Positions 1 through 64,000 of a DNA stretch of 64,000 bases are shown piece after piece. Below the pieces are notes generated by a model. That model was given only the letters and a program-made list of their open reading frames with translations, was not told where the DNA came from and searched no databases. Position 1 is the stretch's first letter; the number at the start of each line of letters is the position of its first letter. The position numbers and the translations under genes are program-made. The DNA comes from Alphaproteobacteria bacterium (GTDB lineage Bacteria; Pseudomonadota; Alphaproteobacteria; Micropepsales; Micropepsaceae), in contig JAFKEW010000051.1 in assembly GCA_017308375.1 (NCBI GenBank), forward strand, positions 1 through 64,000, written 5' to 3'.

Positions 1-18
1 ACGCCGCGCAATCGCTTG

Positions 19-468
19 TCACCCCGTCGGCGGGATACGAAGCATGCGCCGTTCTGCCATCGCGGCCAGGCTTTCCCAGATCTGTTTTGCGGCGGCTTGT
101 GCTTCCGGGCTTGCCTGCGTTTCCAGTGCGCATTGCAGCCGGATCAGCAGGGATTTCAGCGTGTTGTTCGCGGCGTTCAGCGCGCTGATGGTCAGCGTTT
201 GGTCTCTTTCCGCCGCTGCATCGCTGAGGGCCTGCGTAAGGGTGGCATCGCCCGCGCTTGGGGCATGGCGCGCCAGCAATGTGCGAAGCTCTTTGTTCTC
301 CCGTGCGCGGATTTCCGCACCGTGCTCGTATTCCTGCGCGGCGAAAATGGTCAGCATCGCGTTCAGGGATGCGGTGCTGCGGGCGTAATCCGCCGCAAGC
401 TGTGGCGCCAGTTCGCCAAGCCACTGGCCTGCGCAGAAGTTCAGAATCTGATCGGCTTCCGGTCTCAT
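19..468 (-). CDS. Conserved hypothetical protein encoded after a phosphotransferase
   Basis: I do not recognise a named family. The 149-residue product has no signal peptide or membrane segment and is alanine-rich and apparently mostly helical, so it is probably a small soluble cytoplasmic protein. Its ATG overlaps the stop codon of the upstream phosphotransferase gene (ATGA-type 4-nt overlap), so the two are translationally coupled and this is the last visible gene of a three-gene minus-strand operon with the genes at 465 and 1490. The tight coupling suggests it assists or accompanies the kinase, but that is inference only. The stop lies 18 nt from the left window edge. Confidence 0.8.
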   Translation of the reverse strand: MRPEADQILNFCAGQWLGELAPQLAADYARSTASLNAMLTIFAAQEYEHGAEIRARENKELRTLLARHAPSAGDATLTQALSDAAAERDQTLTISALNAANNTLKSLLIRLQCALETQASPEAQAAAKQIWESLAAMAERRMLRIPPTG

Positions 469-1493
469 GCCGCCAGCGCCTTCATCCGGTCAGCCAGAAC
501 CTTGTTGTGAAAGGCAAGGCAATACCAGCCCGAAAAAGCGTTCACCGGGTCGGTATTGCGGCCTTCGGCGTATTCGCGCGCGGCGGAAAGCCAGATCGCG
601 GCGCCTTTGACGCTGGCAAATATCTCCCACCACAGAAGCGCACCGGGTTCGGCTTTCAATCCGCTTGTCTTTTCCCACAGTGCAATCGCCTCTGCACGCG
701 CAATGGTGCCAGCGGGATGTGTGGGGTCGCCATGGCTCCATAACGGATCGATTAGCCAGCCGAGGTCCTCCAGCGGGTCGCCCAGATGCGCCATTTCCCA
801 ATCAAGGATCGCGCGGATATTGCCGTCCGCGTCGTAAAGGAAATTCCCGGTGCGGTAGTCGCCATGCACCACCGCCAGCTTTTGCGCCGGCGGCGGCGGA
901 TTGCGCTTCAGCCAGCGCAGCGCGCCCTGCACGATCGGCTGCGGCTCCAGTGCGTCTTCGGCAATGACCTTTTCCCAACGCTCCGTTTCGTGACGCCAGC
1001 ATTGGCTCACGTCCTTGGCGCCGTCGAAATCGGCAAGCCCGATGGCATCCACATCGGCGCCCGCAATCCGTCCTAGAATGGTGAAAAGCTGGCCCCCGAT
1101 CTTTTCGCGGTTTGCGCCATAGGGGTCTGGCGTCAGGATCGAGCCGACCTGGCAATTCTCGATTTCCTCCATCACGAAAAACGGCCGCTCCAGATGGCGG
1201 CCATCGCTTTCCAGTGCAATCGGTTCCGGCACCGGCAGGCCCAGCGCATGAAAAGCCCGATAGGCGCGGAATTCGGTCTCGCGCTCGGTTTCAATCAGGC
1301 TGGCCGGCGGGTCTCGGCGCAGGATCATCGCGCGTTCGACGGCTTTGCCGTCGCGGGCATAACGGGCGCGAAAGCGATAGGTCTCCCGGCTGGCGCCGCC
1401 TGGAATGCGCGAAAGATTGCTGACACGGAGATCGCCCGCGCCCAGAAGGCCGGCCAGATAGGCTTCCAGCCGTGGCGCAAGCGTCTCGCTCAT
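465..1493 (-). CDS. Phosphotransferase family protein (APH / ACAD10-type kinase fold)
   Basis: A 342-residue soluble protein with the aminoglycoside-phosphotransferase/choline-kinase-like fold. The catalytic loop HGDYRTGN puts the catalytic Asp at about residue 212, and the metal-binding Asp is in ILDWEMAHLGDP at about 231, followed by the usual LEDLGW segment. The N-terminal lobe has a nucleotide-binding strand pattern around IPGGASRETYRF. This subfamily usually occurs in acyl-CoA or xenobiotic catabolism loci and phosphorylates small hydroxylated substrates; the substrate here cannot be read from sequence. It overlaps both neighbours by 4 nt, showing a compact operon. It should not be taken as a resistance gene. 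Confidence 0.9.
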   Translation of the reverse strand: MSETLAPRLEAYLAGLLGAGDLRVSNLSRIPGGASRETYRFRARYARDGKAVERAMILRRDPPASLIETERETEFRAYRAFHALGLPVPEPIALESDGRHLERPFFVMEEIENCQVGSILTPDPYGANREKIGGQLFTILGRIAGADVDAIGLADFDGAKDVSQCWRHETERWEKVIAEDALEPQPIVQGALRWLKRNPPPPAQKLAVVHGDYRTGNFLYDADGNIRAILDWEMAHLGDPLEDLGWLIDPLWSHGDPTHPAGTIARAEAIALWEKTSGLKAEPGALLWWEIFASVKGAAIWLSAAREYAEGRNTDPVNAFSGWYCLAFHNKVLADRMKALAA

Positions 1494-2593
1494 GGTGCCG
1501 TGTCCAGCAGATCCTTGAAACCGGATGGGCGATGCGGCCCCAGAATCAGTTGCTCCAGCACGCCGGCACCGACGCGCTCCACCCCCGGTCCGTTCAGGCG
1601 CGCGGTGACGAAAGCCTGTATATGCAGGAAGCGCGGGTCGTTTTCATTGACCGTGGCAAGATCGTAGGTGTCGTAGCCCACCGCCAGTTCACCCTTGTAC
1701 TGGCCATGGCCCCATTCGGGGTGGCCATAGCCGATGCCCGACATATAGAACTGATACAAGGGCTTCAATTCGACGCGCCATTGCCCCCCTGCCGGATCGC
1801 GGGTTTCGATCACCGCACTTTTGGCGTGCCGCGTGCCCGGCTTGAATGCCAGTTCGCTGCCGCACGATGCCATGTGAACCGGCTCGGCTTCCTCCAGCCC
1901 GCCAAGGACCGATGCGGTGTTCCACGGCGTGCCGTCGGCATTGGCATTGATGTGATAGAGCATGAAACGGTCTGGGAAATTGAGCGGCGACCACAGCCAG
2001 TAGAATTGCGGCGGCAGCGGCGGGGCGGCCGGTTGCGGATCGGAAAGCCCGATCGGGCGCACGCCCCAGGAACGGTCGCGGGTGCCAAGCACCATCTCCC
2101 GGCTCAATTCGATCGTTTTGCCGTTGATCGTAATGCTGCCTTCATAGGCTCCGTTCTGGGTCAGCCGCGTATAGTCCATCATCGTGCGCGGGCCCTGACG
2201 GAAGGTGAAACGCGGCTCCTCCACCGGTTTGGCCCGGGCGTGGAAGACCACATCGGCGTGAATGTTGTGCTCGTGATCCTGCACTTTCACGCGCAGGCTG
2301 CGTAGGGGCTCCACCACTTCGATCGTAATGGGGCCGACGCGGGTATCCATCCGCTCCATATTCAACAGGCGTGATGCGTGCAGATTGTGCTGAACCCCGT
2401 CCACGATCACGCTGAAGGCGGCATCCATCACGTTCAGATGCGGGTAAACCCCCAGCGCCGCGGCAAAGAACACAGACCCGTCCAGTGTGTAGCCGTTGAA
2501 GAAATAGCGGTCATAGAAATTCCGGTCCGTGCCAGCCGTGGCAATCGGCTCTGGCAATTGGTGTACCGGATAATCGTCGGCCCTGGTCAGCAT
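1490..2593 (-). CDS. Conserved hypothetical protein, AttH/CrtC lipocalin-like
   Basis: First gene of the phosphotransferase operon, 367 residues, no signal peptide. The sequence is rich in beta-strand-type segments with aromatic residues (Trp, Tyr, Phe) and two halves of similar character, resembling the AttH / carotenoid hydratase-like double-lipocalin proteins often found beside APH-type phosphotransferases in alphaproteobacteria. No catalytic motif is visible to me. A small hydrophobic-ligand binding or modifying role is possible but unproven. Its stop overlaps the kinase start by 4 nt. A purine-rich RBS (GGAGGTATGG) precedes the ATG. The family assignment is tentative; the reading frame itself is solid. 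Confidence 0.8.
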   Translation of the reverse strand: MLTRADDYPVHQLPEPIATAGTDRNFYDRYFFNGYTLDGSVFFAAALGVYPHLNVMDAAFSVIVDGVQHNLHASRLLNMERMDTRVGPITIEVVEPLRSLRVKVQDHEHNIHADVVFHARAKPVEEPRFTFRQGPRTMMDYTRLTQNGAYEGSITINGKTIELSREMVLGTRDRSWGVRPIGLSDPQPAAPPLPPQFYWLWSPLNFPDRFMLYHINANADGTPWNTASVLGGLEEAEPVHMASCGSELAFKPGTRHAKSAVIETRDPAGGQWRVELKPLYQFYMSGIGYGHPEWGHGQYKGELAVGYDTYDLATVNENDPRFLHIQAFVTARLNGPGVERVGAGVLEQLILGPHRPSGFKDLLDTAP

Positions 2594-2678
2594 CGTCCAT
2601 ACCTCCCGCCACGCGTCCGGACTCCGTGCCCGGCCACATCGGCGATCACATTACGGGAAAGGCGAAAGGGCGTCCGCT

Positions 2679-2972
2679 CTAGCCGCGGCTGCCGCTCCAC
2701 GGGAAGGAGCCAAAATTCCCAGCCTTCACGTTGCCGGAAATGGCGTCACCGTCCACGGCACCGCTGAACTCCAGGGTCATGGGGAAAGGTTGCGTGATCG
2801 CAACCGCCCACGACACATTATTACCGTCAACCTTGCCGGAAATGTCCTGGCTGCCCTGCTGGCCCGATTGCGTGCCGCTGAGTGCCCCACCATCGGTTTT
2901 CAGGTCCAGCGATGCCTTCTGGGCCCCCATGGGGGATTTGATCTCGATATTCCACTTGCCGCTGACGGTCAT
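2679..2972 (-). CDS. Small conserved hypothetical protein (beta-rich, about 97 aa)
   Basis: I chose the ATG at 2972 because GGGAGAA lies 6 nt upstream. An in-frame upstream start exists but would add about 22 residues of non-conserved-looking sequence. The product begins MTVSGKWNIEIKSPMG and is made of alternating hydrophilic and hydrophobic strands with repeated G-x-(S/V)-G turns, consistent with a small beta-barrel. It resembles short proteins that occur beside SDR or hydrolase genes in alphaproteobacteria, but no function is known to me. It is separated by about 85 nt from the operon to its left and probably has its own promoter. Confidence 0.7.
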   Translation of the reverse strand: MTVSGKWNIEIKSPMGAQKASLDLKTDGGALSGTQSGQQGSQDISGKVDGNNVSWAVAITQPFPMTLEFSGAVDGDAISGNVKAGNFGSFPWSGSRG

Positions 2973-3080
2973 GGCGTTCTCCCATTTATTTCGCAGGTGT
3001 ATTTTGTCGGCCAGTCTAAGGGCTGACGCACACGTCATTCAAGCGAACGGCGGCTGAATTCCGCTCGTTACGGATGGCGG

Positions 3081-3109
3081 TTGCAGCTTTGCCCACTCTT
3101 GCGTATTTT
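3081..3109 (+). promoter_or_regulatory. Putative sigma-70 promoter of tRNA-Thr
   Basis: TTGCAG at 3081-3086 and TATTTT at 3104-3109 are separated by exactly 17 nt and lie 17 nt upstream of the tRNA gene, the expected place for a stable-RNA promoter. Assignment is by eye against the -35/-10 consensus. Confidence 0.55.
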
Positions 3110-3126
3110 CCCGGCCCTTCAAGGGG

Positions 3127-3202
3127 GCCGCCTTAGCTCAGCCGGTAGAGCAACGCATTCGTAATGCGTGGGTCGGGTGTTCGAGTCACCCAGGCGGCAC
3201 CA
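3127..3202 (+). tRNA. tRNA-Thr(CGU)
   Basis: A 76-nt cloverleaf with the 3' CCA encoded. The acceptor stem GCCGCCT pairs perfectly with AGGCGGC, followed by discriminator A and CCA. The D arm is GCTC/GAGC. The anticodon stem is ACGCA/TGCGT with loop TTCGTAA, giving anticodon CGT, which reads ACG (threonine). The variable region is GGGTC, and the T arm is GGGTG-TTCGAGT-CACCC. All arms pair without mismatch, so the gene is intact. Confidence 0.97.
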
Positions 3203-3230
3203 GTTCAGCCTTGTACTCCTGTCCCCGGCG

Positions 3231-3250
3231 CACCTGCCTTTCTGCAGGTG
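3231..3250 (+). terminator. Hairpin downstream of tRNA-Thr
   Basis: CACCTGC and GCAGGTG form a perfect 7-bp stem with a 6-nt CTTTCT loop, beginning 28 nt after the tRNA. No U-run follows, so it may be a processing or Rho-assisted terminator hairpin rather than a classical one. Confidence 0.4.
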
Positions 3251-3288
3251 GCTGTACGACGCAGGCGTATCCGTTTCGATGCGGATGA

Positions 3289-3753
3289 TTACTGCCCCGT
3301 CAACACGGTTCCAATCGCGAAGCCCAACAGAATCGCGGCAGCGAAAAAATCGCTCACCATGGCTATCCATTCATTGCGGCCGCGATGGCCCGAGCGGACA
3401 TGTTCGAGGCCCGCGACGGCGTAGAATATGCCCGCGCCAATCGCGGCCGGAAGCACGAAACCCGGCATCGCGAGCGATGCCAGCCCGACAATTCCGGACG
3501 CGACATTCGCACCGCCCAGTTCTCGCACCAGGACATAAACTTCAGGGGTCTCGATGCCCATGATATCCCGGCTCGTGAAAGCGGGCTGGAAATACTGTCG
3601 AATGCCGGCCAGCAAGAGCCGCACGCCGACCGCCCAGAAGACGAACCACTTCCCGATCAGCCAAAGCAATGGCGCGTGTGTTGTCCCGGCGTCGATTGCG
3701 ATCGAGGCAACAGGCAGCACCAGCATCGTCAGGCCGACGACAAGTATGTACAT
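3289..3753 (-). CDS. DUF6790-type integral membrane protein
   Basis: The start at 3753 is chosen because GGAGGGGG precedes it; the open frame continues upstream but without protein-like composition. The 154-residue product has four hydrophobic segments (about residues 3-20, 27-47, 75-100 and 128-148), with a soluble loop containing GIETPEVYVLVRELGG between the second and third. This arrangement matches the DUF6790 family of small bacterial inner-membrane proteins, whose function is unknown. It is divergent from the S10 peptidase gene across a 305-nt gap and convergent with tRNA-Thr. Confidence 0.75.
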   Translation of the reverse strand: MYILVVGLTMLVLPVASIAIDAGTTHAPLLWLIGKWFVFWAVGVRLLLAGIRQYFQPAFTSRDIMGIETPEVYVLVRELGGANVASGIVGLASLAMPGFVLPAAIGAGIFYAVAGLEHVRSGHRGRNEWIAMVSDFFAAAILLGFAIGTVLTGQ

Positions 3754-4058
3754 GGCGGCCCCCTCCGCGAGGGTAGGACCATATCGTGACCGGTGCCGCC
3801 GCAACAAGCTGGAACGGCCCCCGGGCGCCAGGGATTCCGATAGGAGCTTTGCCCGGTTGTGGCACCGGTTCTGCTTTTGCCGATATCGTCGTGCCTGCCG
3901 CTCACCAAACTGTGACGGGCGTGGCCAGCCGGATTCTTGCAGGCCACAATCCCATCCGCTTAGTGTGCGCCGGAATTTCCGTATCGCCGCGCGATAAGGA
4001 CCCTTTTGTGCTGGTATTCGACCTGCCGACGGGGTTGCCAAATTGGGGGAAACATACC
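3754..4058. other. 305-nt divergent intergenic region
   Basis: No convincing gene. It holds the 5' regions of the divergent DUF6790 and S10 peptidase genes. A perfect 9-bp inverted repeat, ACCGGTGCC at 3789-3797 and GGCACCGGT at 3861-3869, brackets 63 nt in the middle. I could not place -35/-10 elements with confidence. Confidence 0.6.
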
Positions 4059-5672
4059 GTGAAGACTTTGGCCCTGGTGATTGCCGCACTTTGTATCGCC
4101 ACAATGCCCGCCATTGCCGCAGCCGATAGTGCTGCGAAAAAAGAACCGTCGAAGACAGACTACTTCGCCCCGACCGAACAGGTCAGCGAAGGCTCCGTTA
4201 CAGCGGGCGGCCACAGTGTTTCTTATGATGCGATTGCAGGCACCATCGTCGTCCATCCCAAAGGCTGGGACGATTTCAAGGAAATGGGCAACAAGGACGC
4301 AAAGGACGCGACGGATAAGGACAATCCGTCTGCCGAAGCCTCGATGTTTTTTACGGCCTATTTCAAGAAGGGCGCAAAGGCGGCCGACCGTCCGGTGACC
4401 TTCCTGTTCAACGGCGGTCCCGGCTCCGCAACCATGTGGCTGCATATGGGCGCGTTCGGCCCACGGCGTGTCGTCACCAATGACGATACCCATACCCCGC
4501 CTGCGCCTTATCACGTGGTGGACAACGAAGACAGCCTGCTCGACGTCAGCGATCTCGTGTTCATCGATGCGCCGGGTACCGGCTTCAGCCGGATTGCAGG
4601 CAAGGACAAGGAAAAGGCCTTTTATGGCGTGGACCCTGATGCGCATGCGTTCGCCGAATTCATCAAGGCGTTTCTCAGCCGCTATGACCGCTGGAATTCA
4701 CCCAAATATCTGTTCGGCGAAAGCTATGGCACTACACGCTCGGCGGCACTGTCGGCGCTTCTGACCGGCCACTACAACATCGAACTCAACGGTGTGATCT
4801 TGCTGTCGCAGATTTTGAGTTTCGACATGAGCGCGGACGAACCGCAGCTCAATCCCGGTGTCGATCTGCCATATCAGCTTGTGTTGCCCACTTACGCCGC
4901 AACAGCCTGGTATCACCACAAGCTGCCGCAACAGCCGGCCGCACTGGACCCGTTTCTGGCCGAGGTGGAACAGTTCGCGATGGGCGATTACGCCCACGCG
5001 CTGGCGCAAGGGGCGGCCCTCAGCGACGGCGAGCGCGATACCGTTGCCGAAAAGCTGCATCAATATACCGGCCTGCCGGTGGCCTATATCAAAAAGGCCA
5101 ATCTGCGTGTCAATGGCGGGGAGTTCGAGAAGACCCTGTTGGGCGATGACGACATGACGACCGGTCGCCTCGACACGCGCTTTTCCGGGCCGACGCTCGA
5201 TCCCCTGAGCAAGGAAGCCGAGTACGATCCGCAGGATGCTGCCATCAGTGCGGCCTATGTTGCGGCGTTCAATCAATATGTGCGCGAAGATCTGCATTAC
5301 GGCAAAGGTTTGACGTACAAGCCCGGCATCGACGGGCTGTGGCGCACCTGGGATCATCGCCATAAACCGCCGGGGTCCGACAGTGCGGCGCCTGTCGCCA
5401 CCAATGTGCTTCCGGATCTTGCCACCGCGATGAAGCTCGATCCCGATCTCAAAGTCATGCTGAATATGGGGTATTTCGATCTCGCCACCCCGTTCTTCGA
5501 GGGGATTTACGAGATGCGGCATTTGCCCATCCCGCCAAAGCTGCAGGCCAATATCAGCTACAAATTCTATGAATCGGGCCACATGGTCTATGCCCATCCC
5601 CCGGCCCTGAAGGCGCTGCATGACAATGTTGCGCAATTCATCCGTGACACCGACAATCTCTCCCGGGATTGA
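4059..5672 (+). CDS. Secreted S10 family serine carboxypeptidase
   Basis: I place the start at GTG 4059, preceded by GGGGGAAAC, which gives a 537-residue product beginning with a signal peptide (hydrophobic stretch to about residue 18, cleavage near AIAA-AD). The carboxypeptidase Y-type catalytic triad is visible: Ser222 in GESYGTTR, Asp474 in YFDLATP and His508 in SGHMVYAHP. The oxyanion-hole motif NGGPGSATMWLHMGAFGP is at about 118-135. The enzyme should trim C-terminal residues from peptides in the periplasm. The same frame is open upstream to 3786, but that part is in the control region and does not look like protein. A small lipoprotein gene follows 34 nt downstream. Confidence 0.93.
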   Translation: MKTLALVIAALCIATMPAIAAADSAAKKEPSKTDYFAPTEQVSEGSVTAGGHSVSYDAIAGTIVVHPKGWDDFKEMGNKDAKDATDKDNPSAEASMFFTAYFKKGAKAADRPVTFLFNGGPGSATMWLHMGAFGPRRVVTNDDTHTPPAPYHVVDNEDSLLDVSDLVFIDAPGTGFSRIAGKDKEKAFYGVDPDAHAFAEFIKAFLSRYDRWNSPKYLFGESYGTTRSAALSALLTGHYNIELNGVILLSQILSFDMSADEPQLNPGVDLPYQLVLPTYAATAWYHHKLPQQPAALDPFLAEVEQFAMGDYAHALAQGAALSDGERDTVAEKLHQYTGLPVAYIKKANLRVNGGEFEKTLLGDDDMTTGRLDTRFSGPTLDPLSKEAEYDPQDAAISAAYVAAFNQYVREDLHYGKGLTYKPGIDGLWRTWDHRHKPPGSDSAAPVATNVLPDLATAMKLDPDLKVMLNMGYFDLATPFFEGIYEMRHLPIPPKLQANISYKFYESGHMVYAHPPALKALHDNVAQFIRDTDNLSRD

Positions 5673-5706
5673 GGTATCGCGAAGATTGCTGCCGGTGGGG
5701 GACGGG

Positions 5707-6132
5707 ATGAGGTCACGCGCGATTGTGCCTGCTCTGGCGGTAGCGCTTCTGCTGCCGTTCGGTGCGTGCGCGCCCGCTTTGCATCCGGTCTGTGCCGCGG
5801 GCACGGATGAAGCGCTGACCAGTGTGCAATTGTTCTTCGGCCGTGCGATCGCGGGCCGGGCCGATGTCAGCGATGCGGAATGGTCTTCATTTGCAGCGGA
5901 GGTTTTGACCCCCGCTTTTCCCGATGGCTTCACGGTCACCCGCGGCATCGGGCAATGGCGCGATCCCGGAACCGGCGCAATCGTGCAAGAGGGGAGTATG
6001 ATCGTGCTGATCGCGGCACGGCCTGATGGCGATCTTTTCCGCCGGGTGGAACAGGTGAAGGCCGCCTATCGCGCACGCTTTCACCAGCAATCGGTGGGGC
6101 AACTCGTCACCCCGGCGTGCGGCAGTTTTTAA
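5707..6132 (+). CDS. DUF3574 domain lipoprotein
   Basis: A 141-residue product from ATG 5707. It has an N-terminal signal with a lipobox-like LPFGAC segment ending at Cys20. The body matches the DUF3574 pattern: LFFGRAIAGRADVSDAEW, then LTPAFPDGFTVTRGIGQW and a GSMIVLIA strand. DUF3574 proteins are small periplasmic/outer-membrane proteins of unknown role. It lies directly after the S10 peptidase gene and may be cotranscribed with it. Its TAA stop overlaps the stop of the convergent cydX gene by 4 nt. Confidence 0.85.
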   Translation: MRSRAIVPALAVALLLPFGACAPALHPVCAAGTDEALTSVQLFFGRAIAGRADVSDAEWSSFAAEVLTPAFPDGFTVTRGIGQWRDPGTGAIVQEGSMIVLIAARPDGDLFRRVEQVKAAYRARFHQQSVGQLVTPACGSF

Positions 6133-6227
6133 TCCGGCTCCTCGTCGCGCGCTTCCAGCCACATGGCGTTCAGGATGGCGAAGGTGCAGGCAAAGCCGAG
6201 GCCGAGAACCCAGGAAAAATACCACAT
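6129..6227 (-). CDS. cydX: Cytochrome bd oxidase small subunit CydX
   Basis: A 32-codon gene starting ATG at 6227 with AGGAG 9 nt upstream, 12 nt after the cydB stop. The product, MWYFSWVLGLGFACTFAILN followed by AMWLEARDEEPD, is a typical CydX: one transmembrane helix, the conserved N-terminal MWYF(S/A)W motif, an internal AxxxAMW segment and an acidic C-terminus. CydX associates with CydA/CydB and stabilises the heme b595/d site in characterised bd oxidases. It completes the minus-strand cydA-cydB-cydX operon and overlaps the stop codon of the opposite DUF3574 gene by 4 nt. Confidence 0.95.
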   Translation of the reverse strand: MWYFSWVLGLGFACTFAILNAMWLEARDEEPD

Positions 6228-6239
6228 GGCATCGCGCTC

Positions 6240-7370
6240 CTAATAGGCGTGCTTCGAACTGTCGGTCACATCGTTTTCCCGTACGGGCCCTCGCATCACG
6301 CGATAGACCCAGGCGGTATAGGCGATGATCATCGGCAAAATCACCATCACCGACGCCAGCATCACACCCAGGGTCAGCCGGCTGGAAGACGCGTCCCAGA
6401 TTGTCAGGCTGGCATGCGGGTCAGCCGATGATGGCAGCAGGAAGGGAAAAAGGGCAGCGCCTGCCGTTGTGATCGTGCCGACCGGCACCAGCGCCGATGC
6501 GAGAAAGGCCGCCAATGGCCGGGCACGCAGCAAGGCGGCACCGCCTGCACCGGCATAAGCGATGACGACGGTCAGCCATAAAGCAGGTTGATGAAGGAAA
6601 TTCGCAAGCCAGCCGCCCGGTACAGTGCCAACCTGTTTGCCAAGCGGATTGGATGGGGCGTCGGGAACGATCGCACTCTCGATGCGATAGCCGTTCATTC
6701 TGGCTATCCAGAATCCTGCGATAGCGAACAGCACTGCAAACACAAGTGCGGCCCACGGCATGATGGCACGTGCGCGGGTCTGCACCGTGCTTTCGGTCTT
6801 CAGGTTCAACCAGCTTGCACCATGCAACACGATCATGGTGAGGCTGATGAGCCCCGCAAGCAGCGCAAAGGGGTTCAGCAGCGACAGAAGCGTGATGGTG
6901 GAATGAAAGCGCAAATCGCTGTCGAACCCGAAGGGCACGCCCAGAAACAGATTGCCGAAGGCAACGCCGAATACCAGCGCCGGCACGACGCCGCCGGAAA
7001 ACAGGGCCCAATCCCAGAAGCTGCGCCAAAGCGGATTGTCGATCTTGCCGCGGAATTTGAATCCCACCGGGCGCAGGATCAATGTCGCCAGCACAAGGAA
7101 CATCGCGAGATAGAAGCCGGAGAAACTCGCCGCATAGAGCGCGGGCCACGCCGCGAAAATGGCGCCGCCGCCTAGAATGAACCAGACCTGATTGCCTTCC
7201 CAGACCGGGCCGACCGTGTTGATGGCGATGCGCCGTTCGATATCGTTGCGCCCGACAAAGGGCAGAAGTGCTGCGGTGCCGAGATCGAATCCGTCCATCA
7301 CCGCAAAGCCGATCAGAAGAATGCCGAGAATGGCCCACCACAGCAGCCGCAGGATTTCATAGTCGAGCAT
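6240..7370 (-). CDS. cydB: Cytochrome bd ubiquinol oxidase subunit II
   Basis: A 376-residue integral membrane protein with about eight to nine hydrophobic helices, beginning [21 protein letters not shown]. The [20 protein letters not shown] segment near residue 57 is characteristic of CydB, as are VMDGFDLG near the N-terminus and a C-terminal helix ending in [12 protein letters not shown]. It forms the bd-type quinol oxidase with CydA, a high-affinity terminal oxidase that reduces O2 to water in the inner membrane. The start overlaps the cydA 3' end by 14 nt, so translation is coupled. cydX follows. Confidence 0.97.
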
Positions 7371-8925
7371 CGTTCACCTCCGCTGCCAGTTTTCGGGCGC
7401 CTGAAAACGGTATGCCGTCTCCCTCTGGCCCCAGCCGGATATATTTGATGAGCAGATAGAGGTCGGCGACCAGAAGTGCCGTATAGAACACGACGAAGCC
7501 CACCAGGCTGAACAGCACATTGCCCGCCGGCGTGGACGAGACGCCAAGGAAGGTCGGCAGGACGCCTTCGATCACCCAGGGCTGGCGGCCATATTCCGCC
7601 ACGATCCATCCCAGCTCAGCCGCGATCCACGGCATCGGCAGGCTGAGAAAACAAAGCTTCAGGAACCATCGCCAACGCTCAAGTCTGCGGTGCGCCGACA
7701 GCCAGAAGGCATAGGTGAAAAGGGCGATGAAGAAGAAGCCTAGGCCCACCATGATGCGGAACGACCAGAACAGCACCGGCACATCCGGGATTGTGCTATA
7801 GGCGGCACGTGTGATTTCCGCGCGCGTGGCATTTTCAATATCGGGACGGTAGCGTTTCAGCAGCAGCGCATAACCCAGATTGTTGATATGCGCGTCGAGC
7901 GTCCGGCGCAGGCTTTCATCTTTCGGTGCCTTCTTGATCGCTTCCAGCGCGCGGTAGGCGATAAGCCCGTCCTCGATGCGGTGATGGGCTTCTTCTACCA
8001 GTTCATTGATACCGGGAAGTGTTTTGTCGACAGAGCGTGTTGCGATCAGCCCCATCACCCAGGGGATTTTCACGGCATAGTGCGTCTGATGTGTGGAAAG
8101 GTCCGGCAGTCCGACCACGGTGAAAGACGCGGGTGCCGGTTCGGTGTCCCACATCGCCTCGATCGCGGCGAGTTTCATTTTCTGGTTTTCGCTGGCTGTG
8201 TAGCCCGACTCGTCGCCCAGGACCACGACAGACAGTGCCGATAAAAGCCCGAAACTGGCCGCCACGGTCATCGAACGCCGTGCGATCTCCACATGGCGGC
8301 CGCGCAACAGATAGTAGGCGCTGATCGACAGCACGAAGATCGCTCCGGTTACATAACCCGCGCTGACGGTGTGAACGAATTTTGCCTGCGCCACCGGGTT
8401 GAACAGCACCGCCATAAAGTCGGTCACTTCCATGCGCATGGTATCGGCGTTGAACGCCGCGCCGACAGGATACTGCATCCAGCCATTGGCGATCAGAATC
8501 CACAGCGCGGAAAGATTGGTGCCTATGGCCAGCGCCCAGGTTGCGATCAGGTGCTGCACCTTGCTCAGCCTGTCCCATGCGAAGAAGAACAGGCCGACAA
8601 AGGTTGCTTCCAGGAAGAATGCCATCAGCCCTTCAAGGGCGAGCGGGGTACCGAAAATGTCACCGACGTAGTGGGAATAGTAGGCCCAGTTGGTTCCGAA
8701 CTGGAACTCCATGGTGATGCCGGTGGCAACGCCCATGGCGAAGTTGATGCCGAACAGAATGCCCCAGAATTTTGTGATGTCGCGCCAGATCGGCTTGCCC
8801 GTCATCACGTAAACCGACTCCATGATGGCCAGCAGGACCGCAAGGCCCAGCGTCAACGGTACGAATAGAAAATGGTAGAGTGCGGTGACCGCGAATTGCA
8901 GGCGCGAAAGCTCGACAATATCCAT
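7357..8925 (-). CDS. cydA: Cytochrome bd ubiquinol oxidase subunit I
   Basis: A 522-residue heme-binding subunit. The N-terminal [20 protein letters not shown] contains the conserved axial His at residue 18. [13 protein letters not shown] (about residues 392-404 by eye) is the signature near the heme d / quinol site, and the periplasmic Q-loop region lies between the hydrophobic helices. The spacing suggests a short-Q-loop (non-E. coli) type, though this would need alignment. Quinol is oxidised here and O2 reduced. It is preceded by a tiny CydP-like gene and followed by cydB and cydX, so the bd oxidase is encoded with both kinds of accessory small subunit. Confidence 0.97.
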
Positions 8926-8934
8926 TGGGAAACC

Positions 8935-9078
8935 TCAAGGGATGCTGTTGTCCAACAAATGGGCGGTTATGGCGGCGCTGTCCGGCGCCGGCGGCCGCAC
9001 GGGGGCGAAAAAGAGCTGGTAGAGAATGAAAAGCGCGATCAGCTTGATGCCGACCAGAAGGATGATCTCGCGGCGCAA
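8935..9078 (-). CDS. Putative small cytochrome oxidase subunit CydP-like, start uncertain
   Basis: A short frame ending TGA at 8935-8937, 9 nt before cydA. The core is RREIILLVGIKLIALFILYQ, then LFFAPVRPPAPD and a short tail: one transmembrane helix preceded by Arg-Arg-Glu, the pattern of the CydP small subunits found beside bd oxidase genes in proteobacteria. The only conventional start in frame is TTG at 9078 (47 residues) and it lacks an RBS. A good Shine-Dalgarno, AGGGGA at 9119-9124, sits 7 nt before an in-frame ATT at 9111, which would give a 58-residue product beginning ISGSTPILPRAL. No in-frame ATG or GTG exists upstream of the core. I list the conservative start. Confidence 0.65.
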   Translation of the reverse strand: MRREIILLVGIKLIALFILYQLFFAPVRPPAPDSAAITAHLLDNSIP

Positions 9079-9154
9079 GGCGCGGGGAAGAATGGGTGTC
9101 GATCCGGAAATGCCACGATCCCCTGAAATGGCTGGACAATGCCGTTTCCTGTGA

Positions 9155-9182
9155 AGTATGGCCCGCTCTCCCGGAGAAGCAA
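9155..9182 (-). promoter_or_regulatory. Candidate promoter of the cyd operon
   Basis: On the minus strand, TTGCTT (9182-9177) and CATACT (9160-9155) are separated by 16 nt and lie about 40 nt upstream of the AGGGGA Shine-Dalgarno of the CydP-like gene. It is the only reasonable -35/-10 pair I found in the divergent gap. No FNR-type TTGAT-N4-ATCAA site was seen. Confidence 0.3.
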
Positions 9183-9242
9183 GTCTTTGAAAAGCCGGGC
9201 CGCTGCCAATTGCGGCCGTTTCTGGTAAGATCGTCCGTCAAA

Positions 9243-10223
9243 ATGGAAACGCCTGCATCGCCATTGAAAGAGATACGCACACGCCTGCGGCAGGGCGCTG
9301 CGGCCGGCGATGTTGCGGCCATGGCGGAGCTTGGGCGCAGTCTTCTGGCCGAACCGCCCTTTGCGCCCTATGACGGCATCAAGTTTACGATGGAGGCCGC
9401 GCAGAAGGGCCATGCCGATGCCACGCATCTGCTGGCTGTGTTCGCGGCCTGCGGTGCCGGCCTGAAACAGGATTGGTCTGCCGCGGTTGACTATCTGCGG
9501 CATGCCGCAAGGTTCGGCTCATCGCTCGCGCGTGAACAATTGGCGCTTCTGGAACTTGCCGTGGATGCGGCGCCGGTTTCGGATGCTGCGCCCGCGATCG
9601 CGCGCTGGCTTGCAACGCCGTCACCGCGCATGGTGCATCAGGCACCGCGGATTGGTGTTGTCGAAAATTTTCTCACGCCCGCATTTTGCGACTGGCTGAT
9701 CAGGCGCGCACGGCCGCAATTGAAACGGGCGGAGACGTATGGCCGCGGCACGGGCACGGCCAGCGTTGTTGCGGCACGCACCGGCAGTTCGATGGATTTC
9801 CCGATTGTGGAGACCGATCTGGTGGTGGCCTTGGTGCGGGAAAAAATTGCACAGATTTGCAATCTTCCCACCCAGCAGATGGAGCACACGGTCATCCTGC
9901 ACTACGCGCCGGGCCAGCAATATTTCCAGCACTATGACTTTCTGGATGAAAAGGATTCCGGCGGTGCACAGGATATCGCCCAGCGTGGCCAGCGCGTCTT
10001 CACGTTCCTGATCTATCTGAACGATGACTTCACTGCCGGCGAAACCGGCTTTCCGCGACTTGACTGGCGCTACAAGGGGCGCAAGGGCGATGCGGTGTTC
10101 TTCTGGAACGTGACGCCGGACGGTACTTGCGACCGCGAAACCCTGCATGCGGGCCTCCCGCCGGCGCAAGGGGAGAAGTGGCTGCTGTCGCAGTGGATTC
10201 GTGGGCCCGTCCGGCCTGTATAA
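9243..10223 (+). CDS. Prolyl 4-hydroxylase-like 2OG-Fe(II) oxygenase with N-terminal helical repeats
   Basis: A 326-residue soluble protein. Residues 15-110 contain short helical Sel1/TPR-like repeats (GAAAGDVAAMAELGRSLLAE, then the segment around AAQKGHADATHLLA). The C-terminal half is a P4H-type double-stranded beta-helix: iron ligands His230 and Asp232 in FQHYDFLDE and distal His302 in ETLHAGLPP, with Lys312 in GEKWLLSQW positioned to bind 2-oxoglutarate. It should hydroxylate a protein or small-molecule substrate using O2 and 2-oxoglutarate; the repeats suggest a protein partner. It is divergent from the cytochrome bd operon. Start ATG 9243 was chosen because upstream in-frame sequence lies in the intergenic region; the RBS is weak. 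Confidence 0.88.
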   Translation: METPASPLKEIRTRLRQGAAAGDVAAMAELGRSLLAEPPFAPYDGIKFTMEAAQKGHADATHLLAVFAACGAGLKQDWSAAVDYLRHAARFGSSLAREQLALLELAVDAAPVSDAAPAIARWLATPSPRMVHQAPRIGVVENFLTPAFCDWLIRRARPQLKRAETYGRGTGTASVVAARTGSSMDFPIVETDLVVALVREKIAQICNLPTQQMEHTVILHYAPGQQYFQHYDFLDEKDSGGAQDIAQRGQRVFTFLIYLNDDFTAGETGFPRLDWRYKGRKGDAVFFWNVTPDGTCDRETLHAGLPPAQGEKWLLSQWIRGPVRPV

Positions 10224-10279
10224 GACATAAAGCGCATAATCTTTCCCGCGCGCGCCGCGTCTGTGCTACCGCAGGGCCC

Positions 10280-11467
10280 ATGACCCTATATCCGCTCTTG
10301 CGTTTAAAACCCAAGGAGGGACGGCGTGTGCGCGCCGGCGCCCCATGGGTGTTCTCGAACGAAATCGAAATGACGCCCGCGCTGAAGGCGCTTGCCCCCG
10401 GCAGCCTGGTGCGGGTCGAAGGCGGTGATGGCCGCCCCTTTGGCACGGGCTATTTCAATCCAGCCAGTCTGATTGCCGCCCGCCTGCTCTCGCCCGACCC
10501 TGAATCGCGGATCGATGAGGCCTTTTTTGTGGAGCGCATCAGCCACGCTTTGTCCCTGCGTCAGGCTTTTTTCGAAACACCGTTTTATCGCCTGATCCAT
10601 GCCGAAGGCGATGGCCTGCCCGGCCTTGTGATCGATCGTTTTGACGATGTTCTGGTTTTGCAAATCACAACGGCGGGTATGGAGGCGCTGATCGCCCCAC
10701 TGCAACGCGCGCTTGAAAGCGTGATTGCGCCGCGCGTCATGATCTTACGCAACGATACGCCTGCGCGTCTGCTCGAAAAGCTCGATCTCTATGCGCGCCC
10801 GCTCAAGGGCGGCATGCCGCCCCATGTTGTGGTTGAGGAAAATGGCGTCCGCTATTTCGCCGATCTGGAAGGTGGACAGAAAACCGGCTGGTATTTCGAC
10901 CAGCGCTTCAATCGTGCCGATGTGGCGGCACTGGCTCGCGGCCACACCATGCTGGATGTCTATTGCCATGGTGGCGGTTTCTCGTTGCTTGCCGCCAAAC
11001 GCGGTGCCCGCGAAGCAATCGGCATCGATTCGTCACAAAGCGCATTGTCGCAGGCAGAGGAAGCGGCAACGGCCAATGGCGTCTCTAGCAACTGTAAATT
11101 CATCAAGGCAGATGCGTTTGTGGAGTTGGAGCGTCTTGGCACGCAGGGCGACGTTTTCGATATTGTCGTGGCCGATCCGCCGCCCTTCGTGAAGGCACGC
11201 AAGGATCTGGAGGCGGGTGCCCGCGCCTATCGCCGCCTTGCGCGGCTTGCTGCCGTCGTCACGGCGCCGGGTGGTTTCCTGTTTCTGGCATCCTGCTCGC
11301 ACAATATATCGGCGGAGCGTTTTGCGGCCGAATGCGCTGCCGGTATCGCGCGAACGGGGCGGCGGGCGGCATTGGTGCGGCAATCGGGTGCCGGGCCAGA
11401 CCATCCGGTTCATCCATTGCTGCCGGAAACGGCCTATCTGAAAGCCTTGCTCTATCGGCTCGGCTGA
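10280..11467 (+). CDS. Class I rRNA large-subunit methyltransferase, RlmI type
   Basis: A 395-residue protein. Residues 1-80 form a PUA-like RNA-binding domain (RVRAGAPWVFSNEIE). The middle carries the extra domain of the RlmI/YccW family, with YRLIHAEGDGLPGLVIDRF. The C-terminal SAM-dependent methyltransferase domain has MLDVYCHGGGFSLLAAKRGA as the SAM-binding glycine-rich loop and VADPPPFVK as the catalytic (N/D)PP motif. Members methylate C5 of a cytosine in 23S rRNA; the exact position cannot be read here. The gene abuts the convergent kup gene with no gap. ATG 10280 is chosen over longer in-frame starts because the PUA domain begins at once. Confidence 0.9.
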   Translation: MTLYPLLRLKPKEGRRVRAGAPWVFSNEIEMTPALKALAPGSLVRVEGGDGRPFGTGYFNPASLIAARLLSPDPESRIDEAFFVERISHALSLRQAFFETPFYRLIHAEGDGLPGLVIDRFDDVLVLQITTAGMEALIAPLQRALESVIAPRVMILRNDTPARLLEKLDLYARPLKGGMPPHVVVEENGVRYFADLEGGQKTGWYFDQRFNRADVAALARGHTMLDVYCHGGGFSLLAAKRGAREAIGIDSSQSALSQAEEAATANGVSSNCKFIKADAFVELERLGTQGDVFDIVVADPPPFVKARKDLEAGARAYRRLARLAAVVTAPGGFLFLASCSHNISAERFAAECAAGIARTGRRAALVRQSGAGPDHPVHPLLPETAYLKALLYRLG

Positions 11468-13429
11468 TCAGATTGTTGTCTGCGTGCCCAGTTCGACCAC
11501 ACGGTTGGGCGGCAGGCGATAGAACCGCGCCGGTGAAAGGGCGCCGCTGGCCAGCGTGATGTAAAGCCATGTGCGCCATTTGCCGAGGCCGGGATGCTCG
11601 GCCGGCATCAGCGTTTCGTGGCCGATGAAAAAGGTCGCGGTCTCGATATCCACCGCAAGACCATAGGCCCTCGCTTCTGCCAAGGCGCGCGGCACGTCCG
11701 GCGTTTCGAAGAAGCCGTGGTGAACATCCATGGCGAAAAAGCCCTTGCCCAGCTTTTCGACCTGGATGCGCTTGTCCGGCGGCACAAAGGGGCGGTCCTC
11801 CACCTCCACATGCAGCAGGATCACGCGCTCATGCAGGACCTTGTTGTGTTTCAAATTGTGCAACAGGGCGCCCGGCACCGAATCGATGCGTGAGGCAAGA
11901 AAGACCGCGGTGCCGGCCACGCGCGTGGGTGTTTTCTCTGCCCGCTCCAGAAACAGGTTCATCGGCATGGATTCGTTGCGAATCCGCTCCAGGTGCAATT
12001 GACGCCCTTTGCGCCAGGTTTCCATCGCGATGAAAATACCGGTGGCGATGGCAAGCGGCACCCAACCGCCTTCGACGATCTTCAGGCTGTTGGCGGACAG
12101 GAAGGCGAGGTCGATGAAGGCGAGCGAGCCGAATACGATTGCTGCCATCCGGAACCCCCATCGCCATTGCCGCCCGGCGACGATGGAGGCGTTGAAGGTG
12201 TCGATGACCATGACACCGGAAACCGCGATGCCATAGGCCGCGGCAAGCGCATTGGAGCTGCGGAAAATCAGCACGATCAACACCACGCCGATCAGCATCA
12301 CGGTATTCATACCGGGTACGTAGATCTGGCCGTAATCGGTAGCCGAGGTATGGCGGATTTCCATGCGCGGAAGCTGGCCCAGTTGCACGGCCTGTTGTGT
12401 CATGGAGTAGACGCCGGAAATGACGGCCTGCGAGGCGATGATGGTGGCGGCCGTCGCCAGCAGCACCAGCGGATAGTGCAGCCAGGATGGCGCCAGCGCG
12501 TAGAAGGCGATGGAGGCTGATTGCGGGTTGCGCAGCAATTCCGCGCCCTGTCCGAAATAGACCAGCATTAGCGACGGCAACACGACAAACGCCCAGGCAT
12601 AGCGAATCGGGTCTTTGCCGAAATGGCCCATGTCGGCGTAAAGCGCCTCGCACCCCGTCACCGCCAACACCACAGCGCCCAGCGCGACGAACGCCGTCCA
12701 TGGTTCGTGCGCGAACAGTGCAAGCCCGTAAAGCGGGTTGACCGCCATCAGGATCGATGGGGTCTGCACCAGGGAAATAAGGCCCAGTGTCGAGATCGTC
12801 GCGAACCACAGGGCCATGATCGGCCCGAACATCCGCCCGATCCGCGCCGTGCCCCGGCTTTGCAGAAGAAATAACCCCACCAGGATGATCAGGGTCAGTG
12901 GCATGATCAGCGGTTCGAATGCGTGACTGCTCACGCCCAGCCCCTCGACCGCGCTCAGCACGGAAATCGCCGGCGTCAGCACGCCATCGCCGTAGAAAAG
13001 CGCCAACCCCAGAATCGCGGCTGTCCCGATCAGGCGCTTGGTCCCGGGCTTCAAGCCCTGGCTGCGATGGGCCAGTGTTGCCAGAACCAGCGTGCCGCCT
13101 TCGCCATTGCTGTCGGCCCGCATGATCAGGCCGACATATTTGATCGATACGACAACGATCAGCGACCAGAAGATCAGCGACAGCGCGCCGAAGATGGCCA
13201 TCGGCCCGGGAAAGTGACCGCCCGTTGCCTCCACCGTCTGGCGCAGCGCGTAAATCGGGCTGGTGCCGATGTCGCCGAACACAACGCCCAGCGCCCCGAT
13301 CGTCAGTGCCACCTGCCGCTTCAGCGGTTTGCCCGGCGGTGACGACGGGGCTTGCGGGACCGGTGTCTCCGGGACCGCTGCCAACGGGTCGTCAGGGGCG
13401 GGGCCTTGATTGGTCTCGTCGATGGTCAC
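11468..13429 (-). CDS. kup: Kup family low-affinity potassium transporter
   Basis: A large inner-membrane protein of about 650 residues with twelve predicted helices and a soluble C-terminal domain. The N-terminal LTIGALGVVFGDIGTSPIYA is the family signature, and YADMGHFGKDPIRYAW occurs mid-protein. It imports K+ with protons. I prefer GTG 13429, giving an N-terminus beginning (M)TIDETNQGPAPDDP, because the extra 27 residues available from ATG 13510 do not look protein-like. Neither start has a clear RBS, so the 5' end is unsure. The gene is convergent with and directly adjacent to the RlmI-type gene. Confidence 0.93.
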   Translation of the reverse strand: MTIDETNQGPAPDDPLAAVPETPVPQAPSSPPGKPLKRQVALTIGALGVVFGDIGTSPIYALRQTVEATGGHFPGPMAIFGALSLIFWSLIVVVSIKYVGLIMRADSNGEGGTLVLATLAHRSQGLKPGTKRLIGTAAILGLALFYGDGVLTPAISVLSAVEGLGVSSHAFEPLIMPLTLIILVGLFLLQSRGTARIGRMFGPIMALWFATISTLGLISLVQTPSILMAVNPLYGLALFAHEPWTAFVALGAVVLAVTGCEALYADMGHFGKDPIRYAWAFVVLPSLMLVYFGQGAELLRNPQSASIAFYALAPSWLHYPLVLLATAATIIASQAVISGVYSMTQQAVQLGQLPRMEIRHTSATDYGQIYVPGMNTVMLIGVVLIVLIFRSSNALAAAYGIAVSGVMVIDTFNASIVAGRQWRWGFRMAAIVFGSLAFIDLAFLSANSLKIVEGGWVPLAIATGIFIAMETWRKGRQLHLERIRNESMPMNLFLERAEKTPTRVAGTAVFLASRIDSVPGALLHNLKHNKVLHERVILLHVEVEDRPFVPPDKRIQVEKLGKGFFAMDVHHGFFETPDVPRALAEARAYGLAVDIETATFFIGHETLMPAEHPGLGKWRTWLYITLASGALSPARFYRLPPNRVVELGTQTTI

Positions 13430-13686
13430 GATGAAGAACGGCCGTGAATGTTGCAGGAGATTCTGGAAAACACGGAAACAGGCCCGCTCTCTAAAAAGAA
13501 TCGGAAGCATGGTCCGATTGGGAAAATCGGATCATGCCCAGAAGGTCTATTCCGCGGCCGGCCGGTTATCGCGATGCCCGATCCCGCTTGCGGGCGGCGA
13601 AAATAGGCTCGCCCGGCGCGGCTGAAAAGACCCGCAGGCGATTTCGCTCCGGTTTTGCATCTATGACACTGAAGTAAAAGGGAATT

Positions 13687-14259
13687 TTATTCTGAAACTT
13701 GCCCGGCAAGGCGCATCTGGGCCGGCTCCGGCCCAATGAATCCCTGTACCGGATAATCGCGGATGCCCCAGCTGTCAGCGCGCAGATTGTAGACCCGGAC
13801 AACGCTCCAATCGTTGGCGGGGCTAACATCGGCAACCGCGTTCGACAGATAGATATCGCCGCTGTTCAGCCAGTTGGCGTGGTCTACCAGTATCAGCCGC
13901 GGTGAAACGATCTTCTGCACCACGGCGAGGTGGCCACGTTTGGGGCCCGCATAGCCGATCAGCACCATGACGGCACCCGGCTCGGGTTGCTGATGACGGG
14001 CGTATTTGTTCGTGGCCTGGTTCCACCAGGTGCCCGCGTCGCCATAGATCGAAATGCCGGAATGGGCGCGTGCATACGGGACGCATTGCAGCGGTGCCGG
14101 CGGCGTTTCGATGCGGCCGGGCCCGCCGCGGCTTGCGGCGAGTGGCGGCGGCGCGCTGCTGCCGGAATCGCCGGGCACGCCCGCGCACCCTGCCATCACA
14201 ACGCATAGAAATGCCGCTGTCGCGATCCGCAACGCTTGAGCAGGGAACGCGTCGGCCAT
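13687..14259 (-). CDS. CHAP-domain lipoprotein (putative peptidoglycan amidase/endopeptidase)
   Basis: A 190-residue exported protein. The N-terminal hydrophobic segment ends in the lipobox VMAG-Cys25, so it is probably an outer-membrane-anchored lipoprotein. A Pro/Ser/Gly-rich linker leads to a CHAP (NlpC/P60-like) domain with Cys59 in LQCVPYAR, His110 in KRGHLAVV and Asn129 in VDHANW as the catalytic set. The family cleaves amide bonds in peptidoglycan. A few in-frame codons upstream (TTG 14271) could extend it slightly. A TTAA-N7-TTAA site lies 67-81 nt upstream of the start, suggesting cell-cycle control. Confidence 0.85.
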   Translation of the reverse strand: MADAFPAQALRIATAAFLCVVMAGCAGVPGDSGSSAPPPLAASRGGPGRIETPPAPLQCVPYARAHSGISIYGDAGTWWNQATNKYARHQQPEPGAVMVLIGYAGPKRGHLAVVQKIVSPRLILVDHANWLNSGDIYLSNAVADVSPANDWSVVRVYNLRADSWGIRDYPVQGFIGPEPAQMRLAGQVSE

Positions 14260-14325
14260 GGTCAGCCCCAAACCATCCGCCCACGCACATGCGGGCAGTT
14301 CAGGGCGAGAGATAGACTGCGCTGG

Positions 14326-14340
14326 TTAAGGGTTCATTAA
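14326..14340. promoter_or_regulatory. CtrA-type binding site TTAA-N7-TTAA
   Basis: Exact TTAA at 14326-14329 and TTAA at 14337-14340 with 7 nt between, the full CtrA recognition pattern known from Caulobacter and relatives. It is in the 104-nt gap upstream of the CHAP lipoprotein gene and just past the end of the GT2 gene, so the CHAP gene is the likely target. Confidence 0.6.
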
Positions 14341-14363
14341 GATATGGATTTGGAATTCCGCAC

Positions 14364-15875
14364 TTATTCGCCGGGTGCCACGTCGCGTGCGGGCAATGCG
14401 ATGGAGCCGGTTAGCCCCATACCACCGATCGAGATCAGGCCGGACACGGCGATGATGAAGAACGGCGCGCTCCACGCCTGCTCGGTCAGCGCGAAGGCTG
14501 GCAGCAGCAGCCCAACCACGATTTCCGGCCAGCCGCGCCATGCCCCGGCGTAAGCGGCGCCGGCCTTCGGCGTGCGCTGAAACACCATGCGGGTGCTGAA
14601 GAATGCTTCCAGCGTCGCGCGTGTGTTGGAGAGGACGAGGCCGCTCGGGAAGATCAGCGCCAGCAGAAGGCCACGGAACAGGCGCGGCGTTTGCTGACGG
14701 CCGAGCATCGCCTGCCCGAGATAGAGATAGCTCACGCTGACAGAGAGGCCGAATGCCGTCACCGCCAGGCCAAGCTCGGCCACGGTGCGGATATAGACCA
14801 CGCCCAGCGCCATCAGCGTCAGACTGATCACGGCGCTCATCGCAGCCAGGGAATAAAACGCGAACTGGCAGATCTGGGCCGTCATCACCGCACGCATCCA
14901 TAGCGGCAGGGAGGAGCGCCAGATCTGCGGGATCAATTTGCGGGCGACCTGTGCATGGCCCTTGGTCCAGCGCGCCTGTTGCGCCCGCCATGCGGCGGCT
15001 GTTTCGGGCAATTCGCCCGGCACTTCGACATCCGGCAGCAGCGTGGCGCGCCAACCCTTCAGGGCACAGCGCATGCTGAGGTCCAGATCTTCGGTCAGCG
15101 TGTCGCCGGTCCAGCCGCCGGCATCGTCGATCGCCTCGCGCCGCCAGACACCGGCCGTACCATTGAACGAGATCGGCAGGCCGGCGCGGACACGGGCGTC
15201 CTGCTCCACCGCGAAATGGCTGTCCAGCAGCAGCCCCTGTGCGAAGGTGAGCCAGTTGCGGTTGCGGTTGGCATGGCCCCAGCGCGCCTGCACGAAGGCC
15301 AGGCCCGAATCGGCCACCAATGCCGGTACGGTCCGCCGCAGGAAATCCGGCGCGGGCACGAAATCGGCATCGAAGATCGCAACGAAGGGGGCGTCGGAAT
15401 GAACCAGCCCGAAGGCAAGATTGCCGGCCTTAAAACCGGTGCGTTGTCCGCGGCGCAGGATGGAGAAATTCACCCCTTCGGGCACCACATTGCGCACCGC
15501 GGCAACCAGGGCCTCGTGATTCTCGGCCCGGCCATCGTCCAGAAGCTGGATTTCCAGCCGGTCGCGTGGCCAGTCCAGCCTGGCGGCGGCGGCGGCAACC
15601 CGCACGGCCAGCGCCCCTTCGTCGCAGACCGGCAACTGGACCAGGACGCGTGGCAGCGCCTCGTCAGGCAGCCTGGGCACGCGCGGGCTCGACGGTCGCC
15701 TGAACAGGCGGAGCGCGCCGAGACCGGCAAGCTGCACGGATAGAAGCGCCAGCATGACCAATATACAGGCAAGCGCACATTGCAGGAGCAGGGAAAAACC
15801 GGCCATGGCGGAGAGTACGGACCCCCAATTGTTTCCGTCGGTGACGCCGCCGGGAAGCGGCGGATTCCAGAACAT
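14364..15875 (-). CDS. Membrane GT2 glycosyltransferase (cellulose-synthase-like)
   Basis: A 503-residue inner-membrane processive glycosyltransferase. The first hydrophobic helix is at about residues 25-55, followed by a cytoplasmic GT2 domain with LLDDGR (UDP binding), FDADF (the DxD metal site), TEDLDLS (catalytic base) and QQARWTKG (QxxRW product-binding motif). At least four C-terminal transmembrane helices follow. These motifs are those of beta-glycan synthases such as CsbB/CslA-like or mannan/glucan synthases. The polymer made cannot be determined, and there is no BcsB- or PilZ-like partner here. It is a stand-alone minus-strand gene between the CHAP lipoprotein and the ABC efflux operon. 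Confidence 0.9.
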   Translation of the reverse strand: MFWNPPLPGGVTDGNNWGSVLSAMAGFSLLLQCALACILVMLALLSVQLAGLGALRLFRRPSSPRVPRLPDEALPRVLVQLPVCDEGALAVRVAAAAARLDWPRDRLEIQLLDDGRAENHEALVAAVRNVVPEGVNFSILRRGQRTGFKAGNLAFGLVHSDAPFVAIFDADFVPAPDFLRRTVPALVADSGLAFVQARWGHANRNRNWLTFAQGLLLDSHFAVEQDARVRAGLPISFNGTAGVWRREAIDDAGGWTGDTLTEDLDLSMRCALKGWRATLLPDVEVPGELPETAAAWRAQQARWTKGHAQVARKLIPQIWRSSLPLWMRAVMTAQICQFAFYSLAAMSAVISLTLMALGVVYIRTVAELGLAVTAFGLSVSVSYLYLGQAMLGRQQTPRLFRGLLLALIFPSGLVLSNTRATLEAFFSTRMVFQRTPKAGAAYAGAWRGWPEIVVGLLLPAFALTEQAWSAPFFIIAVSGLISIGGMGLTGSIALPARDVAPGE

Positions 15876-15971
15876 TCGGGCCGCGCAAGACCCCGCGTCC
15901 CCAGAGGAGTAAGTTCAGGGGGAATGTGAGGCGGCGCGGACTCTTTCGCAAGAGGCGGAAAGGGCTTGACT

Positions 15972-15995
15972 AACCGGCAAATTCCAGGGCCGGTT
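15972..15995 (-). terminator. Hairpin after the ABC efflux operon
   Basis: AACCGGC and GCCGGTT form a 7-bp stem with a 10-nt loop, 20 nt beyond the permease stop. No clear U-run, so termination is only suggested. Confidence 0.35.
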
Positions 15996-16014
15996 TAGCG
16001 CATTGGCGGCCGTT

Positions 16015-17151
16015 TCAGTCCAGTGTGCGGCGGAACCGGGCCAGCGCCAGCGCACCGGCCGCCGCGGTGAAGAGCGCCAGCGGCCAGAATTGCGGCCACA
16101 CATCGGCAAAGCCGTTCGCCTTCAGCATGACGCCGCGCACAATCCGCAGGAAATGCGTGATGGGCATGATTTCGCCCAGCGCCTGTGCCCATCCGGGCAT
16201 GCCCCGGAAGGGGAAAACGAAGCCTGACAGCAGTATCGACGGCAACAGGAAAAATACCATCATCTGCATCGCCTGAAGCTGGCTTTTGGCCACGGTGGAG
16301 AAGGTGTAGCCCACGGCCAGGTTGGCGGTGATGAAAAGTAGAAGGGCGCCGCTGAGCAGGGTGAGCGAGCCAAGCATCGGCACCGCGAAAACGATTTTCG
16401 CGGCCACTAGAATCAGGGCGCTCTGGATCAGGCCCACGATCACATAGGGCGCGATCTTGCCGGTCATGATCTCCAGCGGCCGCACCGGCATCGCCAGAAG
16501 GTTTTCGTAAGTGCCGCGTTCGCGCTCGCGTGTCACCGCCATCGATGTCATCAGGACCAGTGTCATGGTCAGGATCACGCCCAGAAGGCCGGGCACGACA
16601 TTGTACTGCGTGTTGGATTCGGGATTGTAGCGTTCGTGAACGGCAACTTGGAAAGCGGGACTGGCGGCTGCGCGCGCGGCCAGTGGCCCTTTCAGATCGT
16701 CGCGCAACGCATTTTCGATCAGGCCCTGAAATGCGCCCACCGCACGCGAGCCCGATGCCGGGTCGGTGGCATCGGCTTCCAGAAGGATCGTGGGGGACGC
16801 GCCGCGCACCAGATCGCGGGAGAAATTGGCCGGAATGTTCACCACGAATGAAACCGTGCCGCGGTCAAGCAGGCGGCGCGCTTCGGCGGGGGAACGTGTC
16901 TGGCGCACGACGCGGAAATAGTCCGAATTCATCAGCCCCGCCGTGATGGAATCCGAAAATGCGCCGGGATCTTCGATGGTCAGCGCGGTGGGCAGATGTT
17001 TGGGATCGAGATTGATCGCAAAGCCGAACAGAAAGAGCTGCATCACCGGAACGCCCACGATCATCGCAAGCGTTAGCCGGTCGCGCCGCATCTGGATGTA
17101 TTCCTTGATCAGGATCGCGCGCACGCGCAGCAACGAAAAGCGCATGATCAT
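16015..17151 (-). CDS. ABC-2 type permease of an efflux system (YhhJ/YbhR-like)
   Basis: A 378-residue permease. One N-terminal transmembrane helix (residues 28-47, VGVPVMQLFLFGFAI) is followed by a large periplasmic domain to about residue 180, then five helices to the C-terminus, the standard ABC-2 exporter arrangement. The segment TRERERGTYENLLAMPVRP is the conserved coupling region. It overlaps the ATPase gene by 4 nt. With the HlyD-type lipoprotein and ATPase it forms a tripartite-type exporter; substrates of such TetR-linked systems are usually toxic amphipathic compounds, but nothing here identifies one. Confidence 0.92.
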   Translation of the reverse strand: MIMRFSLLRVRAILIKEYIQMRRDRLTLAMIVGVPVMQLFLFGFAINLDPKHLPTALTIEDPGAFSDSITAGLMNSDYFRVVRQTRSPAEARRLLDRGTVSFVVNIPANFSRDLVRGASPTILLEADATDPASGSRAVGAFQGLIENALRDDLKGPLAARAAASPAFQVAVHERYNPESNTQYNVVPGLLGVILTMTLVLMTSMAVTRERERGTYENLLAMPVRPLEIMTGKIAPYVIVGLIQSALILVAAKIVFAVPMLGSLTLLSGALLLFITANLAVGYTFSTVAKSQLQAMQMMVFFLLPSILLSGFVFPFRGMPGWAQALGEIMPITHFLRIVRGVMLKANGFADVWPQFWPLALFTAAAGALALARFRRTLD

Positions 17152-18077
17152 GCCTCACCCCGGCTTTCCTGCTGAAGCTGGATGAACACATCTTCAAGGC
17201 TTGGCCGCGCGCGCTGCACCGACAATCCATCCCGGCTGTGAAGCGGGGCCAGCGCGGTTTCGAGTTTGTGCGCATCGTGGCCGCTGACGTGCAGGGCTGC
17301 ACCGAAGAAGGCGACGGACTCCACACCGTCAAGCCCGCGCAGATGCGGCGCCAGTTCGCGCGCGTTCGTACCTTCGATGACGAAGGTGGCAAGGCCGGAT
17401 TGTGCGATCACGTCGGCCACCGTGCCGCGGGCCACGATGCGGCCCACATTGATGTAGACGATGCGGTCACAGCGTTCGGCCTCGTCCATGTAATGTGTGC
17501 TGACCAGCACGGTCAGGCCTTCATCGCTCAGGGCGTGAATCTGGTCCCAGAAATCCCGCCGGGCTTTGGGGTCCACGCCGGCGGTGGGCTCGTCGAGCAA
17601 AAGAAGATCGGGCCGGTGCAGCATGCAAGCGGCAAGCGCCATGCGCTGTTTCCATCCGCCCGAAAGGCCGCCCGCCAGTTGGTGCTGCCGCCCACCAAGC
17701 CCCAGCCGGTCAAGGGCTTCATCCACCATTTTGCGGCGATCGGGCAGGCGGTAGATCCGTGCTGTGAATTCGAGGTTCTCCCGTATCGAAAGGTCGGTCC
17801 AGAAACTGAAATGCTGGGTCATGTAACCCGTCTTGCGCTTGATCGCTTCGCTCTCGCGGCGGAAATCGTGACCAAGGCAGGTGCCTTCACCCGCATCCGG
17901 TTTCAGAAGGCCGCACAACATGCGGATGGTGGTGGTCTTGCCCGAACCGTTCGGCCCCAGAAAACCCCACACTTCGCCTTGCGGCACTGCGATGTCGATG
18001 CCGTCGACCACGCGCTTGTCACCGAACTGCTTGGCAAGCCCGCGCACGTCGATGGCCAGCGTCTGCGGCGCGGTCAT
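17148..18077 (-). CDS. ABC transporter ATP-binding protein (drug-efflux type)
   Basis: A 309-residue cytoplasmic ATPase. Walker A is GPNGSGKTT near residue 40, the Q-loop follows in YMTQHFSFW, the signature is LSGGWKQR, and Walker B is LLLLDEPTAGVD, followed by VSTHYMDEAERCD with the switch His. A C-terminal extension of about 80 residues is of the DrrA/YbhF type. It powers the permease encoded next. It overlaps the HlyD gene and the permease gene by 4 nt each. Confidence 0.95.
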   Translation of the reverse strand: MTAPQTLAIDVRGLAKQFGDKRVVDGIDIAVPQGEVWGFLGPNGSGKTTTIRMLCGLLKPDAGEGTCLGHDFRRESEAIKRKTGYMTQHFSFWTDLSIRENLEFTARIYRLPDRRKMVDEALDRLGLGGRQHQLAGGLSGGWKQRMALAACMLHRPDLLLLDEPTAGVDPKARRDFWDQIHALSDEGLTVLVSTHYMDEAERCDRIVYINVGRIVARGTVADVIAQSGLATFVIEGTNARELAPHLRGLDGVESVAFFGAALHVSGHDAHKLETALAPLHSRDGLSVQRARPSLEDVFIQLQQESRGEA

Positions 18078-18895
18078 TGCGGCCTGACCGTTACGGGCTG
18101 TCCGGGATTGAGTTTCAGGCCGCCATCCGCGCGGGCCTCCAGTTTGAACACCAGCCTTTCGCGGCTCTCCGCCGAAAAAATCACCGGCGGGGTAAACTCC
18201 TCCTGTTGGGCGATGAACGTGATGCGGGCGGGGAGGGGCTTTGCGCAGCCATCGCAGGTGATGGAAACCTTATCGCCCATATGAACCTTCGCGAACTGGG
18301 TTTCGGGCACGAAGAAACGCACATAGATATTCTGCGGCGGCAGCACGGCGACGACCGGTGTCATCGCAGGCACATACTCCCCGGCGCGGAAATAGATGTC
18401 TTCAACCCGGCCGGCTGTTTTGGCAGTGACCTGTCTTTGCGAAAGCTGGTAATCGGCATCGGCGAGGGCGGCGTTGTATTGCTGGTGCAGCGCTGTTGCC
18501 TGGGCGAGGCGGGCCGCGGCTTGTTTGGCATTGGACTGGGCAAGATCGTAATTCTGCTGTGTTCCCGCGTGGGCGCGCAGCAGGCCGCCCTGCCGGGTGA
18601 GTTCTTTTTGCGCCAATGTCAGATCGGCTTCCGCCTGCAGAATCTGCGCCTCAGCCTCCGCGATATTGGCAACGGTTTGTGCCCGCGCCGCCTGCTGCCG
18701 CGTATTGTCCAGCGCGAAAAGGATTTCGCCGCGCTTGACGATATCGCCGCGTTTGACGGAGACCTGTTCGAGCCAGCCTGCCTGTGGTGCGGCGATGAAA
18801 GCGTCCTCGCCCTCGACATAGCCTGTCCAGCCTGTGTCACCGGTCTCGCCGCAGCCGTAGAGCAGGCATGCGATCAACAGTAGCGCGCGTTTCAT
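18074..18895 (-). CDS. HlyD-family periplasmic adaptor, predicted lipoprotein
   Basis: A 273-residue membrane-fusion protein. The N-terminus MKRALLLIACLLYGCGET has a lipobox ending at Cys15. A biotinyl-lipoyl-like half (GWLEQVSVKRGDIVKRGE) precedes a coiled-coil alpha-hairpin rich in Ala/Gln (about residues 70-155), then the second lipoyl half (GRVEDIYFRAGEYV) and a beta-barrel. It bridges the inner-membrane permease to an outer-membrane channel, which is not encoded here. It overlaps the ATPase gene by 4 nt and follows the regulator gene by 2 nt. Confidence 0.93.
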   Translation of the reverse strand: MKRALLLIACLLYGCGETGDTGWTGYVEGEDAFIAAPQAGWLEQVSVKRGDIVKRGEILFALDNTRQQAARAQTVANIAEAEAQILQAEADLTLAQKELTRQGGLLRAHAGTQQNYDLAQSNAKQAAARLAQATALHQQYNAALADADYQLSQRQVTAKTAGRVEDIYFRAGEYVPAMTPVVAVLPPQNIYVRFFVPETQFAKVHMGDKVSITCDGCAKPLPARITFIAQQEEFTPPVIFSAESRERLVFKLEARADGGLKLNPGQPVTVRPQ

Positions 18896-18897
18896 CC

Positions 18898-19527
18898 TCA
18901 GCCTCCGGCGGAGAGACCGGCCAGAAGCAGATCGATGTGGGTTTCGATCATGCCGGCGTGGTCATAAGGTTCGTCGTCAAATTGTGCGAAGCTCGTGCGC
19001 CAGAAAGCGGCGAGCAGCAGCGGCGCGATAGAAATCCGCGCAACATGCCCAGGATCGACAGCGCGGAATTCACCGCTTGTCACACCGCGCGCGATCAGGC
19101 CCGTGAGCAGGCCGAGCCCCTGCGCAATAATCTCGTTACGATAGAAGCGGGCAAGTTCGGGAAAATTACCGGCCTCCGCGACGATGATCTTGGGCAGCAC
19201 CACCCGGTCGCTGGTCGCGATGAAATGGCCGATCCGGGTCAATACCAGTCGCAGCAGATCGCCCGCAGGCCCGCGAAAATTATTCACCTGTTCCTTCGCG
19301 CCCGCGATGGCCGGGCTGATGGATTGGCGGATCAGCGCCTTGAACAGCGCTTCCTTGCTGTCGAAATAAAGATAGATCGTGCCCTTGGTGACACCGGCCC
19401 GGCGCGAAATATCTTCCATGCGCGCGGCGGCGAAGCCTTTCTCCGCGAAGACGGTGAGTGCCGCCTCCAGAATTTCTGCGGGCCTTGCATCCTTGCGGCG
19501 ATGCCAGCGGGATTGGGTGGCTTCCAT
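18898..19527 (-). CDS. TetR/AcrR family transcriptional repressor of the efflux operon
   Basis: A 209-residue regulator. An N-terminal helix-turn-helix at about residues 16-62 includes ILEAALTVFAEKGFAAARME and the recognition segment AGVTKGTIYLYFDSKEALF, typical of TetR. The C-terminal ligand-binding helices are variable. It is the first gene of the four-gene operon, so it should repress its own exporter. The ATG lies only 6 nt after a good -10 element and has no Shine-Dalgarno, so the message is probably leaderless. A 7-bp inverted repeat in the promoter spacer is the likely operator. Confidence 0.93.
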   Translation of the reverse strand: MEATQSRWHRRKDARPAEILEAALTVFAEKGFAAARMEDISRRAGVTKGTIYLYFDSKEALFKALIRQSISPAIAGAKEQVNNFRGPAGDLLRLVLTRIGHFIATSDRVVLPKIIVAEAGNFPELARFYRNEIIAQGLGLLTGLIARGVTSGEFRAVDPGHVARISIAPLLLAAFWRTSFAQFDDEPYDHAGMIETHIDLLLAGLSAGG

Positions 19528-19533
19528 GCGCCG

Positions 19534-19562
19534 ATATTAGTAACTGAACAGTCAGTTATCAA
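19534..19562 (-). promoter_or_regulatory. Promoter of the TetR efflux operon
   Basis: On the minus strand, TTGATA (19562-19557), a 17-nt spacer and TAATAT (19539-19534). The ATG of the regulator begins 6 nt downstream, where transcription would start. Confidence 0.75.
19541..19558. promoter_or_regulatory. Putative TetR operator
   Basis: TAACTGA and TCAGTTA form a perfect 7-bp inverted repeat with a 4-nt centre (ACAG). It fills the -35/-10 spacer of the promoter, so bound repressor would exclude RNA polymerase. Size and placement fit TetR-family operators. Confidence 0.75.
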
Positions 19563-19649
19563 CAATGCTGCAGGGCGAATTTCATTCATCGCGGGTACAG
19601 CCTCGGCGCGCTACAGTGCCGGACAGATTTTGAGTCAGGATGGATAGAA

Positions 19650-20189
19650 ATGCCCCGCCCCGCTTACAAGGTATTGGGATTGTTGAGTGTTCTGGCGCTG
19701 GTGGGCTGTGCGGAGCCGGCGGCCTACGCGCCCAGAGCGCCGGGCCAGAGCGTCGGCTACACCGATGTGCAATTGGCCCAGAACCGTTACCGGGTTACCT
19801 TCACCGGGAATTCCGTCACCCCGCGCGAAACGGTGGAAAATTATCTGCTGCTGCGTTCGGCCGAAGTGACGCTGCAATCCGGGTATCACGCCTTTGAATT
19901 CGATACCCGCGATACCAAGGCGGATGTGCGCTATCGCTCCGATTTCACCGGCTGGCCTGGCTGGCGCGGCGGCTATGGCTGGTATTGGCATAGCTGGGCC
20001 TTCGGCTCCCCCTTCGGGCCGCCTTATGAATCGGTCGATAGCTATCCGATCACCCGTTATCAGGCTTACGCGGAAATCGTGATGCTGACGCCGGAGGAAG
20101 CGCACGACAATCCGCGTGCCATCGATGCCCACGATGTGATCACGCATGTCCGTCCGATGACCGTGCCGCCGAAGCCCGCGCCGCGTTGA
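19650..20189 (+). CDS. CC0125/CC1285-type lipoprotein
   Basis: A 179-residue exported protein. Its N-terminal signal has the lipobox ALVG-Cys20. The body contains YTDVQLAQNRYRVTFTGN, TVENYLLLRSAEVT and the Trp/Gly/Tyr-rich segment GWPGWRGGYGWYWHSW, followed by AYAEIVMLTPEEA. This matches the lipoprotein family named after Caulobacter CC0125/CC1285, typical of alphaproteobacteria and of unknown function. It is probably in the outer membrane facing the periplasm. Divergent from the tetR operon, it converges with the TusA-like gene 3 nt downstream. Confidence 0.85.
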   Translation: MPRPAYKVLGLLSVLALVGCAEPAAYAPRAPGQSVGYTDVQLAQNRYRVTFTGNSVTPRETVENYLLLRSAEVTLQSGYHAFEFDTRDTKADVRYRSDFTGWPGWRGGYGWYWHSWAFGSPFGPPYESVDSYPITRYQAYAEIVMLTPEEAHDNPRAIDAHDVITHVRPMTVPPKPAPR

Positions 20190-20192
20190 TTT

Positions 20193-20441
20193 CTAGCGCG
20201 GTTTGCGCAGCACCATCCGCGCACGGTCTCCGTCGCGGATGATGCTGAGTGTTTCATAGCCTTCCTGGCGGCACATATGCGGCACATCGATGGGGGCCAT
20301 CGGGTCATCGGTGGCAATCTCGATTTCCGCACCCGGCTTTGCGTGTGACAGCGCCCGGCGCGCCATCAGCGCGGGCAATGGGCATTTCAGACCCTGCAAA
20401 TCATGAAATTCGCGGTCTGCGGCACGGGGCTCTGGCGTCAT
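20193..20441 (-). CDS. TusA-family sulfur-carrier protein
   Basis: An 82-residue protein from ATG 20441. It has the TusA/SirA signature GLKCPLPALMARRAL with the persulfide-carrying Cys near residue 19 and a Pro two residues later, then EIEIATDDPMAPIDVPHMC and GYETLSI. These proteins relay sulfur for tRNA thiolation, molybdenum-cofactor enzymes or sulfur oxidation; no partner is encoded nearby, so the pathway is open. It lies 31 nt downstream of the isochorismatase-like gene in the same direction and may share its transcript. Confidence 0.9.
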   Translation of the reverse strand: MTPEPRAADREFHDLQGLKCPLPALMARRALSHAKPGAEIEIATDDPMAPIDVPHMCRQEGYETLSIIRDGDRARMVLRKPR

Positions 20442-20472
20442 GGGCTTTCGCAATATCCGCGACGGGTTTCGC

Positions 20473-21000
20473 CTATCGTGTAAAGCTGATCTCCGCCGCC
20501 GGGACAATATCGGCGAAATTGGCAAGCGTCGCATTGTGGTGGGCGATGATGTCCTTCGCATGCAGGACGGCCGTGTCGCCCGTTGTGTGCGCGTCAGCCG
20601 CCAGGGTTACGGCAAAGCCCCGCTCAAAAGCCGCACGTACGGCCGTGTCGACACAATATTCCGTTTGCATGCCACAGGCGATCAGGGCATCGATTCCGGC
20701 GGCACGAAGTTTCTCTTCAAGCGCGGTATCCTGAAACGCGCTGCACTGGCGCTTGACGATCACCGTGTCGTCCTTCTGCGGCGCAATCTCTTCCCGGAAG
20801 GGAAAGCCGGCGCCATCCGCGGAAAGCGGGTGGCCCGGTCCGCCATCGTGCTGGATGAAAAATATCGCCATGCCCGATGCACGCGCCGCTGCGATCATCT
20901 GTGCAATGCGCCCAATAACGGCTTCGCCGTCGAAAGGCTGAAACGCGGGGACGGAAAACATCCCCTTCTGCACGTCGATGACGAGAAGTGCGCGTGCCAT
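20473..21000 (-). CDS. Isochorismatase-like cysteine hydrolase
   Basis: A 175-residue alpha/beta hydrolase of the isochorismatase superfamily, ATG 21000. Asp9 in LVIDVQKGMF, a mid-protein Lys (IVKRQCSAFQDT) and the nucleophile Cys in CGMQTEYCVDTAVRAAFERG form the expected Asp-Lys-Cys triad. Such enzymes hydrolyse amides such as nicotinamide, N-carbamoyl compounds or oxidised pterins. The gene is 1 nt from the LLM oxidoreductase and in line with two amidases, so it probably belongs to an amide or N-heterocycle degradation operon. Confidence 0.9.
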   Translation of the reverse strand: MARALLVIDVQKGMFSVPAFQPFDGEAVIGRIAQMIAAARASGMAIFFIQHDGGPGHPLSADGAGFPFREEIAPQKDDTVIVKRQCSAFQDTALEEKLRAAGIDALIACGMQTEYCVDTAVRAAFERGFAVTLAADAHTTGDTAVLHAKDIIAHHNATLANFADIVPAAEISFTR

Positions 21001-21001
21001 T

Positions 21002-22111
21002 TCACTCCGCTGCCTTGGTGGCCTTTTTGGCTTCTTCTTCCTCATGATGCTTCTGGATGGTTTGCATCGCGGCCATCGCGGCAGCGCCGATGAACTGTTC
21101 CTTGTTGTCTTTGGCCCAGGAAAACGCCGTTTCGCGCGCCTCGTTGGCCTTGTTGATCACGGGCGTCACATAGCGCTGCCACAGTTCGTAGGATTTTTTC
21201 GTGGCTTCGAAATCCGCCCAATTGTGGGCCAGCGGCGTTCCGACGACGATGACATCCTGTTTGATCAGGTCTTCGACGCTTTGGGCCTCCATCGCATCGC
21301 GGCCGGCAACCGCACTGATGCCGGAAAAATATTCCTGCCACTTGTCGAAACCGAATTTGATGTTCTCGAAGGCGCGTTCGCGGCTTTCGGCGATATGCAC
21401 CGGCCCCACCAGGCGAAGTTTGGCGGGGTCCATTTTCTGACCATGCTCGGCCGCCACGTCATTGGCGATTTTCCAGTTGATGCTCAATGCGTCGTAACCG
21501 GCCATCTGGGTCGCCGCCACGCACAAAAGGCCGAAGCCGTGCCGCCCGGCCAGACGTCCGCCCGATGGCGTGACGCTGGAGGCGACGGCGATTTCGGGGT
21601 GCGGCCAGGTATAAGGGCGCAGCTGACATGTTGCGTCCTTCAGTGTAAACCAGTCGCTTTGGTGCGTAACGCGCTCACCGTTGAACAGGCGCAGGATGAC
21701 CTCGATCGCCTCCACCATCCGTTCCCGCTGCACCGAAGGATTGATGCCCATTGCGAAGGCGTCGGATGGCAGCAGGCCGGGCCCGACGCCGAACAGCACG
21801 CGCCCGCGCGTCTGATGGTCGAGCTGGATGATGCGGTTCGCCGTCATCAGCGGGTTGTGGTAGGGCAGCGAGACGACGCCGGTGCCGAGCATGATCCGCC
21901 TTGTCCGTTCTGCCGCGGCGGCGATGAACAGTTCGGGGCTCGCGATAATCTCGTAACCGGCAGAGTGGTGCTCGCCAACCCAGGCTTCTTCGTAGCCCAG
22001 CCGGTCCAGATATTCGATCAGTTCAAGATCGCGCTGGATGCACAGCGTCGGGTCCTCATGGACCGGGTGAAAGGGCGCCAGAAAAATCCCATTCCGCAAT
22101 TTGAGGCTCAT
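21002..22111 (-). CDS. LLM-class flavin-dependent oxidoreductase
   Basis: A 369-residue luciferase-like TIM-barrel monooxygenase. Recognisable are GYEEAWVGEHHS near residue 40 and LGTGVVSLPYHNPLM near 95, as well as GVGPGLLPSDAFAMG and RMVEAIEVILRLF further on. It would use reduced FMN and O2 to oxidise an organic substrate and needs a flavin reductase that is not encoded here. The C-terminus is unusually charged (KHHEEEEAKKATKAAE). It sits between the amidase pair and the cysteine hydrolase on the same strand. A 13-nt palindrome lies in its upstream region. Confidence 0.92.
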   Translation of the reverse strand: MSLKLRNGIFLAPFHPVHEDPTLCIQRDLELIEYLDRLGYEEAWVGEHHSAGYEIIASPELFIAAAAERTRRIMLGTGVVSLPYHNPLMTANRIIQLDHQTRGRVLFGVGPGLLPSDAFAMGINPSVQRERMVEAIEVILRLFNGERVTHQSDWFTLKDATCQLRPYTWPHPEIAVASSVTPSGGRLAGRHGFGLLCVAATQMAGYDALSINWKIANDVAAEHGQKMDPAKLRLVGPVHIAESRERAFENIKFGFDKWQEYFSGISAVAGRDAMEAQSVEDLIKQDVIVVGTPLAHNWADFEATKKSYELWQRYVTPVINKANEARETAFSWAKDNKEQFIGAAAMAAMQTIQKHHEEEEAKKATKAAE

Positions 22112-22146
22112 CGTATTTCCTTCCCGAATATACTTTCTCCTGTTTA

Positions 22147-22159
22147 TGACATATTGTCA
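22147..22159. promoter_or_regulatory. Palindrome TGACA-TAT-TGTCA upstream of the LLM gene
   Basis: A perfect 5-bp inverted repeat with a 3-nt centre, in the 67-nt gap between the amidase stop and the LLM gene start. A near copy occurs at 25106-25118, so both may be operators of one regulator. Confidence 0.4.
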
Positions 22160-22178
22160 GACACCTGTCCTGCGGCAT

Positions 22179-23612
22179 TTAAAGGGCGGGTGACGGAAAG
22201 GGGCCAAGCCCGTCTTCCACCGCCGCGCCGAAATCGAACAACCGGTCTTCGCCCTGCCACGGCCCCACGATCTGGATGCCGATGGGCAGGCCTTCCGCCG
22301 TGCGCCCGGCCGGCACAGCCAACGCCGGAGCGTGCAGCGAGGTGGCGAGCGCGATCCAGTTCAGCATCTGCATGTAAGGGGCGGATTTGCCGTCGACCGT
22401 GATGCTGCGCGCATTCATCGGGTTCGAATGGTCATGCGGAAAAGCCGGGACCGGCGTGATCGGCATGATGATCGCATCGTAATCGCGGAAGAATTCCGCC
22501 AGCCTGTCCTTCTGCTGCTGGCGCAGACGTTGCGCGGCCAGAATTTCGGCGTCACTCGCCATGACCCTGAGGCGGTAGCGCGCCTGCCCCGTTGGATCGC
22601 GGCCGTCGCGCACGGCGGCCAGATCGGCTTCGCGCGTGGCTGCCATGCTCTGGCGCAGGTTTTCGGGAAAGCCGCCACCAATGATCGGCGTCAGAAGATC
22701 GAGATAGGTCTCCATCATCTCCGCCATCGCAAGGGCGGGTTTGGTGCGTTCCACATGTGCACCGGCCTTTTCCAGTGCGCGGCCTGCATCGCTCACGCTT
22801 TGCCTGACCGCCGCCGCCAGGGGCCAGCCATCTTCTTCGTCCCACAAGGCCACGTGCGCGCCCTTCACATCGCGGCGCGGCTTTTCCGGCGTGCCGTTCA
22901 ATACAGACCACAACAACTTCAGATCGTCCGTATTGCGCGCCATCGGGCCGCCGACACCGAGGTCGAGTTCGGCGTCGATGCCGGGCGGCGGTGGCACATG
23001 CCCCTTCATCGGCAATGCGCCCCAGGTGGGTTTCAGTGAGCAGACGCCGCAGAAATTGGCCGGATGCCGCAAGGAACCGCCGATGTCGGAGCCGATTTCG
23101 AGCGGTGTGATCCCGGTGGCCAATGCCGCGGCTGCCCCGCCGGAGGAGCCGCCCGGTGTGCGCGAAAGATCGAAGGGGTTGTTGGTGGTGCCGTAGATCG
23201 CGTTGTAGCTTTGGAAATCGCCCAGCATCAGCGGCACATTGGTTTTGCCCCAGATGACGGCACCCGCTTTGCGCACCCGCGCCACCAGTTCGGCATCGGC
23301 ACAATCCTTGGTGCGATTGGCGAATGCGGGCGCACCGGCCGTGGCCGACATGTTCTCCACATCGTAACCATCCTTGATGGTCATCGGAATACCGGCCAAC
23401 GGGCCGAGTGTTGCACCCTTTGCGCGCGCTTCGTCGATCGCCGCGGCATCTTTCCTGGCGCGCTCACGATCGGTTGCGACGACCGCATTCAGTTGCGCGT
23501 GCAGGGCGTCATTGCGGGCCATGTGCGCGTCCAGAAGATCGCGCGCCGATATGCGCTTTTCCGCAAGCGCCTTTTCCATGTCGCGCGCCGAAAGTTCTGT
23601 CGGTGATGTCAT
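22179..23612 (-). CDS. Amidase signature family hydrolase, copy 1
   Basis: A 477-residue amidase with a complete Ser-cisSer-Lys triad: Lys80 in GIPMTIKDGYDV, cis-Ser156 in TPGGSSGGAAAA and nucleophile Ser180 in GSDIGGSLRHPA. Cytoplasmic, no signal peptide. The substrate is an unknown carboxamide. It is exactly the same length as the gene immediately upstream and strongly similar throughout, so the pair arose by tandem duplication, but the sequences have diverged, especially in the substrate-binding central region. The spacing to copy 2 is 24 nt, so they share a transcript. Confidence 0.93.
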   Translation of the reverse strand: MTSPTELSARDMEKALAEKRISARDLLDAHMARNDALHAQLNAVVATDRERARKDAAAIDEARAKGATLGPLAGIPMTIKDGYDVENMSATAGAPAFANRTKDCADAELVARVRKAGAVIWGKTNVPLMLGDFQSYNAIYGTTNNPFDLSRTPGGSSGGAAAALATGITPLEIGSDIGGSLRHPANFCGVCSLKPTWGALPMKGHVPPPPGIDAELDLGVGGPMARNTDDLKLLWSVLNGTPEKPRRDVKGAHVALWDEEDGWPLAAAVRQSVSDAGRALEKAGAHVERTKPALAMAEMMETYLDLLTPIIGGGFPENLRQSMAATREADLAAVRDGRDPTGQARYRLRVMASDAEILAAQRLRQQQKDRLAEFFRDYDAIIMPITPVPAFPHDHSNPMNARSITVDGKSAPYMQMLNWIALATSLHAPALAVPAGRTAEGLPIGIQIVGPWQGEDRLFDFGAAVEDGLGPFPSPAL

Positions 23613-23636
23613 TGTTATCCTCCCGATCGGGCAAGT

Positions 23637-25070
23637 TCAGAGTGCCGGTTTCGTGAACCCGCCCAGGGTTTCTTCCAGTGCGGCTGCGAAATCGAACAGA
23701 CGGTCTTCGCCGTTCCATGTGCCAACCAGTTGCACACCGACCGGCAGACCATCACCCGTGCGCCCGGCCGGAACGGCGATTGCCGGCGCATGCAGGAAGG
23801 TCGCCAGCGAAATCCAGTTGACCATGGTCAGGAAGGGCCATGTCCTGCCTTCGATTTCGATGTGGCGGTCCATGAAGCTTTCGCTTTGGCTGTGCCTGAA
23901 GGCTGGCACGGGCGTGATCGGCATCAGAATGGCGTCGAACCCGCTGGCGTAGAACGCGGTCAATTGTTCCTTCATCCGGTGGCGCGCGACCAATGTGCGG
24001 GTGACGTCGCGGTAAAGCGCCGTCGCCGACAGGCGATAGCTGGCTGCCGATGTCCAATCGGGATGCTCCGCGAATGCGCGCTTGTCGGCCTCCGCCCCCG
24101 CCAGGAATTCCGCGAACGCGGCATCCGGCAGATTTGCGCTCATCTCCGCACCGATGCGCACCATGTAATTCCGCATCATCTCTTCGCCGTCGATGGCGGG
24201 CTTGGCCTCCACCACCTCCACCCCGCAATCGCCAAGCGCCTTTGCCACGCGCACGGTTGCGGCTTTCACTTCGGCGCTGAGCGGCCAGTTCGGCTCCGCA
24301 TTCCACAGCGCCACACGCGCCCCTTTCACATCGCGACGGGGACGGGCCGCGCTGTCGTGCAGCACGCCGTAAAGAAGGCGCAAGTCTTCGGCATTGCGCG
24401 CCATCGGGCCCACCACATTCAGATCGGGCTCGAACCAGTTATCCGGCAAGGGCGGGATGTGGCCCGCTTGCGGCAGGGCGTTCCAGGTCGGCTTCAGCGA
24501 GTAGACGCCGCAGTAATTGGCAGGATGGCGCAGCGATCCGCCGATATCGGAGCCGATTTCCAGTGGCGTGATGCCCGCGGCCAAAGCCGTTGCACTGCCG
24601 CCGGAAGAACCGCCCGGCGTGCGTGTCACGTCATAAGGATTGTTGGTGGTGCCATAAATCTCGTTGAAGGATTGCAGATCGCCCAGCATCAGCGGCACAT
24701 TGGTTTTGCCCCAGATCACCGCACCGGCTTTTCGCGCGCGGGCGACCACGGCTGCATCGGGGCAGGTTTTGGCCCGGCCCACCAAAGCCGGGTTGCCGCA
24801 AACGGCCGGCATGTTCTCCACATCGAAGCCATCCTTGATGGTCATCGGAATGCCGGCAAGCGGGCCGAGCGGCTTGCCCCGGGCGCGGGCATCGTCGATC
24901 GCCTGTGCATCCTTCTTCGCGCGCGCAATATCCGTTTCGATGACGGCATTCAGCTTTGTGTGCAGGCCATCGTTTCGTGCGAGATGCGCATCCAGAAGTT
25001 CGCGCGCGGAAATGTCTTTTGCTGCCAGTGCGCGCAGCATCTCGCGGGCAGTGGCGTAGGTATCGGCCAT
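23637..25070 (-). CDS. Amidase signature family hydrolase, copy 2
   Basis: I chose ATG 25070 because AAGGA lies about 6 nt upstream; a second ATG immediately precedes it and a far upstream in-frame start is unlikely. The product is 477 residues with Lys79 in GIPMTIKDGFDV, a TPGGSSGGSATAL cis-Ser segment and GSDIGGSLRHPA as nucleophile segment. It is the first gene of the minus-strand series amidase-amidase-LLM-cysteine hydrolase-TusA. It is divergent from a zinc alcohol dehydrogenase across 80 nt that contains a palindrome-like element. Confidence 0.92.
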   Translation of the reverse strand: MADTYATAREMLRALAAKDISARELLDAHLARNDGLHTKLNAVIETDIARAKKDAQAIDDARARGKPLGPLAGIPMTIKDGFDVENMPAVCGNPALVGRAKTCPDAAVVARARKAGAVIWGKTNVPLMLGDLQSFNEIYGTTNNPYDVTRTPGGSSGGSATALAAGITPLEIGSDIGGSLRHPANYCGVYSLKPTWNALPQAGHIPPLPDNWFEPDLNVVGPMARNAEDLRLLYGVLHDSAARPRRDVKGARVALWNAEPNWPLSAEVKAATVRVAKALGDCGVEVVEAKPAIDGEEMMRNYMVRIGAEMSANLPDAAFAEFLAGAEADKRAFAEHPDWTSAASYRLSATALYRDVTRTLVARHRMKEQLTAFYASGFDAILMPITPVPAFRHSQSESFMDRHIEIEGRTWPFLTMVNWISLATFLHAPAIAVPAGRTGDGLPVGVQLVGTWNGEDRLFDFAAALEETLGGFTKPAL

Positions 25071-25105
25071 CATCGATCCTTTATCTGTTCCGGTTTTGCG
25101 AAGGG

Positions 25106-25118
25106 TGACATACTGCCA
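25106..25118. promoter_or_regulatory. Near-palindrome TGACATACTGCCA in the divergent amidase/ADH gap
   Basis: It matches the 22147-22159 palindrome at 11 of 13 positions, both differences being C/T transitions, and both copies are followed by G. It lies between two divergent catabolic genes, a usual operator position. Confidence 0.4.
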
Positions 25119-25150
25119 GTACGAAAATTGAATGAGAAGGTGAGGAAACC

Positions 25151-26179
25151 ATGCGCGCCGCCGTTTTTCGGGAAATGTCAAAACCCCTGGTGGTCGAAAC
25201 GCTCGCGGACCCGGTTCCCGGACCGCACGATCTGATTTTGAAGGTCAGGAATTGCGGTATCTGCGGCTCCGACCTGCATATGACCGAGCCGACATCGATC
25301 ATGCCGCTGGCACTGGGATCGGTGATGGGACATGAATTCGCCGGCGAGGTGATGGAGGTTGGAAGTGCTGTGCGTCATCTGTGGAAAACGGGTGACCGGG
25401 TGGCGGGCTTTCCCTTTATCTGCTGTGGCGACCATAGTCCCTGTCTCAATTTCACCTTCGGTCAGACCACCTGTGCGAAGGGCGTTGGCGTCGGCCTTGG
25501 CGCCAGCCACGGCGCTTATGCCGAATATGTCCGCATCGGCTCATCGGGCGGTTACCGTTTGCCGGACTCCGTGTCGTTCCGTGAAGGCGCGATGGTGGAG
25601 CCGCTGGCGGTCGGGCTTCATGCCGTCGATATGGCGAAGATGCCGCGCGGCGCCACCGTGCTGGTGATCGGGGCCGGGCCGGTCGGGCTTGCCGTGATGC
25701 TGTGGGCGAAATTCCTCGGTGCACGCCATGTGATCGTCAGCGAGAAAGCGCAGATCCGGCGCGAAATGGCCGGCCGTTTCGGTGCCACCGATGCGATCGA
25801 TCCGGCGCAACCTTTGACCCCGCAGGTGGAGAAAATCGCGGGCCGCGGACCAGATGTGATTTTCGAATGCGTCGGCGCGCCCGGGCTTCTCGGCGGGGCC
25901 ATGGCCGATGCGCCGCGTGGTGCGCGCATCGTGATCGCCGGTGTCTGCCAGCAGCCCGATACGATCATGCCGTTGATGGGCATCGTGAAAGAGCTGGAGC
26001 TGCAATTCGTCCTCGGTTACCGCCCGGCCGATTTCGATTATGTGATCTCGATGATCGCGTCCGACCGGATCGATGTGGAAAAGATGGTCACCGATATCGT
26101 CGATCTCGACCAGTTGCCATCTGCGTTCGAGGCACTGCGCAAACCGTCTCACCAATGCAAGGTGATGCTGGAAAATTAG
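25151..26179 (+). CDS. Zinc-dependent alcohol dehydrogenase (MDR family)
   Basis: A 342-residue medium-chain dehydrogenase. Catalytic zinc ligands are visible as Cys38 in CGICGSDLH and His61-Glu62 in MGHEFAGEV. The NAD(P)-binding Rossmann motif is VLVIGAGPVGLAVML near residue 175. The structural zinc lobe (ICCGDHSPC, then TTC) has fewer cysteines than classical ADHs, so the structural zinc may be missing or altered. It probably oxidises an alcohol or polyol intermediate of the surrounding catabolic region. GAGAAGGTGAGG precedes the ATG. A strong hairpin terminator follows. Confidence 0.92.
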   Translation: MRAAVFREMSKPLVVETLADPVPGPHDLILKVRNCGICGSDLHMTEPTSIMPLALGSVMGHEFAGEVMEVGSAVRHLWKTGDRVAGFPFICCGDHSPCLNFTFGQTTCAKGVGVGLGASHGAYAEYVRIGSSGGYRLPDSVSFREGAMVEPLAVGLHAVDMAKMPRGATVLVIGAGPVGLAVMLWAKFLGARHVIVSEKAQIRREMAGRFGATDAIDPAQPLTPQVEKIAGRGPDVIFECVGAPGLLGGAMADAPRGARIVIAGVCQQPDTIMPLMGIVKELELQFVLGYRPADFDYVISMIASDRIDVEKMVTDIVDLDQLPSAFEALRKPSHQCKVMLEN

Positions 26180-26190
26180 GCTGTCTGGAA

Positions 26191-26224
26191 AAACAGGATC
26201 CGGCGTTTCCACCGGATCCTGTTT
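26191..26224. terminator. Bidirectional 13-bp hairpin terminator
   Basis: AAACAGGATCCGG and CCGGATCCTGTTT pair perfectly over 13 bp with an 8-nt loop. It lies in the 67-nt gap between the convergent ADH and GST genes. The A/T ends of the stem give a short U-run on both strands. Confidence 0.85.
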
Positions 26225-26246
26225 CCATTCGATCTGCCGGTGTGGC

Positions 26247-27170
26247 TCAGGTTCTGACCACGTTGAAGCCCGCGCGGGGGAAATGCACCACCACTTCGCC
26301 GACCTGTTTGTCGGTGCGGCGGATGGCGATTTCGTGCCGGTCTGCGAACATCACATCGCCTGCAATTGGGTCGCGCCCATAATCGTCCGCTGAAACGGCG
26401 ACCGCCGTGCCGGGCTTCAGGCCGGTTGGATCGTTCGGATCGGCCTTTGCCTTCGCTTCCGATGTCGCCGCGGCGGCAATGGCCAGGGCATCTCTGGCTG
26501 CCATCTCTGTGTGCTTGCCGTGGCGGAAGGCGCTGACGCGATCGTACCAGGCCGTCACCGCCGGAAATTCCGCCAGGATTTTGGCGAGGATGTGCGGCAC
26601 CGCGCTTTTCAGGAACCAGAAATTCATGTGCGCCTGCAGATCGTCCATGCTGACCGCATTGCCGCGAACAAAGGCGCGGCCATCGGCAAGCTGATCGGCA
26701 ACGAAAGCGGTGTGGGCGCGGAACTGGTCATAAGCGAACGGTGCATTGGCCTTCAGCGCTTCGGTCGAGAAAGTACCGCCCGACATGGCCGCGCGGTCTT
26801 TCCGGAAGCTCTCCGGCACGCTGTCGCCGATTTCGCCGAAGACGACGCCAACCGTCGCCATGAAGAAAATGCGGTCGCACCAGAAGCCGAGGCCGAAGGG
26901 CAGGCCCGCATCGCGGTCAAACAGGGGCGGCGTGGGAAAACGCCGTTCCAGTTCGCGAATGATGATCTGCGTATCGCAGTAGATATCCGCGCCGATCTGC
27001 ATCACCGGGGTTTTGCGATAGCCGCCGGTCAGCGGCAACAGATCGGGTTTCGGCATCATGTTGGGAATCTCGACCGATTTCCATGCAATGTCCTTGATGC
27101 CGAATACCAGCCGCACTTTTTCGGAGAAAGGCGAAGTCCAGTAGTGATGAAAGATGATCTCGTGTGCCAT
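26247..27170 (-). CDS. Glutathione S-transferase family protein with C-terminal extension
   Basis: 307 residues, longer than the usual 200-230. The N-terminal thioredoxin-like domain starts IIFHHYWTSPFSEKVRLVFG and includes KTPVMQIGADIYCDTQIII for the glutathione site, with the catalytic Ser probably in SPFSEK. A helical domain runs to about residue 225. The remaining 75 residues (from about LKPGTAVAVSADD to the end) read as a separate small beta domain with DPIAGDVMFADRHEIAIRR. It overlaps no neighbour but is 4 nt after the next GST gene, forming an operon with it and the MBL gene. Confidence 0.88.
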   Translation of the reverse strand: MAHEIIFHHYWTSPFSEKVRLVFGIKDIAWKSVEIPNMMPKPDLLPLTGGYRKTPVMQIGADIYCDTQIIIRELERRFPTPPLFDRDAGLPFGLGFWCDRIFFMATVGVVFGEIGDSVPESFRKDRAAMSGGTFSTEALKANAPFAYDQFRAHTAFVADQLADGRAFVRGNAVSMDDLQAHMNFWFLKSAVPHILAKILAEFPAVTAWYDRVSAFRHGKHTEMAARDALAIAAAATSEAKAKADPNDPTGLKPGTAVAVSADDYGRDPIAGDVMFADRHEIAIRRTDKQVGEVVVHFPRAGFNVVRT

Positions 27171-27174
27171 GGGT

Positions 27175-27963
27175 TCAGCTCAATTCATTGGAGAAGCGGA
27201 TATTGTCGTGCTTCAGACCTTCCAGCACCACGTCGACACCGCCGGAACGGATCATCCATTCGAGGCGGTGATCGCGGTATTCGCGCTTGAAGACACCGCT
27301 TTTCACCGCGTCGTTCACATTTTCCATACCGGAAATGGAATCGGCCGCGGCTTGTGCGGCCTTGGCGACGGACGGTCTTGCATTCACCCGGTCGATCCAG
27401 TGACCGAGTGCTGATTTCGGGTCGGGCCCAACGCCCAATCCGCGCGCGCCGTTCAGATAAGGGATCACCGAAAGGTCTGCCCAGCCGAAGCGGGGACCGT
27501 TGAACCATTCCGCATCGCCCAGTTGCCGTGTCAGCCAGGCATAGATGCCACGTGCCTGTGCGGCGGCGCGCGCCTCGATCGCGCGGGCGCGTTCACCTTC
27601 CGCACGTTTGAACCAGCGGATTTCGCCCAGGCCCCAATTGATCGGCTCGAACGTGCTGTCCATCACCTCCTCGATGGTGCGGGCACGGGCCCGTGCCGCG
27701 GCGCCATCGGGCAGCATCGGCGGGGCGGGCCATCTGTCCTCGATATATTCGAGGATGATGGTGGAATCGAAAAGCTGTGTGTCGCCATCGATCAGAGCGG
27801 GAACTTCGCCGCGCGGATTGGCCTTCAGAAACTCCGTATCCGCCTGGCCGGAGCCGATGGCGACGGGCATCTTGGTCGCGTAGGGAATGTTTTTTTCATC
27901 CAATGCGATTTTCACCTTCTGCGCATAAGGCGAGAGCGGGTGCTCATAAACGATCACTGTCAT
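27175..27963 (-). CDS. Glutathione S-transferase family protein
   Basis: From ATG 27963 (GAAGGA 7 nt upstream) the product is 262 residues. The thioredoxin fold begins TVIVYEHPLSPYAQKVKIAL, with the probable catalytic Ser in LSPYAQK. NPRGEVPALIDGDTQLFDST is the canonical cis-Pro and Glu/Asp-Ser glutathione-binding segment. A C-terminal all-helical domain includes FGWADLSVIPYL. Its start overlaps the MBL-hydrolase stop by 4 nt, so the three genes MBL-GST-GST are cotranscribed, suggesting conjugation and hydrolysis steps on a common substrate. Confidence 0.92.
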   Translation of the reverse strand: MTVIVYEHPLSPYAQKVKIALDEKNIPYATKMPVAIGSGQADTEFLKANPRGEVPALIDGDTQLFDSTIILEYIEDRWPAPPMLPDGAAARARARTIEEVMDSTFEPINWGLGEIRWFKRAEGERARAIEARAAAQARGIYAWLTRQLGDAEWFNGPRFGWADLSVIPYLNGARGLGVGPDPKSALGHWIDRVNARPSVAKAAQAAADSISGMENVNDAVKSGVFKREYRDHRLEWMIRSGGVDVVLEGLKHDNIRFSNELS

Positions 27964-28916
27964 TTTCGGTCCTTCCATAGTTGCGCCATCCATCCGAACA
28001 GGGTTGCGGTGTCTGCCGGTGCGCTCTCGTCGCCGAACTCGCGAAAGAGCGTCGCCACATTCACCGCGATGCGTTCCGCATCGCCCCAGCCGGTGTAATC
28101 GTCGAGCGCGATGGAACGGGCAGATTCCAGCGCGCCAAGGCCTGCGTCGTGGCGCTTTTTCGCCTCGTCGCGGATGTAAACGAGATAGGCGCGCACCCGT
28201 GCGACGCCTTGCAGATCGGTGACCGGGCCGTGGCCCGGCACCACGATTTCCGGATTGAGTTGAACAATCGCATCGCAGGCCGCGATCCAGTTGCCGACGG
28301 GGCCGGCCCAGATGATCGGATGGCCGTCGATGAACAGGATGTCGCCGGTGAACACGGTGCGGTCGGCCGCGACATGGGCAATGGCATCGCCGCCGGTGTG
28401 GGCGGGGCCGACTTCGATCAGATCGACCTGTTTTCGTCCCACGGTCCGCGACAGCGTGCCGGTGAATACGGTGTCCGGCTTTTTGGGCGCGGCATTGGCG
28501 AAGTCATAGCGGCCGAAGCAATGCACCAGATATTCGCCCGTGACGCCCAATTGCGGTGCCGCCGCCATCATCTGTTGCAGGCGTTCCGGCCCTTCATGCG
28601 CCATGGCGGCAGCGGCCTGTTCGCTGGCAATGATCTCGGCCCCTTCGACCAGCGCATTGCCGAACCAGTGATCGCCGTTCTGATGGGTGTTGAAGACGGT
28701 ACGGATCTTCGCATCGCTGGCACGCCCGAACTCCGCCAGCATGGCGGCCGTGTGTGGCGCATCGAACAGCGTGTCGACCAGAAGGGCTTCGCCGCTGTCG
28801 GTGACGAGGCCGGCATTGGAAAGGCCCCAACCGCCGTCGGGCTGCAGATAGGCGAAACAACCATTCCCGAATTCGGCAATGCCGGGCGCATAACCTGCCT
28901 TGGGAAATGTCAGCAT
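27960..28916 (-). CDS. MBL-fold metallo-hydrolase with altered metal motif
   Basis: A 318-residue metallo-beta-lactamase-fold protein. The usual HxHxDH motif reads His78-Gln-Asn80-Gly-Asp82-His83 (NTHQNGDHWFGN), so the second histidine is an asparagine, a variant seen in one MBL subfamily. Other ligand segments are GPAHTGGDAIAHV and VVPGHGPVTD. It lacks a signal peptide. It leads the MBL-GST-GST operon and is divergent from the TauD-type dioxygenase. A thioester, lactone or sulfur-ester substrate is possible given the GST partners. Confidence 0.9.
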   Translation of the reverse strand: MLTFPKAGYAPGIAEFGNGCFAYLQPDGGWGLSNAGLVTDSGEALLVDTLFDAPHTAAMLAEFGRASDAKIRTVFNTHQNGDHWFGNALVEGAEIIASEQAAAAMAHEGPERLQQMMAAAPQLGVTGEYLVHCFGRYDFANAAPKKPDTVFTGTLSRTVGRKQVDLIEVGPAHTGGDAIAHVAADRTVFTGDILFIDGHPIIWAGPVGNWIAACDAIVQLNPEIVVPGHGPVTDLQGVARVRAYLVYIRDEAKKRHDAGLGALESARSIALDDYTGWGDAERIAVNVATLFREFGDESAPADTATLFGWMAQLWKDRK

Positions 28917-29083
28917 TATTCTGCCTCCCTGATCTTCGGACTGCCTGTCCGATGGGCGCCTTCAGGCCGCTCCGATTTTTGGAACTTGTTGCAATTTCGC
29001 GCGGATCATGGCTCTGCGCAAGGCCGCTCTTTTCTGGCCGCTTCAAGCTGCTAGGCTCCCTCCACTCAGGGAGGGTTCCAACG

Positions 29084-29941
29084 ATGACAAAACCGGCACT
29101 CAAGACAGAGGCGTTACCGTTCCAGCTTGAACCATTGACCCCGTCCATCGGCGCGGTGGTCGCCGGAATCGATCTTTCGCGGCAACCGGACGATGAAACG
29201 CTCAAAGGTCTCAGGGCTGCCCTTCTGGACCGGAAAGTCCTTTTCTTCCGCGATCAGGACATTACCACCGAACAGCATCTTGCCTTTGCGCGTGCGTTCG
29301 GTGCGCTGGAGGTGCACCCCTTTGCACCCCACAAGCCCGGTTACCCCGAAGTGCTGGCCATCACCCATGATGAGAACAGCCGCGGCCGGGAAAACGCCTG
29401 GCACAGCGACGTCACCTGGCGGCTGGAGCCCTCGCTCGGTTCGATCCTGCGTGCGCTTGAGGTGCCGCCGGTTGGCGGCGATACATTGTTTTCCGATATG
29501 TATGCCGCCTATGACGGGTTGCCGGACGAGGTCCGGGCGAAGATCGACGGGCGCACGGCTATTCATGACTTTGCCCATTTCCGCATCGGCTTGCGCAAGC
29601 AAGGCAAAAGCGAAGCCGAGATCGAGGAATTCAACAAAAAATATCCCCCGGCCGAACACCCCGTGGTCCGCACCCATCCCGAAACCGGGCGCAAGGGCCT
29701 CTACGTCAATGTCGCGTTCACACAGCATATCGTGGGGATGGACAAGACCGAATCCGATGCGCTGCTGAAATATCTCTATGCGCAGGCCGCGATCCCCGAA
29801 TATCAGTGCCGCTTCCGCTGGCGGGCGAATTCCATCGCCTTCTGGGACAATCGCGCCTGCCAGCATTACGCGGCGTCGGATTACTGGCCCGCGGTGCGCC
29901 GCATGGAACGGGTGACGATTATCGGCGACAGGCCATATTAA
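29084..29941 (+). CDS. TauD/TfdA-family 2-oxoglutarate dioxygenase
   Basis: From ATG 29084, with GGGAGGG upstream, 285 residues. The iron site is His107-x-Asp109 in NAWHSDVTW and His261 in CQHYAASDYWP, with the 2-oxoglutarate-binding Arg272 near RRMERV. N-terminal FQLEPLTPSIGAVVAGIDLS is typical of TauD. Family members oxidise taurine, alkylsulfates or phenoxyacetates and release sulfite, aldehyde or phenol; without transport genes the substrate stays open. It stops exactly where the convergent SDR gene ends (0-nt gap). Confidence 0.93.
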   Translation: MTKPALKTEALPFQLEPLTPSIGAVVAGIDLSRQPDDETLKGLRAALLDRKVLFFRDQDITTEQHLAFARAFGALEVHPFAPHKPGYPEVLAITHDENSRGRENAWHSDVTWRLEPSLGSILRALEVPPVGGDTLFSDMYAAYDGLPDEVRAKIDGRTAIHDFAHFRIGLRKQGKSEAEIEEFNKKYPPAEHPVVRTHPETGRKGLYVNVAFTQHIVGMDKTESDALLKYLYAQAAIPEYQCRFRWRANSIAFWDNRACQHYAASDYWPAVRRMERVTIIGDRPY

Positions 29942-30769
29942 TTATCGCCCTGTCAGGCCGCCATCGATCGCGATGGTCTGCCCGGTGATGTAGGCGGATT
30001 CGTCAGAGAGCAGGAACAGCGTGGCGTAAGCGGTTTCCCAGCCCGTGCCCTGCCGGCCCAATGGCACCGGCGTCGTGGCGCGGCCGGGTCGCCCGCGGCT
30101 GGCCAGCCGCCCGATGGAGGTATCCATCAAGCCCGGCGCCACGATATTGGCGCGGATGCCGCGGCGCGAACCTTCGAATGCGACATGGCGGCAAAGCCCG
30201 GCCAGGCCCGCCTTGGTGGCGTCATAGGCGGGAAGGCGGCTGCCCGCCGTCATGCCTGCGATGGAGGAGATGAAGACGATCGCCGCATTGTCGGACAATT
30301 TCGGCAATGCGTATTTCACCCCCAGCATGTGGCTGGTCAGATTGACGGCCACCACTTTTTCCCAGCTTTCCAGCGTGGTGCCTTCGAGCCATGGCCCGCC
30401 CGCGCCAACGCCGAGGTTCAGCACCAGCCCATCCAGATCGCCGAGACCAGAGACCGCTTCTTCGATCATGCGCTGGACCTGATCGTCTTTGGTTGCGTCC
30501 GCTTCGATGGCGAAGGCATGGCCGTTTTCGCGTTCGATCAGCGAAACCGTTGCGGCCGCACTGGCCCCGTTGCGATCGGCCACGGCGACACCGGCGCCTT
30601 CGCGGGCGAACAGCACACTCATCGCCCGTCCATTGCCGATGGGCGTATCCGCCTCGCCAATGTCCATCTGGCCGCCACCCACCACAAGGATGCGGCGGCC
30701 CTTCAACCGCCCGCGCGGGGGCGCCTTTCCTTGCGATTCCGGCGGCAGATAGGGTGTTGTGGCAGGCAT
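29942..30769 (-). CDS. Short-chain dehydrogenase/reductase with atypical cofactor loop
   Basis: ATG 30769 is chosen because GAGGGGAAAC precedes it; 275 residues. It has a Rossmann fold with the catalytic YDATKAGL (Tyr-x3-Lys) and Ser in FISSIAG. The nucleotide-binding loop is unusual: VVGGGQMDIGEADTPIGNGR has an inserted segment before the glycine pair rather than TGxxxGIG, as in one known SDR subgroup. The C-terminus DGGLTGR is standard. It is divergent from a HAD hydrolase across about 80 nt. Confidence 0.9.
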   Translation of the reverse strand: MPATTPYLPPESQGKAPPRGRLKGRRILVVGGGQMDIGEADTPIGNGRAMSVLFAREGAGVAVADRNGASAAATVSLIERENGHAFAIEADATKDDQVQRMIEEAVSGLGDLDGLVLNLGVGAGGPWLEGTTLESWEKVVAVNLTSHMLGVKYALPKLSDNAAIVFISSIAGMTAGSRLPAYDATKAGLAGLCRHVAFEGSRRGIRANIVAPGLMDTSIGRLASRGRPGRATTPVPLGRQGTGWETAYATLFLLSDESAYITGQTIAIDGGLTGR

Positions 30770-30848
30770 GGCCGTTTCCCCTCTTTTTTCTTGACGCATC
30801 GTGCGCGCCCCTGCTTGTTGTCTGCAAGGCTATTTCGGGAGTTTCTCT

Positions 30849-31484
30849 GTGATTGAAGCGGTTTTGTGGGATTTCGGCGGGGTCTTCACCTCCTCGCCGT
30901 TCGAGGCGTTTACGCGTTACGAACAGGAAAAAGGTTTGCCGGAAGGATTGATCCGCAAGATCAATTCGATCAATCACCAGAGCAACGCCTGGGCCCTGTT
31001 CGAACGGGCCGAGCTTGATCTCGACGGGTTCGACAAGGCGTTTGCCGCCGAAGCGAAGGGCCACGGTTACGAGGTGCCGGGGCGCGATATCATTCCGCTT
31101 CTGGCAGGCGCCTTCCGGCCCGAAATGATCGAGGCGCTGCGCCGCATCAAGACCAAGTTCAAGACCGGCTGCATCACCAACAATGTGCCGTCGATGCAGG
31201 CGAGCGGCGCAGGCCAGCCCGCCAATCTCTACAAATCCGAGATCATGGAGATGTTCGATCATGTCATCGAATCCTCAAAGACCGGCATCCGCAAACCCGA
31301 TCCGCGCATCTATCAGATGATGTGCGAAGCGCTTGGCGTTTCACCGGCGGCGTGTGTTTATCTCGACGATCTCGGTATCAACCTGAAACCGGCCCGCGCA
31401 CTCGGCATGACCACGGTCAAGGTCGAAACGGGGCCGCAGGCGATTGCCGAACTGGAGCAGGCGACGGGGATGCACCTGATCTAG
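30849..31484 (+). CDS. HAD-IA family hydrolase
   Basis: GTG 30849 with GGGAG 8 nt upstream gives 211 residues beginning (M)IEAVLWDFGGVFT. Motif I is DFGGV; the first Asp is present but the second position is Gly rather than Asp, so it resembles epoxide-hydrolase N-domain / acyl-CoA dehydrogenase-associated HADs more than classical phosphatases. Motif II is TNNVPS, motif III Lys is in IRKPDPRIYQ, and motif IV is VYLDDLGINL. It could be a phosphatase or lack activity. It stands alone, downstream of the catabolic genes. Confidence 0.9.
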   Translation: MIEAVLWDFGGVFTSSPFEAFTRYEQEKGLPEGLIRKINSINHQSNAWALFERAELDLDGFDKAFAAEAKGHGYEVPGRDIIPLLAGAFRPEMIEALRRIKTKFKTGCITNNVPSMQASGAGQPANLYKSEIMEMFDHVIESSKTGIRKPDPRIYQMMCEALGVSPAACVYLDDLGINLKPARALGMTTVKVETGPQAIAELEQATGMHLI

Positions 31485-31754
31485 GGCATCGGGCGCGCTG
31501 CTGAATCCGGAACGGAATTTTGCTGAGATAGGCGAGATAGTCGGAGGAGCGGCGCGCTGCAAGAGGGTGGATAGCGAAATCCGCAAGCAGCGATTCGCTG
31601 GTGGGGGTTAAGCCCCTGAAATTCCTGTGACGGTGTTTTAGAAAAATTGCGCGAGGTCCGCACCCCATCGCATTCATCCGTTCACCCACGTGTCACGGCC
31701 CGCAAATGCGGGTCGTCCAGGTGATGCAGTTCTTCTACGGTAGTTGGGTGCGAT
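31485..31754. other. 270-nt intergenic region without a convincing gene
   Basis: Between the HAD stop and the DUF3501 stop (convergent). It contains a 7-bp hairpin, GGCCCGC / GCGGGTC with an AAAT loop at 31697-31714 (one G-T pair), and a short GGGG-GTTAA-CCCC element near 31605. Overlapping minus-strand frames exist but show no protein-like composition. Confidence 0.5.
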
Positions 31755-32354
31755 TCAGGCGAAATCGCTGCCGAGTTCGGTGCGCACGGCCGGTGGAATG
31801 ACCGCGATATGGCCGTAATTGGCGTGGTTCACCGCCAGAAGCACGCGCCCTTCGCCGCTTTTGAATCTGGCGATCTGTTCTTGTGTGAAGCGGAAGCGCA
31901 CCCAGTGCACGGATGAGGTTTTGCCGTCCGGCGTGGTGCGATCTTCATAATCCGTGGGCGTGGCGGCGATCACGCTGCCTTCGAGATCGAGCGTGACACT
32001 CTCCTCAATGCCGGCCAGCCGCCGCAGAATGCTCTCGCGGCGAACCGGATCGTCAATCTCCAGCATCAGGGTGGCGATCAGTTCGGCGCCTTGCGGGATC
32101 AGCGGATTGTAGACCTCCAACTCGCCCTGCAATTGTTCATCGCCGCCTTTTTCGATGCGCAACATTTCCTGCACCTGCAGCCACATCGATTCGTAGTTCT
32201 CGAAATAGAAGGTGGCGTAAGGGCCCACTTCCACCCGCCGGTTCTTCTTGCGGGCGATGGAGGCGGCGCGCAATTCCTTGCGGCGAGCCAGAAAAGCATC
32301 GTTGGGAAGGATGTCGGCCGGGGTGATCCGGCGTTCGGATGCACTCATCATCAC
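31755..32354 (-). CDS. DUF3501 family protein
   Basis: A 199-residue soluble protein matching DUF3501: RRITPADILPNDAFLARRKE at the start, then RRVEVGPYATFYFENYES, EMLRIEKGGDEQLQGELEVY and NPLIPQGAELIATLMLEI. No metal motif is obvious. The function of DUF3501 is not established. Three consecutive ATGs at the 5' end overlap the stop of the Fe-S gene, so the two are translationally coupled. The gene order irr, rubrerythrin, Fe-S protein, DUF3501 suggests that it serves the rubrerythrin peroxide-reduction pathway, for instance as an assembly or electron-transfer partner. Confidence 0.9.
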   Translation of the reverse strand: MMMSASERRITPADILPNDAFLARRKELRAASIARKKNRRVEVGPYATFYFENYESMWLQVQEMLRIEKGGDEQLQGELEVYNPLIPQGAELIATLMLEIDDPVRRESILRRLAGIEESVTLDLEGSVIAATPTDYEDRTTPDGKTSSVHWVRFRFTQEQIARFKSGEGRVLLAVNHANYGHIAVIPPAVRTELGSDFA

Positions 32355-33706
32355 GCCTCCAACAGGCCATAGGCGCGCGCAAAGATCTCGATCGGATGTT
32401 CGGGCGTGCGCGCAATCTGTTTGTCTTCATCGGCCGCGAGTTTTTCGGCCTGCGCCACAATGTGCTGGGCCGCCAGCGGGCAGTCCGATGCAATGTGGCC
32501 GCGGCCCTGTTTCACCGCTGTGCGGAAGACCGGTTTGCCGACTTTCACCGCCAGTTCGTGGGTGCCTTTCAGAACGCCGAAGGTACCGCCATGGCCGGAA
32601 CAGCGTTCGATCACATCGACCGGGGTGTCCGGGATCAGGCGCAGCATCTCCGCCGCCTTGGGTCCCATGTTCTGGGCGCGGGCATGGCAGGCAAGATGCA
32701 CCGTCACACCTTCCGGCAACGCGGATAGCCCCTCGGGCAGGCCGTTTTTCTTCGCCACATCGACCACATATTCGTCGATATCGAAGGTCGCGGCCGCGAG
32801 CTTTTTCACATCCTCATTTTCGGGCAGGACCAGCGGCCATTCGAATTTCAGCATCAGGCCGCAGGATGCGGTCAGCGCCACGATGTCGTAACCGGCGTCG
32901 ATTTCGGCCACCAAGGCTTTCGCGACCTTCTTTGCCTGTTCGGCAACGCGGGCAAGATCGCCCTGCTCCAGAAACGGCATGCCGCAGCAGCCGGGGTAAC
33001 TGACTTTGGTTTCCACCCCGATGTGGTTCAGCACCGCGCGCGCGGCAAGCCCGGTTGTGGGCTTGTTGTAATTGACGAAGCAGGTGGCAAACAGCGCCGC
33101 CTTGCGGGCACCGAAGGCAGGGGCCGCTTCGTTGGGCGTTTGCGGATCGGCGCGGTCGGCGGCAACGAAGGTGCGGGTGTGGAATTTGGGCAGCGGTGCA
33201 TCGGCATCGACGCGGATGGTCGATTCCATCAACGGGCGCGTCAGCGCATTGTTGCGGGATGAGGCCCAGTTGATGACGGGGGAGGCGATGCGGGCCAGCC
33301 GCCCATTGCGATCCATTTCGGCCAGTTGCCGCGCAGTGAAATCCTTTTTGCCCTTTTTGGCTTCGGCCGCGCGATAGCGCAGCATCAGATGGGGGAAATC
33401 GAGATGGAACGGGTGCGGCGGCACATAGGGGCACTTCGTCATGAAGCACATGTCGCACAATGTGCAGGCATCGACGACGCTGGCGAAATCCTCGCTTTTG
33501 ACGCCTTCGACTTCGTTGGGGGATGCGTCCACCAGATCGAACAGGCGGGGGAAGGATTCGCACAGATTGAAACAGCGCCGACAGCCGTGACAGATGTCGA
33601 ACACACGCCGCATTTCGGCGTCGATCTTCTCGGCGTCGTAGAAATCGTCATCCCGCCAGGCGATGGGATCGCGCGTCGGGGCTTCCAGGCTGCCTTCTTT
33701 GGTCAT
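32351..33706 (-). CDS. Heterodisulfide-reductase-related Fe-S oxidoreductase
   Basis: A 451-residue soluble protein. Two 4Fe-4S motifs are near the N-terminus: Cys39-x2-Cys42-x2-Cys45-x3-Cys49 (CHGCRRCFNLC) and Cys81-x2-Cys84-x2-Cys87-x4-Cys92-Pro (CTLCDMCFMTKCP). Two CCG-type domains follow, as in GlcF/GlpC/HdrB: the first with ATCFVNYN and YPGCCGMPF, the second with LACHARAQNMG and ERCSGHGGTFG, where the CCG core has become CSG. This protein could pass electrons from a quinol or carrier to a partner. It lies between the rubrerythrin gene and DUF3501, so reduction of rubrerythrin is the natural hypothesis. Confidence 0.92.
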   Translation of the reverse strand: MTKEGSLEAPTRDPIAWRDDDFYDAEKIDAEMRRVFDICHGCRRCFNLCESFPRLFDLVDASPNEVEGVKSEDFASVVDACTLCDMCFMTKCPYVPPHPFHLDFPHLMLRYRAAEAKKGKKDFTARQLAEMDRNGRLARIASPVINWASSRNNALTRPLMESTIRVDADAPLPKFHTRTFVAADRADPQTPNEAAPAFGARKAALFATCFVNYNKPTTGLAARAVLNHIGVETKVSYPGCCGMPFLEQGDLARVAEQAKKVAKALVAEIDAGYDIVALTASCGLMLKFEWPLVLPENEDVKKLAAATFDIDEYVVDVAKKNGLPEGLSALPEGVTVHLACHARAQNMGPKAAEMLRLIPDTPVDVIERCSGHGGTFGVLKGTHELAVKVGKPVFRTAVKQGRGHIASDCPLAAQHIVAQAEKLAADEDKQIARTPEHPIEIFARAYGLLEA

Positions 33707-33734
33707 GATGATCTGCTGACTATCGGGGCCGGAT

Positions 33735-33784
33735 AAAAATGGGGGATGGACGCGGGCGGCCTGCGACAGGGCCGCCGCCCGCGT
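33735..33784 (-). terminator. Strong hairpin between rubrerythrin and the Fe-S gene
   Basis: ACGCGGGCGG (33750-33759) and CCGCCCGCGT (33775-33784) form a perfect 10-bp GC stem. On the minus strand a T5 run follows 10 nt after the stem. It probably acts as a partial terminator or 3'-end stabiliser, giving more rubrerythrin than downstream message. Confidence 0.6.
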
Positions 33785-33799
33785 TCGGTTATGCAGATA

Positions 33800-34222
33800 T
33801 CAGGCGTTGAGCGTGTCGAGGGCTTTCTGGAAACGGCCGGCGTGGCTCTTTTCTGCCTTGGCAAGGGTCTCAAACCAGTCCGCGATTTCGTCGAAGCCTT
33901 CTTCGCGGGCGGTGCGGGCCATGCCCGGATACATGTCGGTGTATTCGTGGGTTTCGCCCACAATGGCCGATTTCAGGTTCAGGTCGGTGCCGCCGATGGG
34001 CGCATCGGTTGCCGGATCGCCGACTTCTTCCATGTATTCCAGATGGCCATGGGCGTGACCGGTCTCGCCTTCCGCAGTGGAGCGGAACACGGCCGCCACG
34101 TCGTTAAAGCCTTCGACGTCGGCCTTCTGTGCGAAGTAGAGGTAACGGCGGTTGGCCTGGCTCTCGCCGGCAAACGCTGCTTTCAGATTGTCGTGGGTCT
34201 TGGTGCCTTTCAGGGTCGCCAT
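33800..34222 (-). CDS. Rubrerythrin family protein (erythrin domain only)
   Basis: A 140-residue di-iron four-helix-bundle protein. Iron ligands follow the rubrerythrin pattern: Glu20 in [12 protein letters not shown], Glu53-x2-His56, Glu90/Glu93 in AIVGETHEY and Glu124-x2-His127. The protein ends without the C-terminal rubredoxin domain (no CxxC), so it must take electrons from a separate donor. Rubrerythrins reduce hydrogen peroxide to water in the cytoplasm. It is first in a minus-strand run with the Fe-S oxidoreductase and DUF3501 and lies 150 nt from irr. Its promoter carries an Irr-type box. Confidence 0.95.
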
Positions 34223-34319
34223 GGTTTTCTCCTCGCTGTATCCCGGAAAATCCGCGCGCGGGCTGAACCGGGAAGCTCGGCCCGTCGTGACTGCACCATG
34301 GCGCGCAGACGCACGGCTG

Positions 34320-34348
34320 TCAATAGTTTGGAATTATTCTAATGAAAA
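34320..34348 (-). promoter_or_regulatory. Candidate rubrerythrin promoter
   Basis: On the minus strand, TTTTCA (34348-34343), a 17-nt spacer, and TATTGA (34325-34320). The spacer is filled by an Irr-type palindrome. An alternative pair, TTGACA (34323-34318) and CATGGT (34300-34295) at 17 nt, lies immediately downstream. Confidence 0.5.
34327..34343. promoter_or_regulatory. Irr (iron control element)-type box at the rubrerythrin promoter
   Basis: TTGGAA-TTA-TTCTAA at 34328-34342, flanked by T on both sides, is a 15-nt palindrome with one mismatch to the TTAGAA-N3-TTCTAA pattern of Irr sites as I know it from rhizobia. It lies in the spacer of the TTTTCA/TATTGA pair. Confidence 0.6.
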
Positions 34349-34389
34349 TTAATCGCAGTGCAGCCAATGGAATTAATCGCGGCGCAGCC
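34347..34389. repeat. 19-nt imperfect direct repeat at the irr 3' end
   Basis: AATTAATCGCAGTGCAGCC (34347-34365) and AATTAATCGCGGCGCAGCC (34371-34389) differ at two positions and are offset by 24 nt. The second copy covers the last codons and stop of irr. Confidence 0.8.
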
Positions 34390-34798
34390 GCACGACCACG
34401 TCCACGCGCTCGACCCGCGTGCCGGAAGGGGCATTCGGGACACCGGCCACCGCGATCTCCGCACCCGGAATGTCGATCAGGGTCCCCTCATCTTCCAGGT
34501 AGAAATGCTGGTGCTCGCCGATATTGGTGTCGAAATAGGACCGCGCCGCATCCACGGTCACCTGCCGCAGCAGGCCCGCATCGGTCAGTTGATGCAGCGT
34601 GTTGTAGATCGTTGCCAGCGATACGCGAATCCCGGCCTGTGCCGCTTCTTCATGCAGCATCTCGGCCGTCAGATGGCGGTCGCCGCCCTCAAACAGCAGG
34701 CCGGTCAGTTCGACGCGCTGCCGTGTCGGGCGCAGGCCCGCGCCGCGCAGCCGCGCGATCAGGTGGGCCTTGCCGGTGGCCTGCGAAGATTCGCCCAT
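34373..34798 (-). CDS. irr: Iron response regulator Irr (Fur superfamily)
   Basis: ATG 34798 is chosen because GGAAGGACGAAAG precedes it; 141 residues. The winged-helix DNA-binding domain has LRGAGLRPTRQRVELTGLLF and VSLATIYNTLHQLTDAGLL. The dimerisation domain has TNIGEHQHFYLEDEG with the HxH (His96, His98) metal/heme ligand pair, and ends VERVDVVVRLRRD. These features and the adjacent fabA-fabB-fabI genes are those of alphaproteobacterial Irr rather than Fur or PerR. Irr is destabilised by heme and represses or activates iron, heme and oxidative-stress genes. The N-terminal heme regulatory motif of Bradyrhizobium Irr is absent. An Irr-type box in its own promoter predicts autoregulation. 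Confidence 0.93.
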   Translation of the reverse strand: MGESSQATGKAHLIARLRGAGLRPTRQRVELTGLLFEGGDRHLTAEMLHEEAAQAGIRVSLATIYNTLHQLTDAGLLRQVTVDAARSYFDTNIGEHQHFYLEDEGTLIDIPGAEIAVAGVPNAPSGTRVERVDVVVRLRRD

Positions 34799-34858
34799 TC
34801 TTTCGTCCTTCCACCCAAAGCGGGCCTTACACGGCTGACACTCGGGCTTCACCTTTGC

Positions 34859-34885
34859 TAGGCTGATTCCGTAAGGTGCAGCCTA
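34859..34885 (-). promoter_or_regulatory. Inverted repeat in the irr leader
   Basis: TAGGCTG (34859-34865) and CAGCCTA (34879-34885) are a perfect 7-bp inverted repeat with a 13-nt centre, between the predicted irr transcription start and its RBS. It could be an mRNA hairpin or a protein site. Confidence 0.4.
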
Positions 34886-34909
34886 ACATATGCGATATCC
34901 AAGATCCCG

Positions 34910-34938
34910 TATATAGTTAGAATGCGTCTAATAAACAA
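34910..34938 (-). promoter_or_regulatory. Candidate irr promoter
   Basis: On the minus strand TTGTTT (34938-34933), a 17-nt spacer and TATATA (34915-34910). The leader to the irr ATG would be about 105 nt. The spacer is occupied by an Irr-type palindrome. Confidence 0.6.
34917..34931. promoter_or_regulatory. Irr-type box in the irr/fabA divergent region
   Basis: TTAGAA-TGC-GTCTAA, one mismatch from the perfect TTAGAA-N3-TTCTAA palindrome. It fills the irr promoter spacer and could also affect fabA on the other strand. Confidence 0.65.
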
Positions 34939-34950
34939 GAAATTGATGAA

Positions 34951-34980
34951 GGGGCGGATTTTGTCAAGTATCGCCGCCCC
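34951..34980 (+). promoter_or_regulatory. Hairpin in the fabA leader
   Basis: GGGGCGG (34951-34957) and CCGCCCC (34974-34980) form a 7-bp GC stem around a 16-nt loop, ending 13 nt before the fabA ATG and just before its GGAG. It may modulate initiation or terminate some transcripts. Confidence 0.4.
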
Positions 34981-34993
34981 GAACGGAGTGGAA

Positions 34994-35542
34994 ATGCAGT
35001 CAACCCGATCGAATTTCGACCTTCAGGGTCTGCTTGCCTGCGCGCGGGGGGAATTGTTCGGGCCCGGCAATGCGCGGCTGCCGCTGCCCCCCATGCTGAT
35101 GTTCGATCGCATCACCAATATCTCGGACAAGGGCGGTTCCGCAGGCAAGGGCGAGATCATGGCCGAACTCGATGTGAAGCCCGATCTGTGGTTCTTCAAA
35201 TGCCATTTCCAGGATGACCCGGTGATGCCGGGCTGTCTGGGGCTGGATGCGCTGTGGCAGATGGCGGGTTTTTTCCTGGGCTGGATGGGCGGCCTCGGCA
35301 AGGGCCGGGCGCTGGGCGTGGGCGAGGTGAAATTCAGCGGCATGGTGCTACCGTCGAACAAGCTCGTCTCCTACTATGTCGAATTCAAGCGCGTGATCAT
35401 GCGCCGGCTCGTGGTGGGTGTGGCGGATGGGATCGTGAAGGTTGACGGCAAACCCATATTCGAGGCCAAGGATCTCAGGGTTGGCCTGTTTACCGATGAA
35501 GCGGCCGCCAATGGCCGCCAGGTTGCCGGTGCGCCGGCCTGA
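34994..35542 (+). CDS. fabA: 3-hydroxydecanoyl-ACP dehydratase/isomerase
   Basis: ATG 34994 (GGAG upstream) gives a 182-residue hot-dog-fold enzyme. The active-site His71 in [14 protein letters not shown] and Asp85 in LGLDALWQM match E. coli FabA His70/Asp84. It dehydrates 3-hydroxydecanoyl-ACP and isomerises the trans-2 product to cis-3-decenoyl-ACP, the branch point of anaerobic-type unsaturated fatty acid synthesis. It is the first gene of fabA-fabB-fabI, divergent from irr, an order also found in rhizobia. Confidence 0.97.
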
Positions 35543-35576
35543 TCATGTTCGTTCCTGCTGCAGGGAAAGCTGACCC

Positions 35577-36800
35577 ATGAGACGCGTGGTGGTCACCGGT
35601 TTGGGCATCGTCTCGTCCATCGGCAACAATGCGCAGGAGGTGGTCGCCTCCTTGCGCGAAGCCCGTTCCGGCATCGTGCGGGCGGACGATTACGCGGCGC
35701 ATGGTTTCCGCTCGCAAGTGCATGGCAGCCTGAAAATCGACATCGATCAGGCGGTGGACCGGCGTGCGCGCCGCTTCATGGGCGATGGTGCGGCCTATGC
35801 CTGGATTGCGATGGAGCAGGCGATCCGCGATGCCGGTCTTGAAACCGGCGATATTTCAAACGAACGCACCGGATTGATCGTGGGTTCGGGCGGGCCATCC
35901 ACCCGCGCCATTGTGGCCGCTGCCGATGTTACGCGCGAGCCGGGCAAGGGCCCGAAGCGGGTGGGACCGTTCGCGGTGCCGAAGGCGATGTCCTCCACCT
36001 GCTCGGCCAATCTCTCCACCTGGTACAAGACCAAGGGCGTCAATTATTCGATCTCCAGTGCCTGCTCGACCTCGGCCAATTGCATCGGCAACGCGGCCGA
36101 GATGATCCAGTGGGGCAAGCAGGACATCATGTTCGCCGGCGGCGGCGAGGAGCTGGATTGGACGCTCTCGGTCCTGTTCGATGCGATGGGCGCAATGTCG
36201 TCGAAATTCAACGATCAGCCGGAAAAGGCCTCGCGCGCCTATGACAGGAACCGCGACGGCTTCGTGATCTCCGGCGGTGGCGGCATCCTGGTTCTCGAGG
36301 AACTGGAACACGCCAAGGCGCGCGGCGCGAAGATTTACGCCGAACTGGCGGGTTACGGCGCCACCGCCGATGGCGCCGATATGGTGGCCCCGTCCGGCGA
36401 AGGGGCGGTGCGCTGCATGCGCATGGCGATCGAAAAGGTGAAGGCACCGATCGATTACATCAACCCGCATGCCACCTCGACGCCGGTCGGCGATATTCCG
36501 GAGATCAACGCGATCCGTGAAGTGTTCGGCGAAAAGATGCCGCCGGTCAGCGCCACGAAATCGCTCACCGGTCACAGCCAGGGTGCGGCCGGTGTGCACG
36601 AGGCGATCTATACGCTTTTGATGATGCAGTCGGGCTTCATCTGCGAAAGCGCGAATATTGAGGAGATCGACCCCGCCGTGGCCGATGCCAATATCGTGCG
36701 CCGCCGCATCGACAATGCGAAGATCGAGGTCGCGCTCTCCAACAGTTTCGGGTTCGGCGGCACCAACGCATCGCTGGTGTTCCAGCGCTATGCCGCGTAA
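35577..36800 (+). CDS. fabB: 3-oxoacyl-ACP synthase I
   Basis: A 407-residue thiolase-fold condensing enzyme. The catalytic triad is Cys163 in [10 protein letters not shown], His298 in [12 protein letters not shown] and His333 in [10 protein letters not shown], exactly the E. coli FabB numbering. It elongates cis-3-decenoyl-ACP from FabA, committing carbon to unsaturated fatty acids. It begins 34 nt after fabA with AGGGAAAG as RBS, and fabI follows 74 nt later. Confidence 0.97.
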
Positions 36801-36874
36801 GCGCCACAAAGAGAAGTACGGCACAGCCCACTTTCCGGCCTGTGCTGCTTTGAAACATCGCCAGTGAGGCAAGA

Positions 36875-37759
36875 ATGGCTGAAGCCACGAATTTGATGCG
36901 CGGAAAACGCGGTCTGGTGATGGGGGTCGCCAACGACCACTCGATCGCCTGGGGTATTGCGCGCAATCTGGCGGGCGCCGGTGCCGAAGTCGCCTTCACC
37001 TATCAGGGCGAAGCGCAGGCCCGCAGGCTGAAACCGCTTGCCGCTTCCATCGGGGCGCAGATCATGCTGCCGGGCGATGTCGAGAATGATGACGAACTCG
37101 ATGCCGCGTTCGACACCTTGAAGCGCGAATGGGGCGGCCTCGATTTCCTGGTTCACGCCATTGCCCATTCCGACCGCAACGAATTGAAGGGCCGTTACGT
37201 CGATACCACGCGGGCCAATTTCAGTCGCTCGCTCAGCATTTCCTGTTACTCCTTCACCGCCGTTGCGCAACGCGCGGCGCGGCTGATGTCCACCGATCTT
37301 GGCTTCGGCGGCGGCGCGATGATCACGCTGACCTATCTTGGCGCCAGCCGCGTGATGCCGAACTACAATGTGATGGGGGTGGCCAAGGCGGCGCTGGAAG
37401 CCAGTGTGCGTTATCTCGCCGCCGATCTCGGGCATGACGGGATTCGCGTCAACGCGATTTCGGCCGGGCCGATGCGCACGCTTGCAGGCGCCGCGGTGGG
37501 CGATGCGCGCACCGTGTTCAAATGGAACCGCGCACACGCACCGCTCAAAAAGAATATCGAACTCGACCATGTCGGCGGCGCGGCGCTCTATTTGCTGAGC
37601 GATCTGTCGGGCGGTGTCACGGGCGAGATTCATTTCGTCGATGCCGGATTCAATGTGGTCGGCATGCCGCCGACAGCGGATCTGAAAGGCTGGATCGCGC
37701 CCGGAAATGGCCATGATGTCAGTGAAGACGATGGCAATCCGGCGCGCTGCGAGACGTAA
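36875..37759 (+). CDS. fabI: Enoyl-ACP reductase (NADH)
   Basis: A 294-residue SDR-type reductase. The cofactor motif is GLVMGVANDHSIAWGIA, and the catalytic pair Tyr164-x6-Lys171 lies in NYNVMGVAKAAL. It has about 20 more residues at the C-terminus than typical FabI. It reduces the trans-2-enoyl-ACP in each elongation cycle. GAGG lies upstream of the start. It ends the fabA-fabB-fabI unit, with a small VOC gene 26 nt downstream that may be cotranscribed. Confidence 0.95.
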   Translation: MAEATNLMRGKRGLVMGVANDHSIAWGIARNLAGAGAEVAFTYQGEAQARRLKPLAASIGAQIMLPGDVENDDELDAAFDTLKREWGGLDFLVHAIAHSDRNELKGRYVDTTRANFSRSLSISCYSFTAVAQRAARLMSTDLGFGGGAMITLTYLGASRVMPNYNVMGVAKAALEASVRYLAADLGHDGIRVNAISAGPMRTLAGAAVGDARTVFKWNRAHAPLKKNIELDHVGGAALYLLSDLSGGVTGEIHFVDAGFNVVGMPPTADLKGWIAPGNGHDVSEDDGNPARCET

Positions 37760-37785
37760 CAAAGCTATTCAGCAAGGCGATTCCC

Positions 37786-38166
37786 ATGCGCCTCAATCAG
37801 GTTACAGTCCCTGCGCGCGACATCGAACAATCGGTTGCGTTCTACCAGGCTCTCGGCCTGCGCCTGATCGTGAAAAGCCCGTATTACGCCCGCTTTGAAT
37901 TGCCCGACGGTGAAGCGACGTTCTCCGTTCATCTGAGCGATGATGTGGATGGCGCCGCGCGCGGTGCCCAAATTTATTTTGAATGTGCGGATCTGGATGC
38001 GCGTGTGGCGGCGCTGAAGGCGAAAGGCATCGTGTTCGACGCCGATCCGGTGGATCAAAGCTGGTTGTGGCGTGAGGCCTGGCTCAGCGATCCGGCCGGT
38101 GTGCGGTTATGCTTCTACCATGCGGGTGAAAACCGCCGTTATCCGCCCTGGCGAATCACGCCGTAG
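37786..38166 (+). CDS. VOC superfamily (glyoxalase/dioxygenase fold) protein
   Basis: A 126-residue single-unit VOC protein. It starts MRLNQVTVPARDIEQSVAFY and has the second beta-alpha-beta motif with WREAWLSDPAGVRLCFYHAG. A metal site is not obvious, since the usual N-terminal His is Gln5. It is too general to assign a reaction. An AAGG RBS lies upstream. Its 3' end overlaps the convergent carA gene by 11 nt. Confidence 0.88.
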   Translation: MRLNQVTVPARDIEQSVAFYQALGLRLIVKSPYYARFELPDGEATFSVHLSDDVDGAARGAQIYFECADLDARVAALKAKGIVFDADPVDQSWLWREAWLSDPAGVRLCFYHAGENRRYPPWRITP

Positions 38167-39370
38167 CGGTTTTCCTGTCCGTCTGCGCGGCATAGGCCTT
38201 CGCGGCCTTGGTAAAACGCTGGAACAGATAGTGGGAATCCATCGGGCCGGGCGAGGCTTCGGGGTGATACTGCACACCGAACACCGGCTTGCCTTCGATG
38301 CGGATGCCGCAATTGGTGCCGTCGAACAGCGAGACATGGGTTTCCACCACGCCCTTGGGCAGGGTTTCGCCGTCCACCGTGAAGCCGTGGTTCATCGACA
38401 CGATTTCGACCTTGCCGGTTTCGAGGTCCTTTACCGGATGGTTGGCGCCGTGATGGCCCTGGGGCATTTTTCGCGTCTTGCCGCCCAATGCCAGCCCCAG
38501 CATCTGATGGCCAAGACAGATGCCGAACACCGGCACACCGGAGTCCATCAGCTTGCGGATGACGGGAATGGCATATTCGCCGGTCGCGGCGGGGTCGCCC
38601 GGTCCGTTGGACAGCAGAACACCGTCGGGGGCGTGGCGCATGATGTCTTCGAAACTGGCCGTGGCGGGCAGCACAGTCACCTCTGCCCCTTCCCCGGCCA
38701 GAAGCCGTAAGGTGTTGCGCTTCACACCATAGTCGATCACCACGCAGCGCCAGCTCGGCGCCGCCTGCTCGCCATAGCCCTTGTCCCAGGTCCACGGCGT
38801 CTGCCGCCAGGGATAGCTTTGCCGCGTTGTCACGTCTTTCGCGAGGTCGAGGCCGACAAGCCCGGGAAATTCGCGCGCCTGCTTTACCAGGCCCGCGATG
38901 TCGAAGCGGCCATCGGCGGCGTGGGCGACCACGCCGTGGGGCATGCCGTGTTCGCGGATGTGGTTGGTCAGCCGCCGCGTGTCGACGCCGGCGATGCCCG
39001 GAATATTCTGCTGGGCGAGCCAGCGGCCAAGTGGCGCGAGTGCGCGATAATTGGACGGATGGCGCGCTTCGGCCCGCACGATCATGGCGCGGACGAAGGG
39101 GGTGGTGGTTTCGATGTCTTCGCCGTTGGTGCCGACAATGCCGATATGGGGAAAGGTGAAGGCGACGATCTGCCCGGCATAGGATGGATCGGTCAGGATT
39201 TCCTGATAGCCGGTCATCGCGGTGTTGAAGCACACTTCGCCGCATTGGGCGGTCTCCGCGCCGAAGCCGTGGCCTTCGAATACGGTGCCGTCGGCAAGAA
39301 CAAGAAGGGCGGTTGCGCGCGAAATACCGGCCGCCGGGCGTGCGGCGGTGGTTGCAGATGCATCGTTCAT
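38156..39370 (-). CDS. carA: Carbamoyl-phosphate synthase small subunit
   Basis: A 404-residue protein with the N-terminal CPSase small-chain domain (ETAQCGEVCFNTAMTGYQEI) and a C-terminal class I glutamine amidotransferase domain: nucleophile Cys in VFGICLGHQMLGLALGG and the His-Pro-Glu triad part in VQYHPEASPGP. It hydrolyses glutamine and channels ammonia to CarB for arginine and pyrimidine synthesis. carB is not downstream, so the two subunits are encoded separately or outside the window. The gene is divergent from the YqeY gene across 247 nt. Confidence 0.97.
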   Translation of the reverse strand: MNDASATTAARPAAGISRATALLVLADGTVFEGHGFGAETAQCGEVCFNTAMTGYQEILTDPSYAGQIVAFTFPHIGIVGTNGEDIETTTPFVRAMIVRAEARHPSNYRALAPLGRWLAQQNIPGIAGVDTRRLTNHIREHGMPHGVVAHAADGRFDIAGLVKQAREFPGLVGLDLAKDVTTRQSYPWRQTPWTWDKGYGEQAAPSWRCVVIDYGVKRNTLRLLAGEGAEVTVLPATASFEDIMRHAPDGVLLSNGPGDPAATGEYAIPVIRKLMDSGVPVFGICLGHQMLGLALGGKTRKMPQGHHGANHPVKDLETGKVEIVSMNHGFTVDGETLPKGVVETHVSLFDGTNCGIRIEGKPVFGVQYHPEASPGPMDSHYLFQRFTKAAKAYAAQTDRKTATA

Positions 39371-39617
39371 GGGGGCCTCGAATTTGGCCGAACCTATGGA
39401 GGAGGGGCCCCCCGGTCAAGCGCGGATGTTGCGGCGCTTTTACCGCCGCCGGTTTTTGCGCGTGCGCGCCGCACTAGTATCTTGTTTGGCGCAACTTTCC
39501 GCGGGCAACCGCCCTGGGTGCCGAAGCGCCTTGATTATTTTGAGCAGGCGGCTTTGCCGCTGGGCACTTGCCCGCACGTTGCTCTAGATTGCCGCGCAGT
39601 CTCTGGAGCGTCGAATC

Positions 39618-40085
39618 ATGGGCTTGCGCGAACAATTCACCGAATCCCTCAAGCAGGCGATGAAGGCCAAGGATCAGAAGCGTGTCGGTACGCTGCGTCT
39701 GATGCTTGCGGCGCTGAAGGACCGTGACATCGCCAACCGCACCGAGGAAAGCCGTGAAGGCATCGCGGACGACGAGATTCTCACGCTGCTCGCGAAGATG
39801 GTGAAACAGCGCGAGGAATCGGCGGAAACCTATGACAGGGGCGGGCGCCCCGAACTGGCCGCAGGCGAGCGGGCGGAGATCGCGATCATCCGCGAATACA
39901 TGCCCAAACAGATGGATGCGGGTGCCGCAAAGGCCGCTATTCAGGCGGTGGTGGCGGAACTTGGCGCCGCTTCGATGAAGGACATGGGCAAGGTGATGGC
40001 CGCGCTGAAAGAGCGCTATGCCGGGCAGATGGATTTCGCCCGTGCCAGCGGCCTCGTCAAAGACGTGCTGTCGGGCAAGGCCTGA
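39618..40085 (+). CDS. GatB/YqeY domain protein
   Basis: A 155-residue helical protein of the YqeY family: LREQFTESLKQAMKAKDQKR, LRLMLAALKDRDI, then EIAIIREYMPKQMDAGAAKA and MGKVMAALKERYAGQMDFA. The domain is the tRNA-binding tail of GatB, present here alone. It may aid tRNA-dependent amidation or another tRNA step; its role is not defined. GGAG precedes the ATG. Its place between carA and dnaG is common in alphaproteobacteria. Confidence 0.93.
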   Translation: MGLREQFTESLKQAMKAKDQKRVGTLRLMLAALKDRDIANRTEESREGIADDEILTLLAKMVKQREESAETYDRGGRPELAAGERAEIAIIREYMPKQMDAGAAKAAIQAVVAELGAASMKDMGKVMAALKERYAGQMDFARASGLVKDVLSGKA

Positions 40086-40089
40086 CGCG

Positions 40090-40596
40090 TCAGGCCGCCA
40101 TGGCGCGGGGCATGGCGTGGGCCACGGCATCCGCCAGCCGCTCGATCATCGCAACTTCGCGCGGCGCGATGATGCGTTTTTCGCTCCAGTAAGCACCAAT
40201 CGCGGCCACGGGGGCATCGCGCCCCACCGGCGTCACCACCAGGCTTTTGACGAAAGTGCGGCGATAAACGTCATGCGGAATGCGCGGGTCCGCGAAAACG
40301 TCTGTGATCACGGCCGTTTCCGCGTGACGCATACACCAGCCGGAAATGCAGCTTTGCGACGGAAAACGCTGCCCCTTCCACAAGGGCGCGATCGCATCCT
40401 TTTCGACATAGTGGCAATAGCCGCAATCATGGAGCACGAAGGTCACGCCGTCGGCGGAACAAACCGCGCGTGCCGTCGCCCGCACGATGGCGATGATGTC
40501 ATCCAGCGTCTGCGCGTTGGCGAGCCGGTCTTCGGCGGCATCCATCAGTTTGCCGCGGCTTTCAAAGGCGCTGTCGTAATCGAACCGGATGTCCAT
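40090..40596 (-). CDS. Stand-alone GAF-domain protein
   Basis: A 168-residue cytoplasmic protein that is almost entirely one GAF domain: ADGVTFVLHDCGYCHYVEKD, APLWKGQRFPSQSCISGWCM and VITDVFADPRIPHDVYRRTF. The same domain is usually the sensory part of histidine kinases, but no kinase domain follows. Several cysteines (DCGYC, QSCISGWC) could bind a metal or react to redox state. It is convergent with the YqeY gene (4-nt gap) and divergent from dnaG. Confidence 0.88.
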   Translation of the reverse strand: MDIRFDYDSAFESRGKLMDAAEDRLANAQTLDDIIAIVRATARAVCSADGVTFVLHDCGYCHYVEKDAIAPLWKGQRFPSQSCISGWCMRHAETAVITDVFADPRIPHDVYRRTFVKSLVVTPVGRDAPVAAIGAYWSEKRIIAPREVAMIERLADAVAHAMPRAMAA

Positions 40597-40758
40597 GATG
40601 TCCCACGCTTTGCCGAATGTGGGCAGAGACTACAGTCCTAGGTTTAACAATATGAAAAGGCCGGTCCCGGTCTCTTCCCGCTGCCGGAATACCGGGAAAG
40701 ATGTGGGTTTGTCGGTTTTGCCCGCGCATATGGCGGTGTAACGCCTTACATTGCCAGG

Positions 40759-42624
40759 ATGCGCTACGGTCCCGGCCTGCTCGAAGAAATCCTCCGGCGG
40801 ACAGATATTGTCCAGCTCGTGGGCCGGCGCGTGAAGCTGACCCGCAAGGGCCGGGTGCTCTGGGGCTGTTGTCCGTTTCACAAGGAAAAATCGCCCTCCT
40901 TCAAGGTGGAGAACGAACGGCGCAGCTATCACTGCTTCGGCTGCGGCGCGGGCGGCGATGCCTTCAAATGGCTGATGGAAATGGACGGCCTGAGCTTTCC
41001 CGAGGCCGTGGAGCGCCTGGCGGGCGAGGCCGGTGTCGAACTGCCGAAATGGAGCCCCGATGACGAGGCCCGCGAGCAGAAGAAAAAGACGCTTTACGAC
41101 GTCATCGAACTCGCCTGCCAGTTTTTTGAGGACCGGCTGCGCAGCCGGGCAGGGACTGCGGCACAGGATTACCTGCGGATGCGGGGCCTGGACGGTGAAG
41201 CGGCAGGCCGTTTCCGGCTTGGCTATGCGCCGTCCGGCAACGCGCTGAAAGATCATCTGACCGGCAAAAATGTGCCGCTGGACGATATGATTGCGGCCGG
41301 TCTTGTGCGGCCCGGCGATGAAAACCGCGGCCCCCGCGATTTCTTTTTCGACCGGCTGATGTTTCCGATCAGCGATCCCCGCGGCCGGATCATTGCGTTC
41401 GGCGGGCGTGGGCTCAGCCCCGATGCGAAGCCCAAATACATCAACACAGGCGAAACCAGCCTCTTCTCCAAGGGGCATCTACTTTACAATTTCCACACCG
41501 CGCGGCCGGCGGCGCTGAAGGCCCAAAGCATCGTTGTCGCCGAAGGCTATATGGATGTGATTGCCCTCGTCCGGGCCGGGTTCGAGGCCGCCGTCGCCCC
41601 GCTTGGCACCGCGCTGACCGAAGATCAGCTCCATCTGCTGTGGCGGGTGGCACCGGAACCGGTTCTGGCATTCGATGGCGACGATGCGGGCCTCAGGGCC
41701 GCCACACGTGCCGCCCGGCTGGCGCTGCCGCACCTGAAGCCGGGCCATTCCCTGCGCTTTGTGTTTCTACCGCAGGGGGAAGACCCGGACAGCCTGTTGC
41801 GCAGGACCGGGCCCGCCGCCATGCACAGGCTGCTGGAAGATGCCGCGCCGCTGGCGACGGTTCTGTGGCGGGTCGAGACCGAGGGCCGCGATTTCACCAC
41901 GCCGGAGCGGCGCGCCGGGCTGGAGCGCGCCCTTGGCGAAATTGTCGCAAGCATCAAGGACGGCACGATTGCCGATTATTACCGCCGCGATTTCGATAGC
42001 CGCGTGTTCGAGGCTTTCAAACGCCGCAAACCCCGGCGGCGGGACGCGTCACCCGGGCCAAAAGAGGGGTATAGACGTCGAAATACAACCAATAGTTCCT
42101 ATAATGCCGGCGGGGAACCTGCAGTATCGGCGGCCGTCCGCAACAGCCTGATCGCCCGCAGCGGGCGGGGTGCGGCCCGGCCGCGCAAGGAGATGGAACT
42201 GGCGGCCCTTCTCTACGCCCACCCCACACTGGCCGCGGACCACGCAGAAACCCTTGCCAGACTGCCGTTTTCCGAGCCTTCGCTTGACAGGTTCCGCCAT
42301 GAACTCCTAAACCTCGCCGCCTCCGGCGGCAGGCTTGAAATGGGCCGTGTGGAGGACCATCTCCTTCGCTCCGGGATGGCCGAGTTGGCTGCGCGGCTCG
42401 CGCGGCTGGCAAATGGTGAGATCGCTCTGGCGAATCCTGGGGGGGACGCGGATGGCGAAGATTTTGTGGCCCGGTGGCAAGCCGCTGCCGCCCAGCTTCG
42501 CGAGTTGGCCGAGCTTGACCTGGAGCGGGCGCAGGCCTTTGAGCGTTTCCGGAATGAGGCAAGTGAGGAAAGCTGGCGTGAAGCCCACACATTGCTGGAA
42601 CGAAGGACCTCGCGCAGGGAATAG
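40759..42624 (+). CDS. dnaG: DNA primase
   Basis: A 621-residue primase. The zinc-binding CHC2 domain has CPFHKEKSPSF and HCFGCG near residues 38-66. The Toprim catalytic core includes VVAEGYMDVIALV and LAFDGDDAG. The C-terminal helicase-interacting domain is from about residue 470. A basic, low-complexity linker near residues 425-470 is unusually AT-rich for this gene and holds a perfect TATAAT. Primase makes RNA primers for replication with DnaB. It is followed by rpoD, the usual macromolecular-synthesis order. Its RBS is weak. Confidence 0.97.
   Translation: MRYGPGLLEEILRRTDIVQLVGRRVKLTRKGRVLWGCCPFHKEKSPSFKVENERRSYHCFGCGAGGDAFKWLMEMDGLSFPEAVERLAGEAGVELPKWSPDDEAREQKKKTLYDVIELACQFFEDRLRSRAGTAAQDYLRMRGLDGEAAGRFRLGYAPSGNALKDHLTGKNVPLDDMIAAGLVRPGDENRGPRDFFFDRLMFPISDPRGRIIAFGGRGLSPDAKPKYINTGETSLFSKGHLLYNFHTARPAALKAQSIVVAEGYMDVIALVRAGFEAAVAPLGTALTEDQLHLLWRVAPEPVLAFDGDDAGLRAATRAARLALPHLKPGHSLRFVFLPQGEDPDSLLRRTGPAAMHRLLEDAAPLATVLWRVETEGRDFTTPERRAGLERALGEIVASIKDGTIADYYRRDFDSRVFEAFKRRKPRRRDASPGPKEGYRRRNTTNSSYNAGGEPAVSAAVRNSLIARSGRGAARPRKEMELAALLYAHPTLAADHAETLARLPFSEPSLDRFRHELLNLAASGGRLEMGRVEDHLLRSGMAELAARLARLANGEIALANPGGDADGEDFVARWQAAAAQLRELAELDLERAQAFERFRNEASEESWREAHTLLERRTSRRE
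42100..42105 (+). promoter_or_regulatory. Consensus -10 (TATAAT) inside dnaG, possible rpoD promoter
   Basis: Exact TATAAT in an AT-rich patch of the dnaG linker, about 600 nt before rpoD. Upstream at 17 nt is GTCGAA, a poor -35. E. coli rpoD has internal promoters in dnaG, so position and context fit. Confidence 0.35.
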
Positions 42625-42705
42625 GCCCCTCGCGTATCCCTGAGAGAAGGGAATGAATGACCACGGGCGCGTTTTGCGTTAGTGGTTGGAAACTTTGGAC
42701 GAACG

Positions 42706-45180
<2,475 letters not shown>

Positions 45181-45205
45181 TTTTGAACGTACAGGTCCGG
45201 GTTCC

Positions 45206-45559
45206 ATGCTTCTCACCATGATGAAGGCGAAACTGCACCGCGCGACGGTGACGGAAGCCGATCTCCACTATGTGGGGTCGATCTCCATCGATGCGGCGTT
45301 GCTGGAACAGTCCGGAATCCTGCCGAACGAACAGGTCGATGTGCTGGACATCACCAATGGCACGCGGCTGACCACCTATGCGATCGAAGCGCCCGCGGGG
45401 TCCGGCACCATTGGCATCAACGGTGCCGCCGCGCGCCTGGTGCAGAGGGGCGATCTCGTCATCATCGTCGCCTATGCGCAGATGGATGCGGCCGAAGCGC
45501 GAGGGCACAAGCCCACCGTGCTGCAGATGGATGCAAAAAATCGCGTGATTCCGGTCTGA
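45206..45559 (+). CDS. panD: Aspartate 1-decarboxylase
   Basis: A 117-residue pyruvoyl enzyme precursor. Gly24-Ser25 in [10 protein letters not shown] is the self-cleavage site that creates the pyruvoyl group. [17 protein letters not shown] and the [20 protein letters not shown] barrel segments are typical. It converts L-aspartate to beta-alanine for pantothenate and CoA. The precursor needs maturation, but no PanM/PanZ is seen here. It begins 25 nt after rpoD; ATGs at 45218 or 45221 are alternative starts. Confidence 0.95.
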
Positions 45560-45713
45560 CCACACCGGGGTCTGCCTGATCGCCATTCCTGACGGAGTTG
45601 GTAGCGCCAGCGTGCCAACCGCTTCACACTTTTCCTGGAATGGCTTTGGCCCGTCATATCCCGCAACAAATCTTGCCTTCCGTGTTCCCTGAAGATCGGG
45701 CAAGGACATGCGC

Positions 45714-46412
45714 ATGACAAATGCGATGCCCGCTATTGACGCCGTGATCTTCGATTGCGACGGGGTCTTGGTCGATTCCGAAATCCTCGCCCATGAAATC
45801 GAGATGGCGGTGCTGTCGGATGCGGGTCTTCTCTACGATCCGCGGGATTTCAAGGCCCGCTTCATGGGGATGAGCGATACCGCCTTCCATGCAGCGCTGG
45901 ATGCCGATGCCCTTCAGCGCCTTGGCCGCCCGGTGATGGCGGAGGTCGGGCCGGAGATGATGCGCCTCTACAAAAATGCGGTTGCCACCCGTTTGGCGGC
46001 GGTTGCAGGTGCGGCCGATGCCGTCGCCGCCGTGACCGTGGCACGCGCGGTGGCCAGTTCGTCCACCCGTGAAAATCTTGAGTACAAGCTGCGCCTGACC
46101 GGATTGTGGGATCTGTTTTCGCCGCACGTCTATTCGGCGGAGCATGTGGCGCAGTCCAAACCGGCGCCCGATCTGTTTCTCTACGCCGCAACCGAACTGG
46201 GTATTGCACCGTCCGGCTGTCTGGTTCTGGAAGACAGCGTCAATGGCGTTCTGGGCGCACGCGCGGCCGGGATGCAGGTTTGGGGTTTTGCAGGCGGCGC
46301 CCATATGGATGGCGAAGCGATTGCCCGTCTTACGGCAGCGGGCGCGGAACGCGTCATCGCGGACTGGCCGTCATTCGTCATGGCCTTTGCGCCGCGCCAC
46401 GGCGGGGCCTGA
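45714..46412 (+). CDS. HAD-IA phosphatase (beta-phosphoglucomutase/phosphoglycolate type)
   Basis: ATG 45714 has AAGGAC 6-8 nt upstream and is preferred to ATG 45708. The 232-residue product has motif I FDCDGVLVDSE, motif II in ASSSTRENLEYKL, the Lys in AQSKPAPDLFLYAA and motif IV LVLEDSVNG, so all catalytic residues are present. The cap domain is of the small helical C1 type. The substrate is an unspecified sugar phosphate or phosphoglycolate-like compound. It converges with a small flagellar-like gene 1 nt away. Confidence 0.92.
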   Translation: MTNAMPAIDAVIFDCDGVLVDSEILAHEIEMAVLSDAGLLYDPRDFKARFMGMSDTAFHAALDADALQRLGRPVMAEVGPEMMRLYKNAVATRLAAVAGAADAVAAVTVARAVASSSTRENLEYKLRLTGLWDLFSPHVYSAEHVAQSKPAPDLFLYAATELGIAPSGCLVLEDSVNGVLGARAAGMQVWGFAGGAHMDGEAIARLTAAGAERVIADWPSFVMAFAPRHGGA

Positions 46413-46413
46413 T

Positions 46414-46731
46414 TCAGATCACGATATTGACGGTGGTTTTCGCCATGCGGTTCGCGGCGTGGAACACCGCGATATTGGCGCGGAAACCGAACTTCGCCTC
46501 GATCATGCGCGCCATCTGCACCGCCACATCGTGATCGGGGGAGGAGCCGGCAAAGTCCTGCTGCTGCCCTGACTGCTGGCCGGCTGCCGCGGGCGTAACC
46601 GGCTGTGACGGCGGGCTGGTCAACGCACGCGCGCCGCCCGGCATGTTGGTAACGATTTTTTCAGCCGCGTTGGTGAACTTCACCTCGGCGGAGCGGATTC
46701 CGGCTGCCGCTATGGCCATTGCGTCGCTCAT
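46414..46731 (-). CDS. Orphan small protein resembling flagellar rod proteins (FlgC-like ends)
   Basis: A 105-residue protein. The first 30 residues (MSDAMAIAAAGIRSAEVKFT, then NAAEKIVTN) and the last 35 (DVAVQMARMIEAKFGFRANI, then AVFHAANRM) resemble the N- and C-terminal heptad helices of flagellar basal-body rod proteins, joined by a short Pro/Gln-rich loop in place of the normal central domain. No other flagellar gene is in the window. Such orphans are seen in alphaproteobacteria; whether it is exported or assembles with a rod is unknown. Confidence 0.8.
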   Translation of the reverse strand: MSDAMAIAAAGIRSAEVKFTNAAEKIVTNMPGGARALTSPPSQPVTPAAAGQQSGQQQDFAGSSPDHDVAVQMARMIEAKFGFRANIAVFHAANRMAKTTVNIVI

Positions 46732-46866
46732 GGGGCAATGGTCGCAAAGCCACCTTGCACACGGATTAGCGTTTTCCCCTGCGTTTTATTCGAATTGTCT
46801 GTGGCCGCGGCGCCATGGCAGGATGAAACTGGGCGGGCGGTGTCCTTTTTCTGCGGGGGTATCCGG

Positions 46867-47520
46867 ATGCCCGTTGCCGCCACGTCTGTTCGCGAACGGC
46901 GCTCCTACACACGGAAGGAGCATTATGCCGACGCAGCCATCCACATTCTGGGTGTGATGTTCGCGTTGGCTGCGGGGCCGTGGCTGCTCAGCCGGGTCAG
47001 TGGTCCGTCCGTTGTCGCGGGCGTCGCGGTCTATTGCGCCGGGCTGTTTGCGATGGTCGTGGCCTCCGCCGCTTACAATCTCGCGCCGGTGGGGCGTGCC
47101 AAGGATGTTCTGCGGCGTTTCGATCACGCCGCGATTTTCGTGATGATCGCAGCAACCTATACGCCGTTTGCGTTGAACCGCATGGGCTATCCGGTCGGCG
47201 GCATCATTCTGGTCACGATCTGGGCCGCCGCGCTGGCGGGCATCGGCCTTAAGCTGTTTTTCCCGCACCAGTTCGAGCGGGTCTCCATCATCTTCTATCT
47301 CGCCATGGGCTGGCTGATCCTGATTGCGATCCGCCCGCTTGCGGATGCGCTGGCGCCAACCGGGTTGTGGCTGCTGCTGGGCGGCGGTGCCGTCTATACG
47401 GCGGGGGTTGCGTTCTACGTGATCGAACGCATCCCCTATCACAAGGCCATCTGGCACGGTTTCGTGCTGGGCGCGGCGATGCTCCATTTCGCCGCCGTCG
47501 CCCATGCGTTTGCGCGATAG
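46867..47520 (+). CDS. Hemolysin III / YqfA family membrane protein
   Basis: ATG 46867 with GGGGG upstream gives 217 residues and seven hydrophobic helices. Family segments are YTRKEHYADAAIHILGVMFA, RRFDHAAIFVMIAATYTPFA and IPYHKAIWHGFVLGAAMLHF; the conserved His and Asp residues match the metal site of PAQR-like proteins. Despite the name, a hemolytic role is not established for chromosomal copies; they probably act in lipid metabolism. It converges with gloB (3-nt gap). Confidence 0.92.
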   Translation: MPVAATSVRERRSYTRKEHYADAAIHILGVMFALAAGPWLLSRVSGPSVVAGVAVYCAGLFAMVVASAAYNLAPVGRAKDVLRRFDHAAIFVMIAATYTPFALNRMGYPVGGIILVTIWAAALAGIGLKLFFPHQFERVSIIFYLAMGWLILIAIRPLADALAPTGLWLLLGGGAVYTAGVAFYVIERIPYHKAIWHGFVLGAAMLHFAAVAHAFAR

Positions 47521-47523
47521 GTG

Positions 47524-48291
47524 TCAGAAATTGTCCTTGCGGCTGCGGATTTCGGCAAACACCGCGACATCGTCGGCATTCTGCATGCCCAATGTGGCTC
47601 TGATTTCCGGTGAACCGGGCCGCAGGAAAGGATTGGTTTTCTTTTCCAGCCCGATCGTGGTGGGCATGGTGGTCTCACCCTTCTCGCGCAACGCCGTTAC
47701 CGTTTTTGTGCGTGCGGCAAGTTCGGTATTGCCGGGCTCCAGCGTCATTGCGAAGCGGGCGTTGGAGAGCGTGTATTCATGCCCGCAATAAACCCGCATG
47801 GAATCGGGCAGGGTTTTAAGTTTGGACAGGCTGGCCCACATGGTGGCGGCATCGCCTTCGAACAATCGGCCGCAGCCCATTGCGAACAGCGTATCGCCCG
47901 TAAACACGACGTTCTCATCGCGGAACACAAAGGCGATGTGGCCGCATGTATGGGCGGGGATTTCCAGAATCGAGACCTGATGCGATCCGAACTGCCAGGG
48001 GGCGCTTTCGTCCACGCCGGTATCGATGCCGGGAATACGGTCCCGGTCCTTGCCGGGCCCGACGATTTCGGCGCCGGTTTCTTTTTTCAGCGCCAGATTG
48101 CCGCCGGTATGATCCCAGTGATGATGGGTGTTCAGGATGTGGGTGAGCGAAAGCCCGTGTTCCTTCAGGGCCTTCAGCACGGGTTCGGGTTCGGAAGGGT
48201 CCACCACGGCGCACAGCCCTGTTCCGGGTGCGGCCAGCAGGTAGGCGTAGTTGTCCTTCAGGCAGGGTACAATTGTAATCGACAGGCTCAT
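47524..48291 (-). CDS. gloB: Hydroxyacylglutathione hydrolase (glyoxalase II)
   Basis: A 255-residue MBL-fold enzyme. The zinc/iron motif THHHWDHTGG near residue 56, HTCGHIAFVF and GHEYTLSNARFA, along with KKTNPFLR near the C-terminus for glutathione, identify GloB. It hydrolyses S-D-lactoylglutathione to lactate in methylglyoxal detoxification. It is divergent from a SAM methyltransferase gene, a pair seen together in alphaproteobacteria. Confidence 0.96.
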   Translation of the reverse strand: MSLSITIVPCLKDNYAYLLAAPGTGLCAVVDPSEPEPVLKALKEHGLSLTHILNTHHHWDHTGGNLALKKETGAEIVGPGKDRDRIPGIDTGVDESAPWQFGSHQVSILEIPAHTCGHIAFVFRDENVVFTGDTLFAMGCGRLFEGDAATMWASLSKLKTLPDSMRVYCGHEYTLSNARFAMTLEPGNTELAARTKTVTALREKGETTMPTTIGLEKKTNPFLRPGSPEIRATLGMQNADDVAVFAEIRSRKDNF

Positions 48292-48371
48292 CGGGCCCTC
48301 CTTTCAGGGGAAGCCTATCAGGTACGGCACAGATTGTATCGGGAACCCTGACAGGCTACGCAGAGCGCGCC

Positions 48372-49073
48372 ATGGCATTCGACGCACCGAAGCTTGCGGA
48401 TTTTTATGAAGGCCCGATGGGCCGGGTCGTGCGCCGGACCATTTTGCGGCGTTTGCAGCCGTTGCGGCCTGCGCGTCCGGTGACCAATGCGCTTGGGTTC
48501 GGCTTCGCCGTGCCTTATCTCGGAACCCTGCAGGGCGAGGCCCAGCGCGTCGCCGCCTTCATGCCGATGCAGCAGGGCATCGTGGCCTGGCCCGCGGGCC
48601 GCCCGCTGACCGTGGTGGGGGAGGAATTCGCACTTCCGTTCCCGGACGAGATGTTCGATTTCGTCCTGATGATTCACGGACTGGAAGCCGCAGAGGCCGT
48701 GCGCCCGATGATGCGGCAAGTCTGGCGCGTGATGGCGCCCGAAGGGCGGCTGGTGATCGTCGCCCCCAACCGCAACAGTCTGTGGTCGCAGTTCGAACGA
48801 TCGCCGTTCGGCTGGGGCCACCCCTATTCCCGCACCCAGCTCGATGCGCTGCTGCATGAATCCATGTTCACGCCCGATCGCTGGGACAGTGCGCTCTATT
48901 TTCCGCCGCTGCGCGCGCGCCGCTATGTCGGCACAGGACAGGGATGGGAAAAAGCCGGCCGCACGCTGTGGCCCCGCTTTGCCGGTGTGCATCTCGTGGC
49001 CGCGACCAAATCACTGTTTGCAGCAACGCCACTCTATGTCACTGAGCCGCAACAGGCTTACGTCCGCGCCTGA
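48372..49073 (+). CDS. Class I SAM-dependent methyltransferase domain protein
   Basis: A 233-residue protein. The methyltransferase core is recognisable from NALGFGFAVPYLGT (degenerate glycine loop), LPFPDEMFDFVLMIHGLEAA (motif near SAM ribose) and MMRQVWRVMAPEGRLVIVAP. The glycine-rich loop is less canonical than usual, so activity is not assured. The substrate is unknown. It shares a divergent promoter region of 80 nt with gloB, suggesting joint control. The RBS is weak. Confidence 0.85.
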   Translation: MAFDAPKLADFYEGPMGRVVRRTILRRLQPLRPARPVTNALGFGFAVPYLGTLQGEAQRVAAFMPMQQGIVAWPAGRPLTVVGEEFALPFPDEMFDFVLMIHGLEAAEAVRPMMRQVWRVMAPEGRLVIVAPNRNSLWSQFERSPFGWGHPYSRTQLDALLHESMFTPDRWDSALYFPPLRARRYVGTGQGWEKAGRTLWPRFAGVHLVAATKSLFAATPLYVTEPQQAYVRA

Positions 49074-49304
49074 GCGCATGACGATGGCGCGCCGCTAGAA
49101 AATGTGCCGATACATCCGTGCATGGCGGCCAGTTGCGGAATGCAGAACTCAGCGCAAGCCCATGCCATGGGCGTTCTCTCTTTCGTGACGGCCGCTCACG
49201 CGGTTGTGACGGTTTTGATAATGTTTCTGCCCTTTGCTGGGCACAAATCCCACCTATCTCCAACACACCGGCAGCGTTGCCGGTCGTAGAAGACGGAGGG
49301 AGTT

Positions 49305-49616
49305 ATGTCGCCTACCAGAATCATGATTGCGTCGTTCGTTGCCGCGTCGACGTTTGCGTTTACGGCAACCGCGAATGCAAGCGAAACCCCATCGCTTTCC
49401 AATTGCCTGAAAATGGAAAGACAGGTGAAGGATGCCATCGATGCCAATCAGCAATCGGCATCCATCACACAGGCAAAGGCCGAAGCCCGTGCGGGGCGTG
49501 AGTTCTGCACCACCGGGCTCTACAAATCCGGCATCACACACTATGCGTCCGCGCTGAAGCTGATCGGTGCCGACAAAGGTGCTGCCGCGTCAGGCCCGCA
49601 CAGCACGATCGACTGA
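49305..49616 (+). CDS. Small secreted hypothetical protein
   Basis: 103 residues with a clear signal peptide (hydrophobic to about residue 20, cleavage at TANA-SE). Two cysteines in the mature part (SNCLKMERQ and GREFCTTG) could form a disulfide, and the mature region looks helical. No family recognised. A GGAGGGAG RBS is strong. A perfect 7-bp hairpin (ACCGGCA/TGCCGGT, GCGT loop, 49267-49284) sits in its leader just before the RBS. The 3' end overlaps metW (convergent) by 27 nt. Confidence 0.8.
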   Translation: MSPTRIMIASFVAASTFAFTATANASETPSLSNCLKMERQVKDAIDANQQSASITQAKAEARAGREFCTTGLYKSGITHYASALKLIGADKGAAASGPHSTID

Positions 49617-50255
49617 GTGCGGTTCCGGCTGACCGGCCGGCGCAGCCATATTCGTGCTGAGAAAGAAGATCGCACCTTCGGCGAGAAGATTGGGTCCCCA
49701 CTGGCTTGGATACATGATCCTGGTCCGCCCGTTCTCGCCGAGGGCGATCGCACGCTCCACCCGCGCGCCCATCTCGTTCGCCAGCGCCACGAAATCGGCA
49801 ATGGTACAAAGGTGGATGTTGGGTGTTTCATGCCAGGTGTAATCGAGCGCCTGGGTCTTCGGCATCCGGCCATTGAGAAGAAGGCTCGCCCGGATGCGCC
49901 AATGTCCGAAATTCGGGAATGACACTGCTGTCATGCGCGCGATACGCAGAAGGTGAGAGAGCACCGTGCGCGGCGAGCGCGTGGCCTGAATGGTCTGGCT
50001 CAGGATCGCGACATCGAAAACCTGTTCCGGGTAGAAACCGAGATCGGTGTCGGCGTCGCCCTGCATCACCGAAAGCCCGCGCGCGACACAGGCATTGACG
50101 TTCTGCTGCGACAGTTCGATGCCGCGTCCATCCACGCCCTTGGTGGTGGCGAGATGTTCCAGCAGCGCACCGTCGCCGCAGCCGATGTCCAGCACGCGCG
50201 CGCCCGGCGCAATCATGTCCGCGATGGCGGCGAGGTCGGGGCGAAGCGTGGACAT
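49590..50255 (-). CDS. metW: Methionine biosynthesis protein MetW
   Basis: A 221-residue SAM-methyltransferase-fold protein. VLDIGCGDGALLEHLA is the SAM loop, then DVAILSQTIQATRSPRTVL and VSFPNFGHWRIRASLLLNGR. MetW is needed for full activity of MetX in methionine synthesis in several proteobacteria. It starts 3 nt after metX ends, so the two are one operon. Its C-terminus overlaps the opposite small secreted-protein gene. Confidence 0.95.
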   Translation of the reverse strand: MSTLRPDLAAIADMIAPGARVLDIGCGDGALLEHLATTKGVDGRGIELSQQNVNACVARGLSVMQGDADTDLGFYPEQVFDVAILSQTIQATRSPRTVLSHLLRIARMTAVSFPNFGHWRIRASLLLNGRMPKTQALDYTWHETPNIHLCTIADFVALANEMGARVERAIALGENGRTRIMYPSQWGPNLLAEGAIFFLSTNMAAPAGQPEPHSVDRAVRA

Positions 50256-50258
50256 CCT

Positions 50259-51434
50259 TTAATCCACCCCGCGTGAGGCGGCGACCACGTTCAGGAAACC
50301 GCGAACGGTGGCGAACATCGCAGGCTCCTCCAGCAGGAAGGCGTCATGGCCGCGGTCGGATTCGATTTCCACAAAGCTGACATTGGCGGCCGCTGCATTC
50401 AGCGCATGGGCGATGGTCTTGTTCTCCGGCGGCGGGAACAGCCAGTCGCTGGAAAACGAGATGATACAGAAGCGTGTCTTGCTGCCGCGAAAGGCGCGGG
50501 CCAGGACCCCGTCATAGTCCGCCGCGAGATCGAAATAATCCATCGCGCGCGTGATGTAGAGGTATGAGTTGGCATCGAACCGGTCGACGAAGGTCAGCCC
50601 CTGATGGCGCAGATAGCTTTCGATCTGAAAATCGGCGCCGAAGCCGAATGAAATCGCCTCGCGATTCTGCAGCGAGCGGCCGAACTTCCGTTGCAGGGCG
50701 GGTTGTGAGAGATAGGTGATGTGGGCGGCCATGCGCGCCACCGCAAGTCCCTTGGACGGTTGCGTGCCCGCGCCCTGATAGGCCCCGCCGCGCCAGTCGG
50801 GATCGGCCATGATCGCCTGCCGCCCCACTTCGTTAAAGGCGATGTTCTGGGCAGAATGGCGGGCGCCGGTGGCAATCGGGATGGCGGAGATCACGCGGTC
50901 GGGATAGCTCGCCGCCCATTGCAGCACCTGCATCCCGCCCATGGAGCCGCCGGTGACGCAAAGAAGTTCGTCGATGCCGAGCGCGTCGAGCAGCATGGCC
51001 TGGGCGCGCACCATGTCGCGGATGGTGACCAGCGGAAAGGAAAGCCCGTATGGTTTGCCGGTGGCCGGGTCGGTTTCGGCCGGCCCGGTTGTGCCCATGC
51101 AGCCGCCCAGCACATTGGTGCAGATGACGAAGAAGCGGTTGGTGTCGATCGCCTTGCCGGGGCCAACGGTAAAGTCCCACCAGCCGGGCTTGCCGGTCAC
51201 CGGGTGGCGGCTGGCGGCAAACTGATCGCCGGTCAGCGCATGGCAAACCAGTATGGCGTTGGATTTGGCGGCGTTCAGTTCGCCATAGGTCTTGTAGGCG
51301 ATGGTGAAGGGGCTGAGCTTCCGCCCCTCGTCCAGCATCAGCGGGTTCTCCGGGCCAAAGCTCAGCGCCTGCCCCAGATCCTCGTCTGGGGCCGATAGCG
51401 GGCGCAGGAATTTGGGATTGGCGGTCTCCGCCAT
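50259..51434 (-). CDS. metX: Homoserine O-acetyltransferase
   Basis: A 391-residue alpha/beta hydrolase-fold enzyme. The nucleophile Ser is in [15 protein letters not shown], the Asp in SSDWLFPP and His in [10 protein letters not shown] near the C-terminus. [13 protein letters not shown] and [14 protein letters not shown] are family segments. It transfers an acyl group, acetyl or succinyl, to homoserine; the donor cannot be told by eye. It is the first gene of metX-metW, with a good promoter 35-63 nt upstream. Confidence 0.95.
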
Positions 51435-51468
51435 GATCGTGTGGCTCCCAGTCCGTCCGGAGCGGGGT

Positions 51469-51497
51469 TAGCTAGGACTCCCGGCCCCCCAAGTCAA
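51469..51497 (-). promoter_or_regulatory. Candidate metX promoter
   Basis: Minus-strand TTGACT (51497-51492), a 17-nt spacer and TAGCTA (51474-51469). The leader to the metX ATG is then only about 30 nt. Confidence 0.55.
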
Positions 51498-51570
51498 TTA
51501 CAAGTCGGTTGAGCGGGCCGCACGCTTTGCTTTTGCGCAGGGCGGACCTTATCAAGGCACCCGAATTCAC

Positions 51571-52719
51571 ATGGAGGCGGGCGCCCGTGCCCGCCACGAT
51601 CCGATGTCCGCAGCGAAGTCCGGCCAGACAGGCCCCAGCCCGAAACCCGGCGTGCTGGAGATCGCGCCCTATGTCGGAGGGCGTTCCGCTGTGGCCGGTG
51701 CGGCCCGCACCTTCAAGCTGTCCTCGAACGAAGGCGCGCTGGGGGCAAGCCCCAAGGCCGTTGCGGCTTTCACGGCCGCCGCGCCCGCCCTTGAACGCTA
51801 TCCGGACGGCAGTGTGCATGTGCTGCGCGATGCGATTGGGGCGGCTTATGGCCTCGACCCCGCGCGGATTGTTTGCGGCAATGGTTCGGACGAATTGCTG
51901 ACCATGCTGGCCAATGCCTATCTGCGCCCCGGTGACGAGGTGCTGTTCTCCCGCCACGCCTTTCTCGTCTACCGCATCGCCACGCTGGCCAACAGCGCAA
52001 CCCCCGTCGTGGTTCCGGAAAAGGATTTGCGCGTCGATGTCGATGCCATGCTGGCGGCGATGACGGCGAAGACGCGGCTTGTCTATCTCGCCAATCCCAA
52101 TAACCCGACCGGAAGCTATCTGACGGTGGAGGAGGTGCGCCGCCTCCACGCCGGTCTGCCGGCGGGCGCGTTGCTGGTGATCGACGCGGCCTATGCCGAA
52201 TATGTCCGCCGCAACGATTACGCCCCGGGCATCGAAATGGTGGCCGAATTCGACAATGTGGTGATGACGCGGACCTTCTCGAAGATCTACGGCCTTGCGG
52301 GTCTGCGCGTGGGCTGGGCGTTCTGCCCGGCCGCGGTTGCCGATGTGCTGAACCGCGTGCGCGGCCCGTTCAATGTCTCGACCCCGGCACAACAGGCCGC
52401 CGCCGCTGCGCTGCAGGATCGTGCGCATGTCGAAGCGGCGATTGCGCACAATGAGAAATGGCGCGGCTGGGTCACGCAGGAAATCCGCGGGCTTGGCCTT
52501 CGGGTCGATGACTCCGTCGCCAATTTCGTGCTGATCCATTTCCCGGAAACCAAGGGCCGCACGGCGCGCGATGCCGATGCCTTTCTGACTGCGCGCGGCG
52601 TGATTCTGCGCGGGGTGGAAAGTTATGGCCTCGGCCAATGTTTGCGCATGACGATTGGCCCGGAAGAGGATTGCCGGGCTGCCGTGGCAGGCTTGCGGGC
52701 TTTTGTGGAGGCGCGCTGA
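51571..52719 (+). CDS. hisC: Histidinol-phosphate / aromatic aminotransferase
   Basis: A 382-residue fold-type I PLP enzyme. [18 protein letters not shown] is the substrate-side start, [12 protein letters not shown] has the conserved Asn, and [16 protein letters not shown] carries the PLP Lys. In alphaproteobacteria this hisC paralogue paired with a prephenate/cyclohexadienyl dehydrogenase gene probably serves tyrosine and phenylalanine synthesis. ATG 51571 and ATG 51604 are both possible starts; a perfect GGCGGGC/GCCCGCC hairpin (51576-51595) lies between them. tyrC follows after 3 nt. Confidence 0.92.
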
Positions 52720-52722
52720 GCC

Positions 52723-53658
52723 ATGGCCGATGCAAAGCCGTTGTTTGGCAAGGTCGCGCTGATCGGTATCGGACTGATCGGCTCCTCCATGGCGCATGCG
52801 ATCCGGCGCGCCGATCTTGCCGGGCATATTTCCGGCTATGCCCGCAGGCCTGAAACCCTGGCGCGTGCGCGGGAAATCGGCTTTGCCGACACGCTGACCG
52901 GTTCCATACCGGAGGCGGTGAAGGATGCCGATCTTGTCGTGCTCGCAACGCCGGTTGGAAGTTTCGGCGAGATTGCTGCCGAAATGGCACCGCATCTGAA
53001 GACGGGCGCCATTGTCAGCGATGTGGGCTCGGTCAAATCCGCGGTGTTGCGCGATGTCGGACCGCATATTCCCGATGGTGTGCATTTCATTCCCGCGCAC
53101 CCGATTGCCGGTACCGAACAATCCGGCCCCGATGCCGGTTTTGCCGAACTGTTCGACAATCGCTGGTGCGTTCTGACGCCGCCGCCGGGCACGGATAAGG
53201 ATGCGCTTGCGCGGCTCAGGACATTCTGGGAACGCTGCGGCAGCAATGTCGATGTGATGGAGGCCAAACATCACGATCTGGCGCTCGCGATCACCAGCCA
53301 TGTGCCGCATCTGATCGCCTACAACATTGTCGGCACGGCGGACGATCTGGAAACCGTGACGGAAGGCGAAGTGATCAAATATTCCGCCGGCGGCTTTCGC
53401 GATTTCACCCGTATCGCCGCGTCCGATCCCACCATGTGGCGCGATGTGTTCCTGAACAATCGCGAAGCGGTGCTGGAGGTGCTGGGCCGCTTCAGCGAAG
53501 ACCTCAGCGTGTTGCAGCGTGCTATCCGCTGGGGCGATGGCGATGCGCTGTTCAATCTGTTCACGCGCACGCGCGCGATCCGGCGCGGCATTCTGGATGC
53601 GGGGCAGGATAGTGCGGAGCCCAATTTCGGCCGCAACCGCACGAAAAAAGATCAGTAA
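52723..53658 (+). CDS. Prephenate/arogenate (cyclohexadienyl) dehydrogenase
   Basis: A 311-residue TyrA-family dehydrogenase. The NAD(P) loop is VALIGIGLIGSSMAHAI; further signature segments are FIPAHPIAGTEQSGPDAGFA and ITSHVPHLIAY, with the catalytic His in the former. It makes 4-hydroxyphenylpyruvate or tyrosine, working with the adjacent HisC-like aminotransferase. No chorismate mutase or ACT domain is fused. GGAGG in the end of hisC serves as RBS. It overlaps the convergent DUF2125 gene by 7 nt. Confidence 0.93.
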   Translation: MADAKPLFGKVALIGIGLIGSSMAHAIRRADLAGHISGYARRPETLARAREIGFADTLTGSIPEAVKDADLVVLATPVGSFGEIAAEMAPHLKTGAIVSDVGSVKSAVLRDVGPHIPDGVHFIPAHPIAGTEQSGPDAGFAELFDNRWCVLTPPPGTDKDALARLRTFWERCGSNVDVMEAKHHDLALAITSHVPHLIAYNIVGTADDLETVTEGEVIKYSAGGFRDFTRIAASDPTMWRDVFLNNREAVLEVLGRFSEDLSVLQRAIRWGDGDALFNLFTRTRAIRRGILDAGQDSAEPNFGRNRTKKDQ

Positions 53659-54476
53659 AGCGGCGCACGTTTTGCGCCAGTATCGGCGAAGGGCGGTGGC
53701 AAGACCCCCGTCAGCCGGTGCGAAGGATCAAGCTTTATTGTTCCCGATACATCGATGCCTTCTGCATTGGGGCTGATGAGGCGGATTTCGCCACCGGCTT
53801 TGCGCCAATGTTCGGCTGCGGCCCGCCAATCCTGCTGCCCGGAAAGAAGGCCGTTCAGGGCCCTGGCTGCGGTGACACTGATGGTGATGTGCGGATCGGT
53901 TGGCTTTGCCCCTGTCTTTGTCGTGAGCGCCTGCGCGAAGGTCACGGCCTGCAGGGCATCGGCCAGCGGATCGTGGCGCAGATGGGTTTCGATGCGCGCG
54001 GCTGTGGCGGAGGCGGAATCGAATGCGACCAGCACCATGTCGAAACGGGCGAGGCGCCCCTCCGCGATGATGGCATCGGCGCGGATGCTGCCGGGCAGGA
54101 AAGAGAACTGTCTGCTTGCGCCGTCACCGTCCTTCCAGGACAGCGTCTGTTTGCCGCCGGCCTCGAAGACATATTTGCTGCTGCCGTAACTCAGCCGGTG
54201 CATGGCGAATTCCGCCGCCGACCACGAGAGTGCGCGCGGACCCGCAAGCGAGAGCCGAAAGCCGGTGAAGGTGGTGTCGTAGCGGAAGGGAAAGCCGCCC
54301 ACCTTGCTGGTTTTGTAATGCAGCGTGATGCCCGGCGCGATTTCGCGATTGTTCAACGCCGCGATCCGCGCGCCCCATGCGCCGGCTTCGATCCACCAAT
54401 GGATGGCAACGGCAAGGCCGAGCGCCACGACAAGGCCAAAGGGGCCATAGAGGAACAGGCGGTTCGAAAACTTCAT
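53652..54476 (-). CDS. DUF2125 domain protein, membrane-anchored
   Basis: A 274-residue protein with one N-terminal transmembrane/signal segment (LFLYGPFGLVVALGLAVAIH) and a periplasmic beta-rich domain with FRLSLAGPRALSWSAAEFAM. This is the DUF2125 pattern, typical of alphaproteobacteria and often encoded next to the tyrosine-pathway gene, as here. The function is unknown; repeat beta strands suggest an AsmA-like or lipid-handling role, which is inference. It lies 25 nt after the ribonucleotide reductase gene. Confidence 0.88.
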   Translation of the reverse strand: MKFSNRLFLYGPFGLVVALGLAVAIHWWIEAGAWGARIAALNNREIAPGITLHYKTSKVGGFPFRYDTTFTGFRLSLAGPRALSWSAAEFAMHRLSYGSSKYVFEAGGKQTLSWKDGDGASRQFSFLPGSIRADAIIAEGRLARFDMVLVAFDSASATAARIETHLRHDPLADALQAVTFAQALTTKTGAKPTDPHITISVTAARALNGLLSGQQDWRAAAEHWRKAGGEIRLISPNAEGIDVSGTIKLDPSHRLTGVLPPPFADTGAKRAPLY

Positions 54477-54501
54477 GGGCGGAGGATGGCGGCGTCCCGG
54501 T

Positions 54502-56877
54502 TCAATTGCACCTGGAATAACCGCACGTCACGCAAGTGTCGCAGCCTTCGATTTTCACGAAACCGGGCGCACTGCAGCGCGGGCAGAACCGTGCCGGAAG
54601 CCCTTCTGCCGCCATGGCCATGGCACGGCGGTCCTTGGCCGGTGCGGCCGCCTCTTCCGGCGGGGTCATGAAACCGATGGCGATCAGATGCCGCTCGATC
54701 ACCTCGCCGATCGCGGCCAGAAGCGAGGGCACATAGCGCCCGCCCATCCACTGGCCGCCGCGCGGATCGAACACCGCCTTCAGTTCCTCCACCACGAAGG
54801 AGACATCGCCACCGCGCCGGAATACCGCGCTGACCATGCGGGTCAGCGCCAGGGTCCAGGCATAGGCTTCCATGTTCTTCGAGTTGATGAAGATCTCGAA
54901 CGGGCGTCTGCGCCCGTCCTGCTCGATGTCGTTGATGGTGATGTAGAAGGCGTGATCGGAATCCTGCCATTTGATCTTGTAAGTGGTGCCGGGCAGGGTT
55001 TCCGGCCGGTCGAGCGGGCGGGTCATGTAAACCACGCCGTCGCCGTGCGCGGCCGGCGATATGCCTGCGGCAGGCGATGTGCCGGCGGCTGGCGGCGGCA
55101 ACGCGGTTGAGCCGTCCTGCAAGCCGGGTTGCGGTGTGGATTGTGATGCGGATTGTACTGTGGGGGCGCCCGCGATTTGCGCCGGTGGATTTTTCTCCAG
55201 CACCGCGCCGGTGATCGCGTTCGGCCGGTAGGTGGTGCAGCCCTTGCAGCCCATTTCATAGGCCTGCAGATACACATCCTTGAAATCGTCGAAAGCGATC
55301 TGTTCCGGCACGTTGATGGTTTTGGAGATCGCGCTGTCGATGTGGCGCTGGGCGGCGGCCTGTACCGCCAGATGATCGCCCGGTGTCAGTGTGCCGGTAT
55401 CGACGAAATAATCTGGCAGGGCGGCCTCTGCACCGAAGCGTTCGCGGAACAGGCGATAGGCGTAATCGCTCACCTGCTCCTCGCTGCGCGTGCCATCGGC
55501 GCGCAGCACATGGCGGGTGTAGCGATAGGCGAAGACGGGCTCCACCCCGCTCGACACATTGCCGGCGAACAGCGAAATGGTGCCGGTCGGCGCGATGGAG
55601 GTGACAAGTCCGTTGCGAATGCCGTGGGCCGCGATCTTCCGGCGGATTTCCGCAGGCAGGGTGGCGATGAAGGGCCGCGCCAGAAAAGCCTCGCGCTCGA
55701 ACAGCGGGAAGGCGCCTTTCTCCGTCGCCAGATCGGCGGAGGCGTCATAGGCGGCATGTGACAGCGTGCCGAGCCAGCGGTCGATCAGGCGCAGGCTTTC
55801 CGGTGAACCGTAGCGCACACCGCAGAAGATCAGCGCATCGGCAAGGCCGGTGACGCCAAGCCCGATGCGGCGCTTGGCAAGCGCCTCGCGGCGCTGTTCC
55901 CGCAATGGGAAGCGCGACACGTCGATCGCATTGTCCAGCATGCGCACCGCGATGCGGGTCAGCCGGATGAGTTCGTCTTCGTCCAGGGCGGCATCGGCTT
56001 CGAACGGATTCTGGATCAGCCGCGCCAGATTGATCGAGCCGAGAAGACAGGCGCCATAAGGCGGCAAGGGCTGTTCGCCACAGGGATTGGTCGCTGCGAT
56101 GGTTTCGCAATAGCCGAGATTGTTGCGGGCATTGATGCGGTCGATGAAGATCACGCCCGGTTCGGCGTAATCATAGGTCGCGCGCATGATGCGGTCCCAC
56201 AGATCGCGGGCGCGCAAGGTGCGATACACCTTGCCGCCGAACTGCAATTCCCACGGCTCATCGGCTTTCACCGCTTCCATGAAGGCGTCGCTTGCCAGCA
56301 CCGAGAGGTTGAACATCGACAACCGGCCGCGCGTCTGTTTCGCGGTGATGAAGGTTTCGATATCGGGATGGTCGCAGGCGAGCGTCGCCATCATCGCGCC
56401 GCGGCGGGTGCCCGCGCTCATGATGGTGCGGCACATCGCATCCCACACATCCATGAAGGAGACAGGGCCCGACGCATCGGCGCCGACGCTGAGCACCGGC
56501 GCCCCTTCCGGCCGCAGGCTGGAAAAGTCGTAACCGATGCCGCCGCCCTGCTGCATGGTCAGCGCCGCTTCGCGCAGATGGGAGAAGATGCCGTCGAGCG
56601 AATCCGGGATCGTGCCCATCACAAAACAGTTGAACAGGGTGACATCGCGGCTGGTGCCGGCGCCCGCCAGAATCCGCCCTGCCGGCAAAAAGCGGTAACG
56701 GGCCAGCGCACCGGCGAAGATGCGCGCCCATTCGGCGCGTTTCTCCGGTACTTCGGCTTCGGCCAGCGCAATGGCGACGCGGGCCCAGCTTTCCGCCACG
56801 TCATGCTCACGCGGGGCGCCGCCGGCCTCCTTCAGCCGGTATTTCAGGTCCCAGATCTGGTGGGAAATATCACCCAT
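54502..56877 (-). CDS. nrdJ: Adenosylcobalamin-dependent ribonucleotide reductase (class II)
   Basis: A 791-residue class II reductase. DVTLFNCFVMGTIPDSLDGI holds the first active-site Cys, NPCGEQPLPPYGACLLGSIN the finger-loop Cys, and MQQGGGIGYDFSSLRPEGAP the substrate loop. The C-terminal DUF-like domain and the zinc ribbon CPRCSAPGFVKIEG / CDTCVTCGY are typical of long NrdJ. A Pro/Ala/Gln-rich linker (about residues 575-625) is unusual in composition. It reduces ribonucleotides using B12 and works with or without O2. No cobalamin riboswitch is seen upstream; a LexA-type box is. Confidence 0.97.
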   Translation of the reverse strand: MGDISHQIWDLKYRLKEAGGAPREHDVAESWARVAIALAEAEVPEKRAEWARIFAGALARYRFLPAGRILAGAGTSRDVTLFNCFVMGTIPDSLDGIFSHLREAALTMQQGGGIGYDFSSLRPEGAPVLSVGADASGPVSFMDVWDAMCRTIMSAGTRRGAMMATLACDHPDIETFITAKQTRGRLSMFNLSVLASDAFMEAVKADEPWELQFGGKVYRTLRARDLWDRIMRATYDYAEPGVIFIDRINARNNLGYCETIAATNPCGEQPLPPYGACLLGSINLARLIQNPFEADAALDEDELIRLTRIAVRMLDNAIDVSRFPLREQRREALAKRRIGLGVTGLADALIFCGVRYGSPESLRLIDRWLGTLSHAAYDASADLATEKGAFPLFEREAFLARPFIATLPAEIRRKIAAHGIRNGLVTSIAPTGTISLFAGNVSSGVEPVFAYRYTRHVLRADGTRSEEQVSDYAYRLFRERFGAEAALPDYFVDTGTLTPGDHLAVQAAAQRHIDSAISKTINVPEQIAFDDFKDVYLQAYEMGCKGCTTYRPNAITGAVLEKNPPAQIAGAPTVQSASQSTPQPGLQDGSTALPPPAAGTSPAAGISPAAHGDGVVYMTRPLDRPETLPGTTYKIKWQDSDHAFYITINDIEQDGRRRPFEIFINSKNMEAYAWTLALTRMVSAVFRRGGDVSFVVEELKAVFDPRGGQWMGGRYVPSLLAAIGEVIERHLIAIGFMTPPEEAAAPAKDRRAMAMAAEGLPARFCPRCSAPGFVKIEGCDTCVTCGYSRCN

Positions 56878-57016
56878 TGCGCCTTCGCCGGTTTGTGCCC
56901 CGTTCTAGCATTCGTTCCTCAAGAAATTCGTACCCCCTCCCCCCTGTTTCCAAGGTCCCGTTTTCCGGGGGGGGGAGCCCTGAAGATGGCGTGCGGGGCC
57001 GTCAGAGTCAATAAAT

Positions 57017-57031
57017 GTTCCCTTTTTGTTC
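57017..57031 (-). promoter_or_regulatory. LexA-type site GTTC-N7-GTTC upstream of nrdJ
   Basis: Exact GTTC at 57017-57020 and 57028-57031 with 7 nt between, the alphaproteobacterial LexA pattern. It is 140-154 nt before the nrdJ start and just upstream of a TTGACT (57011-57006), 17-nt, CATCTT (56988-56983) candidate promoter on the same strand. Confidence 0.5.
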
Positions 57032-57048
57032 ACAAGATAGGAGGGGGG

Positions 57049-57795
57049 TTAGGTCAGCCCCAGAGCAGTCAGGTTGGCGCGGCCTTCCACCACCAGCCGG
57101 GCGGTGGCGTTTTCAATGCCGCTTTCGAGCGCGGTCATGAATTCGGCCCGCTTCAGGCCGGGCGGGATCGGGGGCAGGAATTCCACCACCACCGTCCCCG
57201 GCTTTTTCAGGAAGCCGCCCGGCCCCGTCCAGTACAGGCCGGAATTGAGCGCCACGGGATGGCAGGCGAGGCCAAGCTGGCTATAGAGCCCGGCCACCCC
57301 CGGTTTGTAATCCGGGGCCGCGCCGGGTTTTTTGCGGGTGCCTTCGGGGAAGATCAGAATGGCGCGCCCCGCCGCCGCCATTGCACGCGCGTCGGCCACC
57401 ATCTTGCGCATCGCGCTGGCATGGCCGGCGCGGTCGATCGCGATCACCCCGGCCTTCTTCAGATACCAGCCGTAAAACGGGATCGAGAGAAGCTCGCGCT
57501 TCAGGACCGCGGTCGGTTTGTCCAGCAGCACGTAAAGCGCCAGCGTGTCCCACATGCTCATATGCTTGGAGGCGACGAAGGCGCCGTTGCGCGGGATGGG
57601 TCCGCGCACTTCGTACCCAAGGCCCGCAAATATTTTCAGGCCGAACAGCAACGCCCGTGCCCACAATCGTGCCGTGGCTTGAATTGCGCACGCGGGCATC
57701 AGCAGCGTGGGCAGCGCCAGAATGTGCAGCACCACCGAAACGCTGACGAACCACGCGAAGAACAGCGCCGAACGCAAGGCCGTGAGCGTCTTCAC
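57049..57795 (-). CDS. 1-acyl-glycerol-3-phosphate acyltransferase (PlsC family)
   Basis: A 248-residue inner-membrane acyltransferase. Two N-terminal hydrophobic stretches are followed by the His-x4-Asp block in ASKHMSMWDT and the FPEGTRKKPGAAP substrate-binding motif. It acylates lysophosphatidic acid to phosphatidic acid or a similar lysolipid. It overlaps the YdcF gene by 4 nt and is last in the ftsE-ftsX-ydcF-plsC operon. Confidence 0.94.
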   Translation of the reverse strand: MKTLTALRSALFFAWFVSVSVVLHILALPTLLMPACAIQATARLWARALLFGLKIFAGLGYEVRGPIPRNGAFVASKHMSMWDTLALYVLLDKPTAVLKRELLSIPFYGWYLKKAGVIAIDRAGHASAMRKMVADARAMAAAGRAILIFPEGTRKKPGAAPDYKPGVAGLYSQLGLACHPVALNSGLYWTGPGGFLKKPGTVVVEFLPPIPPGLKRAEFMTALESGIENATARLVVEGRANLTALGLT

Positions 57796-58388
57796 ACCAG
57801 GGCCTCGCGATTATCCTCCAGCGGGTCGATGAAGCGCGTCATGACAAGGCTCGCGACATATTTGGCGTATTCGCTGTGCAGCAGGCGCAGGGTGCGGGGA
57901 TTGCGCCACCAATGGGTGAAGTCCACATCCTCCGGCACCACAGGATAAGGCTCCAGCCTGACCTGCGGCATGGCGGCGGAAAGCTCGGCCAGGCTGCGCG
58001 GCATGTGATAGTTGGAGGTGACGAGGATCAGGCTGCGATAGCCATGCGTCTTCGCCCATTGCGCGGTTTCCTGTGCATTGCCATGGGTGTCGGCGGCGAT
58101 GAAGCCGAGATCGGTGCAGCAATCGAAATGCGCGCCGCCATGGCTGACCTGTTTCAGATCGGCCTTGGTGGTGGCGGGATCGACACCGCTGATCAGAAGC
58201 CGTTTGCCGAAGCCTTCCTCCAGCAAGGTGGTGGCCGCGTCCAGCCGCATTTCGCCGCCGGTCAGAACCACGATCGCATCGGCTCTGGTCGGGGCCGGCG
58301 GCTTTCCCGTCACGTCCGACAGAAAGACGAAGAAGCCCGCGACATAGGCGATCGCGCCAAGGATCAGCAGCGATGAGAAGAACCGCAT
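57792..58388 (-). CDS. YdcF family (DUF218) protein
   Basis: A 198-residue protein with one N-terminal transmembrane segment and a DUF218 domain: DAIVVLTGGEMRLDAATTLL, KRLLISGVDP, NAQETAQWAKTHGYRSLILV and TSNYHMPRSLAELSAAMP. The domain is associated with envelope glycan metabolism (SanA/ElyC-like). Its start is directly next to the ftsX stop, and it overlaps plsC by 4 nt. Confidence 0.93.
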   Translation of the reverse strand: MRFFSSLLILGAIAYVAGFFVFLSDVTGKPPAPTRADAIVVLTGGEMRLDAATTLLEEGFGKRLLISGVDPATTKADLKQVSHGGAHFDCCTDLGFIAADTHGNAQETAQWAKTHGYRSLILVTSNYHMPRSLAELSAAMPQVRLEPYPVVPEDVDFTHWWRNPRTLRLLHSEYAKYVASLVMTRFIDPLEDNREALV

Positions 58389-59339
58389 TCAATAAATCTT
58401 CCGCAAGGCTGCCAGAACCGAAATGCGCGCCGTGGCCCAGGCGATTAGCGCAGAGGCCATCGGCACGGCAATGAACCATAGCGCTTCGGCGGGTTTGAGC
58501 GCGATGGGCGGCAGAAAGGGCACCGCCTCCACCCCCGCCAGTTCCAGCCCGCCCACGACCAGAAACAGAATGGCGGCGGCACCGGCACCGGCGGCGGCCG
58601 CAATCAGGGCCGTGAAAAAATAATGGCGCTCGAAGGCGCGTGCGATGAAGCCCGGATGCGCGCCCATCTGATGCAACAGGCCGACGATTTCGCGATGCGC
58701 CTCAAGCCCCGCCCGCGTTGCGAAGGTGACGGCGGCCGCGGTCGCCACCGCGATCAGCAGCAGGATGCCGTAACCGGACCAGATCACCACGTCGGCCAGT
58801 GCCTTCAGCCGTGCGATCCAGTGGGTGTGATCGTCCAGCACGGCGGATGGCGCGGATTCTTTCAGCCTGGCGCGCAGCCCGGCCAGATCGACCCGCGCGC
58901 CGGGGCGGATGCTGGCATCCACCAGATTGGGCAGCGGCAGATCGGCCACCAGCGCGTCGGCGCCGAGCCATGGCTCGACCAGCTTCAGCGCGTCTTCATG
59001 CGAGACGCGGGCGACATGGACGATACCGGGTGTGGCGGAGAGGATTTCGATGGCGGCGCGGGTCTGGCGCTCCAGCTCCGGCCCCGGCGGGCCGCTATCC
59101 GGCGGCAGCACCTGAACCGTGACGCGGCCGGCCAGCCCCTCGCGCCAGCCGAGGGCCGCGCGGTCCGCGATCAGTGAGGCGCCAAGCGCCAGCGCGGCGA
59201 GGAAGGCCATCACGGCGATCACGATATCGAGGGGGGCGGCGCCGTCATCGCGCGGCAGGATGGTGCCCATGCCGCGGCCGCGTTTTACGCGCGGCGCCCG
59301 CAGGCCGTTGCCCCGTTGAGCGGTCCCCTGATCGTTCAT
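58389..59339 (-). CDS. ftsX: Cell-division protein FtsX
   Basis: A 316-residue ABC-type permease. A basic N-terminal tail precedes the first transmembrane segment (IVIAVMAFLAALALGASLIA, residues 38-57), then a periplasmic domain to about residue 185 and three more helices. FtsX with FtsE activates peptidoglycan hydrolases at the division site rather than transporting. It overlaps ftsE by 4 nt. Confidence 0.93.
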   Translation of the reverse strand: MNDQGTAQRGNGLRAPRVKRGRGMGTILPRDDGAAPLDIVIAVMAFLAALALGASLIADRAALGWREGLAGRVTVQVLPPDSGPPGPELERQTRAAIEILSATPGIVHVARVSHEDALKLVEPWLGADALVADLPLPNLVDASIRPGARVDLAGLRARLKESAPSAVLDDHTHWIARLKALADVVIWSGYGILLLIAVATAAAVTFATRAGLEAHREIVGLLHQMGAHPGFIARAFERHYFFTALIAAAAGAGAAAILFLVVGGLELAGVEAVPFLPPIALKPAEALWFIAVPMASALIAWATARISVLAALRKIY

Positions 59340-60007
59340 GTGCGGGCCAATCGCATTTCCACCAGCCGCCCATCGACCAGCCGCATTTCACGGGCCTGGG
59401 TGCGTTCGATCAGGGCGCGGTCATGGGTGGCGATCAGGACCGTAGTGCCCAGCCGGTTCAACTCGCCGAACAGGCGGATCAGGCGGGCGGCGATTTCGGC
59501 ATCGACATTGCCGGTCGGCTCGTCGGCGATCAGAAGATCGGGCCGGGCAACCACGGCACGTGCGATGGCAACGCGCTGCTGCTCCCCGCCGGACAGGGTG
59601 GCGGGCTTCGCATCCAGCCGCCCGCCAAGCCCGACCCAGGTCAGAAGCTCTTCCACATCCTGGGCATATTGCTGTTCGCGCCGGCCGGCCAGCTTCAGCG
59701 GCATGGCCACGTTGTCGAACGCCGACAGGTGGCGGAACAGGCGGAAATCCTGAAACACCACCCCGATGCGCCGCCTGAGCGCGGGAAAATCCTGCCGCAT
59801 GGCGGTGGCAAGGTCCTGCCCGAACAGGTTGACCAGCCCGCGCGACGGCGGCTCCCCCAGATAGATCAGTTTCAGCAGCGTGGTCTTGCCCGCGCCGGAA
59901 AGGCCGGTCAGGAAGGTGAAGGAGCCCGGCTCCAGCGTGAAGCTGACATCGCGCAGGACCTCCGGCCCAGCGCCGTAACGCATACCGACATTTTCGAAGC
60001 GAACCAT
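59336..60007 (-). CDS. ftsE: Cell-division ATP-binding protein FtsE
   Basis: A 223-residue ATPase. Walker A is GLSGAGKTTLLKL, the signature is LSGGEQQRVAIARA and Walker B is LLIADEPTGNVD, the last two matching FtsE strongly. It drives FtsX conformational changes at the septum. It is first in its operon and divergent from the zinc-ribbon gene, across a region with two 7-nt-spaced inverted repeats including a CtrA-type site. Confidence 0.95.
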   Translation of the reverse strand: MVRFENVGMRYGAGPEVLRDVSFTLEPGSFTFLTGLSGAGKTTLLKLIYLGEPPSRGLVNLFGQDLATAMRQDFPALRRRIGVVFQDFRLFRHLSAFDNVAMPLKLAGRREQQYAQDVEELLTWVGLGGRLDAKPATLSGGEQQRVAIARAVVARPDLLIADEPTGNVDAEIAARLIRLFGELNRLGTTVLIATHDRALIERTQAREMRLVDGRLVEMRLART

Positions 60008-60035
60008 GAGGCCGGACCATTACCACAGCTTTGTC

Positions 60036-60056
60036 TGGTTACCATGATCGTAACCA
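60036..60056. promoter_or_regulatory. Inverted repeat TGGTTAC-N7-GTAACCA upstream of ftsE
   Basis: A perfect 7-bp inverted repeat with a 7-nt centre, 29 nt upstream of the ftsE start. It contains TTAC-N7-GTAA, which resembles a CtrA site with altered outer bases. Confidence 0.45.
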
Positions 60057-60120
60057 GCTTTGTGCTTTGCTTGCCCGCTGCACAGTGTTGCGCCTATTTT
60101 CGACCCGCTCCAGCCGATGG

Positions 60121-60135
60121 TTAAGATGATTTTAA
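60121..60135. promoter_or_regulatory. CtrA-type site TTAA-N7-TTAA at the zinc-ribbon gene start
   Basis: Exact TTAA at 60121-60124 and 60132-60135, extending to GGTTAA-N7-TTAACC. It overlaps the first codons of the zinc-ribbon gene and lies about 114 nt upstream of ftsE on the other strand. Confidence 0.5.
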
Positions 60136-60935
60136 CCTGCCCCCAATGCTCCACCCGCTACGAGGCGGATGCCGCGAAATTCCTGCCGGCAGGCCGGACT
60201 GTGCGCTGCGCCAAATGCGGCCACACCTGGCATCAAGAGGCGGAGGGCGAGGCGGCCGCCGCACCGGCCGAAGGCGAGGTCACCGGCCCAGCCGGCGATG
60301 GCGGCGAGGTGCTGGATACGGGCGTACCGGCGGATGGTGCGGACGGGGATGCGGCAGGCGCGGGTGCGTCAGGCCCGGCAGCGGAGGCGGCAGCCGAAGA
60401 AATGGCGGCCGGAAGCCTGGCCGACGGGACGCTGGCGGATGGCCGCCTTGCCACCCCGGTGGTGGAGGCGGCGCGCAAGCCCTTCCTCGGCCTCGCCTGG
60501 CAGTGGGGCAGCCTGCGCGGCTGGATCGTGTTCGTGGTGCTGGTCGCCGCGATCGTGCTGGGCGGAATTTTCCTGCGCAAACAGGTGGTGGCGGCGTGGC
60601 CTGAGACGGCTTCGCTCTACAAGGCGCTGGGCATGCCGGTGAACACGCTGGGCCTTGCGTTCCAGAATGTGCGCTACCGCGTGGCGGTGGTGGACGACCT
60701 GCCGATCCTGCAGGTGCAGGGCGCCGTCGCCAACATCACGGACAAGGCGCTTCCCGTGCCGTTGTTGCGTGTGGTGCTGACCGACAGCGGCCGGCACGAG
60801 GTTTATCACTGGGATGTCGCGCTCGCGAAGAAATCGCTTGGCGCGGGTGAAAGCGTTTCGTTTCGCACCCGGCTGCCCAGCCCGCCGTCGGGCGCGCGCC
60901 ATCTCGAACTGCATTTCGTCGAAGACGGACGCTGA
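60126..60935 (+). CDS. MJ0042-type zinc-ribbon, DUF3426-like membrane protein
   Basis: I choose ATG 60126, giving MILTCPQCSTRYEADAAKFL and CAKCGHTW, a four-Cys zinc ribbon (MJ0042 type) at the very N-terminus; ATG 60117 would add three residues. An Ala/Gly/Pro/Glu-rich linker spans about residues 40-130, then one transmembrane segment (GWIVFVVLVAAIVLGGIFL, about residues 134-152) and a C-terminal DUF3426-like beta domain with LQVQGAVANITDKALPVPLL. 269 residues. It is common in alphaproteobacteria, of unknown function. The phosphoribosyltransferase gene follows after 2 nt. Confidence 0.9.
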   Translation: MILTCPQCSTRYEADAAKFLPAGRTVRCAKCGHTWHQEAEGEAAAAPAEGEVTGPAGDGGEVLDTGVPADGADGDAAGAGASGPAAEAAAEEMAAGSLADGTLADGRLATPVVEAARKPFLGLAWQWGSLRGWIVFVVLVAAIVLGGIFLRKQVVAAWPETASLYKALGMPVNTLGLAFQNVRYRVAVVDDLPILQVQGAVANITDKALPVPLLRVVLTDSGRHEVYHWDVALAKKSLGAGESVSFRTRLPSPPSGARHLELHFVEDGR

Positions 60936-60937
60936 GC

Positions 60938-61474
60938 ATGGTGCCGCCTACGGCATCAAATTATTATCACGTGCTGGTTGGCGAAGAAGAAATCCGTACA
61001 CGGATCGAATCGTTGGCCGATGAAATTCTGGCGATGCCGCACCGGCCCGATATGGCAGCGGTCGTGCTGGCGGGCGCCTTTGTGTTTGCCGCCGATCTGT
61101 TGCGGGCGCTGGCGCGCAAGGGGCTTTCTTTGCCATGCGAATTTCTCTGGCTCAGCAGCTATGGCGCGGGCCGCAGCGGCGCGGAGGCGGTGACGGTGCG
61201 GGCTGGCGCGGGCGCCGCCGTCAAAGGCCGCCATGTGCTGGTGATGGACGATATTTGCGATAGCGGGCGCACGCTTGCCAAGGCGTGTGCGCTTCTGCGC
61301 GCGGCCGGTGCGCAAGCGGTCGCCACGGCGGTTGCGGTGGAACGCGGGCGCAGCGATGCGGTGATGACAGCCGATTTCGCCGCCTTTCGCGGGCTTGAAG
61401 GTTTTCTGGTCGGTTACGGGCTGGACGATGCGGGCGGCGCACGCAGCCTGCCCTTTATTGCGCGCGTTGATTAA
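60938..61474 (+). CDS. Phosphoribosyltransferase (hypoxanthine-guanine type)
   Basis: A 178-residue type I PRTase. The PRPP motif is VLVMDDICDSGRTL near residue 105; the PPi loop is AVVLAGAFVFAADLLRA and the region LPCEFLWLSSYGAG matches the HPT flexible loop. It likely salvages hypoxanthine or guanine. Its 3' end overlaps a convergent small membrane-protein gene by 4 nt. Confidence 0.9.
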   Translation: MVPPTASNYYHVLVGEEEIRTRIESLADEILAMPHRPDMAAVVLAGAFVFAADLLRALARKGLSLPCEFLWLSSYGAGRSGAEAVTVRAGAGAAVKGRHVLVMDDICDSGRTLAKACALLRAAGAQAVATAVAVERGRSDAVMTADFAAFRGLEGFLVGYGLDDAGGARSLPFIARVD

Positions 61475-61845
61475 GAGGTTTTGCGGAAGCCGGCATAGAA
61501 GCTTGCCGCGCCAAGCGCGAGCAGCAGGACCTGCACGATATTCGCGACCTGATCTGGCAGCAGCCAGGTGCCGAGCCCGAACATCAGCATGGCAGCAATG
61601 GAAACGCTGCGCCATGGCTCGCGGAAAGAGCGTTTGCGGGCTTTGCGCGTCGCCTTCCACTGCGCCAGTTCTTCGTCGAGCGAGACCTCGTCGTGCCCCG
61701 GCGGCGGGGCGGCGCGCGCGGCGGCCGCGCCTGCAAGTGCCGGTTCACGCCATCCCACCTTCGCGGGTTCGCGTGGCGGGGTAACGGGTTTCGGGCGCGG
61801 CGGGGCTGTCGATGCCCTGCGGCCGAACTGTGCCTGCTGTGCCAT
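61471..61845 (-). CDS. Small hypothetical membrane protein
   Basis: 124 residues. The first 80 are Pro/Ala/Arg-rich and soluble with a short charged stretch (DEVSLDEELAQWKATRKARK). Two hydrophobic segments follow (SIAAMLMFGLGTWLL and IVQVLLLALGAASFYAGF), forming a short hairpin in the membrane with the N-terminus probably cytoplasmic. No family recognised. It lies downstream of the TIGR02302 gene with a 125-nt gap. Confidence 0.75.
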   Translation of the reverse strand: MAQQAQFGRRASTAPPRPKPVTPPREPAKVGWREPALAGAAAARAAPPPGHDEVSLDEELAQWKATRKARKRSFREPWRSVSIAAMLMFGLGTWLLPDQVANIVQVLLLALGAASFYAGFRKTS

Positions 61846-61970
61846 ATGCGCGTGCCCCGTGTGGATGGCGGGCCATGGTCAACCCACCATGGTTGCAGGG
61901 CATTTAACGGAACGCGCGCGATTGTGCGGACCGGATGAATTCGGCGCAATGTTTGCGCTTCGCTCCGGTT

Positions 61971-64000
61971 TCAAAATTCCTTCAGCAGGCGGTCGATGTA
62001 ATCGAGTTCTTCCTGGGGCCGCCCGCGTTCGGCCGCACGTTTGCGCAGCTCTTTCAGGATTTCGCGGGCGCGTTCGATGGTCATCTGGTCGGGCACTTTG
62101 ACATTGTCGCCGAACACCCCGCCGCGTGCGCCCTGATTGCGGCCAAGCGGGTCTTCCGCCCCGCTCATGCCCTTGCCGTTCTGGCCCAGCAGGGATTTGG
62201 CCAGTTCATCGGCGCTGCTGCGCATCGCTTCCAGCGCATTCTTCTCGCTGCCGCCGGCACGGCCGAGATCGTTCGAACCCAGTTGCTGTTCGGCATTGCC
62301 CATGGCGGCGCCGGCGCGGCCCATGCCGTCCGGCGATTTCTGGCCCTGTCCTTCCAGACCTTTGCCGATCTTGTTCAGATCCTGCTGCAACTGGTTCTGC
62401 TGCCGGGCAAGGCCCCTGGGGCCGCCATCCCTGGGATCGCCCTTGCCCAGTTGCTCGCGCAGCGTCTTGTCCAGAAGCCCGCGCTGGCGCCCCATCAGAT
62501 CGCCCAGTTTCTTGATCGCGTCGTTCTTCGCCTTGTCGCCGGGCGACTGGCCCTGGCCTTCGCCATTGCCCGCCATCATCTGCATGTTTTCGAGCATGCT
62601 TTGCAGCATGGCGAGCATCTGGGCCGCCTGCTCGCGCGAGCCGGTTTGCGCCAGTTGCTGGATCGCCTTCAACAGGGTTTCGAGATCGTCCTGGCTCAGC
62701 ACCTTGGCGTTGGGCGGCAAAGGCTGGCCACCGGGCTGCGCGTTCTGCGCCATCATCTGCATGTAGCGCTGCATCGCCTGGCGATAGCGTTCGAGCAGGG
62801 CGTCGATTTCTTCTTGCGGGGCGCCGCGGGCAAAGGCATCGGCCAGCATCTGCTGCAGCCGGCGCAATTCGGCGGCGGCAAGATTGACGCCACCCTGTTC
62901 GATCGCGAGTGCGGTCTGCCACAACAGATCTTCGGTGCGGGCAAGGTCTTCGCTCTTGCGCACATTCTTCAGCGACCAGTAGGCGCTGCGGATGGCGAGA
63001 TAGACGCCAGTCTTGTCGCGATAGAAACGGTCTGGTGCCAAGGTCAGCGCATTGAGGGCCTGGGCCACCGGCTCCCGCCCCTTCATTTCATCGCGCGCCA
63101 GAATCCCGCGCTGTTCGACCAGCGCGCGCGCCAGCGGATCGGTGAAGATGCGTTGCGGCAGGCGGAAGCGCACCGTCTTGCTGTGGCCGCGCTGACCGGC
63201 GGCATCTTCGGCTTCCAGCCGCATATCGACATCCATGCCCGCGTAAGGATGTTCGCTCAGATCACGATAGGCCGTTTGCGACAGGGTTTTCGCGCCGGTT
63301 TCGGACAATGGCAGATCGACGATCAGAGGTTTCGCCTGCGGCTTGCCATGGGGGGTGATGATCGCGCGTGCCGCCACCACGCCGTAATCATCGCCCGCCG
63401 TGTAAGCGAGCTTCAGCACGTTCTGTTTGGTTTGCGATGGCGCGGCTGCAAAGGCGATCACCGGCGGGTGATCGGGAATGATGGTGAGATCGAAATCGCC
63501 CACGCGCAGACCGCCCGCGCGCACACGCACCTCTGCCGCCTGGGTCAGCTTTACATTGGCGCTCCATTCGCCGTTCTTGCCGCGGAATTCCGTAGCGTTC
63601 TGGGCTTCTGGTGTGAGCACAAGCCGTGGCTGCCGCGCCGCATTGTGCAGGCGCAGATTGAGGATGGAGCCGGTTGGAACGGAGAGCTTCGGCTTCGCCT
63701 TGCCGAGATAGACCGGTGCCTCGCCGGTATAGGCGGGGGGATCGATCCAGGCATCGAGCGTCGGCGCGACAAAGCCCGCCCCGGTCGCGGGATCGAGTGC
63801 AGTGAGAAGCCGCCCTTTCCATTGCGGCCCGGCGAAGAACGCGGCCACGGCGAGAACCGCAAGCGCCGCAAAGCGCAAACCGCGCGGATCGCGCGCCCAC
63901 AATCCCGGCCGGGGCAGAGAAAGCCGCAAAGGCCCCTGTGCCAGAATGCGGGCGCGATGGGCGGCCCATAATTCTTCCGTATACGGATCGCCATGACCGG
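61971..64000 (-). CDS. TIGR02302 family protein, 5' end beyond the window
   Basis: The frame is open to the right edge, so only about 676 C-terminal residues are seen and the N-terminal helices are missing. Visible parts: DPYTEELWAAHRARILAQ and LPRPGLWARDPRGLRF (near the last N-terminal helix), a periplasmic beta-rich middle, and a C-terminal region dominated by Gln/Gly/Met repeats (MQRYMQMMAQNAQPGGQPLP, MAGNGEGQGQSPGDK). This matches the large alphaproteobacterial TIGR02302 (DUF4175) membrane proteins of unknown function. The apparent internal start at 63929 should not be used. Confidence 0.92.
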   Translation of the reverse strand, partial: GHGDPYTEELWAAHRARILAQGPLRLSLPRPGLWARDPRGLRFAALAVLAVAAFFAGPQWKGRLLTALDPATGAGFVAPTLDAWIDPPAYTGEAPVYLGKAKPKLSVPTGSILNLRLHNAARQPRLVLTPEAQNATEFRGKNGEWSANVKLTQAAEVRVRAGGLRVGDFDLTIIPDHPPVIAFAAAPSQTKQNVLKLAYTAGDDYGVVAARAIITPHGKPQAKPLIVDLPLSETGAKTLSQTAYRDLSEHPYAGMDVDMRLEAEDAAGQRGHSKTVRFRLPQRIFTDPLARALVEQRGILARDEMKGREPVAQALNALTLAPDRFYRDKTGVYLAIRSAYWSLKNVRKSEDLARTEDLLWQTALAIEQGGVNLAAAELRRLQQMLADAFARGAPQEEIDALLERYRQAMQRYMQMMAQNAQPGGQPLPPNAKVLSQDDLETLLKAIQQLAQTGSREQAAQMLAMLQSMLENMQMMAGNGEGQGQSPGDKAKNDAIKKLGDLMGRQRGLLDKTLREQLGKGDPRDGGPRGLARQQNQLQQDLNKIGKGLEGQGQKSPDGMGRAGAAMGNAEQQLGSNDLGRAGGSEKNALEAMRSSADELAKSLLGQNGKGMSGAEDPLGRNQGARGGVFGDNVKVPDQMTIERAREILKELRKRAAERGRPQEELDYIDRLLKEF

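Follow-up and report, generated by a model that had tools for sequence, protein, structure and literature searches.

Irr boxes and the irr–fabA gap

The closest described counterparts of the site analysed here are the Irr boxes (ICE) of Rhizobiales and Rhodobacter (mbfA, ccpA, isc-suf P3). They share the core TTAGAA-N3-TTCTAA, stand beside rubrerythrin/ferritin-like and peroxidase genes, and overlap or abut core promoters. For R. sphaeroides, EMSA shows binding of Irr to TTAGAAATATTCTAGA (PMC6956336), the 5' end of the mbfA mRNA lies inside the Irr box of that gene, and mbfA is more strongly expressed in an irr mutant (PMC3413700). The boxes of mbfA and ccpA are the only predicted Irr boxes that the latter study reports for that species, and the region upstream of katE is not bound by Irr (PMC3413700). 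Depending on the position of its box, Irr can also act as an activator (PMC7762939). Irr of Brucella abortus is reported to control its own expression (Martinez 2005), as we propose for the Irr studied here. The accessible passages of a B. melitensis DAP-seq study name seven bound genes, and irr is not among them (PMC10374146).

In the window (the whole 64,000-nt stretch of DNA that was analysed), irr (34373..34798, minus strand) and fabA (34994..35542, plus strand; product identified as FabA) diverge from a 195-bp gap that contains a similar box. The plus strand at 34910-34938 reads TATATA-G-TTAGAATGCGTCTAA-T-AAACAA, and the minus strand, which carries irr, reads TTGTTT-A-TTAGACGCATTCTAA-C-TATATA from 34938 to 34910, with a spacer of 17 nt. 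The letters of this palindrome-bearing pair of hexamers and its neighbours irr and fabA are as the original prediction gave them. The box itself (TTAGAATGCGTCTAA, 34917..34931), which we assign from its sequence and its conservation in the genus, is a 6-3-6 palindrome with one arm mismatch (TTAGAC/TTCTAA) and agrees with the Irr core TTAGAA-N3-TTCTAA at 11 of 12 core positions. The gene fabA is followed by fabB (35577-36800) and fabI (36875-37759). Downstream of irr lie genes for rubrerythrin (33800..34222, minus strand), a GlpC-like Fe-S protein (32351-33706) and a DUF3501 protein (31755-32354), and these three probably form one operon. The probable start of irr is the ATG at 34798 on the minus strand, preceded by GGAAGGA, rather than the GTG at 34852 that opens the longest frame.

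Conservation was assessed in 56 irr–fabA gaps sampled from the window's GTDB genus, which is Rhizomicrobium-like. The box is present in all 56 gaps and perfect (12/12 core positions) in 53, and its columns are 93–100% conserved compared with a mean of 43% in the 40-nt flanks on either side. The palindrome, which the original prediction expected relatives to keep, is thus nearly invariant in this motif scan of irr–fabA intergenic regions. We consider it probable, at about 0.78, that the palindrome acts as an operator for Irr (Irr box/ICE), through which Irr represses its own gene and a small set of genes carrying the same box. As a putative Irr operator it is very likely autoregulatory and most likely repressing; the sequence, its conservation and the set of genes are what we observe, and the binder, the repressing effect on irr and the signal are inferred. 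The core is the one known from Rhizobiales and Rhodobacter, and the box likewise accompanies rubrerythrin/ferritin-like and peroxidase genes and candidate core promoters. Unlike in those bacteria, however, boxes in this genus also stand before irr itself, katG and ahpC.

Promoter geometry and the question of fabA

Promoters were scored with a generic sigma-70 matrix, which is E. coli-like and fits alphaproteobacteria imperfectly. The pair described in the original prediction (34910..34938, minus strand; -35 TTGTTT at 34938-34933, 17-nt spacer, -10 TATATA at 34915-34910) exists and scores 5.18. It had been called a good promoter, but TTGTTT shares only 3 of 6 positions with TTGACA and the score is no better than the 5.19 of an alternative on the same strand (34939..34967), which consists of TTGACA (34967-34962), a 17-nt spacer and AATTTC (34944-34939). 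A start from this alternative would lie within the box or close to it. When its TTGACA is paired at other spacings, the score reaches up to 7.6 with the E. coli-like matrix.

Over 59 boxes, the -35 of the best-scoring pair starts at -9..0 relative to the box in 44% of cases (13% with shuffled flanks) and at -42..-34 in 15% (6% with shuffled flanks). A register like that of the original pair is found at about 20 of the 59 boxes and a TTGACA-type -35 at -36 to -32 at about 14, while in some other relatives the letters of the box themselves serve as the predicted -35 or -10. With the best pairs falling in several registers, the claim that the palindrome exactly fills the promoter spacer does not describe a conserved rule. 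The box appears to overlap or abut plausible irr core promoters in a register that is unfixed and varies among relatives. Autorepression of irr, as originally proposed, fits because candidate core promoters of irr run through the box, the direction of the effect and the start site both being predictions.

In the mechanism that we propose, an Irr dimer would bind the palindrome and block transcription of irr, as box and candidate irr core promoter share positions in every register seen. This negative autoregulation would operate while Irr is active (low iron or haem), and inactivation of Irr by haem, or perhaps by peroxide, would relieve the repression of irr. The same Irr would control the rubrerythrin operon and dps (probably also ahpC) in the genome studied here, and katG and ahpC in relatives.

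It is also conceivable, though in our view doubtful, that the box controls fabA, or irr and fabA together, so that Irr would block or road-block fabA-fabB at low iron and tie unsaturated fatty-acid synthesis to iron. The two genes occur together at every examined genus locus of fabA-linked irr. On the fabA strand, the pattern CTG(A/T)C...(G/C)CTA is found at 20 of the 56 genus loci compared with 0.8% of shuffles, and at 18 of these 20 its CTA lies 22–28 nt before the box, which would place the box just past the predicted fabA start. Visual inspection shows TGCTA by itself at many of the remaining loci. In the window, however, the candidate fabA promoter CTGACA-N18-TAGGCT (TGCTAGGCT, 34835..34864, plus strand), which is of the extended -10 type and follows the relaxed pattern of the genus, stands 60 nt away from the box when measured in the same way.

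A wider comparison with 80 named loci from other alphaproteobacteria also speaks against control of fabA. In other orders irr and fabA as a rule diverge from a gap that lacks the box, most irr–fabA gaps there having none at irr, and a one-mismatch box, TTAGA(T/C)GTTTTCTAA, precedes irr with no fabA nearby at three loci of Bosea and at one locus of a related member of Hyphomicrobiales. The boxless irr–fabA gaps elsewhere and the Bosea box without fabA favour irr over fabA as the probable target, and suggest that the irr box was gained within this lineage. The box between irr and rubrerythrin is spread more widely than the irr box, occurring in several orders and families of the class. Genes for FabA without irr have no box, a weak argument since those genomes also lack Irr. 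Four genomes without irr, considered as a control for loss of the box, are also without fabA, probably owing to an assembly gap, and therefore carry no information on this point. The original prediction had treated the site as common to irr and the divergent fabA and as a link between membrane lipids and iron status. The shared gap stands, whereas the boxless gaps, the Bosea loci and the distance in the window leave the link weak, and a coupling of lipid synthesis to iron via the box is possible.

The fabA leader contains a hairpin, GGGGCGG...CCGCCCC (34951-34957 / 34974-34980), and in many relatives another, short stem stands at about the same position, in some cases closed by a TGTCAA loop. 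An Rfam scan of 33700-35700 gave no match. An RNA element was considered but is not proposed, as the loop motif occurs in only part of the genus and TGTCAA represents the letters of an opposite-strand TTGACA -35, which in most cases is separated from a weak -10 by the same 17 nt.

Further boxes and the regulator

If no more than one mismatch is allowed, the window's genome (3.58 Mb) contains only three sites, at irr, at rubrerythrin and at a Dps/ferritin-like gene. The second Irr box, TTGGAATTATTCTAA (34328..34342), lies between irr and rubrerythrin, 4 nt ahead of a minus-strand TTGACA; 32 genus boxes were aligned at this place, and the position could fit either repression or activation. The single perfect box of the genome (L039:1501-1515) precedes the Dps/ferritin-like gene (L039:1555-2046), and a box with two mismatches (L006:1501-1515) is located 43 bp upstream of ahpC, so that the Irr box recurs before several iron-storage and peroxide genes in one genome.

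Perfect boxes are found in 57 of 61 genomes of the genus compared with 4 for a control read backwards. Among the matches listed, further boxes in relatives stand before katG or ahpC, two genomes have one before poxB, and a single box (L216) could be assigned to none of these genes. Perfect boxes stand before katG at seven loci, and boxes stand before a pyruvate dehydrogenase (PoxB-like) gene at three. At another locus katG directly follows irr, in the place of rubrerythrin. A search of the window's genome, made without a positive control, found no katG. The one arm mismatch of the window copy is a counterpoint to the operator reading, as are the irr paralogues of the genus: second irr-like genes away from fabA have no box nearby at the seven loci concerned.

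The product of the window's irr gene scores 207.8 bits against NF045678 (IrrA, cut-off 150) and 194.9 bits against NF045677 (Irr, cut-off 170). The HXH haem-binding motif, a requirement for Irr (PMC7762939), is present as EHQHF, with H114 and H116 invariant in the Irr alignment. The site bound by Irr in R. sphaeroides, the derepression of mbfA, the passing of both equivalog cut-offs and the HXH motif together make Irr the natural candidate for the binder. Inspection of the translation revealed zero cysteines in the ATG-started Irr, which lacks the N-terminal haem regulatory motif and, for want of cysteines, the CXXC motifs of a structural Zn site. The haem regulatory motif is a feature of only some Irr proteins, such as that of Bradyrhizobium, and does not define all of them.

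PerR of Firmicutes is a Fur-family regulator that is autoregulated and controls catalase, AhpC and Dps. Irr of the window shares with it the family, the proposed autoregulation and peroxide gene set, and the ligand residues. The box differs, however, Irr here has neither cysteines nor a structural Zn site, its best family match is Irr, and peroxide sensing is only putative. By alignment to Fur and by invariant columns, H60, D108, H114, H116 and D127 of Irr (GTG numbering) appear to match the regulatory ligands His37, Asp85, His91, His93 and Asp104 of PerR (PMC4866751); these residues are invariant in every Irr aligned and are not peculiar to this genus. While the type of switch is ordinary, the gene set is unexpectedly centred on peroxide. 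We speculate, tentatively and against the odds as we see them, that Irr in this lineage could have turned into an autoregulated regulator of the PerR type for the defence against peroxide (rubrerythrin, AhpC, KatG, Dps), sensing iron or haem and possibly peroxide, and that its autoregulatory box was gained within the lineage in an old irr–fabA gap, where overlapping divergent promoters would make fabA sensitive to it.

The predicted Irr operator is well conserved and directly testable, and comes with a compact predicted regulon in Rhizomicrobium-like alphaproteobacteria. If the regulon is true, Irr in these bacteria would be linked less to iron uptake than to the detoxification of peroxide and iron, and this would help to account for the overlap of Irr and PerR roles. 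Literature searches (Irr with fabA, katG/ahpC or Rhizomicrobium), whose coverage mostly stopped short of subscription papers, found no earlier description of the arrangement and no work on Irr in Rhizomicrobium-like alphaproteobacteria.

Use of the box by another Fur-family regulator (a Fur, Mur or Zur paralogue) instead of Irr is improbable. The genome encodes at least one further Fur-family protein (G000:C42), and the boxes of the family are related palindromes. The motif, however, matches the EMSA-proven R. sphaeroides Irr site but for one position, the set of targets is Irr-like (rubrerythrin, ferritin-like, peroxidases), and the box adjoins irr throughout the genus.

By chance, the 195-bp gap should hold about 0.9 bare 6-3-6 palindromes if up to one mismatch is allowed, and palindromy alone therefore carries no meaning, whereas a match to TTAGAA-N3-TTCTAA within the same tolerance turns up in 0.05% of first-order Markov shuffles of the gap (about 5e-4). 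Chance origin of the palindrome in an AT-rich gap, for which the frequency of the bare form would speak, is refuted by the near-invariance of the box in 56 relatives with diverged flanks and retains a negligible probability. Three relatives carry a tandem pair of Irr boxes, 16 bp apart, upstream of irr.
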